Positions 1-39,655 of a stretch of DNA of 39,655 nt are shown in pieces. The notes beneath the pieces were generated by a model. That model saw nothing but the letters and a program-made list of their open reading frames with translations, was not told the DNA's origin and ran no database searches. A program made the translations under genes and the position numbers. The DNA is from Prevotella sp. (GTDB taxonomy: Bacteria > Bacteroidota > Bacteroidia > Bacteroidales > Dysgonomonadaceae), in assembly GCA_031285905.1 (NCBI GenBank), contig JAITVH010000114.1, positions 1 to 39,655 on the forward strand, given 5' to 3'. Position 1 is the first letter of the stretch; the number at the start of each line of letters is the position of its first letter.

Positions 1-13
1 AGTTAAATTGCCC

Positions 14-46
14 ATTTTAACTAAAAAGTAACATAAGTAACACTTT
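14..46 (+). repeat. Copy of dispersed TTTTAACTAAAAGGTAAC motif
   Basis: An ATTTTAACTAAAAAGTAAC core is followed by a second, degenerate TAAGTAACAC block. Closely similar copies in the same orientation lie at 201-230, 34313-34331, 34411-34430, 34561-34590, 38164-38182 and 39387-39415. All lie between genes, so this is an interspersed intergenic repeat. Its function is unknown. Confidence 0.75.
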
Positions 47-57
47 TTCTTTCTCTT

Positions 58-121
58 GCTGGCGCGGACATTTTGTCTGTACTTTGTATGAGTAAGGCAT
101 GGACTACAACTCCGCGCCAGC
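58..121. repeat. Inverted repeat GCTGGCGCGGA...TCCGCGCCAGC
   Basis: Perfect 11-bp arms at 58-68 and 111-121 enclose about 42 bp. A related GCGCGGAC fragment with its own small inverted repeat recurs at about 35614-35632. It is part of the mosaic of palindromic repeats that fills the spacer at 1-455, where I see no gene. Confidence 0.6.
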
Positions 122-131
122 AGGGCTTTTT

Positions 132-198
132 TGTAGGGGCGAACCCTTGTGGTCGCCCACTCTGCCTGTTTCGGGTACCCACAAGGGGCACCCCTACA
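132..198. repeat. 67-bp palindromic intergenic repeat, copy 1
   Basis: The ends TGTAGGGG and CCCCTACA pair, and inner CCCTTGTGG pairs with CCACAAGGG, so the unit can fold into a long GC-rich hairpin in an AT-rich spacer. A second copy with only a few substitutions lies at about 34492-34558. Both copies are followed directly by the TTTTAACTAAAA motif. It resembles a REP- or MITE-type non-coding repeat. Confidence 0.75.
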
Positions 199-200
199 TA

Positions 201-230
201 TTTTAACTAAAAGGTAACATAAGTAACACC
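201..230 (+). repeat. Copy of dispersed TTTTAACTAAAAGGTAAC motif
   Basis: A TTTTAACTAAAAGGTAAC core is followed by ATAAGTAACACC. It directly abuts the right end of the 67-bp palindrome, the same arrangement as in the copy at 34561-34590. Confidence 0.75.
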
Positions 231-283
231 TTTCTTTACATCTTTCAAAGACCTCTTTCTCGCTTTACGCCATTTGCTAATAT

Positions 284-301
284 GCTAATTTGCAAATTAG
301 C
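284..301. repeat. Perfect 18-bp palindrome
   Basis: GCTAATTTGCAAATTAGC is its own reverse complement. It lies about 70 bp upstream of the predicted -7 box of the GH76 gene. It could be an operator, or only part of the surrounding repeat mosaic; the sequence does not decide. Confidence 0.4.
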
Positions 302-371
302 CCATTGGCATACTATAGATAAATTAGAAAATAAAATATTACAGATACATCGGCAAAAAAACTATTAACCT

Positions 372-379
372 TAAATTTG
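372..379 (+). promoter_or_regulatory. Bacteroidota -7 box of the GH76 gene
   Basis: TAAATTTG fits the Bacteroidota TAnnTTTG -7 consensus. It lies 77 bp upstream of the ATG at 456. No clear -33 TTTG at the usual distance was seen. Confidence 0.45.
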
Positions 380-455
380 CAGAAAAAATAAATTATATGT
401 TATTTTGAATAACCGAAAATTACCCTATTATTCCTAACTATTAACCAAAATTACT

Positions 456-2696
456 ATGAAGACAAATTTCCTAAGGATTACAGCCCTTTTGTTTTTATCC
501 ACTTTGTTCTTCTCATGCTCCGACGATAATGGAGGAGATGATGTTGACCCGCCTTATATAAATCCTGTGAAAACACTGTTGTCGCCTGCTAATGGATACA
601 GTGTAGAATTAACCTCAACCACAACAGACGTTGTTGAATTCGAATGGGGAAAGGCCGAGGCCAGTTCGGGTGTAACACCTATATATGAGGTTGTTTTCAT
701 CAAAGAAGGAGGTGATTTTAATAAACCCCTGAGCACAGTTAAAACCGGTAATTCGGGTAAAGATAGTAAGATGAATATCACCCACAGACAACTGGATCAG
801 ATTGCAGAAAGCGCCGGTATTGCCGAAGGTGAGAGTGCAACGCTCAGTTGGTCGGTGAATGCATCTTCGTCTTCACTTAAAGTTATTGCCGCCCAATCCA
901 ATAAGATTACCCTAACCCGTACGAAGCCGTTTGTAGTACCAACGACCTTATATATAACCGGAGAGGCTACGGAATCGGGTACATCTGTAGATAATGCACT
1001 GGAATTTACACGGTTATCATCGGGTAAGTTTGAGATATTTACGAAATTGAATGCCAGCCAGGTATATAAAATAACTGACAGCAAAAGCCAGAGTACGTTA
1101 AGATATTTCCATGTCAAAAACGGCAAGATTGAAGATGGTGATGGCGAATCGAAAGTGTCGAAACAGGCGGTATATCGTATAACTGTTGACTTTAACACAG
1201 GAGACGTCACCTTTGTGGAAGTAAACAATTTCAGATTGATTTTCTGTATTAATGAGAATATGATTGTCAACCTGAAATATGACGGGAATGGTACATGGAA
1301 ATCGGATGTGAATCTAATATTCCTGCCTAATGAATGGTGGGGAAAGGAAGACCGCTATAAGTTCAAAATGAATGTAATAGAGAATAATGTAGCAAAAGAC
1401 ATTGTCTGGGGAACGAAAATAGCGACAGATGGCAGGCCTGACGGACAGGATTCGTATTATTATATGAAAGAGTCATTCGATAATGATATTTGGGCTGCTA
1501 AATGGAAATTGAAAGGTGAATATGATAAAAACTACATTGTAGTAACAGCCAGCTTGCAGGGCGGGAAAGAATATACACATTCCTTCGAAGAAGTGCCGCC
1601 GATCAACTTCGATTGGGGGAGCATTGCCGATCAGAGTACGACCACGCTGGCTAACAATTTCTGGAACAGTTCGAAAAACCATTTCTATAATAATATATAC
1701 AACCAGATGCGCCCATATGACTACTGGCCTGAGGCACATGCCATCGATGTGATCATCGACGCATACGAACGGACAGGGAATGCCTTTTATAAGCAGCGTA
1801 TCTATGATTTTCATGAGGGGATAAAAGCAAAGAACGGAAATCGTTTCTGGAACGATTACTATGATGATATGGCATGGCACGGGCTGGCGCATCTCAGAGC
1901 TTTCAAAGCGACAAATGATACCCGCTATGAACAATCTGCTGCCGACTTGTGGGGATGGCTGGTCGAAGGCTGGACAGATGACGATGGAGGCGGTATCCCG
2001 TGGAATCATCAGGATAATGAATCAGGCAGAGGTAAAGGTGTACCTACCAACGGCCCGTCTACGATAATCGGTATACGCCGCTGGGTAGACTATCCTGCTG
2101 AAATAAAAGACGGTAAGAACAATCTGGAATGGGCGAAAAGAATATATACATGGATAAGGGAGCATCGCTATGAACCCGAAACAGGGCGGGTATTTGAGCG
2201 GAAAGATGATACGGGCGGCGACTGGACATACAATGCTGGCACATTTATGGGCGCTGCTATGGAAATGTATAATGTTACCGGGGAGCAAATGTATTTTGAT
2301 GATGCGATAAAGATCGCCGATTATGGGATCGAAAACCTGAGTTCGAATTTCTATGTGCTGAGCGACTGGGCCGAACAATATAATACAGAAAAAGATGAAG
2401 ACCATGATGTGAATCTATTCAAGGCTATATTTGTCCGTTACTTTACCCGTCTGATTATGCATCCCGACTTACCTTCCGATAAAAAGAATAAATATATAGA
2501 TTTTATGGAAGATAGCGCGAAATGCCTTTGGACGAGGGCTACTCTTGTTACAGAATCGTCAACAACATTGTTTGGCCATCGTTGGTGGGAATATCCGAAA
2601 AGCGACCGGGCTGTACAACTGCGTACGCAGGTTAGTGGCTGTGCTATCATGGAAGCAATGGCATTACTTCAGAAAAAAGGATATCTGAACAGATGA
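456..2696 (+). CDS. SusE/SusF-like lipoprotein fused to GH76 (endo-alpha-1,6-mannanase family)
   Basis: This predicted 746-aa surface lipoprotein starts with a signal peptide and lipobox ending LFFSC at Cys21. Residues of about 38-155 resemble the SusE N-terminal Ig-like domain. Residues of about 160-385 form two beta-rich SusE/SusF-type domains, which in known systems bind glycans. From about residue 395 to the end is a GH76-type (alpha/alpha)6 domain with the paired acidic motif YYDDMAW; D470 and D471 match the catalytic Asp pair of the family. GH76 enzymes cut internal alpha-1,6-mannosidic bonds of fungal mannan and related glycans. The joining of a SusE-like glycan-binding module and a glycosidase in one chain is notable, since these are usually separate polypeptides. 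The GH92 gene downstream on the opposite strand supports mannan or mannoprotein use. No SusC/SusD pair is visible in the window. Confidence 0.85.
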   Translation: MKTNFLRITALLFLSTLFFSCSDDNGGDDVDPPYINPVKTLLSPANGYSVELTSTTTDVVEFEWGKAEASSGVTPIYEVVFIKEGGDFNKPLSTVKTGNSGKDSKMNITHRQLDQIAESAGIAEGESATLSWSVNASSSSLKVIAAQSNKITLTRTKPFVVPTTLYITGEATESGTSVDNALEFTRLSSGKFEIFTKLNASQVYKITDSKSQSTLRYFHVKNGKIEDGDGESKVSKQAVYRITVDFNTGDVTFVEVNNFRLIFCINENMIVNLKYDGNGTWKSDVNLIFLPNEWWGKEDRYKFKMNVIENNVAKDIVWGTKIATDGRPDGQDSYYYMKESFDNDIWAAKWKLKGEYDKNYIVVTASLQGGKEYTHSFEEVPPINFDWGSIADQSTTTLANNFWNSSKNHFYNNIYNQMRPYDYWPEAHAIDVIIDAYERTGNAFYKQRIYDFHEGIKAKNGNRFWNDYYDDMAWHGLAHLRAFKATNDTRYEQSAADLWGWLVEGWTDDDGGGIPWNHQDNESGRGKGVPTNGPSTIIGIRRWVDYPAEIKDGKNNLEWAKRIYTWIREHRYEPETGRVFERKDDTGGDWTYNAGTFMGAAMEMYNVTGEQMYFDDAIKIADYGIENLSSNFYVLSDWAEQYNTEKDEDHDVNLFKAIFVRYFTRLIMHPDLPSDKKNKYIDFMEDSAKCLWTRATLVTESSTTLFGHRWWEYPKSDRAVQLRTQVSGCAIMEAMALLQKKGYLNR

Positions 2697-2712
2697 TGAT
2701 ATAATAAAAAAG

Positions 2713-2756
2713 AAATGTCTCAAAAGTGCTCTGACTGAACTACTTTTGAGACATTT
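2713..2756. terminator. Bidirectional terminator between GH76 and GH92 genes
   Basis: Perfect 15-bp arms (AAATGTCTCAAAAGT and its complement) at 2713-2727 and 2742-2756 enclose a 14-nt loop. A-rich sequence on the left and T-rich sequence on the right suit termination in both directions between convergent genes. Confidence 0.85.
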
Positions 2757-2775
2757 TATTTTATGGTGTTTGCGG

Positions 2776-4914
2776 TTATTCTGTTTTTATAACCAGTTCT
2801 TTACCTTTCTTCAGTTCATCGTGCGATATGAAATAACCATCCACTTTTTCTCCGCCGTAGGTTATTTCTTTGATCTTTTTACCTGTATTCTCTTTCACGA
2901 TGGTAAAATTGGTATCCCCCAGATCGAAAACCACCTTGTCGAACAAAGGAACGGAGATAATATATTCCGGATCGGCAGGAGAATAAGTATAGAGGCCAAT
3001 AGCATTGAATACATACCACGAGGTCATTTCGCCCGCATCGTCCATTCCGGCTAAAGCTAATCCTTCCTTACCCATACTGTAGAAACGGTTCATACAGCTG
3101 TCCAGTATTGCCTGTCCTTTCTCTTGTTTATCGATGAAGTAATAGGTGTACGGCACACTGTGGTCGGGCTGGTTCCCATGGCAGTAGTTACCTATAAAGC
3201 CCGTCATATTGTGGGCTTCGTATCCCCTCCACGGTACTGTAAAGAGGGAGTCAAGCTTCTGATCCACTGCTTCGTGGCTCGGATAAAGGTCTATCATTCC
3301 CTGAGGGTCGTGCGGTGCAAAAAATAAAGATTGCCATGCATTCGCCTCCCTGTACATGTATGCATAGTAAGGATAGTACGGATCAAAATCGGCAATCCAG
3401 TCTCCGTTATCAATACGCCCTCTCCAAAAACCTGTGGACGGATCGAAGAGATTCTTGTAGTTGCCCGAACGCTCCATCAGCGTCTTATAATTGGCTTCGT
3501 CTCCCAGTTCTTTGGCAAGTAGAGCCGTTGCATAATCATCGTATGCATATTCCACGGTCTTGGTCACTGCCGCTTTGTATTCATCCCATGTAGGCACATT
3601 TGTCGTATCTTTTTCGGCTATCCAACCCCTTTCTATATATTCGTCCAGATACGGTCTTCCTCCACGCCCCGGCACATTGGCGTTCTTCAACAATAACTGG
3701 TAAGTTTTCTCTATATCGAAGTCTTTCAGTCCGCGAAGATATGACCCTGCAACGAATACCGAGGCGTGGTCACCATGGAAGAAAGTAGGCATATAACCTC
3801 TTATTTCACCTTTATCTGTAATTGATTTTATGACATCTGTAGTAACTTTTGGCGACAGCATCCCCAAGAGTACCAGCTTATTGCGATAGTCATCCCAGAA
3901 AGAAGGATCGGTGTAATAATGGAAGCCTTTATTCACCACTTCGCCTTTGGCATTGGTATAATCTCCGTTTACATCGCTACGCAGCACAGGCCACAGGAAT
4001 GCACGGTAAAGGCACGAATAGAAAGTACCTTTTTGCTTCTCTGTTCCGCCGGATACCTGTATTTTCGAGAGTAGTCCCTCCCATTCCTTATCCGCTTCTT
4101 TCTTCACTTGGGCAAAATCCTTGTCCAGCATTTCGGCTTCCAGGTTTTTCTTCGCATTTTCCACACTTACGAATGAGAAGCCGATCTTCAGTTCCAAACG
4201 CTTATTGCCTTCTTCAAAGTTTACAACCGAAACTTCTCTTTTTTCGCTCTTAACTTGTTCTATATCTTTGATATTGTGATTAGATACAGCATAGAAGTAC
4301 ATTTTTTCTCCTGTCTGCTGAAATCCGGTAAATATATTATCGGCTTCTTTTTCTATTTTCCAATCCCTCACTCTTTCGTTCGACCGGGTCAGGTCGGCTA
4401 TTAACTTTTTATCCTGTGATTTAGGGAAAGTATATTTATGATAACCACATCTTAATGTAGAAGTCAACTCGGCATTGACCCCATAGCGCTCAAGAAATAC
4501 CTGATAATAGCCCGGCGAGGCAGATTCCTTTTCGTGGCTGAATTTTGAGGCATAATCATCAGCGGAAATTTCTCCTGTGGCAGGCAGTAACGGAATATGG
4601 CACAGATTCCAGTGTCCCTTGTTGGTATGGGCAAAACCATAGATGATTGTGTCTTCATACTGATATCCGGCTCCACTTCTAAACTGTGTCACGGGGCTTA
4701 GTTGCACCATCGCATTCGGTAGCGATGAACCGGGAAAGACTTCCGCACCCCACGTGCGTTCTTTTATCTTCCGCACATAACCGAGGTCTTCAGGTTCCCA
4801 TAGCGTTGCTGTTCCCAACATTGGATTCACATAATTAGTCAAGCCCTTTTCTGTACAGGATATGGCTATTGCAGATATGCATACTGAGAGTAAAATTGGT
4901 TTAAACAAATTCAT
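2776..4914 (-). CDS. GH92 family alpha-mannosidase, lipoprotein
   Basis: This 712-aa protein begins with a short signal peptide and lipobox (AISC). YVNPMLGT near the N-terminus, GNYCHGNQPDHSVPYTYYF and DDAGEMTSWYVFNAIGLY toward the C-terminus are typical GH92 blocks; the family consists of calcium-dependent exo-acting alpha-mannosidases. The acidic residues of the DDAGEMTSW block and the Glu-rich central part are where the catalytic machinery of GH92 lies. The length fits a standard two-domain GH92 enzyme. It is likely periplasmic or outer-membrane anchored, trimming mannose from oligosaccharides released by the convergently encoded GH76 enzyme. Linkage specificity cannot be told from sequence alone. 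Confidence 0.92.
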   Translation of the reverse strand: MNLFKPILLSVCISAIAISCTEKGLTNYVNPMLGTATLWEPEDLGYVRKIKERTWGAEVFPGSSLPNAMVQLSPVTQFRSGAGYQYEDTIIYGFAHTNKGHWNLCHIPLLPATGEISADDYASKFSHEKESASPGYYQVFLERYGVNAELTSTLRCGYHKYTFPKSQDKKLIADLTRSNERVRDWKIEKEADNIFTGFQQTGEKMYFYAVSNHNIKDIEQVKSEKREVSVVNFEEGNKRLELKIGFSFVSVENAKKNLEAEMLDKDFAQVKKEADKEWEGLLSKIQVSGGTEKQKGTFYSCLYRAFLWPVLRSDVNGDYTNAKGEVVNKGFHYYTDPSFWDDYRNKLVLLGMLSPKVTTDVIKSITDKGEIRGYMPTFFHGDHASVFVAGSYLRGLKDFDIEKTYQLLLKNANVPGRGGRPYLDEYIERGWIAEKDTTNVPTWDEYKAAVTKTVEYAYDDYATALLAKELGDEANYKTLMERSGNYKNLFDPSTGFWRGRIDNGDWIADFDPYYPYYAYMYREANAWQSLFFAPHDPQGMIDLYPSHEAVDQKLDSLFTVPWRGYEAHNMTGFIGNYCHGNQPDHSVPYTYYFIDKQEKGQAILDSCMNRFYSMGKEGLALAGMDDAGEMTSWYVFNAIGLYTYSPADPEYIISVPLFDKVVFDLGDTNFTIVKENTGKKIKEITYGGEKVDGYFISHDELKKGKELVIKTE

Positions 4915-4958
4915 TAGCGTATAAATAATAAGGTTATAAGAAATTAAGGTAATTAGTG

Positions 4959-4966
4959 CAAATATA
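4959..4966 (-). promoter_or_regulatory. -7 box of the GH92 gene
   Basis: Read on the minus strand this is TATATTTG, a perfect TAnnTTTG, 45 bp upstream of the GH92 start codon. Confidence 0.5.
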
Positions 4967-5084
4967 TCATATTTTTATGTGTTTCAGGTTCATTATAAAA
5001 TAAATACAGAGAAAGAGGGTGAAAATCTTTTAGCGGCTATTTTCTTAATTTAGTTTCCGTATCTCATTATTTCTGCAAAATATC

Positions 5085-5092
5085 TATATTTG
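5085..5092 (+). promoter_or_regulatory. -7 box of asd
   Basis: TATATTTG lies 50 bp upstream of the asd ATG, in an AT-rich divergent spacer shared with the GH92 promoter. Confidence 0.5.
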
Positions 5093-5141
5093 TAAGTTCA
5101 TTTAAGAACAGTTTGTTTTATATATCAATTCGTAAAAAAAA

Positions 5142-6149
5142 ATGAAAATTGCTATTGTTGGTGCAAGCGGTGCTGTAGGTCAGGAATTCCTCAGGGTTCT
5201 TGACGAACGGAATTTTCCTATGGATGAATTAGTATTATTTGGATCTGCCAGAAGTGCGGGAAATACGTATGAGTTCAGGGATAAACAGTATGTAGTCAAA
5301 GAATTGCAGCACAACGATGACTTTAAAGATATAGATATAGCATTTGTATCGGCCGGAGGTAGTATATCTGTTGAGTTTGCCGGAACTATTACAAAGCATG
5401 GCGCTATTATGATTGACAATTCCAGCGCTTTTCGCATGGATAAAGATGTTCCGCTTGTAGTACCGGAGGTAAACGGTGAGGATGCAAAAGTACGCCCGAA
5501 AGGAATTATAGCAAACCCCAACTGCTCTACTATCCAGATGGTGGTGGCAATGAATGTGATCGAAAAGATATCGCATATCAAGCGAGCGCATGTAGCTACA
5601 TATCAGGCTGCCTCAGGAGCCGGAGCGGCTGCAATGGACGAACTGGTAAACCAGTTTCAGCAAATAGCATACAATACTGATGTGACTGTGGATAAGTTTG
5701 CCTATCAACTGGCATATAACCTAATTCCGCAAATCGATGTATTTACCGACAACGGATATACTAAGGAAGAATTGAAAATGTATTATGAGACTCAGAAGAT
5801 AATGCACTCGGACATACAGGTAAGTGCAACTTGTATCCGTGTACCGATTCTTCGCTCTCATTCAGAAGCTATCTGGATAGAAACAGAACGTCCCGTTTCT
5901 CCTGACGAGGCACGCGAAGCATTTGCAAAAGCAGAAGGGGTTGTCCTTCAGGATAATCCGGCCGAAAAAGAATATCCAATGCCATTGTTTGTGGCAGGGA
6001 AAGATCCTGTATATGTAGGCCGTATCCGCGAAGATATAGCTAACCCGAACGGGCTGACATTCTGGGTAGTTGCCGACCAGATAAAAAAAGGCGCAGCCTT
6101 GAATGCAGTACAGATAGCGGAGTATCTGATAAAAGAAAATGCTATTTAA
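5142..6149 (+). CDS. asd: Aspartate-semialdehyde dehydrogenase
   Basis: This 335-aa enzyme catalyses the NADPH-dependent reduction of aspartyl phosphate to aspartate semialdehyde, the branch point to lysine/diaminopimelate, threonine and methionine. The N-terminal [11 protein letters not shown] is the nucleotide-binding P-loop of the Rossmann fold. NPNCST carries the nucleophilic Cys128, and [15 protein letters not shown] holds the substrate-binding Arg and catalytic His. Length and motif order are standard for the family. It appears to be a single-gene transcription unit, followed by a tRNA gene with its own promoter. Confidence 0.96.
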
Positions 6150-6185
6150 TTTCGGTAACCTATTTGTATAATCAAAACAAACAAT

Positions 6186-6193
6186 TATATTTG
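6186..6193 (+). promoter_or_regulatory. -7 box of tRNA-Ser
   Basis: TATATTTG lies 38 bp upstream of the tRNA 5' end, between asd and the tRNA. Confidence 0.45.
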
Positions 6194-6231
6194 CATCGCA
6201 TTTGTGCAAAACAGCATATTTTGCGATTTCA

Positions 6232-6318
6232 GGAAGTGTGGGTGAGTGGCTGAAACCACCAGTTTGCTAAACTGACGTACGGGTAACTGTACCGGGGGTT
6301 CGAATCCCCCCGCTTCCG
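6232..6318 (+). tRNA. tRNA-Ser(GCT)
   Basis: An 87-nt class II tRNA. The acceptor arm GGAAGTG (6232-6238) pairs with CGCTTCC (6311-6317), and the discriminator is G6318. The anticodon loop TTGCTAA (6264-6270) gives anticodon GCT, reading serine AGC/AGU codons. The long variable arm and the GGTTCGAATCC T-arm are as expected for serine tRNAs. No CCA is encoded. Its 3' end is the apparent integration site of the following mobile element. Confidence 0.95.
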
Positions 6319-6320
6319 CT
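6307..6320 (+). mobile_element. Left attachment site (attL) in tRNA-Ser 3' end
   Basis: CCCCCGCTTCCGCT covers the end of the T-arm, the 3' acceptor strand, the discriminator and two further bases. The same 14 bp recurs exactly at 10958-10971. A tyrosine integrase gene follows immediately. This is the classic pattern of integration into a tRNA 3' end that leaves the tRNA intact. Confidence 0.8.
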
Positions 6321-6330
6321 TCAAGTTTTT

Positions 6331-6355
6331 TAAGTCGCTAATAAATAGCGGCTTA
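6331..6355 (+). terminator. Hairpin downstream of tRNA-Ser
   Basis: TAAGTCGCTA pairs with TAGCGGCTTA across a 5-nt loop with one G-T wobble, followed by AATTCGTTTT. It is positioned to end the tRNA transcript. It lies inside the element, so it may have come with the insertion. Confidence 0.6.
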
Positions 6356-6455
6356 AATTCGTTTTAAAGGATTCGGAAAACAAAAGTGTGACAGAAATGT
6401 GACACGTTTACATTTAATTTTTTTAGCCTGGATATCCAATTCAGCTAAAAAAAAA

Positions 6456-7658
6456 ATGGACTTAAATCAACTTCAAAAAAAGCTTCTTATAAAAGGGTTG
6501 GATAGTTTGCCATTGGTGAACTATGAGCCTGCAGTTTTAAAAGAATGGCCTACCGACTGGCATATAGAATACCGGGTTTTAAATCCGGATTCGGGAAAAC
6601 TGGAAAGAAGAAAATTCAGATTTGAGAAAATTCGTAAACGTTTAGGCAGTGATCCTAAAGCTCGCAAATATGCAAAGCTTTACTGTGATGCTATAAATGA
6701 AAAGCTAGATTCGGGTTGGAATCCTTATCAGCAAGGAAAAAACGCAAAGTCATTTCATAAGCTGCTCGATGCCTTAAAAGTTTACCTGAAGGAAAAGGAA
6801 CTCGATTTAAAGAATGGAGTGTATAGTCCGGAGTCTATGAGAACGTGCAAATCTCAAATAGAAATTTTTTCAAACTGGATCAAAACAAAGAATCTCACAA
6901 ATGTATACGTAGGGAGCTTCACCAAAGATATGATACAGGAATACCTTGATCATGTCTATATTGAAAAAGAATTATCACCTAGAACCTGGAATAACTATCT
7001 GAAATATATGCGCGCTGTGTGGAACTGGCTTATATCGAAAAACTATTGTTCTGAGAACATAGTTAGTAAGATTAAGACAAAGCCGGTGACCGAAAAAGAA
7101 AGGGTGATAATCCCGCCTGAATGGACAAGAAAAATAATGGAGTATTACAGGGAGCATAATCCTAAAATGGAGTTGATATGCGGACTTGTATATAATTCTT
7201 TTATGCGTCCATCGGAAATATGCAGAACGCAAATAAAGGATATCCGTATAATTGAAGGCGGTATTTTCCTTCCGGGAAATAAAACAAAGAATGGTCACGC
7301 CCGATGGTGTCTGCTCCCACCTCATTTAATTGAGATGCTTACAAAAATGAAGATAGAAACTTATCCACTGGATTACTATTTGATATCATCTTTTCTTGAG
7401 CCAGGAAACAATAAACTATGCACAAGGAAGATTGATAAATATTGGGATAAAATGCGTACCAAAATAGGCTTGCCTAAAAATATGAAGTTGTATTCGTACA
7501 GGGATACTGGTATAACTGATTTAAAGAAAGCGGGATATTCCAATTTATTTATCAGTTCCATCACAGGGCATCTTAATTCGGAAGAAATAGAAACTTACAC
7601 TCATGCTCCTGATCCGAAGGCTCTCAAATTCATTATGGAAGAATCCTATAAACTATGA
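6456..7658 (+). CDS. Tyrosine recombinase/integrase
   Basis: This 400-aa site-specific integrase belongs to the Bacteroidota phage/conjugative-transposon type. An N-terminal arm-binding region is followed by a SAM-like core-binding domain (about residues 90-190) and a C-terminal catalytic domain. Visible catalytic elements are the Arg in the FMRPSEICR block, YSYRDTGIT in place of the usual HxLRHT box, GHLNSEE, and the nucleophile Tyr in EIETYTHA. The first His of the H-x-x-R box is replaced by Tyr. The ATG at 6456 was chosen; a GTG at 6399 would add 19 residues of unlikely sequence. It lies directly after tRNA-Ser, whose 3' end is duplicated at 10958, and presumably integrated this element. 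Confidence 0.9.
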   Translation: MDLNQLQKKLLIKGLDSLPLVNYEPAVLKEWPTDWHIEYRVLNPDSGKLERRKFRFEKIRKRLGSDPKARKYAKLYCDAINEKLDSGWNPYQQGKNAKSFHKLLDALKVYLKEKELDLKNGVYSPESMRTCKSQIEIFSNWIKTKNLTNVYVGSFTKDMIQEYLDHVYIEKELSPRTWNNYLKYMRAVWNWLISKNYCSENIVSKIKTKPVTEKERVIIPPEWTRKIMEYYREHNPKMELICGLVYNSFMRPSEICRTQIKDIRIIEGGIFLPGNKTKNGHARWCLLPPHLIEMLTKMKIETYPLDYYLISSFLEPGNNKLCTRKIDKYWDKMRTKIGLPKNMKLYSYRDTGITDLKKAGYSNLFISSITGHLNSEEIETYTHAPDPKALKFIMEESYKL

Positions 7659-7792
7659 AAATAAGAAACCTAAATTGAGAATTTACCTTAATTTAAATTT
7701 ATATTTATTTGGAGAAAACCTTTTTTATTTATAATTAATCATGATTTTTTTAACAAAAATTCATTAAACACTAAATTATTTCTACTTTTGAT

Positions 7793-7800
7793 TACTTAAT
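7793..7800 (+). promoter_or_regulatory. -7 box of the SGNH lipoprotein gene
   Basis: TACTTTTG fits TAnnTTTG, 29 bp upstream of the ATG at 7830. The spacer 7659-7829 is extremely AT-rich and otherwise featureless. Confidence 0.45.
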
Positions 7801-7829
7801 AAGATATATATATAAATTATATTATAGTA

Positions 7830-8552
7830 ATGAAAAAATATATACTATACTTCTTATGTTTTAGTTTGTCCTTTATATGCATAAATTCATGTGTGAATAA
7901 TCCTAATGTAAAAAGGATAACATTACACGATACTAATAATTTAAAATGGGTTGCGATTGGTAACTCAATCGCATGGCATCCTATAAATTCATATTGGTGG
8001 GGCGAATATGGTATGGCAGCATCAAAACGAGAAAATGGCTTCGTACATGTATTGAATGATAAATTAAAAGGTATTGACCCGAATGCATCTTTCAAAATAG
8101 CATGGTCGGTCGACTGGGAACGTAATCATAGCGGTTATGATCTGAGTTATTTCGATGAATATTTCGACGGTAATGAGTCGCTGGTTGTTATACGTTTGGG
8201 AGAGAATGTAACTTCCTTAACAAACTATGAGTCTGATCTTAGGCTATTGGTAAAACACATTAAATCACTTGCCCCAAATGCTCAAATAGTTATTTCGGGC
8301 GTATTTATGACGGCAAGCGCTAATTTAACAGCCAAAGATACCGCACAAAAGAATGTTGCAGATTCAGAGAATTGTGTTTGGTTGTCATTAAAAGAACTTG
8401 ACACAACTGAAAACCGAAGTAAAGTAGGTAATCAGGTTATGGGAGATGACGGACAATTATATTCTATCGATAACCCAACAGTTGCCGACTATCCAGGCGA
8501 CAAAGGAATGGAAGCTATTGCAGACGCAATATATAATTTAATTGATTTTTAA
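7830..8552 (+). CDS. SGNH/GDSL-family hydrolase-like lipoprotein, catalytic His apparently lost
   Basis: This 240-aa protein has a signal peptide and lipobox (CINSC), followed by a flavodoxin-like SGNH hydrolase domain. VAIGNSIAWH is block I with the nucleophile Ser, and RLGENV corresponds to the Gly/Asn block. The C-terminal VADYPGDKGMEAIA aligns with the block that in relatives known to me reads as an HPGDKGM motif; here Tyr stands where the catalytic His is expected. Family members are esterases, often carbohydrate esterases. This copy may be inactive, or may use a different base. It is accessory cargo of the tRNA-Ser element and has its own predicted promoter. Substrate unknown. Confidence 0.75.
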   Translation: MKKYILYFLCFSLSFICINSCVNNPNVKRITLHDTNNLKWVAIGNSIAWHPINSYWWGEYGMAASKRENGFVHVLNDKLKGIDPNASFKIAWSVDWERNHSGYDLSYFDEYFDGNESLVVIRLGENVTSLTNYESDLRLLVKHIKSLAPNAQIVISGVFMTASANLTAKDTAQKNVADSENCVWLSLKELDTTENRSKVGNQVMGDDGQLYSIDNPTVADYPGDKGMEAIADAIYNLIDF

Positions 8553-8579
8553 ATATTGTATTTAAACTCTTTCTACCAT

Positions 8580-9503
8580 TTAAAACAAAAAAGGCAAATC
8601 TATCCTTACCCTGTCAGCCATCCTTTTGAAACCTACAGTATTGGGATGAACACCGTTATCGACATATAATGACAAGTCCGCTTTAAGTGTACTTGCTGTC
8701 GGGTCTATGGCTGTCGCTAAATCAGAACGGCAACTATATACCCCCATCGATAGGATATTATTATTGGCAGCCATTTGCTCACCGTTTGTCCGGCAAGGGA
8801 TGCAGTTGATAATCGGTATTGAACCAATGGTTTCAATAGAGTCGATTAATTGTTGCAATTCTGAAATAGTAGGCGTTTGGTTTGTGCCAATCGTTACCAT
8901 CACATACTTTGGTTTGATTATTGCACATTCAGTTTGTGTTTTTTCAAGAACGCCCCCTATTTTACCACCACCCCGGGGAGATACTACATAATCTCCTCCT
9001 GTCATAGCTCCGACCAAATGAGCAAATGTTTTATCTATATTATTCGTTCCATATCCATACATAATAGAATCTCCAGCAATGTATAGAAGTGGATTTTTTA
9101 CTCCAAAGTAACCACATGATAATTCATGTATGATCGGGGCAGTCCCTCCATTCCAAAATATCCCGAACTGGTCGTATTGTAAGCCACCGGCGTAAACCTC
9201 CTTATCGCTGCCATGTACAGCCTGCGTAGGATATACTTCCAGATATTCTGTTTTGCCCGTCAGGGTATCTGTAATCCTGATACCGTTAGCGCGGGCAAGC
9301 CTATACATTTCTAAAATATATTTTCGACCATTAACAATGGAAAAACTTATTGCTTTAGACGATCTAACGGATGGTAATGCACTGCCGGAAAATATTTCAT
9401 ATATATTTATAGTATTATTTGATGCATTGACTGATACAGCCGTTTTAAGAGTGTTCTCTTCTTTTCCTTCTGTATATAGAACCAAATTTGTATTAGCATT
9501 CAA
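8580..9503 (-). CDS. SGNH/GDSL hydrolase domain protein (possibly interrupted)
   Basis: The 307-residue open frame starts at TTG. Residues of about 1-135 are beta-rich and resemble the sandwich domains preceding SGNH domains in bacterial acyl esterases and phage structural proteins. From about residue 140, LLYIAGDSIMYGYG (GDS nucleophile motif), a Gly-rich block, VTIGTNQT (GTN, block III) and DNGVHPNTVGF (Asp/His block V) give a complete SGNH set. No signal peptide is seen. A TAA stop directly precedes the TTG, and upstream of it the same frame stays open back to an ATG at 9608, encoding 34 residues beginning MAEDKKPS. The gene may therefore be 342 codons with one nonsense mutation, or two adjacent genes. 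It is cargo of the element. Confidence 0.75.
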   Translation of the reverse strand: MNANTNLVLYTEGKEENTLKTAVSVNASNNTINIYEIFSGSALPSVRSSKAISFSIVNGRKYILEMYRLARANGIRITDTLTGKTEYLEVYPTQAVHGSDKEVYAGGLQYDQFGIFWNGGTAPIIHELSCGYFGVKNPLLYIAGDSIMYGYGTNNIDKTFAHLVGAMTGGDYVVSPRGGGKIGGVLEKTQTECAIIKPKYVMVTIGTNQTPTISELQQLIDSIETIGSIPIINCIPCRTNGEQMAANNNILSMGVYSCRSDLATAIDPTASTLKADLSLYVDNGVHPNTVGFKRMADRVRIDLPFLF

Positions 9504-9608
9504 TTATATTATACATTGTTCCTGTTTTGGACAAAATTCGTAAATAACTACGTCAAATAGACTTTCATAGGTCTTGATTATAACTGAGGGTTTCTTATCT
9601 TCTGCCAT
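9504..9608 (-). CDS. 34-aa open frame in phase with the SGNH gene
   Basis: An ATG at 9608 overlaps the end of the HTH gene by about 14 bp. It runs for 34 codons (MAEDKKPSVIIKTY at the start, ending QEQCII) to TAA at 9504-9506, directly before the TTG of the SGNH frame and in the same phase. It could be the true N-terminus of the SGNH protein cut off by a single CAA-to-TAA change, or a coupled small gene. I favour the interrupted-gene reading. Confidence 0.4.
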   Translation of the reverse strand: MAEDKKPSVIIKTYESLFDVVIYEFCPKQEQCII

Positions 9609-9879
9609 AGTCTGCATTGTTTTGATTATTTACTTCCAAGAATCTTTCCAATTCGGCTTCGGTTACATATAACTTCTTTCCGATTTGACTAAAATTCATT
9701 TTTCCTTCACTTTTCCACTTGAACAAGGTACGGCGGCTGACATGGAGTTTTTCCTCAAGGTCTGCCATATCGTATATCTTATCCTTATTATTTACTGCTC
9801 CGTTTCGGAGTTCTTCCAAAAGAGCAAGTGTTTTATCTTGCTTCTTTTTTATCTGTTCGAATTCTTCTTCGAGGTTCAT
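9595..9879 (-). CDS. Excisionase-like helix-turn-helix protein
   Basis: This is a 94-aa protein. Residues 1-25 form a Glu/Lys-rich coiled stretch. From about residue 36, YDMADLEEKLHVSRRTLFKWKSEGKMNFSQIGKKLYVTEAELERFLE is a winged MerR/excisionase-type DNA-binding domain of the kind common next to integrases in Bacteroidota mobile elements. It probably acts as directionality factor or regulator of the element. It has a TAATTTTG -7 box upstream and overlaps the start of the next open frame, suggesting co-transcription with the SGNH gene. Confidence 0.85.
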   Translation of the reverse strand: MNLEEEFEQIKKKQDKTLALLEELRNGAVNNKDKIYDMADLEEKLHVSRRTLFKWKSEGKMNFSQIGKKLYVTEAELERFLEVNNQNNADYGRR

Positions 9880-9933
9880 CTTTTATTATTTAATGATTAA
9901 AATTTTGCCATTTCTTGCGCATTGTTGACACGA

Positions 9934-9941
9934 CAAAATTA
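9934..9941 (-). promoter_or_regulatory. -7 box of the HTH gene
   Basis: Minus-strand TAATTTTG fits TAnnTTTG, 55 bp upstream of the HTH start codon. The spacer 9880-10152 shows nothing else recognisable. Confidence 0.45.
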
Positions 9942-10152
9942 TTATCAAAAAATACTGAAAACCAGTGTATTCAAGAGGGGTAGAGGTCGGTAGAGTGTAT
10001 TGTGGGGCGAAAGAGTGAATTTCAAGAAAAGGAATAAAAAAACTCTACCTAAAATAACTTCAAGTAGAGAGTAAATAGTAGAGGATTGAACATCTCATAA
10101 ATATAATATCTTATCGAGTATTTCCTTTGTGCTTTTAGCAGGCATACTATTA

Positions 10153-10797
10153 TTACTTTGAATATCCATGAATAGTGAAGGAGTCTTCAATAATTCTCCA
10201 ATCAACGTCACTATCAAAGAATTTCTTAAATAACTTTTTCACGAAATAAACAAAATGGTTTTTCCGAGTTTTCCAATTTATTTTTTCATTGGAAGCTTCT
10301 CCTCGAAGTATTTTTACAAAATGAGAGTTATCATCTATAAATCCCCCTTCTATAAGAATAGCTTTCATAGCTTTTATCTGGCTATTTTTATCTTTAATAT
10401 CAAAACCTCTCTTACGAGATAATTGAGATATTTTTTTTCTTCGGTTGATGATACCTTGAATAAAATCTTGAGTAGATTTTTTTTCTTCTAATATTTTTAG
10501 TCGGACTTCTTCTTTTGAAATAATCTCATTGTCTTCCCATCCTTCCTCATCAGAGATAGCCCTCTTTATATCAGATAGGGTTATGCTGCTCAGATTGTCT
10601 AACAGTTGCTTTAATCGGGAGATAACTATTGTATCATCGTATTTTGACAATCGGTCTTCTATATAGTCATAATAATAGGGAGGCTCATTTATTATATCTG
10701 CATACCGTTTCCCCAGATTTAAGAACCAACTAACATAACTTGTGAGTTCTTGCAATGCTTTATCTAAAGTATCATCATGTTCGTAATAATCTTCCAT
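10153..10797 (-). CDS. Hypothetical protein of the tRNA-Ser element
   Basis: This is a 214-aa, charged, mostly helical protein without signal peptide or membrane segment. The N-terminal third is acidic and Tyr-rich, the middle (about 95-135) is Lys/Glu-rich and probably coiled. The C-terminal part (about 140-210), with AILIEGGFIDDNSHFVKIL and INWKTRKNHFVYFVKKL, resembles a C-terminal domain recurring in hypothetical proteins of Bacteroidota mobile elements. No enzymatic motif was recognised. The ATG at 10797 was chosen over a TTG two codons upstream. A TATTTTTG -7 box at 10816-10823 leaves a very short leader. Confidence 0.7.
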   Translation of the reverse strand: MEDYYEHDDTLDKALQELTSYVSWFLNLGKRYADIINEPPYYYDYIEDRLSKYDDTIVISRLKQLLDNLSSITLSDIKRAISDEEGWEDNEIISKEEVRLKILEEKKSTQDFIQGIINRRKKISQLSRKRGFDIKDKNSQIKAMKAILIEGGFIDDNSHFVKILRGEASNEKINWKTRKNHFVYFVKKLFKKFFDSDVDWRIIEDSFTIHGYSK

Positions 10798-10815
10798 AAC
10801 CAAATATCATTTCTA

Positions 10816-10823
10816 CAAAAATA
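10816..10823 (-). promoter_or_regulatory. -7 box of the 214-aa hypothetical gene
   Basis: Minus-strand TATTTTTG fits TAnnTTTG. A plus-strand TATCTTTG overlaps the same area at about 10827-10834, with no gene directly following it. Confidence 0.35.
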
Positions 10824-10957
10824 TATTATCTTTGTGAAAGAGAGGTCTTTTCAGTGCATTTTATTGAAGTATAAAATGGTGTGTTATTCGGTGGACTCAA
10901 CGAATTAAAGGTTATAAATACTTGACATACAACGGAAATCTGAGGATTGTTCTACTT

Positions 10958-10971
10958 CCCCCGCTTCCGCT
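10958..10971 (+). mobile_element. Right attachment site (attR)
   Basis: CCCCCGCTTCCGCT exactly repeats the tRNA-Ser 3' end at 6307-6320, and about 10 more upstream bases are partly conserved (GTTC kept). It marks the far end of the integrated element. The remaining spacer to 11258 contains only a terminator-like hairpin and AT-rich sequence before sucC. Confidence 0.8.
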
Positions 10972-11004
10972 GGATAATTTGATAATCAGATGATTACAAA
11001 GCTT

Positions 11005-11044
11005 ACTCCCAATATTACTCCCATAAAGGATGAATGTTGGGAGT
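11005..11044 (+). terminator. Hairpin after attR
   Basis: ACTCCCAA (11005-11012) pairs with TTGGGAGT (11037-11044), followed by TTTTCGTTTTTTT. It may be the original terminator of the tRNA-Ser transcript, pushed away by the insertion. Confidence 0.5.
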
Positions 11045-11258
11045 TTTTCGTTTTTTTAAGGATAAAAGCAGGATTGCACAAAAATGTGTTTATTCAAAAG
11101 ATGGGGCTGGACTGGTAGCGGTATGCAGTCACTTATAGAAATTTTCTATATATCATAATCTGATTATTGTAATTATTAATATTGATTATCTCAAAACTTA
11201 CATGTAATTTTAGTTGTTATAAAATAGTATTAATGCTCATTAATTAAATTTTATACCA

Positions 11259-12386
11259 ATGAAGATACATGAATACCAAGCCAAAAATTTATTCTCGTCT
11301 TATGGTATCCCCGTAGAGAAATATGTACTTTGTTACGATGCCGAAGAAGCTTGTGCCGCATACGATGCTATGCAAATGGAACGTGTCGTTGTAAAAGCGC
11401 AGGTGCTAACCGGAGGACGTGGCAAAGCCGGAGGTGTGAAACTGGTAAAAAAACGGGAGGAAGTTTCCCAATATGCCGGGAATATACTGGGAATGACAAT
11501 CAAGGAGTATAAAGTAGAAAAAGTTATTATCAGCGAAGCTGTACATATCGCCTCCGAATATTATGTAAGTTTCACTATTGACCGCAATACAAAATCAGTA
11601 ATCCTGATGATGAGTGCCGAAGGAGGTATGGATATTGAGGAAGTGGCAGCAACCATGCCTGATAAAATTTTGAAATTCCCTATCGATCCCCTAATCGGCA
11701 TACCCGATTACCTTGCCCGTAGGTTTGCTTTTGAACTATTTGAAAATTCCGCACAGGTAAGCCAGATGGCATCTATAATCCAAAAGTTATATAAGCTATT
11801 TACAGACAAAGATGCTTCTTTAGCTGAAATCAATCCATTGGTACTGACAATAGAAGGCAACCTGATAGCCATCGATGCTAAAATGACCTTTGATAATAAT
11901 GCCCTCTACCGTCAACCTCAGATACTAACTTTATTTGAGCCTACCGAGGCGGAAAAAACAGAGGCCTATGCTAAAGAAAAAGGTTTCAGTTATGTACAGC
12001 TCGATGGCGAAATAGGATGCATGGTAAACGGTGCGGGATTGGCAATGACAACAATGGACATGATAAAACTGTATGGTGGACATCCTGCCAACTTCCTCGA
12101 TATAGGAGGCAGTTCTAACCCGAATAAAGTGATTGATGCAATGGCTCTGTTACTGAGAGATGCGAAAGTAAGAGTGGTGCTGATTAATATTTTTGGCGGG
12201 ATCACCCGTTGCGATGATGTAGCATCAGGATTATTAACAGCCTTTGAGAAGTTGAAAACGAATATTCCGGTTATAGTCCGTCTTACAGGAACAAACGAAA
12301 AGGAAGGACGCGAAATGTTGAAAGGCACACGTTTCCGGGTGGCCGAAACAATGGGAGAAGCCGTGCAGTTAGCTGTCAACAGTTAG
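11259..12386 (+). CDS. sucC: Succinyl-CoA synthetase (ADP-forming) beta subunit
   Basis: This 375-aa subunit joins with SucD to interconvert succinyl-CoA and succinate with formation of ATP or GTP. The N-terminal ATP-grasp domain shows MKIHEYQAKNLF and GGRGKAGGVKLV; EINPLV is the metal/nucleotide region; the C-terminal CoA-ligase domain contains the GGITRCDDVA loop. Length is slightly below the usual 385-390 residues. It lies 95 bp upstream of sucD, presumably in one operon. In a fermenting Bacteroidales it probably serves the succinate/propionate branch or the oxidative side of an incomplete TCA route. Confidence 0.96.
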   Translation: MKIHEYQAKNLFSSYGIPVEKYVLCYDAEEACAAYDAMQMERVVVKAQVLTGGRGKAGGVKLVKKREEVSQYAGNILGMTIKEYKVEKVIISEAVHIASEYYVSFTIDRNTKSVILMMSAEGGMDIEEVAATMPDKILKFPIDPLIGIPDYLARRFAFELFENSAQVSQMASIIQKLYKLFTDKDASLAEINPLVLTIEGNLIAIDAKMTFDNNALYRQPQILTLFEPTEAEKTEAYAKEKGFSYVQLDGEIGCMVNGAGLAMTTMDMIKLYGGHPANFLDIGGSSNPNKVIDAMALLLRDAKVRVVLINIFGGITRCDDVASGLLTAFEKLKTNIPVIVRLTGTNEKEGREMLKGTRFRVAETMGEAVQLAVNS

Positions 12387-12439
12387 CAGTTATCAAACTC
12401 TATATTACTAAGAATATCTCTTAAATCAAATATAATATT

Positions 12440-12478
12440 AACTCCGTTAACTGATTACTGTTAACTGTTAACTAAAAG
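12440..12478. repeat. Short GTTAACTG-type repeats between sucC and sucD
   Basis: The 95-bp spacer holds several GTTAACTG/ACTGTTAAC words and ends in GTTAACTAAAAGG, which matches the core of the dispersed TTTTAACTAAAAGG motif. It lies directly upstream of the sucD ATG and also supplies an AAAGGA that may aid ribosome binding. Confidence 0.45.
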
Positions 12479-12481
12479 GAT

Positions 12482-13339
12482 ATGAGCATACTTATAAACG
12501 AATTCACACGACTTATAGTACAGGGAATTACCGGACGCGACGGTAGTTTCCATACACAAAAGATGAAAGAATACGGTACCAACGTAGTAGGTGGCACCTC
12601 CCCCGGAAAAGGGGGAACTGAAGTACTGGGCGTTCCCGTATTCAATACCGTATACGAAGCTGTAGAAGAAACACAGGCCGATACCTCAATAATCTTCGTG
12701 CCTGCCCGTTTTGCCGCTGATGCTATAATGGAAGCCGCAGAAGCTGGTATCAAGCTGATTATTTGCATTTCGGAAGGGATGCCTACACTGGACGTAATCA
12801 AAGCATACCGCTTTGTACAAATGAAAGGGGCAATGCTGATTGGCCCAAACTGTCCGGGACTGATGTCGCCGGGAAAAAGCCTTGCAGGAATACTTCCGGG
12901 ACAAATATTCAGGAAAGGAAATGTCGGGGTGATAAGCCGTAGCGGTACACTGACCTATGAAGTGGTTTACCATCTCACTGCCGCCGGAATGGGGCAATCG
13001 ACTGCCGTTGGCATGGGTGGCGACCCTGTAGTGGGATTATATTTCCGCGAATTACTGGAAATGTTGCAAAATGATCCGGAAACAGAAGCCATTGTGATGA
13101 TAGGAGAAATAGGTGGCAACGCCGAAGAACAAGCTGCCGAATATGTAAAACAGCATGTAACAAAACCTGTTGTGGGCTTTATCGCCGGACAGGCTGCGCC
13201 TCCGGGCAAGCAAATGGGGCACGCCGGAGCAATTATATCAGGTGGAAGTGGTAATGCTGCCGACAAAATAGCTGCAATGGAAGCAGCAGGAATCAAAGTA
13301 GCTAAAGAGCCATCCGAAATACCGAAGCTGATTGTTTAA
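12482..13339 (+). CDS. sucD: Succinyl-CoA synthetase alpha subunit
   Basis: This 285-aa subunit carries the CoA-binding Rossmann domain ([20 protein letters not shown]) and the phospho-His ligase domain. [17 protein letters not shown] contains the histidine that is phosphorylated during catalysis. GPNCPG and SRSGTLTYE are further family blocks. Length is standard. It forms the heterodimeric or heterotetrameric enzyme with the SucC encoded just upstream. Confidence 0.96.
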
Positions 13340-13627
13340 GTTTATTTGTACAGTTGTTAGTTACCCTTTGTTCGTCGGCATCCCATTTAGCTTCATCAAT
13401 GCGATAACCCATGAAAATTTCTATTCGTTGCCCCTATGGCTTGAACCTGTTATCAAACCTTGATAAGTTGTTCAATTCGATGGATATAGAAACCAAATAT
13501 TTAATGATTGGTTTGATTTTCTCTAAAAAACTGGAATATTTGAAAAACCAATATCAAACCACAAAAATCAATGAGTTCATCAACACAGTTCTTAGTGATA
13601 ACGCGAGATATAGAGAGAAAATAAAAA

Positions 13628-13655
13628 GACTGATTGCCAAAAATGGCAATCAGTC
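13628..13655 (-). terminator. Terminator of tRNA-Arg
   Basis: Perfect 12-bp arms GACTGATTGCCA / TGGCAATCAGTC enclose four bases, and minus-strand TTTTTA follows. It sits 9 bp past the 3' end of tRNA-Arg. The spacer 13340-13627 shows no convincing gene. Confidence 0.85.
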
Positions 13656-13663
13656 CCATCAAG

Positions 13664-13735
13664 TGATCCCGGAGGGACTCGAACCCACATCAAAGGAACC
13701 GGAATCCTTCATTCTATCCATTAAACTACGGGACC
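13664..13735 (-). tRNA. tRNA-Arg(CCG)
   Basis: A 72-nt tRNA on the minus strand. The acceptor arm GGTCCCG pairs with CGGGATC (one G-T), with discriminator A. The anticodon stem AAGGA/TCCTT encloses loop TTCCGGT, giving anticodon CCG, which reads CGG. The T-loop TTCGAGT is standard. One T-T mismatch occurs in the T-stem. No CCA is encoded. Confidence 0.92.
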
Positions 13736-13901
13736 TTGTAGCAGGCACAAAAATATAAAATTATTTTGAGCTTTTGCCTTTTTAATCTTAAAACATATAT
13801 CTTGATATTGAATATTCATTTTATTTAGAAAGGCAGACAGATTTAACTTATTTATCTATCTTTATGCTCGAATTACCCAATAATCCAATTAACAAACCTC
13901 T

Positions 13902-16214
13902 ATGAAAAAAATTGCGGCTTTATCGTTCCTGTTCTTTTTTATTCTCAATTCATATGGACAGGAAATAACTTCTATGGTTTCGGGTGGCACACGCCAATCG
14001 GATTATCTGATTACCCTGCCATTCGATACGACTCAAAATTTATTGATCGTAAATGTAGAAATATCCGGTAAAGATTACCGCTTTCTTTTCGATACAGGAG
14101 CATCCGTTTGCCTATCCCAAAGGCTTGTAGATGAAATAAAACCGAAGCTTGTAGGTAAAATGAATGTAACTGACAGTGAATCGGGAACAGACAGCCTGAA
14201 TGTATATATTTTGCCGGAGATCACACTTGATGGAGTTACTTTCAATGATATACCTGCGTTTCATCTAAGAGACTCGGATTTTATGGAGTGTCTCGAATTT
14301 GACGGAATAATAGGTAGTAACCTGTTGAAAGATTTAGCAGTTCGCTTCTCTTCCGCTAAGAGAGCTATAACAATTACCGACAATCCTGAAAAATTTAATC
14401 TCAGAGAAGATATTTCAACAGAGATGCAAATAATCCCGGAACAGAATTTCCCTGTCATCAAAACTCTTCTGTCAGATAATCTCAGAGGGAATATCGATCT
14501 TCTTTTCGATAGTGGAATGACAGGCTTCTATGATCTGGCCCTCAGGCATTTCCATCTATTTAAAGATAATAATATATTTACCATCAGAAATATAAGGCAA
14601 GGGATGGGGAGCCATAGTTTTACTTTCTTTGGGCGTGCACCCGATACACTTATGTACAGGTTGAGAATCCCTGATGTAACTATTGGTAATGTTGATTTTA
14701 AAAATTTATCGATCACTACCACAACTAACGATAATTCCCGGGTGGGGGTTTCCTTGCTCCATTATGGTGACGTTACTCTCGACTTTAAGAATAAGCGGTT
14801 TTATTATGAACCATATATTGATAAAGACCGTGATCTTTATGAAAGAGAGTTGCCCGTTAGTATAAGTACAGAGGATGGAAAATTTATCATAGGGGTTATC
14901 TGGGATAAAAAACTGGAAGATAAACTTAGTATCGGTGACCGGATAATATCCATAAACGATGTTAATCTGGAAGGATTTGAAAAATGCTATGCTTTCAAAG
15001 CCAGACTTGACTTCAGTAATAAGGATTCTTTTGTTTTCAAAATAGAAGACAAAGAAGGAAATATAAAAGATGTTGTTGTAGATCAGGATAAACAAATGAA
15101 TTATGTGGCTGAAGACCAGTCCGATTACCTTATCAGTTTGCCGTACGATCTGGTAGGCGGGCGCTTAATTGTAACAGTAGATATTGGAGGAAAAGAATAC
15201 CGCTTTGTAGTGGATACAGGCTCAGGTACTCATCTTTCACAAAAGGTTATAGAGGAGATCAAACCAGATGTCTTAGAGACGATGACAATAACTGATAATG
15301 AAAGCAGGACTAATACTATATATACTTATTCCTTGCAGGAAATCACCCTCGATGGAGTCACTTTCAATAATTTGGTGGCACATAAACTCGATGATTCACA
15401 ATTGACTGAATGTCTGGGGATAGACGGAGTAATAGGCAGTGACCTGCTGCAAAACTCAGTGGTTCGTTTTTCATCTTCTGACAAAACAATCAGGATTGCA
15501 AACACGCCCGGCAAATTTGACTTGAATAAAGAAAATTCAACAGAGATGATTTTAGTTTCCGGAAATCGTATACCTATGCTCAAATCTTTTCTGACAGACA
15601 AACAGAACTTCTCTATAGATGTCCTTTTCAGTAGTGCGATGCCCGGTTTGTATGAGATGACGCTAAACCAATTTCTCGACATAAGAAAGCATGATATATT
15701 CTCTGATTCAATTATAACACAGGGAATGGGTGGCTTGATCGGCACTCCTACTGGCCAGGTGCGCGATACTGATCTTTATAGGCTGAGAATTCCTGATTTA
15801 AGCATTGCCAATGCGCATTTCAAAAACGTTACGATAAATACTGTACGTAAAAATGATTCACAAATAGGATCATATTTATTCAATTACGGCGATGTCACTA
15901 TCGATTATAAGAACAGGCAATTTTATTTTGAACCATATCCTAAAAAAAATCCAGATCATTACGAAAAAGAAATGTCTGTAGATGTGATACTGTGGGAAAA
16001 TAAATTCATAATAGGAGCCGTTTGGAATAAGGATTTACAAGATGAAATAACTCCGGGCGACCAGGTATTATCCATAGATGGCATAAGCCTGGAAGGGAAA
16101 CCGGGATGCAAAGAAATGCTTAAAGATTATGACTTTAAGGGAAAAGACTCTTTCATATTCAGAATAAGAGATAAAGATGGCAATGTAAAAGAAGTGACGA
16201 TAGAAAAGGAATAA
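13902..16214 (+). CDS. Secreted tandem aspartyl protease (two retropepsin-PDZ modules)
   Basis: This 770-aa protein has an N-terminal signal peptide (cleavage near YGQ20). It is a tandem duplication of a roughly 380-residue unit, each unit being two retropepsin/pepsin-like lobes followed by a PDZ-like domain. In unit 1, FLFDTGAS (Asp64) and LLFDSGMT (Asp203) supply the two active-site Asp residues, and residues of about 310-395 form the PDZ (GDRIISINDVNLEG). In unit 2, FVVDTGSG (Asp438) is kept, but the second motif has become FSSAM, so Asp577 is Ser; the PDZ follows (GDQVLSIDGISLEG). Unit 2 may therefore be inactive or need a partner lobe. A third, separate copy follows as the next gene. It is likely periplasmic or secreted. 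Substrate unknown; the nearby Cys-rich secreted proteins are candidates. Confidence 0.85.
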   Translation: MKKIAALSFLFFFILNSYGQEITSMVSGGTRQSDYLITLPFDTTQNLLIVNVEISGKDYRFLFDTGASVCLSQRLVDEIKPKLVGKMNVTDSESGTDSLNVYILPEITLDGVTFNDIPAFHLRDSDFMECLEFDGIIGSNLLKDLAVRFSSAKRAITITDNPEKFNLREDISTEMQIIPEQNFPVIKTLLSDNLRGNIDLLFDSGMTGFYDLALRHFHLFKDNNIFTIRNIRQGMGSHSFTFFGRAPDTLMYRLRIPDVTIGNVDFKNLSITTTTNDNSRVGVSLLHYGDVTLDFKNKRFYYEPYIDKDRDLYERELPVSISTEDGKFIIGVIWDKKLEDKLSIGDRIISINDVNLEGFEKCYAFKARLDFSNKDSFVFKIEDKEGNIKDVVVDQDKQMNYVAEDQSDYLISLPYDLVGGRLIVTVDIGGKEYRFVVDTGSGTHLSQKVIEEIKPDVLETMTITDNESRTNTIYTYSLQEITLDGVTFNNLVAHKLDDSQLTECLGIDGVIGSDLLQNSVVRFSSSDKTIRIANTPGKFDLNKENSTEMILVSGNRIPMLKSFLTDKQNFSIDVLFSSAMPGLYEMTLNQFLDIRKHDIFSDSIITQGMGGLIGTPTGQVRDTDLYRLRIPDLSIANAHFKNVTINTVRKNDSQIGSYLFNYGDVTIDYKNRQFYFEPYPKKNPDHYEKEMSVDVILWENKFIIGAVWNKDLQDEITPGDQVLSIDGISLEGKPGCKEMLKDYDFKGKDSFIFRIRDKDGNVKEVTIEKE

Positions 16215-16298
16215 AACTGTCGTCTGCTTCCTGAGTCCGTACACACATATTCTGAAAAACAGATCATTACTTATTGCATATACTGAATATCGGTTATT

Positions 16299-17489
16299 AT
16301 GAAATAACTTGCACTATTATTATTGCTTTTTACTTTATTTTTTGATTTATATGCTCAAAAATTGCAAACCCTCAATTTAGGAGGAACTAAAGCAACTGAT
16401 TATACCATAAAGCTTTCCTGCGATACTGTAGTTCCCTTATTAATAGTGAATGCGCAGATAGGAGGAAAGACATACCGTTTCTTATTCGATACGGGTGCAG
16501 ATACAGTTATTACAGATAGATTGGTTGAAGAGACAAAGCCCCGGTTATTAGATAAAGTGCCTGTAGCTGATGCGGATGGCAACGTTGACAGCCTGAATAT
16601 ATATTCTTTATCCGAAATTACATTAGATGGTATTGAATTCAATGATATTCCGGCTATACATCTCAAAGAGTCGGTAATAATGAAATGTTTGGATCTGGAT
16701 GGTATTATCGACTGTAACCTGTTGCGTAATTCTGTAGTTCATTTTTCTTCACCCGATAAAGTTATTACTATAGCAGATAGTCCCGAAAAAATAAAGGTTG
16801 AATTAAGTAATCCGATAGAGATGTTGGAAATTAGTCCTCAGAAATTGCCTATATTCAAAATATCCTTTGTCGATAATAATCAAAAAGATGACGATTTAGT
16901 GCTTTATTTTGATAGTGGGATGAACGAATTGCTTCACCTTTCATTACGTTCGTTTTACTATTTAAGAGACGAGGGTTTCTTTGTTGATAATATAAAGGAA
17001 GGGTATGGGAGCGAAACCACCACATTGTTTGGCGGGTCGCAAGATACAGTACAATACAAAGTTCAAATTCCGGAGTTGGAAATAGGAAATTCATCTATCA
17101 AAGATGTTTCAATAAATACGACAACTTTTCCCAATAGTAGAATCGGTGCAACTCTGTTAGAATATGGTTTTGTCACAATAGATTTCAAGAATGGTTTATT
17201 TTATTTCGATCCGTTTAGCGATCAGGAGCAGAAGCCTGAAAAAAAGAAACTAACTGCATCATTAGCTTCGTCAGGCGATAAATACAGGATAGGGATTATA
17301 TGGGATAAGGAATTACGTACTAAAATAAGTCCCGGCAATCACGTTTTAGCTGTAGACGGTAACAGCCTGGAAGGATTAACCGAATGCGAAGTCTTTATGG
17401 GTAAAGGTCTTGAAGAAAAAGATTCATATATCTTCACAGTCAAAGATAAGAACGGCAATATAAAAGATATTCTGGTAAAAAGAGAATAG
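16299..17489 (+). pseudogene. Retropepsin-PDZ aspartyl protease with stop at codon 3
   Basis: A third copy of the aspartyl protease-PDZ unit, with both active-site motifs intact (FLFDTGAD and LYFDSGMN) and a C-terminal PDZ (GNHVLAVDGNSLEG). The natural start would be ATG at 16299, giving Met-Lys-stop-Leu-Ala-Leu: the third codon is TAA where AAA (Lys) would complete a normal signal peptide. The frame reopens at a TTG at 16323 and then runs 388 codons to 17489, but a product from there lacks the positively charged start of the signal peptide. The coding body shows no other damage, so the lesion is recent, a sequencing error, or bypassed. It ends 5 bp from the convergent LtaS-like gene. Confidence 0.75.
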
Positions 17490-17494
17490 GCTGG

Positions 17495-19315
17495 TTATCT
17501 GTTTCCTAAATCTATATACATATTTTGGAAATATGCTTTTGCCTCTTTTTCCAGCTCAGGATTACCTTCCTGATGTAAGATGCTTTGCTTGTCATTATCA
17601 TAAATGATAACTCCGGTGGTATCTATCATCGAAAACCCGTTGTGATAAGAATAGAAGGCAAGTTTATTGGCATCGGGATTCAACATATCCTTGCTGAACG
17701 TAAATTTACTGCGATCTACATCCAGTTGAGATAGCAGGGTAGCTGCCAGATCGTTCTGAGAACCATAGTCCGCAACTACAACAGGTTCTTTCACAACTCC
17801 ACCCAGCCAGATCATTGGTATATGGAAACGTTGCGGATCGCTGTTGTTTATACCCTGTGGATATGATTGCATAGCATGATCGGGGATAAATATTATCAGG
17901 GTATTATCCCACAATGATGTGGTTTTAAGCCCGTCTACAAAGCTGCCAAGGCATTCATCCGTATAGTTTATCGCATTAAGGTATGGCTCGTTAAATTTAT
18001 CCGTAGGCACATCAAACGGCTCGTGACTGCTGAGGGTAAGTACACTTTTGAAGAACGGTTCAGTCTGCTCCTTTGTGGTTATATCGTTATATGCACGTTC
18101 TATCACTATCTTATCGGGCACGCCCCACTTCGTAAGTTGGTCACTCAATGGGAAGCTTTTATCGGAGATAATTTCGCTTATGGCACATGCTCCCACAAAG
18201 TAAGAACGCATATTGGCAAAATCGGCATCGCCTCCATAATATAGAGATAAGTCATTATAACCGTTTTCCTTCAATACTCTTGGTATAGTCGGTAATGTGC
18301 CTGTTTTCTGAGGGTACTTCATAATGGCAACCGTAGGATGGGCAGGGTATCCGCTCAATATGGAGACCAATCCCCTGTCGGTGCGGAAGCTGTTGGCATA
18401 GAAGTTAGTAAAGCTTATTCCCTCTTTGGCAAACCTGTACATATTTGGTGCAATAATAGAATCGGACGATACATCTGCCGAAAAGCTTTCCAGCATGAAC
18501 AGAATAATATTGGGTTTTTCAATTCTAAGCAATTTAGGAATACTGTCGCTCTGAGGTTGATAACTAAGTTTCTCGAAAATAGCTGAGGCTTCTTCTTTGT
18601 CATAAAACTGATATTGCGAACCGAAATTATCTGATTTGGTAAACGAATACATCAGGTTGAAATGCGGATTGATAGCCGCATGGTTGAGGAACATATTGTC
18701 GCTGAAATATACCTTACCGACATTCATTGTAGATACCGTAACTCCGCCCCTGATAGGCAGAAACAGAAAACCCGTCAACAAAAGAAGTACAATGCTGGTT
18801 TGCCATAATGATTTGGGAACGGTCAAATTCAATACCTGTTTGCGGATGATGTATATATAGCCGATGAAGATAACCGCAGTGAAGACAATGATTGACAATG
18901 TACCCAATATCATCTGTGCAGGTGTAGCACTGGCAAAAGTCTCTTTAGGCTTTTGCAGGTAAAGGAATACAGTGGAATCGAAATGAAATCCCCAGAAAGG
19001 ATATACGACTATATCGACTATGGTAATGATAGCAATAACAAACAGGATAATGAAAAAATAGACATTATAAATCTTAGCTGTCAACGCAGGTTTTAGCCAT
19101 ATGGAAGCAATCAGTATAAGAGCGGGCAAGGCTGTGAGGTAACCACTCATCGAAAAGTCGAGTGGCAGTCCATGATAGAGAATATTAAACACATTGCTGA
19201 CTGAAATACCTCCCCCCATTGAAGAGTGAATGAGGGCAAATAGAACCTTTCCGATCAGAAAAACCAGAACGAAATAAAGAAAGATAGTGACAAAAAGTAA
19301 TATTCTTTGTTTCAT
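17495..19315 (-). CDS. LtaS-like membrane sulfatase-fold phosphotransferase
   Basis: This 606-aa protein has about five N-terminal membrane segments (roughly residues 7-190) and an extracytoplasmic alkaline-phosphatase/sulfatase domain (about 265-600). Features matching the lipoteichoic acid synthase family are NIILFMLESFSAD (metal-binding Glu), the nucleophile Thr in SFRTDRGLVS, and IFIPDHAM (Asp-His metal ligands). In Gram-negative bacteria such proteins transfer phosphoglycerol or phosphoethanolamine to envelope glycans or lipids; which applies here cannot be told. It is a single gene with a TATCTTTG -7 box. It sits between the protease genes and the precursor-like gene but shows no clear link to them. 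Confidence 0.88.
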   Translation of the reverse strand: MKQRILLFVTIFLYFVLVFLIGKVLFALIHSSMGGGISVSNVFNILYHGLPLDFSMSGYLTALPALILIASIWLKPALTAKIYNVYFFIILFVIAIITIVDIVVYPFWGFHFDSTVFLYLQKPKETFASATPAQMILGTLSIIVFTAVIFIGYIYIIRKQVLNLTVPKSLWQTSIVLLLLTGFLFLPIRGGVTVSTMNVGKVYFSDNMFLNHAAINPHFNLMYSFTKSDNFGSQYQFYDKEEASAIFEKLSYQPQSDSIPKLLRIEKPNIILFMLESFSADVSSDSIIAPNMYRFAKEGISFTNFYANSFRTDRGLVSILSGYPAHPTVAIMKYPQKTGTLPTIPRVLKENGYNDLSLYYGGDADFANMRSYFVGACAISEIISDKSFPLSDQLTKWGVPDKIVIERAYNDITTKEQTEPFFKSVLTLSSHEPFDVPTDKFNEPYLNAINYTDECLGSFVDGLKTTSLWDNTLIIFIPDHAMQSYPQGINNSDPQRFHIPMIWLGGVVKEPVVVADYGSQNDLAATLLSQLDVDRSKFTFSKDMLNPDANKLAFYSYHNGFSMIDTTGVIIYDNDKQSILHQEGNPELEKEAKAYFQNMYIDLGNR

Positions 19316-19341
19316 CGATATATAAACTGATAAATGAACTA

Positions 19342-19349
19342 CAAAGATA
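19342..19349 (-). promoter_or_regulatory. -7 box of the LtaS-like gene
   Basis: Minus-strand TATCTTTG, 27 bp upstream of the ATG at 19315. Confidence 0.45.
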
Positions 19350-19500
19350 AGATATATGGAAAGAATTATAAATTATAACATAGAAAACATAACCTACTTT
19401 TTAAATTTTCATTCTATCTGAAACGATTAAACAGAGATTATATAGGCTCTGAAGCATCATGGTTTATTAAGTATCATTAACTTTTTTAAAAATTTTCCCA

Positions 19501-19543
19501 CCCAAAATTAACAATCATATTTTTTCGAATTTATCTATAGATG
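19501..19543 (+). promoter_or_regulatory. Shared promoter block A, upstream of first GS/Cys precursor-like gene
   Basis: CCAAAATTAACAATCATA followed by TTTTTTCGAATTTATCTATA closely matches blocks at 22577-22615 (VKOR gene) and 24333-24371 (second precursor-like gene). The constant part TTTTTTCnAATTTATCTATA is too well conserved for a neutral spacer, and no other TAnnTTTG box is present. It is probably a common promoter or operator. TCTATAGAT is itself a short palindrome. Confidence 0.65.
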
Positions 19544-19556
19544 TAATTATAGCGAA

Positions 19557-19617
19557 AGCTTTTGTTAAGTTGTAGGGCAAGAGTGAGTAACTGCGCAACA
19601 AACAATGAATCTACAAC
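19557..19617 (+). promoter_or_regulatory. Conserved 5' leader with GTTGTAG/CTACAAC inverted repeat, copy 1
   Basis: AGCTTTTGTTAAGTTGTAGG and the following GCAAGAG are nearly identical to 24391-24418. GTTGTAG (19569-19575) can pair with CTACAAC (19611-19617) around about 35 nt, and the same arms are conserved at the second locus while the loop differs. It lies just upstream of the ATG and could be an RNA structure controlling translation or a protein-binding site. Confidence 0.55.
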
Positions 19618-19637
19618 ATTATCTAAATTTATAAAAA

Positions 19638-20282
19638 ATGAACGTATTAAAAAAAATCAATTTAGAGGATGCAGAAATATTAACAAGCATTCAACTAATG
19701 ACAACAGGATCCGGTAGTGGTTCAGGACAGGGAGACGGAACTAGTGCAGAGAAATGTATGCCGCTATCAGTTTATGATGATATGGTTGATCGGGGTATAT
19801 CTATCAAAAATGTATGGGTATGTGGCCTTGGCTATATTACATCAGATCCCGCAATAATTTGGGGTTCTGGAAGCGGTAGTGGAAATGGCGGTAACCCTAG
19901 AGGAGGCTGGGATTACGGTTCGGGAACTGGCAGTGGAACCGGTTCAGGAACTGAATATGATCCTAAGGATGGAGGTAACTATAACGGAAAAGCGATGGGA
20001 TATATGCCATCCGGCCGTACTAGACAGGAAGCGATCGAAAAATGTAGTGGTAAACTTCATGACGAAAAATGTTATTTCCCAGAACGAAGTGGATTATGTA
20101 GAAGAACTGCTAAAGGGGAACCACTGCAATGTGAATCACCCGATTCAAAACAAGCTTGTTCTGATGCAGTACCTACTGTTAAATGCTGGGCTATAAATGA
20201 TAGAGGCGTTGCGACAAACGGAAACTGTCGGTCATTAGGAGGAAAAAGTCCGAATGGTCTTGATTGCCTAATGCAATCTTAG
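19638..20282 (+). CDS. Secreted Gly-Ser-repeat, Cys-rich protein with RiPP-like leader (paralogue 1)
   Basis: A 214-aa protein of no family I can name. It opens with a leader, MNVLKKINLEDAEILTSIQ then LMTTG, with no classical signal peptide; it resembles double-Gly-type leaders cut by C39 peptidases (hydrophobic residues spaced before AG/TG-S). Two Gly-Ser/Gly-Thr tracts (about residues 24-32 and 77-106) flank a conserved block ending NVWVC. The C-terminal third is Cys-rich; the whole chain has 10 Cys, an even number suggesting disulfides. The paralogue at 24484 shares the leader, the tracts and the NVWVC block but diverges in the C-terminal domain. It is preceded by shared promoter and leader elements and followed by a strong terminator. 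Confidence 0.7.
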   Translation: MNVLKKINLEDAEILTSIQLMTTGSGSGSGQGDGTSAEKCMPLSVYDDMVDRGISIKNVWVCGLGYITSDPAIIWGSGSGSGNGGNPRGGWDYGSGTGSGTGSGTEYDPKDGGNYNGKAMGYMPSGRTRQEAIEKCSGKLHDEKCYFPERSGLCRRTAKGEPLQCESPDSKQACSDAVPTVKCWAINDRGVATNGNCRSLGGKSPNGLDCLMQS

Positions 20283-20306
20283 ATATGATTAGAGTTTAAA
20301 TTCTTT

Positions 20307-20339
20307 ATCCCTAATGCAAATTTATTTTGCATTAGGGAT
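20307..20339 (+). terminator. Terminator of first precursor-like gene
   Basis: Perfect 14-bp arms ATCCCTAATGCAAA / TTTGCATTAGGGAT (20307-20320, 20326-20339) around a 5-nt loop are followed by TATTTTCATCTTATTTT. It separates the abundant-looking precursor unit from the thioredoxin gene. Confidence 0.85.
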
Positions 20340-20409
20340 TATTTTCATCTTATTTTATTAATTTTGGATCAATGATACTTTATCTTTAAATATCTAATTG
20401 AAAAACTCT

Positions 20410-21981
20410 ATGGATAATAATATATCTTTTTTTAATATTTTATTTACTTTTTGTCTGCTTCTAATGTCATGCACCAAACAAAATGATAGCGGTATATTCA
20501 ATCCTAGAATTGAAACCGGAGTAGCAAAAGTATCGGGAAATGTTATTAATTTATGCGAAAATAATGAATTTAAGGTATTCAATCTCAAATTCGAATCTGT
20601 AGATGTAATTTTAAATAAAATAGACGAGTTTAAGGTCGCTATTAATGATGATGGCAGTTTTGAGTGTGAAATTCCTGTTACAATTTCACCTCAAATTGTA
20701 TCAGTTTTAGTTAATAATGGAATAACATTCTTTACAATTAGTATAACGCCCGAACAGGAAACAAAATTGGAAATAATATGTCCGGAGGAAGCTCCAATAG
20801 AAGTCAAAATAATAAGTGGTTCAGAATCTTTTTTTGAATCTCCAGAAGAAGCAAAACAAGTATCCGAACTATTTTCAAAAATGGCAATGCTTGGTTCGGA
20901 TAAGAGCCGTACAACTAAAGACACCATAAACCTGTTTGTCCAAAACCCCAATGAATATATTCCTTATTTTATTAGAAATAACCTGAATTACAGGCTTGAG
21001 ATTATGAAAGAAGATACTATATTGAGTGATAAGACGAAAGCATACTATTTAGATTTGTTCAGTCTTTTCATGTTTAAATTAACATTCTTCGAACTCAGTT
21101 TTGACGAAGGAATAATCAAGATATATGAAGATATAAAACCAGAAGGAGATACTACAACTTTAAAAATAACGAATCAACCCGATAAGACATATTATAGTTT
21201 TCTGAAAGATCTTAATCTGAACAATTCCCAGTATCTATATAATATGCATTATTCATCACTTTGTCAGGAAATCCTTACTAATAAAATACTGAATCTTTCT
21301 CCTATTAACGAAACCCCAATAGATGAATGGCTGAAAGGAGTAAAATCTATAATGGCTGATTTAGTAGGCTTTGACAAAGGGCAGTTTTATGATATACTAA
21401 TAGCCAACGCTTATTCAAAACAATTTTCAGATGAACTAAAACCATTATCGGAGAAGCAAATTCAAAATATAAAGACTTATTACAAAGGAGGAGATATAGA
21501 GAAAATAATCTTACATGAGAATGAAAAGATAGTGAAGATAGCAAACGATAAAGGAGAAGCTATTGTTAACGAAACGCCGCAGGTAGCTAATGAAAAGCTA
21601 CTGGATGCTATTCTTTCCAATTATAAAGGTAAGGCTGTAGTTGTGGATCTTTGGGCGACATGGTGTGCGCCCTGCCTGTCGGCAATGAAGAAAATACAAC
21701 CCCTTAAAGCAGAATCGAAAGACAAGGATGTCGTATTTGTTTATATAACCAATACGTCTTCACCTAAAGAGTTATGGGAAGCAAAAATAAAAGCCATTGA
21801 CGGAGAACATTATTACCTGAATGAGGAGCAATGGACGCACATAATGAATAGTTTGAAAATTACCGCTATCCCTGCCTATCTTTTCTACAATAAAACAGGA
21901 AAGCTTTCCTTTGATCCTGTAATAGGCTATCCGGGAGAAGATTGGATGCGAAGCCTAATAAAAAATGCCCTGTCTGAATAG
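20410..21981 (+). CDS. TlpA/ResA-like thioredoxin lipoprotein
   Basis: This 523-aa protein has a signal peptide and lipobox (LLLMSC). Residues of about 30-135 look like the beta-rich N-terminal domain common in Bacteroidota thiol-disulfide lipoproteins, and about 140-380 is helical and of unknown role. The C-terminal thioredoxin domain starts near residue 385: VVVDLWATWCAPCLSAMKK carries the active CAPC pair (Cys419, Cys422), and the cis-Pro loop is ITAIPAYLFY. It probably reduces or isomerises disulfides in the periplasm. Placed just after a Cys-rich secreted protein and near a VKOR oxidase, it may handle disulfides of these products. ATG at 20410 was chosen over a TTG four codons earlier. 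Confidence 0.85.
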   Translation: MDNNISFFNILFTFCLLLMSCTKQNDSGIFNPRIETGVAKVSGNVINLCENNEFKVFNLKFESVDVILNKIDEFKVAINDDGSFECEIPVTISPQIVSVLVNNGITFFTISITPEQETKLEIICPEEAPIEVKIISGSESFFESPEEAKQVSELFSKMAMLGSDKSRTTKDTINLFVQNPNEYIPYFIRNNLNYRLEIMKEDTILSDKTKAYYLDLFSLFMFKLTFFELSFDEGIIKIYEDIKPEGDTTTLKITNQPDKTYYSFLKDLNLNNSQYLYNMHYSSLCQEILTNKILNLSPINETPIDEWLKGVKSIMADLVGFDKGQFYDILIANAYSKQFSDELKPLSEKQIQNIKTYYKGGDIEKIILHENEKIVKIANDKGEAIVNETPQVANEKLLDAILSNYKGKAVVVDLWATWCAPCLSAMKKIQPLKAESKDKDVVFVYITNTSSPKELWEAKIKAIDGEHYYLNEEQWTHIMNSLKITAIPAYLFYNKTGKLSFDPVIGYPGEDWMRSLIKNALSE

Positions 21982-22019
21982 ATTTTAATAATATATCGCC
22001 GTAATCATGACTTATGTAA

Positions 22020-22550
22020 TTAGTCTAAATTTTGGGTATATGTAGAACATTTTCTTCTAAATTTCTCCCAGTCAAAATCTATTGGCTGGGGATATTTTTT
22101 ATCTAATTTAATATTTACATTTAAGATTATTTCTTCAAATTATAACCCATATTTTCCCTTGCAATTCTTCATTCCTTTTGCCACAATTCCTTAATTTTTT
22201 CTATCTCATAGCTATCAAATAAATACTCTACTAAATAGCTAGCCTGAGTATATTCAATATTTGTAAGAAGGAATTGTATTATATCATCCATATCCAATAG
22301 CTTATTATATTGCAAAAGAAAAACGGATATTTCTTCTGATGCATAGTCATTATAATCTTCTGTTTCGGGATTATCAAAAATAGCTAATCCTTCATCCAAT
22401 CATAATAAATCTACTATAGGCGATTCCCACTTAATAGCTAAAATAATATGCATAAGTTCATATTCAAGGAGAGAATATTGATTATTGATAATAGAAATAA
22501 TTCATCTGTACTATTCCTTGTTTTTACCAGGGTAATACAATTCCCATATT
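22020..22550 (-). pseudogene. Decayed gluzincin peptidase (relic paralogue of the 25175-26781 gene)
   Basis: Conceptual translation across breaks aligns with the active module of the gene at 25175-26781. LEYELMH stands where that protein has LKHELMH, so the first zinc-binding His of HExxH is Tyr. A TGA replaces the Trp before LDEGLAIF. A long open stretch (22169-22399) matches the helical part ending KELWQK. A frameshift near 22172 follows, then the tail with TAA in place of Lys (GL-stop-FEE), ending KKYPQPIDFDWEKFRRKC and a stop at 22020-22022. A further frameshift lies near 22495-22510. At least four independent lesions make this a real pseudogene rather than a sequencing artefact. Confidence 0.8.
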
Positions 22551-22551
22551 C

Positions 22552-22615
22552 TTAACATTTATTATGTATTAATCCTATCCAAAACCACAATTATATTTTT
22601 TCGAATTTATCTATA
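22552..22615 (+). promoter_or_regulatory. Shared promoter block B, upstream of the VKOR gene
   Basis: This 64-bp block aligns without gaps to 24308-24371, differing at about eight positions, and its right half aligns to 19501-19539. It contains TTAACATTTATTAT, CCAAAACC and TTTTTTCGAATTTATCTATA. It begins directly after the peptidase relic and ends 58 bp before the VKOR ATG. Confidence 0.65.
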
Positions 22616-22672
22616 TGCAGTAAACCAAAGTAAAATGCATAATAGAATATAAATTAAAAAAAAGTATTTATC

Positions 22673-24248
22673 ATGAGACCAAAAAGTAAGAACATCTTTG
22701 AGCTTATCCTTGAGCAATGGAACGTAAAGTTTACAGAAACGCATGTAAACAAACTTTATAACGAAAATCCGCATAGAAATACTCTGTTCGGATTATCGAA
22801 TATGCTAACTGATTATAATATTAACAATGTTGCGATTAAGACGAAGAACGTAGAAGAGTTAAGAATGATAAAGAAGCCTTTCTTTGTAAATATAGAAGGC
22901 GAAATCTTTGTTGTAAAAGAACTGAAAAATGACAAAGTAGCCTGTATATCCGACAAAGGAAGTATAAGTATTCCACTCAATGACTTCCTCAATATATGGG
23001 ATGGTGTCGTCTTGTTGCCTGATGTAAATAATAGTTCTATTGAGCCTCAATATAAAGAACACAGGACGCAAGAGTTATTTAACATTTTTCGTAAAAATCT
23101 ATCCTTAGTAGTTGTTGGCATCATCTTTTTTATAGGCATTATTAGCAATGGAATCTACAATCATTTGGAATTAGTTCTATTATCGATTGTTAATCTGATT
23201 GGGATCTATATTGGTTATCTGCTGATACAGAAGCAAATGTATATAAAGAATGACCATGCGGATAAAATATGCTCGATGCTTAAAAAAGGAAATTGCAACA
23301 GCGTTTTAAATTCATCTGCTGCAAAACTTATGGGAGTAATTGGGTGGAGTGAAGTAGGGTTAAGCTATTTCATTTCAAATATTCTGATACTTATGTTTTT
23401 ACCTCAGCTTATATCTTACATGGTGCTACTCAATGTATGTGCTTTACCGTATAGTTTGTGGAGTGTATGGTATCAAAAAATCAAAGTCAAGGAATGGTGT
23501 CCTCTTTGCCTAATTGTTCAGGTATTGTTATGGATTACTTTTGTTGTATGCCTTATTTCTGGCTACATAGTTTTTCCTCAATTTACTATTCTGGATATAT
23601 TGCTGACAGGGTGTATGTACGCCATACCATTCTTAGTGATCAGTTTTATAGTTCCGAAATTAAATGATAAAAGACATCTTGAATACATCAAAGAAGAACT
23701 TAACGATTTACGGTTAAAACCTGAAGTTTTTTCCTCACTTTTGAAACAACAACCATATTATAGGGTAGATCATTCTACATCCCGGATTATTTGGGGTAAC
23801 AAAAATGCCGACTTGCTTATATCGATCATTACCAATCCGCATTGTGCTCCTTGTGCGATGATGCATAAGCGCATTGAAAAATTGCTGCAAAAAGCAGGGG
23901 ATAGCGTTTGCATACAGTATATTTTCAGCTCTTTCAATGAAAAACTGGAATCGAGTAGCCGATTTTTTAGCTGCGATCTATTTTTCAGAGAAGTATAACC
24001 TTCAAGAAAAAGAAGAAATATATAATAAATGGTTTGAAGAAGGGAAATTCAGAAAAGAGGAATTCTTTGAAGAGTATCAATCCAACATAGATGCAGATAG
24101 CATAAAGCTGGAAATAGATAATCACAAACAATGGAAAAATCAAACAGATATTGCTGGAACTCCAACTATTCTTTTTAACGGATATGAGCTTCCCTACCAG
24201 TATAGCATAGAAGATATAATCTACTTTATGGATTTGAAAACAAGCTGA
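22673..24248 (+). pseudogene. C39-like / VKOR / thioredoxin fusion, frameshifted near the 3' end
   Basis: This membrane thiol oxidase gene is broken by one frameshift. Residues 1-120 resemble the inactive C39-like peptidase domain often fused to Bacteroidota VKORs. Four to five membrane segments follow, with VKOR cysteines Cys200 and Cys208 and the CPLC pair (Cys276, Cys279). The thioredoxin-like domain has NPHCAPC (Cys391, Cys394). The first frame ends at 23998 with a scrambled tail. The correct C-terminus (from about LAAIYFSEKYNLQEKEE through GTPTILFNGYELP, cis-Pro) continues in another frame to 24248. Dropping one T from the run of six at 23963-23968 restores one 524-codon frame. The family makes disulfides in exported proteins; the flanking Cys-rich proteins are obvious candidates. 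Confidence 0.85.
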
Positions 24249-24307
24249 AGTTATCCAGTATGTAGATTTTTTTTGAATTCAGGGAAGAGGAATTGATTTA
24301 TATATAT

Positions 24308-24371
24308 TTAACATTTATTATATATCAATTCTGTCCAAAACCTCAATTTTATTTTTTCCAATTTATCTATA
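24308..24371 (+). promoter_or_regulatory. Shared promoter block C, upstream of second GS/Cys precursor-like gene
   Basis: Gap-free counterpart of block B (22552-22615), with the same TTTTTTCnAATTTATCTATA end. It is followed by AGATAG and then the conserved leader. Together with blocks A and B it suggests one regulon of three genes. Confidence 0.65.
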
Positions 24372-24390
24372 GATAGAAATAAGAAAAAAT

Positions 24391-24447
24391 AGCTTTTGTT
24401 AAAGTTGTAGGGCAAAAGCAGAAGCACGTGCAAACCTAAGCTACAAC
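24391..24447 (+). promoter_or_regulatory. Conserved 5' leader with GTTGTAG/CTACAAC inverted repeat, copy 2
   Basis: AGCTTTTGTTAAAGTTGTAG and the following GGCAAAAG match 19557-19583. Arms GTTGTAG (24404-24410) and CTACAAC (24441-24447) are retained with a shorter, diverged loop. The VKOR gene lacks this element, so it is specific to the two precursor-like genes. Confidence 0.55.
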
Positions 24448-24483
24448 ATTAATATTTTAAACATTAAAAAAACAAAAACTAAA

Positions 24484-25125
24484 ATGAATGTACTAAAAAA
24501 AATGAATTTAAAGGATGCAGGAGTATTAACAAGCATCCAATTAATGGCAGCAGGATCTGGTAGTGGCTCCAATGGCGGCTCTAATAATGGTTCTGGTTCC
24601 GGTAATGAATCTGGTTCTGGTAATGAATCTGGCTCAGGAAATGGTTCAGGAACAAATAGTGGTTCCGGCTCTGGCTGGAAAGGAGGTGATGGTACTAGCG
24701 AATCTAATTGTATGGATCGTGATGTATACAACCAATTAATCAGCCAAGGCGCAACAGTTACCAATGTATGGGTCTGTGACGAAGGTCATATTGGAGGCTC
24801 AGGTAGCGGAACAGGTTCAGGAACTGGTAGTGGAAGCTGGATCTGCGATGATGAGTGTACAAGTGACTCCAATTGTGCAGATAAGCTCGGGTTAAGTGGA
24901 GGAGAGAGATCAAAAGCCGCATGTATTCTAAATGGCTGTTTAGCCGGTTTTGGCGGTAACTATAGAAGGTGTATTAAAATGGACGATGCTGAATTTCCAT
25001 GTAAAGGACTATATCTGCATGATAAATGCACAATGGCAAATGGAAAACCGGGATATTGTTCACAATTTAATGTTCCTTTCAACTCTTGGAGAGCAAATCG
25101 ATGTACTGAATTTAAGATGAGTTAA
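24484..25125 (+). CDS. Secreted Gly-Ser-repeat, Cys-rich protein with RiPP-like leader (paralogue 2)
   Basis: This 213-aa paralogue of the protein at 19638 has leader MNVLKKMNLKDAGVLTSIQ followed by LMAAG, then a long GSGSGN/ES tract (about residues 24-66), the conserved block with VYNQLISQGATVTNVWVC, a second GSGTGSG tract, and a Cys-rich C-terminal domain. It has 12 Cys in total (again even). The C-terminal domain is not alignable with paralogue 1 beyond Cys spacing, suggesting a variable functional part on a constant leader and linker. No signal peptide is seen, so export probably relies on the leader. It lies directly after the VKOR gene and shares its promoter type; transcription probably ends at the palindrome at 25216. 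Confidence 0.7.
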   Translation: MNVLKKMNLKDAGVLTSIQLMAAGSGSGSNGGSNNGSGSGNESGSGNESGSGNGSGTNSGSGSGWKGGDGTSESNCMDRDVYNQLISQGATVTNVWVCDEGHIGGSGSGTGSGTGSGSWICDDECTSDSNCADKLGLSGGERSKAACILNGCLAGFGGNYRRCIKMDDAEFPCKGLYLHDKCTMANGKPGYCSQFNVPFNSWRANRCTEFKMS

Positions 25126-25174
25126 ATAAGAAACTAATAGTAGGTCTCATCCTACTACTAAATACTATTTGATT

Positions 25175-26092
25175 CTAATCAATATTTTCTATACAATCTT
25201 TATTAAAAGTTTTCCACTCGAGCCCAATTGGGCTCGAGTATTTTTTATTTAATTCTGAATTGATCTCAGATATCATCTCTTCATATTTTAATCCATATAC
25301 TTTTTCAAAATTATCCATTCCGCTTTGCCAAAATAGTTTTAGCTTTTCTACCCCAAATCTCTCAATTAAATATTTCACTATATAACCAGCTTGACTATAA
25401 GATGTTCTAGTCCAAGGGAATGCTATAAGCTCACTAATGTCCAACAGTCTATTATTCTGTAAAAGATAAGCATACCGTTCTTCTAAAGTATAACCCGTAC
25501 ATTCTTCTGTATCAGGGGCAGCAAAAACAGCCAAGCCTTCTGTTAACCATAACAAATTAGATCCGTATTCTCCCCATTTCTCAACAGACACGGCATGCAT
25601 CAGCTCATGTTTAAGGACGTTAACTGTATCATTAAATACAGAAGTAATTGAGTGTATCCCTTCTTGGGAATTAAAATGAGCCATACCTCCTAGTCTATTC
25701 CCTGTAAATTTTTTTACTTCCTCTCTGTTCTGAACCAGAATCAACTGTATAGAAGACTCAAGTTCGGATTCATTTATTAATTCCAGATTTTGGGCTATGT
25801 AATCTTTTGTTTTCTCCACAATTTCATTTCGTACGTCTACATCAATAAAAGAGAATATAATAAATTCAATATTACCCACTTTTTTAGTCATTACTTCACC
25901 AGCGTTGTTTTTATCATATACTACCAGCCAATCATCCGGTTGCGGATCAATACAATCCTTAGTAAATACTTCCCAATCTATAGTGATAGGTTCACTATAT
26001 TTCCTTTCAAGTTGTTTGTTTATTTTTTTAGCCAGATTTTCAAAACTTATTCCATATATCTTCTCAAAATTAATCATTACATTTTGCCACAA
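25175..26092 (-). CDS. C-terminal half of a two-module gluzincin peptidase (active HELMH module)
   Basis: This 305-codon frame opens at TTG but stays open upstream to about 26246, where it continues the gene at 26212-26781 after a one-base slip. It contains the linker after module 1 (residues 1-55) and module 2: LKHELMHAVSVEKW is the HExxH zinc site and, about 20 residues later, WLTEGLAVF gives the Glu of the gluzincin type (peptidase MA-like). The repeated tail of each module reads NFEKxYG then a Lys-rich helix and xxWxxFxKDC. Alone this piece has no signal peptide, so it would stay inside the cell. The gene is convergent to the second precursor-like gene, and its last codons contain the precursor's terminator. 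Confidence 0.75.
   Translation of the reverse strand: MWQNVMINFEKIYGISFENLAKKINKQLERKYSEPITIDWEVFTKDCIDPQPDDWLVVYDKNNAGEVMTKKVGNIEFIIFSFIDVDVRNEIVEKTKDYIAQNLELINESELESSIQLILVQNREEVKKFTGNRLGGMAHFNSQEGIHSITSVFNDTVNVLKHELMHAVSVEKWGEYGSNLLWLTEGLAVFAAPDTEECTGYTLEERYAYLLQNNRLLDISELIAFPWTRTSYSQAGYIVKYLIERFGVEKLKLFWQSGMDNFEKVYGLKYEEMISEINSELNKKYSSPIGLEWKTFNKDCIENID
25216..25250 (+). terminator. Perfect 24-bp palindrome plus T-run, inside the opposing peptidase gene
   Basis: ACTCGAGCCCAA is followed at once by its exact reverse complement (25216-25239), and then ATTTTTTATTT. On the plus strand this is a strong intrinsic terminator for the precursor-like gene ending at 25125. The same bases encode Tyr-Ser-Ser-Pro-Ile-Gly-Leu-Glu of the peptidase tail. 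The equivalent position of the decayed paralogue (about 22066-22098) has a weaker CCCAG/CTGGG hairpin, also followed by a T-run. Confidence 0.7.
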
Positions 26093-26211
26093 TTCTTTTA
26101 ACTTTCCTACTCCATAATTTTCTATGAGATAGTCAACTACATACGCTGACTGTAAACGAGCAGCTTTATAGTCAGGAGTTATTTCATTCTTGGGAAATTG
26201 CTGTAAATCGG

Positions 26212-26781
26212 TCAGTTTTTCATTTTGTAGCAGGTAGGTATATTTTCCTCTAAGTTCAGTCCATCACAACTGTCTGTTTCAGGACTAACGTAAGTTGCCA
26301 ATCCCTCTTTTAACCATAGGAGTTGATTGTCTTTCTGTTTTCCCCATTTAGAAGAAACGATGATTTTTATTAGCTCTCTATTCAAAGGACAATATTCCGG
26401 GTCGTATATAACCATAACCTGGTTAAACTTAACCGTACTGTCTTTAAGAATATTGAAGCTGGAAACTCGTTTTCCTGTATGCCTGTATAATTCTCCCCGG
26501 CTATGCATAAAGGCGATAGCCAATGGCTCATTAAAGTCAGTTTCATTTAATAAATCAAGGTTATTCCTTATGTATTGTTTCGTTTTTGCAACTAATCCTT
26601 CCCGCTGACTGATACCTATCGTTGTACTTATTACTGAATCTATACTGAAAAAGGTATTGCCATCCATTCTTATAAAATAAGATCCTTGTTGTTGCCAATC
26701 TTGGGAGAAAAGATTTAAGACGAAAAATAGGAATACCAATAAAACAGTCACTGTTTTTCTCACTATACTAGAATGATGCAT
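26212..26781 (-). CDS. N-terminal half of the gluzincin peptidase (signal peptide and zinc-site-less module 1)
   Basis: This 189-codon frame begins with a signal peptide (VTVLLVFLFFVLNLFSQ). It then encodes a gluzincin-like module in which the zinc motif has become NRELIKI instead of HELMH; the downstream WLKEGLATY is kept, so module 1 is probably a non-catalytic copy. After LEEN the frame is lost. Adding one A to the run of four (plus-strand TTTT at 26243-26246) restores LEEKYTYLLQNEKL and a continuous protein of about 535 residues through the frame ending at 25175. The lesion is a single homopolymer slip, so sequencing error or phase variation are real possibilities. Confidence 0.75.
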   Translation of the reverse strand: MHHSSIVRKTVTVLLVFLFFVLNLFSQDWQQQGSYFIRMDGNTFFSIDSVISTTIGISQREGLVAKTKQYIRNNLDLLNETDFNEPLAIAFMHSRGELYRHTGKRVSSFNILKDSTVKFNQVMVIYDPEYCPLNRELIKIIVSSKWGKQKDNQLLWLKEGLATYVSPETDSCDGLNLEENIPTCYKMKN

Positions 26782-26863
26782 AATTTCTTAATTTAATTGG
26801 GGGTAAATATACCTATTTTTAGTTAAATAACTTAGATGAAATGGTATAAATCACTTCGAGGAG

Positions 26864-26980
26864 ATGTTTGACGTGAAAGTAAATAATATGCTAGCGAAGA
26901 AAGAAGTGAAGTTAATGGAAGATGTAAAAAAAACTTCTTCGTTTTATGGAATTTCCATTCGGATAAGCTCTATTAAGTAA
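26864..26980 (+). CDS. Possible 38-aa small protein
   Basis: ATG preceded by GAGGAG opens a 38-codon frame (MFDVKVNNMLAKKEVK at the start) ending at TAA 26978-26980, just before exbD. It is Lys-rich with no recognised motif. The better-than-usual ribosome site is the only support; it could be chance. Confidence 0.2.
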   Translation: MFDVKVNNMLAKKEVKLMEDVKKTSSFYGISIRISSIK

Positions 26981-27014
26981 AGAAAGAAGTTTAACCTTGA
27001 AAAATCAGACTATC

Positions 27015-27647
27015 ATGGCAAATATAGAAGTAAACAACCGGAACGAAGGGAAAAAAAGTAAACCGAAGAGAAGTATTCTTAGAGTAGATTTTACCCCGAT
27101 GGTGGATATGAATATGCTGTTGATCACATTCTTTATGTTTTGCACCACATTGAGCATCCCGCAGGTGATGAAGATAGCAATGCCTACCGATGAAGGTGGA
27201 GAGCAGTTATCTCCAGCTTCAAAGTCGGTGACAGTGATACTGGGCGAAGAAGACAAAATTTTCTATTACGAAGGTCTGGCCGATTTCACAGATTATACCT
27301 CGCTGAAAGAGATCAGTATTTCAGGCTTAAGAAATACGCTTCTCGATCGTAATGCTTACATCGTAACCAAAATGCGAAACCTCAGGCGGCAGCTTGCCAA
27401 CAAAGAATTGACTGATACCCAATACAAAGATCAATTGACAGAAATAAAGAAATCGAAAGACGGACTGAATGTCCTGATAAAACCGACGAAAGACTCCAAC
27501 TATCGTAATCTGGTAGATGTGCTTGATGAAATGCACATCTGCGGAATAGACAGATACACGATCATAGATATCGAAAAAGCAGATGAGTTTTTAATGGAAA
27601 ACCTGAAAACAAAAGGACAAATGACCGCCATGTCGGATATCAAATAA
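27015..27647 (+). CDS. ExbD/TolR-family biopolymer transport protein
   Basis: This 210-aa protein has a basic N-terminus, then one membrane segment (about residues 25-50) reading DFTPMVDMNMLLITFFMF, with the conserved Asp of the ExbD/TolR proton path (VDM). The rest is a periplasmic domain. Such proteins work with ExbB and TonB to energise outer-membrane receptors, or with TolQ for envelope integrity. No ExbB or TonB partner adjoins it here, which is unusual; partners must be elsewhere, since Bacteroidota often carry several exbD copies. ATG at 27015 was chosen over a TTG at 26997. Confidence 0.88.
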   Translation: MANIEVNNRNEGKKSKPKRSILRVDFTPMVDMNMLLITFFMFCTTLSIPQVMKIAMPTDEGGEQLSPASKSVTVILGEEDKIFYYEGLADFTDYTSLKEISISGLRNTLLDRNAYIVTKMRNLRRQLANKELTDTQYKDQLTEIKKSKDGLNVLIKPTKDSNYRNLVDVLDEMHICGIDRYTIIDIEKADEFLMENLKTKGQMTAMSDIK

Positions 27648-27684
27648 GCTATAAGTTTTTTGTTGTTATACATTTATTACTTTG

Positions 27685-27723
27685 AAACAGGCACAGTATT
27701 AATTATAATAACTGTGCCTGTTT
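27685..27723. terminator. Bidirectional terminator between exbD and the TPR gene
   Basis: 13-bp arms AAACAGGCACAGT / ACTGTGCCTGTTT at 27685-27697 and 27711-27723 are followed by TTATTAT. The genes on both sides converge on it. Confidence 0.85.
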
Positions 27724-27746
27724 TTATTATATTTGCTTCGCAAATT

Positions 27747-28631
27747 CTAATTGATCCTTGACTTGAAGTCTTCCAGAATCTTGTCGTACAGAGAGTCTTT
27801 TTCGAAAGATGCTTTTGCTATAGCATACCACTCATTGAATTTCTCTTTATCTTTTTTGTCAAAATAAACAGTTACCATATCGAAAGCCATGCTTCCCTTC
27901 AAGCCTTTATCATCACTCAATTCTATTCCCTTTCGATAAAAGCTTTCGGCCTCATCCGGCTTGCCGGTCTTGAGTAAGGCATGCCCCAATGCGGAATAAT
28001 AAGCAGGATTCTCCGGATTCACTTTCATTGCGCTTTCCATAAGCGTTATTATTTTATCATATTCTCTTGCAGCTTTGTAGAGATGTGATAATTCTACAGC
28101 CAATCCATCCATATTCGGGTCTGCATCATAAAGGCTGGTCAAGATCGGCAATGACTTTTTATATGCTCCCACGCGATTATAAACCGTTGCTATTTTCAGT
28201 TTATAGGATGGTTCATTTTCGTCTTTTTTATAAAACTTCAACCAGGAAGGATGTTCGGGTAGATCCAATTCCTTTCGCTTATCCTGAGAAATTGTATCCA
28301 CATGTGCCCAGTTATGGCCAATTGGATATTTAAATTTTTCTGATATATCCATAGGTTTACCCATTATATAGTTGCCATTGTTATCAATGTCAAATTGTCC
28401 ATCTATTTGTAAGAAAAAACCTTTATCGGGATCTATAAATATAAATCCGCAATTGAATGATGTTTCAGAGACTGTGTCAGCTACTGTCCGTGATACCATT
28501 ATCCATTTATCCACAACATCATAATATTTTGTATATTTCGGATTATCTACAATTGGTATTTGAGAATATAACTTACCTGAATAAATCAGTGTAAATAAGA
28601 TAAATAGAAGCAAGCCTTTCTGTGTTTTCAT
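27747..28631 (-). CDS. Secreted tetratricopeptide-repeat protein
   Basis: This 294-aa protein has an N-terminal signal peptide (cleavage near LYSQ). Residues of about 30-130 form a non-repetitive domain of unknown type. Residues of about 140-285 form roughly three to four TPR units; the clearest contains NPENPAYYSALGHALLKTG followed by PDEAESFYRKGIEL. TPRs mediate protein-protein contacts; nothing points to a specific partner. It is a single gene with a predicted TATATTTG -7 box, convergent to exbD. Confidence 0.8.
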   Translation of the reverse strand: MKTQKGLLLFILFTLIYSGKLYSQIPIVDNPKYTKYYDVVDKWIMVSRTVADTVSETSFNCGFIFIDPDKGFFLQIDGQFDIDNNGNYIMGKPMDISEKFKYPIGHNWAHVDTISQDKRKELDLPEHPSWLKFYKKDENEPSYKLKIATVYNRVGAYKKSLPILTSLYDADPNMDGLAVELSHLYKAAREYDKIITLMESAMKVNPENPAYYSALGHALLKTGKPDEAESFYRKGIELSDDKGLKGSMAFDMVTVYFDKKDKEKFNEWYAIAKASFEKDSLYDKILEDFKSRIN

Positions 28632-28689
28632 AATTGATATATTTCTTAGTTGAGGTTTATAGCAGGAAATTCAGATTTAATGTTAAATA

Positions 28690-28697
28690 CAAATATA
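28690..28697 (-). promoter_or_regulatory. -7 box of the TPR gene
   Basis: Minus-strand TATATTTG, 59 bp upstream of the TPR start codon. Confidence 0.45.
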
Positions 28698-28710
28698 AGA
28701 CAATTTTTGA

Positions 28711-28806
28711 TTACCGATTCTTATATTCACGCGGAGACATGCCAGTAAGTCGCTTAAAATATTTCCCCAAAAAAGATTGAGATGGAAAATTCAGCTCTTT
28801 ATGGCA
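28711..28806 (-). pseudogene. AraC-family regulator, C-terminal remnant
   Basis: The minus strand encodes CHKELNFPSQSFLGKYFKR followed by LTGMSPREYKNR and a stop at 28711. This is the second helix-turn-helix of an AraC-family regulator, clearly recognisable. Upstream the similarity stops within about 30 codons, so only the 3' end of a former gene remains. The rest of the spacer 28632-29005 holds only promoter elements. Confidence 0.75.
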
Positions 28807-28938
28807 GTAACAACATCGACTTTAAGAGGGAGTCTCATATAATAATCTGCCCATTTTCTGTCAAAAGTAGCCCATTAATAAATTCGACCTTTAGTCCAAA
28901 ATACCCGTCTTATTGACTTTATAGGGATAGATCATTCA

Positions 28939-28946
28939 TATCTTTG
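28939..28946 (+). promoter_or_regulatory. -7 box of the outer-membrane barrel gene
   Basis: TATCTTTG, 60 bp upstream of the ATG at 29006, with TTGAC about 24 bp further upstream. Confidence 0.4.
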
Positions 28947-29005
28947 TCAGTGTAATTAATAGATAATAATATTTATCTTTATACTCCCGTTTAAATATAT
29001 CGACA

Positions 29006-29650
29006 ATGAAAAAGATCATATTCATACTCATTTTAGCAACAACTTTTTGTAGCATATTAGTTGCGCAGGAAAAAGATAAATATCTGGATATAAAAGTTAC
29101 GTGGGGAGTCAAGGCAGAGGTTAATATCTCCGGTTTCTTTGTTTCGGGGATGTCGGAAATCAGTAGCAAGATGAGAACAGGTGGTACCGGTGGCGGATTT
29201 ATAAATGTAGAGTTAACCAAGCTTTTTGCCTTGCAAGGGGAAATCCTTTGGCACTATAAGTCTTCAGATTTTATTCGTCAGGGAAATAAAGGAGACTTCC
29301 AGTATTGGGGTACAGAGATTCCGATGTATGCCATGTTCAGATGGAATTTGAAAAACGATAGACGTGTTTATATTGGAATAGGCCCGTACGGAGAATTTGG
29401 GTATAGTGCCAAGTTGAAACGGGCAGGAAAAACAATAGACCTATACGAGAAGGATAAAGCAACAGAACTTTCGGCTATGGAAGACTTTAATTCTGGTTTT
29501 GGAGTCACTGCCGGATACGAATTTGCTAATGGGCTACAAATCAATGTGGGCTATAAGGTCAGTATAACGAATGTTCTTGATGCTAACAGTAGCTCAATTA
29601 AGATGCATCCTGAAACCGTTAGTATAGGTCTGGGATACCGTTTCAAATAA
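29006..29650 (+). CDS. Outer-membrane beta-barrel protein (PorT-like)
   Basis: This 214-aa protein has a signal peptide (cleavage near LVAQ). It then has alternating amphipathic strands typical of the small eight-stranded barrel family: VTWGVKAEVNISGF, GGGFINVELTKLFALQGEI, IPMYAMFRWNL, YIGIGPYGEFG, GFGVTAGYEFANGLQINVGYKV and a C-terminal VSIGLGYRFK ending in aromatic-x-Lys. Function unknown. It lies 32 bp upstream of the Omp85-like gene, so the two are probably co-transcribed. Confidence 0.82.
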   Translation: MKKIIFILILATTFCSILVAQEKDKYLDIKVTWGVKAEVNISGFFVSGMSEISSKMRTGGTGGGFINVELTKLFALQGEILWHYKSSDFIRQGNKGDFQYWGTEIPMYAMFRWNLKNDRRVYIGIGPYGEFGYSAKLKRAGKTIDLYEKDKATELSAMEDFNSGFGVTAGYEFANGLQINVGYKVSITNVLDANSSSIKMHPETVSIGLGYRFK

Positions 29651-29682
29651 TTTATAAGGAAATCAATTAAAGACGGCTATTG

Positions 29683-30879
29683 ATGAAAAACGTAATGAGG
29701 GACATAAACATAATACTATTTTGTTTTCTAATATTACTGACTCCAAACTTATATTCACAGCAAAATACAGGGAATCCCCCACAAAAAGAGACTGTGCCTG
29801 ATGAAAATATCCCGGATACTCTTATAACCAAAAAGAAAGATACTTATTGGGAACGATTAATCAATGGTAATGTCGATCGTTCCTTCGAGAAAAGAATCGA
29901 TATATCATTTGCCGGAGCCCCGTCTTACACACGCGAAGCCAGCTTTGGCATAGGAGGTATGGCAACAGGATTGTACCGCTTAGACCGTACAGACTCCGTT
30001 ATGTCCCCATCCGATATAACACTGGTTCTCAATGCTTCGATAAAAGGCTTCTTCGCGCTCGAAGCGAAAGGGAATAATAATTTTAAAGGGAGGAAATCAC
30101 TGTTATCCTATGAAATAGGACTCACCAGAAAACCGCTCGATTTTTGGGGTATTAGCTACGATGCTTGTAACATTAATCCTGTGACGAGCTATACCCGCAG
30201 GCAATTAAAAATTGATGCTAATTATCAATACAACCTACATCAGTACTTTGCTGTAGGAGCCGTTTTCGATTTCACTTTCTCTAATATTTCCAAGATAGAT
30301 AGTATTGAATATCTGGAAGGCCAAAAACTGTCTTATACAGCTACAGGGCTGGGAGTATCGCTCAAATATGACAGCAGGGACTTTATTCCCAACCCAAGTA
30401 AAGGAGTGTATCTTATGTTTCGCCAAACCATATTTCCGGATATACTGGGAAATACCGAAAGAACGCTGTACCGCACCACATTCATCGCTGATACTTATCT
30501 GAAAGTATGGAGGGGAGGGCTTCTTGCTTTCGATCTTTTCGGACAATTCAACAGTAATAATTCACCCTGGCCTCTCAGGGAAGAACTGGGTGGAAACCAG
30601 CGTATGCGTGGATATTATTCGGGACGATATATCGACAATAATATCATATCAGGGCAAGTTGAGTTGCGGCAGCATCTGATTGATCGTTTTGGATTTACCA
30701 CATGGGTAGGTGGCGGCACTGTATTCCCTACTATTAAGAAACTGAATATGAAAAATGTGCTTCCCAACTATGGAGTTGGTTTACGATTCGAAGTAAAGCA
30801 TAATGTCAATGCCCGGGTAGATTATGGGTTTGGGAAGGATACAGGAGGCTTTGTCTTCAATATTTCCGAAGCATTCTAG
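29683..30879 (+). CDS. Omp85/BamA-superfamily outer-membrane barrel
   Basis: This 398-aa protein has a signal peptide (cleavage near LYSQ). Residues of about 20-75 form a short N-terminal region without a POTRA repeat that I can see. The rest is a C-terminal surface-antigen (D15-like) barrel. SLKYDSRDFIPNPSKGVYL is a typical early strand-loop, and ELGGNQRMRGYYSGRYIDNN holds the conserved (V/M)RGY-type lid-loop motif; the chain ends VFNISEAF with a terminal Phe. The lack of POTRA domains separates it from BamA and TamA and suggests a secretion or lipid-transport role of unknown substrate. ATG at 29683 was chosen over a TTG one codon earlier. Confidence 0.85.
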   Translation: MKNVMRDINIILFCFLILLTPNLYSQQNTGNPPQKETVPDENIPDTLITKKKDTYWERLINGNVDRSFEKRIDISFAGAPSYTREASFGIGGMATGLYRLDRTDSVMSPSDITLVLNASIKGFFALEAKGNNNFKGRKSLLSYEIGLTRKPLDFWGISYDACNINPVTSYTRRQLKIDANYQYNLHQYFAVGAVFDFTFSNISKIDSIEYLEGQKLSYTATGLGVSLKYDSRDFIPNPSKGVYLMFRQTIFPDILGNTERTLYRTTFIADTYLKVWRGGLLAFDLFGQFNSNNSPWPLREELGGNQRMRGYYSGRYIDNNIISGQVELRQHLIDRFGFTTWVGGGTVFPTIKKLNMKNVLPNYGVGLRFEVKHNVNARVDYGFGKDTGGFVFNISEAF

Positions 30880-30894
30880 AATGATGAAAATAAA

Positions 30895-30924
30895 TGAGGC
30901 TACACGTCTTTCAGTATAGCCTCA
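30895..30924. terminator. Hairpin between the Omp85-like gene and ackA
   Basis: 8-bp arms TGAGGCTA / TAGCCTCA (30895-30902, 30917-30924) enclose 14 nt. They lie between convergent genes. T-tracts are weak, so confidence is moderate. Confidence 0.5.
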
Positions 30925-30949
30925 TCGTCATATTTGAAGAACTATCAGG

Positions 30950-32149
30950 TTACTTTTTTACGATTTCCATAGTGTCAGAGGCTATCATAAATTCCTCGTC
31001 TGTAGGTACTATCATAACCGTAATTTTGGATTCGGGAGTACTAATAATAGCTTCTTCCCCAAAGATAGTGCTGTTCTTTTCTTTATCTATCTTGATACCG
31101 AGGAACTCTAGGTCTGTACATACCTCTTCTCTCAGGTAAAATGCATTTTCCCCGATACCTCCAGTAAATACCAAGATGTCAAGTCCTTTTAAAGCAGCAG
31201 TGTATGCTCCGATATATTTCTTAATACGATACACAAATATGTCATATGCTAGTTTGGCTTTCTCGTTGCCATCTGCTATAGCAGCACGAATTTCGCGCAT
31301 GTCAGACGATACGCCGGAAATACCAAGCAGTCCGCTATGTTTATTAACAAGAGTAGATATGGCTTGCGTACCAATGTTTTCTTTTTCCATTACATAGGAA
31401 ATAATTCCGGCATCTACATCCCCGGAACGTGTACCCATCAGCAGGCCTTCTACCGGAGTCATTCCCATCGAAGTATCGACAGATTTTCCTCCTTCTATAG
31501 CAGCCAGAGAGCCTCCGTTTCCTATATGGGCTGTGATAATCCGTTGTTTCTCGTATGGTATGCCCAGTGCTTCACTTGCTCTTTTCGATACATATCTGTG
31601 GCTTGTGCCATGAAAACCGTATCTACGGATGGAGTATTTCTCATATAAAGAATAGGGTAGGCCATACATATATGCTTTAGGAGGCATTGTTTGATGGAAA
31701 GCTGTGTCGAATACGCCCACCTGAGGTACATCTCCCATAAGTTCTTTTACAGCATAAACACCTGCTAAATTAGGCGGGTTATGAAGAGGTGCAAGTTCGA
31801 TACATTCTTCCATTTTCTTTATCACCTCATCAGTAATATATACGCTGCTGTTAAACTCTTCGCCGCCATGCACCACACGATGTCCTACAGCGTCTATTTC
31901 GTCCAGAGATTTAATGCATCCGTGTTTTTCGCTGGTCAGTACTCCAAGTATATATTCTATACCTGCCTGATGCTCCAGGATTTCTCCCTCCAAAATCAAT
32001 TTGTCGCCATTGGGTAGGGTGGCTTTCAGGAATGAGCCTTTAAGTCCGATCTTCTCTATACCACCTTGGGCCAGAACTTCATTGCTCTTCATATCGAAGA
32101 ACTTATATTTGATAGATGAACTTCCGCAGTTCAATACTAGTACTTTCAT
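30950..32149 (-). CDS. ackA: Acetate kinase
   Basis: This 399-aa enzyme interconverts acetyl phosphate + ADP and acetate + ATP. MKVLVLNCGSSSIKYKFF is the N-terminal signature with the Asn and Ser of the acyl-phosphate site. HRVVHGG, FDTAFHQTMP, HIGNGGS (second acetokinase signature) and GTRSGDVD follow in the usual order, and length is standard. It is the last gene of the operon pta - dehydrogenase - ackA, 9 bp after the dehydrogenase stop. Confidence 0.97.
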   Translation of the reverse strand: MKVLVLNCGSSSIKYKFFDMKSNEVLAQGGIEKIGLKGSFLKATLPNGDKLILEGEILEHQAGIEYILGVLTSEKHGCIKSLDEIDAVGHRVVHGGEEFNSSVYITDEVIKKMEECIELAPLHNPPNLAGVYAVKELMGDVPQVGVFDTAFHQTMPPKAYMYGLPYSLYEKYSIRRYGFHGTSHRYVSKRASEALGIPYEKQRIITAHIGNGGSLAAIEGGKSVDTSMGMTPVEGLLMGTRSGDVDAGIISYVMEKENIGTQAISTLVNKHSGLLGISGVSSDMREIRAAIADGNEKAKLAYDIFVYRIKKYIGAYTAALKGLDILVFTGGIGENAFYLREEVCTDLEFLGIKIDKEKNSTIFGEEAIISTPESKITVMIVPTDEEFMIASDTMEIVKK

Positions 32150-32158
32150 GCTATGCTG

Positions 32159-33124
32159 TTAAATTAAATTGTTTGGGCCAAGTTGTTTTCCATTATCATC
32201 GTAAATATAGAAGCCTCTCTTAGTGGCCTTACCCAGTTGTTTAGAGCGATAGAGACGCCACAATATAGGTGATGCTTTATACTTCTTATCTCCATATTCG
32301 TGGAACATATCTTCCATCATCATCACCAGTTTTTCGATACCCATGATATCTGCCAGTTGGAAGATACCGAAACGCTGGCCGTAAATAATGGTAAATTCTT
32401 TGTCTATATCTTCTATAGAAGCTACATTTTCCATCCATATATCACAAGCCTCATTCAGCATGATTATCATCAGGCGAAGGCTTACCAATCCGCTGCTTTC
32501 ATGCACGGGGATAGGCGTGTATTTGATCATATTGGCAAAGAAGTATATCTTATCTATTGCTTCCTGTGAAGTAAATGTACCTCTCACCACTTCAAGGATA
32601 CGGGCATCTGTGTGCGTAATAGGGAAATGAAGACTGATACAACGCTCTTTGTGAGTCAATTCGGCAGCAAGCTCGCTTATAATTACTGTTGTAGCATTGG
32701 TCGCTATGATAGCATCCGGCGCTAATACCAGTTCCAGGTTGCGGAATACTTCTTTCCGTAATTCCGTGCTGCGCTCACCATTAGCCTCATAGCGGATACA
32801 CTCGATCACAAAATCGCATCCTTTCAGGTCACTGTATTTAAGCGAACCCTTGATACGGCCCATTGTAGCGCGTTTTTCACTTTGGGTAAGTCCCCAGTTT
32901 TCAATTTTTGTATCAAGGCCGTTTTCTATATCTTTCAGAGCTTCCTGTATCCTCTCATCAGAAACTTCTATGAAAACCACTTCCATTCCCGATAATGCGG
33001 TAAGGCTGACAATGTGGCGGCCATCCCGCCCGCAGCCGACAACTCCAATCTTGGAAAAGAGCGACCTTTTTTTATGTTTATTGCTTAATCCGTAATCCTC
33101 GATAGGTTCTATGATTTCTGCCAT
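32159..33124 (-). CDS. 3-hydroxyacyl-CoA dehydrogenase family protein
   Basis: This 321-aa protein has an N-terminal Rossmann domain (residues of about 24-200) with GVVGCGRDG matching GxGxxG and Glu near residue 53 as NAD-ribose contact. SLHFPITHTDARILEVVRG corresponds to the HF-x-P catalytic-His region of the family, though the usual following Asn-Pro is missing. The C-terminal helical domain contains ESSGLVSLRLMIIMLNEA and KATKRGFYIYD. Relatives reduce acetoacetyl-CoA to 3-hydroxybutyryl-CoA in butyrate pathways. No thiolase, crotonase or acyl-CoA dehydrogenase is nearby. The gene sits inside the pta-ackA operon (18 and 9 bp gaps), so its role may be tied to acetyl-CoA/acetyl phosphate balance. 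Confidence 0.85.
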   Translation of the reverse strand: MAEIIEPIEDYGLSNKHKKRSLFSKIGVVGCGRDGRHIVSLTALSGMEVVFIEVSDERIQEALKDIENGLDTKIENWGLTQSEKRATMGRIKGSLKYSDLKGCDFVIECIRYEANGERSTELRKEVFRNLELVLAPDAIIATNATTVIISELAAELTHKERCISLHFPITHTDARILEVVRGTFTSQEAIDKIYFFANMIKYTPIPVHESSGLVSLRLMIIMLNEACDIWMENVASIEDIDKEFTIIYGQRFGIFQLADIMGIEKLVMMMEDMFHEYGDKKYKASPILWRLYRSKQLGKATKRGFYIYDDNGKQLGPNNLI

Positions 33125-33141
33125 AATATCTTTATATTGTG

Positions 33142-34152
33142 TTATTTTTGTTTTGCCGCAATAGCCTGATTGGCAGCGATGGCTACCATGTTATATATAT
33201 CGTTCACGGAACATCCCCTCGACAGGTCGTGTACGGGGGCTGCCATTCCCTGAAGTATCGGGCCTATAGCTTCCGCCGCACCTAAGCGTTGAACCAGTTT
33301 GTATGCAATGTTGCCCGTTTCCAGAGAAGGAAATACCAATACATTGGCTTTTCCGGCAACTTTGCTGTCCGGTGCTTTTTTGCTTCCTACTGATGGTACA
33401 AGTGCAGCATCGGCTTGTAGCTCGCCATCGATATTCATTGTTGGATCAAGCTTCTGAGCCAGTTGTGTTGCCTCTATTACTTTATCTACCAGCGGATGTT
33501 TTGCACTTCCTTTTGTCGAAAAGCTGAGGATTGCCACTTGCGGTTCTTCCCCTACTAATGCCCGGGCGGTATTTCCTGTAGCTACAGCAATCTCTGCCAG
33601 TTGCGATGCAGTAGGATCAGGTGTTACTGCACAGTCTGCCATCAGCAATAATCCATCCTTGCCATATTGTTTTTGTGTGGTGAACATCAGGAATGCTCCG
33701 GAAACAACGCTGATGCCCGGTGCGGTTTTTATGATTTGCAATGCCGGACGAAGCACATCACCGGTAGTGTTTTGTGCTCCTGCTATTTCACCGTCGGCAT
33801 CTCCATTTTTTATCATCAGGCATCCGATGTATAAAGGATCTTCCGCTAGTTTTGCTGCTTGCTCCGGTGTCATCCCTTTGGACTTTCTCAGTTCCAAAAG
33901 AAGATTTGTATATTCCTCTTTCTTAGGATAATTTAAAGGATCGGCAATAGTTGCTTTTTCAATGTTCTTTAAATCAAGTTCAGTGGCTAGTTTTTTGATT
34001 TGCTCTTGATTCCCGATAAGGATAATATCTGCGATTCCATCCCTGATAAGCTGATCTGCAGCCTGAATAGTTCTAACTTCTGTGCCTTCCGGTAAAACGA
34101 TGCGTTGTTTGTTAGATTTTGCTTTCTCTAAAAGTTGTTTAATCAAGTCCAT
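33142..34152 (-). CDS. pta: Phosphate acetyltransferase
   Basis: This 336-aa short form of Pta (catalytic domain only, without the DRTGG/BioD-like N-terminus of the long enterobacterial type) converts acetyl-CoA + Pi to acetyl phosphate + CoA. Signature stretches are RIVLPEGTEVRTIQAADQL, GDADGEIAGAQNTTGDVLRP, FSTKGSAKHP, ELQADAALVP and the C-terminal LSRGCSVNDIYNMVAIAA. Met at 34152 fits the family start (MDLIKQLLEKAK); an upstream in-frame start at 34203 would overlap the -7 box. It is the first gene of the operon with the dehydrogenase and ackA. Confidence 0.97.
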   Translation of the reverse strand: MDLIKQLLEKAKSNKQRIVLPEGTEVRTIQAADQLIRDGIADIILIGNQEQIKKLATELDLKNIEKATIADPLNYPKKEEYTNLLLELRKSKGMTPEQAAKLAEDPLYIGCLMIKNGDADGEIAGAQNTTGDVLRPALQIIKTAPGISVVSGAFLMFTTQKQYGKDGLLLMADCAVTPDPTASQLAEIAVATGNTARALVGEEPQVAILSFSTKGSAKHPLVDKVIEATQLAQKLDPTMNIDGELQADAALVPSVGSKKAPDSKVAGKANVLVFPSLETGNIAYKLVQRLGAAEAIGPILQGMAAPVHDLSRGCSVNDIYNMVAIAANQAIAAKQK

Positions 34153-34200
34153 ATATAATTCTTTTGTATTATAGCTTGAGGTTAGAAATATTTGAATGTG

Positions 34201-34208
34201 CAAATGTA
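34201..34208 (-). promoter_or_regulatory. -7 box of the pta operon
   Basis: Minus-strand TACATTTG, 49 bp upstream of the chosen pta start. Its position also argues against the longer start at 34203. Confidence 0.5.
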
Positions 34209-34312
34209 CTAAAAATGCAAACCAGACTTGACACTTTTCTTGAAAATAATGATATGTATTCTAAAAATAAGGTAAAATTCCGAATTATGCAGAGCAGCAC
34301 TTGTGTCTTACT

Positions 34313-34331
34313 ATTTTAACTAAAAGGTAAC
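34313..34331 (+). repeat. Copy of dispersed TTTTAACTAAAAGGTAAC motif
   Basis: Exact TTTTAACTAAAAGGTAAC core followed by GAAAATGA. It is the first of three copies in the gene-free spacer 34209-34777. Confidence 0.75.
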
Positions 34332-34355
34332 GAAAATGAAGAATTATAAATTAAG

Positions 34356-34373
34356 AAACAACGTTCGACGGAG
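34356..34373 (+). repeat. AAACAACGTTCGACGGAG word
   Basis: The word reappears inverted at about 39516-39533, with one mismatch in the core (CTCTGTCGAACGTTGTTT). Another shared word is TTTACATACG...TCCTGTGA at about 34618-34642 and 39459-39484. The two spacers are built from the same short sequence blocks in different order. Confidence 0.5.
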
Positions 34374-34410
34374 TCAATTAAGAATTTATATTCGACTTTG
34401 TCAACTAAGT

Positions 34411-34430
34411 ATTTTAACTAAAAGGTGACA
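34411..34430 (+). repeat. Copy of dispersed TTTTAACTAAAAGGTAAC motif
   Basis: ATTTTAACTAAAAGGTGACA, one substitution from the consensus; second copy in this spacer. Confidence 0.7.
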
Positions 34431-34491
34431 GATGTAAATGAAAAACTAAAAATGAAAAATTTATATTTGGCTTTTTCAATCCCTTTCCTCC

Positions 34492-34558
34492 TGTAGGGGC
34501 GATCCCTTGTGGTCGCCCGCTTTGCCTGTCGCGGGTACCCACAAGGGGCACCCCTACA
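34492..34558. repeat. 67-bp palindromic intergenic repeat, copy 2
   Basis: Nearly identical to 132-198, with the same TGTAGGGG/CCCCTACA ends and CCCTTGTGG/CCACAAGGG inner arms and a few changes in the loop. As in copy 1, the TTTTAACTAAAA motif follows immediately. Both copies read the same way on the plus strand. Confidence 0.75.
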
Positions 34559-34560
34559 TA

Positions 34561-34590
34561 ATTTTAACTAAAAAGTAACATAGGTAATAC
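34561..34590 (+). repeat. Copy of dispersed TTTTAACTAAAAGGTAAC motif
   Basis: ATTTTAACTAAAAAGTAACA plus TAGGTAATAC abuts the palindromic repeat. The remaining spacer to 34777 has short AGCTATCAGCTAATGGCTAA-type words and an ACTATAGATAAATT word also found at 309-322, but no gene. Confidence 0.7.
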
Positions 34591-34777
34591 TTTATTCAAT
34601 TCTTTGACTCCGTCGATTTTACATACGCTTTGCTCCTGTGATTAATAATTCAATTCAAAGATCATTTTTTTTCTGAAAGCTATCAGCTAATGGCTAAAAG
34701 CTAACGGCTCTATTACTATAGATAAATTAAAAATAAAAAAATGCAGTTATGGGACAATAAAAACATTGTGGTAAAAG

Positions 34778-35551
34778 TTATTTATTTTGTGGCTCAAAAA
34801 TAATAGGTATTGTCCAATAACGATGTATTTTCTTTCCCCTGCGTATTATAACTTCCCAAGGGATAGACTTTACTATTCTGATAGCTTCATCATTATATCC
34901 ATCATGGCCTTTGATGACCTTAACTTCTGTGATCTTTCCATTTAAGTCGGCATCTTCTACTCTAAGTGTCACTCGCAGTTTCTCTTTTGGAGGTTCTATG
35001 CTTTTATAGTTTATATTAGCCTTTATGAGTTTAGACAGTGTGTCTGTTCCATTCGTAAATACTGATGGCTTAAGCTTATTCCTATAGGTTTTCATACTTT
35101 TTAAAATCCCCTTCTCAAATATATAATCTGTTTCATATTCATGATATCCACCCCATCCATCATGTTCGTAAATAATACAATTTCTGGGGCTGGTAATAGT
35201 ACCTGAAAACCAATCGACATAAATATTCGTTTTTTGTTTAAACATTATTGAAAGATCAATATCCTTTTTATCATACGGGGTATATGCTTTTATAAGAAAC
35301 AAACTATCATTTTTTATCTCAAATAAAGCCTTAAAACCTCGCCAGCAAGCTGTGGACATATCTTTGTGCTTGTGAATCTCTTCCCGGATTGCTTCCGAAT
35401 TGGGGTGTTCCATAATATATTTTGCTAATATAAATGGATATATCCAAACGGTATCACCTTTATATACTAAAAGATCGGGAGTTTGCGGTGTGGCATTGCA
35501 ATAACTGATGAATGACAAGCTGAGAACAATGGAAAGAAAGCATACTTTCAT
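34778..35551 (-). CDS. Secreted protein with TonB C-terminal-like domain
   Basis: This 257-aa protein has a signal peptide (VCFLSIVLSLSFISYCNA). Residues of about 25-170 are of unknown type, rich in aromatic residues (YKGDTVWIYPF, YEHDGWGGYHEYETDYIFE). Residues of about 185-250 (LRVTLRVEDADLNGKITEVKVIKG, then YNDEAIRIVKSIPW) match the TonB C-terminal fold that Bacteroidota use in many secreted or receptor-coupled proteins. There is no membrane anchor or Pro-rich linker, so it is not a classical energy transducer. ATG at 35551 was chosen because it gives a normal signal peptide; the frame opens at 35590. Confidence 0.7.
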   Translation of the reverse strand: MKVCFLSIVLSLSFISYCNATPQTPDLLVYKGDTVWIYPFILAKYIMEHPNSEAIREEIHKHKDMSTACWRGFKALFEIKNDSLFLIKAYTPYDKKDIDLSIMFKQKTNIYVDWFSGTITSPRNCIIYEHDGWGGYHEYETDYIFEKGILKSMKTYRNKLKPSVFTNGTDTLSKLIKANINYKSIEPPKEKLRVTLRVEDADLNGKITEVKVIKGHDGYNDEAIRIVKSIPWEVIIRRGKKIHRYWTIPIIFEPQNK

Positions 35552-35595
35552 CTTTTTATTGAATAGAGATGAAAATATCATAAAATCCATAAATT

Positions 35596-35632
35596 GCAGA
35601 TCAAAAATCTGCTTGCGCGGACGTCCCGTCCG
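35596..35632. repeat. Two small hairpins in the spacer before the TonB-C-like gene
   Basis: GCAGAT-CAAAA-ATCTGC (35596-35612) is followed by GCGCGGACGTCCCGTCCGTG, which contains its own inverted GGACG/CGTCC repeat and recalls the GCGCGGACA word at 61-70. It lies upstream of the minus-strand gene ending at 34778. Confidence 0.35.
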
Positions 35633-35700
35633 TGTGCATCTTTAATTTATCCCTTCACTACACACAGGCTGAAAATTATAAAGATATACCAAAGCTTATA

Positions 35701-35737
35701 TAAAAAAGAAGAAGTCGCCAAAAATGACAACTTCTTC
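35701..35737 (-). terminator. Terminator of groEL
   Basis: On the minus strand GAAGAAGT pairs with ACTTCTTC (35708-35715 and 35730-35737), followed by TTTTTTA. It lies 24 bp after the groEL stop codon. Confidence 0.7.
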
Positions 35738-35760
35738 CTACTATATTGGTTCAGATGTTA

Positions 35761-37410
<1,650 letters not shown>

Positions 37411-37426
37411 TTAATAGGGTTTTGTA

Positions 37427-37696
37427 TTAAATGATTGCTAGAATGTCTGATTGACGCATGATAAGATAGTTCTCACCATCAAATTCGATTTCAGTACCGG
37501 CATATTTTCCGTAAAGTACCTGATCGCCTTTTTTTACTACCATTTCTTCATCTTTGGTTCCGCCACCTACTGCAACAACTTCACCTTTCAGTGGTTTTTC
37601 TTTTGCTGTGTCGGGGATAATGATACCTCCCACACTTTTCTCTTCAGCAGCTGCAGGTTTTAACAACACTCTGTCTGCTAATGGTTTAATACTCAT
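37427..37696 (-). CDS. groES: Co-chaperonin GroES (10 kDa)
   Basis: This 89-aa protein forms the heptameric lid of the GroEL chamber. [33 protein letters not shown] includes the mobile loop (GGIIIP) that binds GroEL, and [32 protein letters not shown] is the usual C-terminal beta fold. Length fits the family. It is the first gene of the groES-groEL operon. No CIRCE element was seen upstream. Confidence 0.98.
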
Positions 37697-37787
37697 GACT
37701 CGTTAGTTTTTAATGGTTATTATTATATTATTAAAAATTTTATGATGTTTTTTCGTTAACTTATTAGCGAAATACGTGCCAAATTTT

Positions 37788-37810
37788 AATTCTGCCAAAA
37801 AAACAGAATT
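37788..37810. promoter_or_regulatory. Inverted repeat AATTCTG-N9-CAGAATT upstream of groES
   Basis: Perfect 7-bp arms (37788-37794, 37804-37810) with a 9-nt gap lie 92-114 bp upstream of the groES start. The N9 spacing equals that of CIRCE operators, but the arm sequence is different. It might be a heat-shock operator or a chance hairpin. Confidence 0.25.
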
Positions 37811-37887
37811 TGAAAATACAAGACTGACAAGTAGTCATTTTTGGTCAATATTCAGTTGGTTTTGTTTCAGAAACTTTTTATCTCGTT

Positions 37888-38139
37888 TTATTTAAATATT
37901 ATTACTAATAATACAATAACGATTCCAATCCCTACCGCAGCATTTGATGCCCGCTGATTAAACCATGTATCTTTTGGCTCTTCATCTTTAGGCCTATTGA
38001 GGAAAGAAATGGGTTTTATCTTTCCTATAGTGGCAAAAATTAAATAGCGAATAGGAAGTCCAATATAATTAAATATGGGAAATAAAACATATCGCCAAAT
38101 AGACCTTAATATTTCCCAAAATACTATATCTTCCATCAT
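37888..38139 (-). CDS. Small membrane protein, unknown function
   Basis: This 83-aa protein has two hydrophobic stretches: residues of about 13-40 (YVLFPIFNYIGLPIRYLIFA) and about 66-82 (AAVGIGIVIVLLVIIF). They are separated by a basic, Pro-containing loop (IKPISFLNRPKDEEPKDTW). No family recognised. It stands alone between groES and the glycosyltransferase gene, with a copy of the dispersed repeat just upstream. Confidence 0.6.
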   Translation of the reverse strand: MMEDIVFWEILRSIWRYVLFPIFNYIGLPIRYLIFATIGKIKPISFLNRPKDEEPKDTWFNQRASNAAVGIGIVIVLLVIIFK

Positions 38140-38163
38140 TCAATTAGCAAAGATACTATTCAG

Positions 38164-38182
38164 TTTTTAACTAAAAGGCAAC
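38164..38182 (+). repeat. Copy of dispersed TTTTAACTAAAAGGTAAC motif
   Basis: TTTTTAACTAAAAGGCAACA in the short spacer between the small membrane protein and the glycosyltransferase gene. Confidence 0.65.
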
Positions 38183-38229
38183 AATCAACGATCGCCGAAG
38201 CGAAGGCGAGGCAAAGGTTACACTTTCTC

Positions 38230-39319
38230 TCATATGCTATTTATTATTTTACTGACTGTATTTTTCCAAGAGAATGTATCCAAGCAAAATTTTTGTCCCT
38301 CGATACCCATTTGTTTTAGTAATTCAGGCTTCGAGAAGGCATTATTAATAGTATTTGCCAACCCGGTAGAATCCAGATTATCTAATCCAAAACCATATTT
38401 TCCGTTTCCTGATATTTCAGGAAAACTATTCCTGTTTAATCCTACAATTGGCATTTTGCAGGCTAGTGCTTCCAGATAAACCAATCCCCAAGGTTCGTTT
38501 AGTGCAGGCATGAGGAATAGAGAGCAATCATTAAATATTTCTTGCAGTTGTTCAATCGGTATAAATCCATATGTTTTTACATTAGGGATATTAATGTTAT
38601 TGTAATCTGGTTGTCCTACAATGATTAGTTCTAATTCGGGATCTTTTTCGAGAGCAAGATTAAAGGCTTTTAATATTAATTCCCCTCCTTTATCTTCGAA
38701 TCGGTTTTTTGCAGCAAATAATATCTTTTTATTTGAATAATTCTTTTCTCCTGTATATGGTTTTATAACCCCAAGGCCTGTACCAACAACGGTAATCTTA
38801 TCTGGAGAAACTCCATAATATTCAATCAGGTTTATTTTTACATAATTACTGATGGTAAATATATGTTCCATCTGTTCATATGATTTTTTCTCTAGCGCAT
38901 CAGCTTCACGCAATAGTCTGGAGGTATATCCGGTCATATTTTGGGAATGACTGCTCCATAAATTCCAGGTAGAATCACAAAATAGATAATGTTTTTGATT
39001 TTTAGGAAAATAACGGAATGGCAGATCAAGTGTACCCATGTGGAGTGTCTTTTTACACGTGCTTCTATTAGTTTCCGACTTTACTTTTCTTGCATTTGCA
39101 TATCTATATAGAAAATTACGCTCTATATTTATAATAAAGTTTTTGCAAAACTTTTATAGCAAAAGTCTCATAACTATTTAGTTGTGTTTGTGAGCTAAAC
39201 GTATTTTCTAAACATCCTATTCTGGATAATTCGCTACATATCCTGTATGGTGTACCCGACCATGTTTTGGGATTGGTAGGATCTTGCAAAGAACAAACAT
39301 TTATTTTTTTTATACTCAT
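38230..39319 (-). pseudogene. GT4-family glycosyltransferase, frameshifted
   Basis: The gene begins at ATG 39319 (MSIKKINVCSLQDPTNPKTW), with the N-terminal GT-B lobe including SGTPYRICSELSRIG. It loses frame near 39116, ending KYRA-stop, and resumes in the neighbouring frame as RNFLYRYANARKVKSETNR, running through MGTLDLPFRYFP to the stop at 38230. The C-terminal lobe has the GT4 signatures ILFAAKNRFEDKGGELILKAF, PELELIIVG and NEPWGLVYLEALACKMPIVG (the E-x7-E region). A one-base change restores a protein of about 360 residues. If real, the truncated 269-aa product from the ATG at 39039 has only the donor-binding lobe. It probably acted in glycan or surface polysaccharide synthesis; acceptor unknown. 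Confidence 0.8.
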
Positions 39320-39386
39320 TATTAATTTCGATTCTATATAATTACAGACTAATTTGTTTTTTTGTTTAAAAATCAATAGTCAGTTT

Positions 39387-39415
39387 ATTTTAACTAAAAG
39401 GTAAAAAAGGTAACA
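39387..39415 (+). repeat. Copy of dispersed TTTTAACTAAAAGGTAAC motif
   Basis: ATTTTAACTAAAAGGTAA followed by AAAAGGTAACAG. The rest of the window (39416-39655) holds TTAGCTATTAGCTGATAGCC words and fragments shared with the spacer at 34.3-34.7 kb, and no gene that I can see. Confidence 0.7.
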
Positions 39416-39655
39416 GATTTTAGCTATTAGCTGATAGCCATTAACTTTTTCATAGCCTCTTTACATACGTTTCGTTCCTGTGACCGTTGGTTGTCATTGG
39501 CTCCGTTTCGCTCTGTCGAACGTTGTTTCTGACGATAGGAAGGATCTCCTTACACTCAGATGAGATGCTTCGCTAATCGCTCAGCATGAACTGTGTTAAT
39601 GAGCAAATTTATTAACATAATTTTCATTATATATTTGTTTTTTTGTAACAATAGC

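Follow-up and report, generated by a model that had tools for sequence, protein, structure and literature searches.

A pseudoknot RNA element and a C39-like/VKOR/thioredoxin fusion associated with leader-bearing, cysteine-rich precursor genes in Bacteroidales

Two precursor genes and their relatives

The question raised by this locus is how two paralogous, cysteine-rich proteins with similar leaders and different C-terminal domains may be recognised, oxidised and put to use. Within the window, i.e., the whole 39,655-nt stretch of contig JAITVH010000114.1, positions 19497..26781 were initially annotated as a candidate undescribed system in which such precursors are matured by neighbouring disulfide-forming enzymes and proteases. 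Both precursor frames, A and B, are intact, with the 10 and 12 cysteines first reported, and the TlpA-type lipoprotein (Thioredoxin_8, E 8e-9; Redoxin, E 2e-8) and the C39-like/VKOR/thioredoxin fusion situated between them are confirmed by Pfam matches, as are the tandem aspartyl proteases close by. The features are as follows.

13902-17489: tandem aspartyl proteases (PF13650)
19553..19618, + strand: structured RNA element of A, an H-type pseudoknot whose inner palindrome reads TGCGCA, located 20 nt 5′ of the start codon
19638..20282, + strand: precursor A, 214 aa, 10 Cys; leader, Gly-Ser linkers, NVWVC block, Cys-rich C-terminal part
20398..21981, + strand: TlpA-type thioredoxin-fold lipoprotein; CAPC, lipobox-like MSC, signal region
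22047..22501, − strand: gluzincin gene remnant, frame break near 22.175 kb (tblastn with L076 gluzincins)
22673..24248, + strand: C39-like/VKOR/thioredoxin fusion (PF03412, PF07884, PF13462), in two frames with a break near 23.94 kb (tblastn)
24387..24448, + strand: structured RNA element of B, inner palindrome GCACGTGC, 36 nt 5′ of the start codon
24484..25125, + strand: precursor B, 213 aa, 12 Cys; leader, long Gly-Ser linker, NVWVC block, Cys-rich domain
25175..26781, − strand: gluzincin-like protein with tandem domains and Sec signal; HELMH in the second domain, frame-broken near 26.245 kb

The fusion's domains do lie between the precursors, but the window copy is frame-broken; likewise, gluzincin-like sequence is present, but the two peptidases annotated at 25175-26781 (−) are one split tandem-domain gene. 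Since neither the fusion nor the gluzincin is intact in the window, the locus may be decaying or misread. The same genome has an intact fusion homologue at L005:13083-14624 (−), on contig C53.

Over residues 1-33 of A, precursor B matches at 73%; residues 23-90 of A, the NVWVC block among them, are matched at 47%. The same comparison gives no match between the two C-terminal domains. The leader ends in LMTTGSGS in A and LMAAGSGS in B, the GG cleavage motif being missing from both. Pfam and NCBIfam assign A to no family; the initial annotation recognised no named family for the precursors. The B domain (24829-25122) is 53% identical to a precursor of Dysgonomonas sp. Marseille-P4361 (loci L076/L133), and was found in 4 of 393 genomes of the order, its own included, three of the four matches being weak. 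The NVWVC block was considered as a family marker and rejected: outside its own genome, a search of 101 genomes gives only G025, where the leader alone matches, and G083, where a weak match contains a stop.

Precursors of related type commonly have six cysteines. Exactly this number is present in 46 of 87, and 80 of the 87 found by HMM carry GG within residues 12-40, by a loose pattern count. All six short fusion-adjoining relatives tested against NCBIfam match TIGR04149, the GG-Bacteroidales precursor model, four of them above cut-off, and the N-terminal half of their leader is similar to that of A and B. In contrast, A and B are unmatched by this model, lack GG, reach 213-214 residues and contain Gly-Ser linkers. 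A and B group with the leader-bearing peptides, commonly with six cysteines, that adjoin the fusion. PMC4573289 describes GG-Bacteroidales precursors with radical-SAM neighbours; in passing, none was noticed at the loci here.

At least eight leader-like, Gly-Ser-linked and mostly cysteine-containing proteins (A-H) are encoded at five places in one Dysgonomonas genome. Their C-terminal parts differ: A, B and D have Cys-rich ones, that of C is C39/papain-like, and G carries a JAB-like motif. When trained on 77 GG-type relatives only, a leader HMM picks up A (E 0.001) and, at a weak score, C, but none of the others, so a common origin of all the leaders is at most putative. Of the proposed arrangement of a constant leader and linker bearing variable domains, the variability is borne out by these eight genes and the constancy holds less well.

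Such variation would also be expected of a polymorphic toxin-immunity set, in which a fixed leader and linker carry swappable toxic domains and a Sec-exported neighbour neutralises each. Signal-peptide or lipoprotein neighbours do occur at C, E, A and B; G is followed 3′ by four paralogous signal-peptide proteins, and a relative of these (24% identity to the first) adjoins F. However, signal-peptide neighbours are common across Bacteroidota, the domain matches are weak and below cut-off (Prok-JAB, E 0.15; Peptidase_C39, E 0.038), and the short six-cysteine relatives resemble peptides rather than toxin domains. We regard the toxin-immunity explanation as possible, though somewhat unlikely.

The fusion protein and its gene partners

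VKOR-thioredoxin proteins are disulfide-forming enzymes, and HlyB-type exporters carry C39-like domains that bind substrate. The fusion resembles both. Like VKOR-thioredoxin enzymes (PF07884), it has the VKOR loop cysteine pair, the VKOR CxxC and a CxxC in the thioredoxin half. The window copy reads CPLC and CAPC, the third pair is invariant in alignment A3, and its frame break comes after the thioredoxin CxxC; the VKOR and thioredoxin cysteines are invariant across eight aligned fusions as far as that break. Unlike those enzymes, it bears an N-terminal C39-like domain without catalytic residues. In a profile alignment with C39 exporter domains (hhalign probability 96.9), the match begins past the Cys, and the His and Asp are missing; because the catalytic residues are lacking, the C39-like part should not be a protease, and a cleavage role for it finds no support. 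The same loss, at the same place ahead of membrane helices, is seen in HlyB-type domains, which are joined to an ABC transporter and not, as here, to VKOR-thioredoxin.

The link between leader-bearing, disulfide-type proteins and the fusion, central to the initial annotation, extends well beyond the window. A leader-bearing precursor lies within 10 kb in 48 of 56 full-length-type fusion loci versus 3 of 22 loci with a more distant fusion type, and for 27 of 55 fusions a precursor starts at most 400 nt downstream on the same strand. In the window's genome, D, which has a leader-like start, adjoins the intact fusion. The association is not obligatory: neither fusion nor TlpA lies near F, G or H in the stretches examined, and E has a TlpA-type neighbour without the fusion. 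Precursor homologues that lack VKOR/thioredoxin genes beside them, which the initial annotation had itself named as evidence that would refute it, are thus observed. The fusion would thus need to act in trans on these products.

The proteases fare differently. Aspartyl proteases, proposed as dedicated maturation partners, occur in 0/56 loci and were rejected as partners. The gluzincin at 25175..26781 (−) is assigned by its HELMH motif and a Peptidase_MA_2 match below cut-off (25.5 vs 32.4 bits); a relative in L076 passes that cut-off, the window gene is 59% and 49% identical to the 530-aa L076 protein in its two frames, and the gene is convergent with a precursor both in the window (B) and in L076. 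As a dedicated partner beyond this genus it is not upheld, occurring in 1/56 loci (L133).

A C39 ABC exporter, which the initial annotation had advised looking for elsewhere in the genome, was not found: in the window's genome (88% complete) PF03412 gives three matches, all fusion-type. This genome's incompleteness leaves room for another explanation, namely an ordinary RiPP or bacteriocin system in which A and B are enlarged TIGR04149-type relatives, the exporter belongs to the missing sequence and the upstream RNA described below is a routine 5′ UTR stabiliser. The TIGR04149 matches of the six short relatives fit it, as do the C39 ABC exporter in 24 and the HlyD-type partner in 21 of the 56 fusion loci. 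It has to account, however, for the lack of such a match in A and B, for LMxxGS in place of GG, and for genome G025, which is 99% complete, encodes the same precursor type and yielded no C39 exporter. The RiPP explanation is a real possibility that we hold to be the less probable one. The idea that exporters disappear together with GG was also considered and rejected: no exporter was found alongside the GG leaders of G074, G043 and contig C120, and G014 combines exporters with a precursor lacking GG.

Genes for GT2, GT32-like (PF04488) and DUF6734 proteins adjoin D and H and are also present in L133 and G433; the latter, from another family, contains an operon in which DUF6734 and GT32 genes accompany the fusion and genes for Gly-Ser/Cys-rich products that have no leader. 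These genes raise the idea of glycocin-like products, in which glycosyltransferases modify the Ser-rich linkers of disulfide-bonded proteins. Glycocins are the subject of PMC12457901 and other papers; disulfides (here predicted) are in common and glycosyltransferase neighbours exist at some loci, but the products here are much larger and their glycosylation is a conjecture from gene neighbourhood. Given that GT32-like genes occur in only 9/56 and GT2 genes in only 8/56 loci, and that no glycosyltransferase was seen adjoining A or B in the window, a glycocin-like nature is unlikely.

A pseudoknot upstream of the precursor genes

A structured element common to both precursor upstream regions is absent from the initial annotation. 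An H-type pseudoknot containing an inner hairpin occurs a short distance 5′ of the start codon in A, B and many of their relatives, and both crossing helices covary above controls. In 26 upstream sequences, standard pairs fill 87.6% of pair cells (shuffles: 77.0%), both sides change in 18 of 22 pairs, and the covariation score is 0.390 (0.218 in shuffles); none of 500 shuffles reaches any of the five pairing and covariation measures, and slid partners give 33-59%. The rows of this alignment (A4) were picked by motif and eight non-fitting rows removed, which biases it toward the structure. The selection bias is answered by helix h1, which lies outside the covariance model R1, a model of the nested helices only: in 14 further R1 matches, one of them a near copy of training rows, h1 is paired at 6/6 positions in ten, with a mean of 5.43 versus 4.52 for permuted arms (0/2000). 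With filters off, R1 scores the elements of A and B, both part of its building set, at 60 bits (E 8.7e-11) and 48.1 bits (E 3.5e-8) in the window.

The distance to the start codon has a median of 22 and is 19-24 in 21 of 27 cases, in a hand-typed list that leaves out 9 of 36 rows. Folding of individual sequences gives unremarkable z values (0.53, −0.69, 0.03). A permissive pseudoknot finder reaches a score of 30 in 42% of 88 real upstream regions versus 4.5% of shuffles, its best match often being chance. The central motif occurs in 38 of 89 precursor upstream regions, so the RNA is not required everywhere. Ahead of D, the best R1 score is 4.1 bits, no match, and a pseudoknot seen there by eye was dropped since R1 gives it no support. 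A further upstream motif, TTTATCTATA, shared by A, B and the fusion gene, at first resembled a private promoter. With 99 genomic sites versus 1 for the reversed pattern, and many unrelated genes 3′ of them, it is instead read as a promoter-like motif in common use.

The element also finds genes. Across 81 loci (1.27 Mb), R1 gives 31 matches at E<0.05, all on the fusion's strand and 5′ of a leader start, one of them frame-broken; in 18 fusion-bearing genomes, all 17 matches at E<=0.01 precede leader-type or Gly-Ser/Cys-rich genes, again with one frame-broken. Within the family, matches at E<=0.1 occur in 6/18 fusion genomes versus 1/83 others (Fisher p 9e-5). R1 revealed F, G and H in the window's genome and the G433 locus, none of which had come up when A or its alignment served as the protein query. 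A scan of the order gave four non-own matches, two of which (G435, G358) have no precursor behind them. At the threshold used, the RNA is confined to precursor genes, unlike the general stabiliser that the RiPP explanation invokes.

The inner segment is often self-complementary: of 31 inner segments 18 nt or longer, 22 contain a palindrome of 6 nt or more that includes two G/C, where 10.2 would be expected and none of 1000 shuffled sets exceeds 20; the 31 include related and hence non-independent sequences. Almost no shuffle equals the self-pairing energy of B, E, F, G or H, whereas for A and C, 53/200 and 62/200 shuffles, respectively, are as good. The palindrome differs among copies within one genome, with self-complementarity kept. 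Because the loop is so often self-complementary, homotypic pairing of mRNAs is suggested.

An inner part that is palindromic in most copies also recalls dimer operators, and the element could in principle be a DNA site for regulation or recombination. Several features speak for RNA instead: two crossing helices with sense-strand G-U pairs (21/26 sequences at columns 25-72 and 10/26 at columns 14-26), a score for A of 60 bits in sense versus 13.5 in antisense at the same place, a fixed position 5′ of the start codon, inside operons between fusion and precursor, and a palindrome varying among the copies of one genome, unlike one protein's operator. A DNA site is highly improbable.

The preQ1-II and SAM-II riboswitches are cis-regulatory RNAs of the H-type pseudoknot class, the former with an inner hairpin. 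The element shares this fold with them and with STAXI (PMC2864571), and differs by its chance-level Rfam scores, the Cys-rich precursor genes located 3′ and its palindromic loop. Rfam scans of part of the loci gave no score at gathering threshold; the sole match overlapping the element was snoZ40 (12.9 bits vs 50, E 7.9). A self-complementary loop is also found in the guanidine-II riboswitch, the subject of PMC9094411, and in the retroviral dimer initiation site, that of PMC9010304; in the element, the loop varies among one genome's copies and stays self-complementary. In the literature searched, preprints being outside its scope, no account of the fusion together with such precursors, or of the RNA, was recognised; passages of PMC10352776, PMC4573289, PMC8939145 and PMC2864571 were among the material, and the terms sought in PMC3482391 do not occur there.

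A proposed pathway and its meaning

Taking as established by sequence comparison the RNA element with its covariation, its placement before the genes, the fusion association and the domain make-up of the fusion, we consider it probable that A and B are exported, disulfide-bonded competition factors whose leader is held and whose cysteines are oxidised by the fusion, and whose messages are marked by a cis-acting pseudoknot. In this model, the cytoplasmic, catalytically dead C39-like domain would bind the precursor leader, and the periplasmic VKOR/thioredoxin half would oxidise the cysteines; the products would be bacteriocin- or effector-like, with a presumed antibacterial function. The pseudoknot, ending about 20-24 nt 5′ of the start codon, would be an expression element marking the messages of the family, acting as a regulator or a stabiliser, and its palindromic loops may pair homotypically. 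The leaderless products of G433 count against leader binding as a general step.

A more speculative extension, which we put forward with considerable doubt, is that the element forms an mRNA address or copy-sensing class. The palindromic loop would then pair like messages only, with four specificity classes among seven messages in the genome, and translation or stabilisation near the secretion-oxidation machinery would depend on message concentration. On this view the RNA, which G433 keeps although its products have lost the leader, may do part or all of the marking otherwise done by the leader.

The RNA provides a sequence-independent handle on hidden precursor genes, and the fusion of a dead C39-like domain to VKOR-thioredoxin offers a testable candidate for disulfide formation guided by a leader. 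Should the element prove regulatory, secreted peptide genes of a dominant gut phylum would have a cis-acting RNA; should its palindromic loops pair, bacteria would provide a natural example of homotypic mRNA dimerisation.

Precursors A and B and their surroundings

The genome holding the window spans 3.65 Mb in 173 contigs and is 88% complete, the window being its contig C140. The initial annotation described two leader-bearing precursors with a TlpA-type lipoprotein and a C39-like/VKOR/thioredoxin fusion between them, and this arrangement was borne out.

19638-20282, + strand: precursor A, 10 Cys
from 22673: fusion gene, broken across two frames
24484-25125, + strand: precursor B, 12 Cys

A and B share their start, Gly-Ser linkers and the NVWVC block, while their C-terminal parts are unlike each other, as had been claimed. 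Against Pfam and NCBIfam, neither gave more than chance-level matches; their short relatives are of the TIGR04149 type, peptides reported to have radical-SAM neighbours (PMC4573289).

The gluzincin gene (HELMH peptidase-like) adjoining B is likewise in two frames, and a gluzincin remnant lies upstream of the fusion. The frame breaks in both genes may reflect decay or sequence errors. Elsewhere in the window (6232-7655), a tRNA gene stands immediately 5′ of a tyrosine integrase, a possible tRNA-targeted integrated element.

The fusion protein and its loci

An intact fusion of 513 aa adjoins the leader-like gene D on contig C53 of the same genome, and a third copy (contig C120) adjoins a GG-type precursor. 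None of the VKOR and thioredoxin cysteines varies across the shared length of eight aligned copies. Hydropathy points to about five membrane segments C-terminal to the C39-like part and, read with the membrane topology of VKOR, suggests that this part is cytoplasmic and the thioredoxin periplasmic. Profile alignment relates the C39-like part to exporter C39 domains (probability 96.9). A C39 protease role is not upheld, as the alignment starts past the catalytic Cys, and His and Asp are absent; we infer that this part is a leader-binding domain.

The fusion is present in 18 of 101 family genomes. Of 90 loci from the scan of named genomes, 80 were retained; neighbours were counted in the available flanks of 56 distinct full-length-type fusion loci, many on contigs that end early. 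The proposed tie between precursors and fusion held: using a precursor HMM with A, B and E (a further leader-like gene) among its seeds, precursors were found in 48 of the 56 loci, a count omitting the L132 precursor that was added manually in other analyses, and in 3 of 22 distant-type loci. Exactly six Cys occur in 46 of the 87 precursors found by this HMM. A model built from GG-type relatives alone recovers A (E 0.001) and, weakly, leader-like gene C. The 56 loci also carry a C39 exporter (24), an HlyD-type gene (21), TlpA relatives (15), GT32-like genes (9) and GT2 genes (8). The suggested protease partners fared poorly, aspartyl proteases occurring in 0/56 and the gluzincin in 1/56. LanC-like genes lie near the fusion in 16/56 loci (L124:7297-7998 matches PF05147), and an ORF near 4394 of contig C25 of the window's genome resembles them.

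In Dysgonomonas sp. Marseille-P4361, a shorter linker leads into a domain resembling that of B (53% identity across 99 columns). The fusion lies upstream of this precursor and an intact gluzincin is convergent with it, matching the window; precursor and gluzincin form a pair worth testing, observed in none of the other loci among the 56.

A pseudoknot upstream of precursor genes

A, B and C share a sequence block 5′ of their start codons, which across relatives is predicted to be an H-type pseudoknot. One helix, h1, commonly pairs nnAUUGC with GCAAUnn; the other, h2, crosses it and commonly pairs GUUGYAG with CURCAAC, and an inner hairpin or palindrome lies between their 3′ arms. Of 89 precursor upstreams, 38 carry the central motif, a set reduced to 34 by removing near copies and short rows, to 29 without five spurious rows and to 26 without three unalignable ones. 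Among these 26, 94.7% of h2 cells and 82.8% of h1 cells are paired, and both sides change at 7/8 pairs in each helix, a count that kinship among rows can inflate. None of 500 shuffles matched the observed pairing and covariation values, and slid controls retaining kinship were 33-59% paired.

The covariance model R1 was built from this alignment with nested helices only. Because h1 is absent from R1, h1 pairing in hits outside the alignment is a further test: it is complete in 10 of 14 such hits (the 14 including one near copy of training rows and two with E > 0.4), which none of 2000 permutations equalled. Separately, Bacteroides precursors of type MKKILNVSEMKQVRGG (L150, L155, L160 and L163) have another conserved-looking pseudoknot about 56 nt 5′ of the start.

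In the 1.27 Mb of loci collected, all 31 R1 matches at E < 0.05, most of them training rows or close to them, precede leader starts; one gene is frame-broken. Such a frame-broken precursor gene follows the element at L121:14739-15100 in Dysgonomonas sp. 25. Among the 18 fusion genomes, six hold 17 matches at E ≤ 0.01, all 5′ of leader-type genes, one of them frame-broken. Matches at E ≤ 0.1 occur in 7/101 family genomes, the weakest (G091) lacking the fusion, and at E ≤ 0.01 in 4/393 order genomes, in a scan mode scoring only 12 candidates per genome. R1 also revealed three genes in the window's genome.

Genes of the window's genome newly revealed by R1 matches
F: 264 aa; Cys-Gly-Ser linker
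G: 424 aa; Gly-Ser linkers, several Cys pairs, JAB-like motif
H: 40 aa

In G433, a genome of another family, two matches precede Cys-rich Gly-Ser-linker proteins of 196 and 198 aa without the leader; the locus also encodes the fusion, DUF6734 and GT32, together with one more leaderless Gly-Ser/Cys-rich protein, its third. Matches in G435 and G358 had no precursor-type gene behind them. Against Rfam, the stretches scanned gave nothing beyond chance-level scores, and we recognised no paper describing the element in the literature searched.

Palindromes 6 nt or longer that include two G/C occur in 22 of 31 inner segments of at least 18 nt (shuffled segments: 10.2, maximum 20). Their cores vary (GATC, AGCT, GGCC, ACGT, GCGC, TGCA, GTAC); the seven elements of the window's genome fall into the classes GCGC (A, C), ACGT (B, G), TGCA (F, H) and GGCC (E). 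Pairing with self or own class is computed at -16.7 to -19.3 kcal/mol for B, E, F, G and H, versus -5.3 to -10.2 with other classes; A and C do no better than shuffles. The palindromes hint at homotypic pairing, a lead and no proof.

Proposed roles

Several neighbours are candidates for a role in immunity or maturation: a set of four paralogous signal-peptide proteins (about 190-200 aa each) 3′ of G (L224:7575-10451), their relative adjoining F (L222:6985-7524, - strand), the TlpA-type lipoproteins downstream of A and close to E, and the gluzincin after B. Pfam matched none of the three signal-peptide proteins compared with it. DUF6734 and two GT32-like genes (L223:6249-9097) lie immediately 5′ of H on the same strand, and codon 60 of gene C (L005:7901-8665, on contig C53) is an in-frame TAG, with a weak C39 match in the later part of the gene. 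The pattern TTTTTCNAATTTATCTATA (≤2 mismatches) has 99 sites in this genome versus 1 for its reverse, and is probably a common promoter-like motif.

The precursors most likely yield competition factors that are exported and oxidised, and the RNA element most likely regulates or protects precursor messages in cis. Sited between fusion and precursor in operons, it could permit separate output of both genes. We rate the RNA element as the new part of this system.
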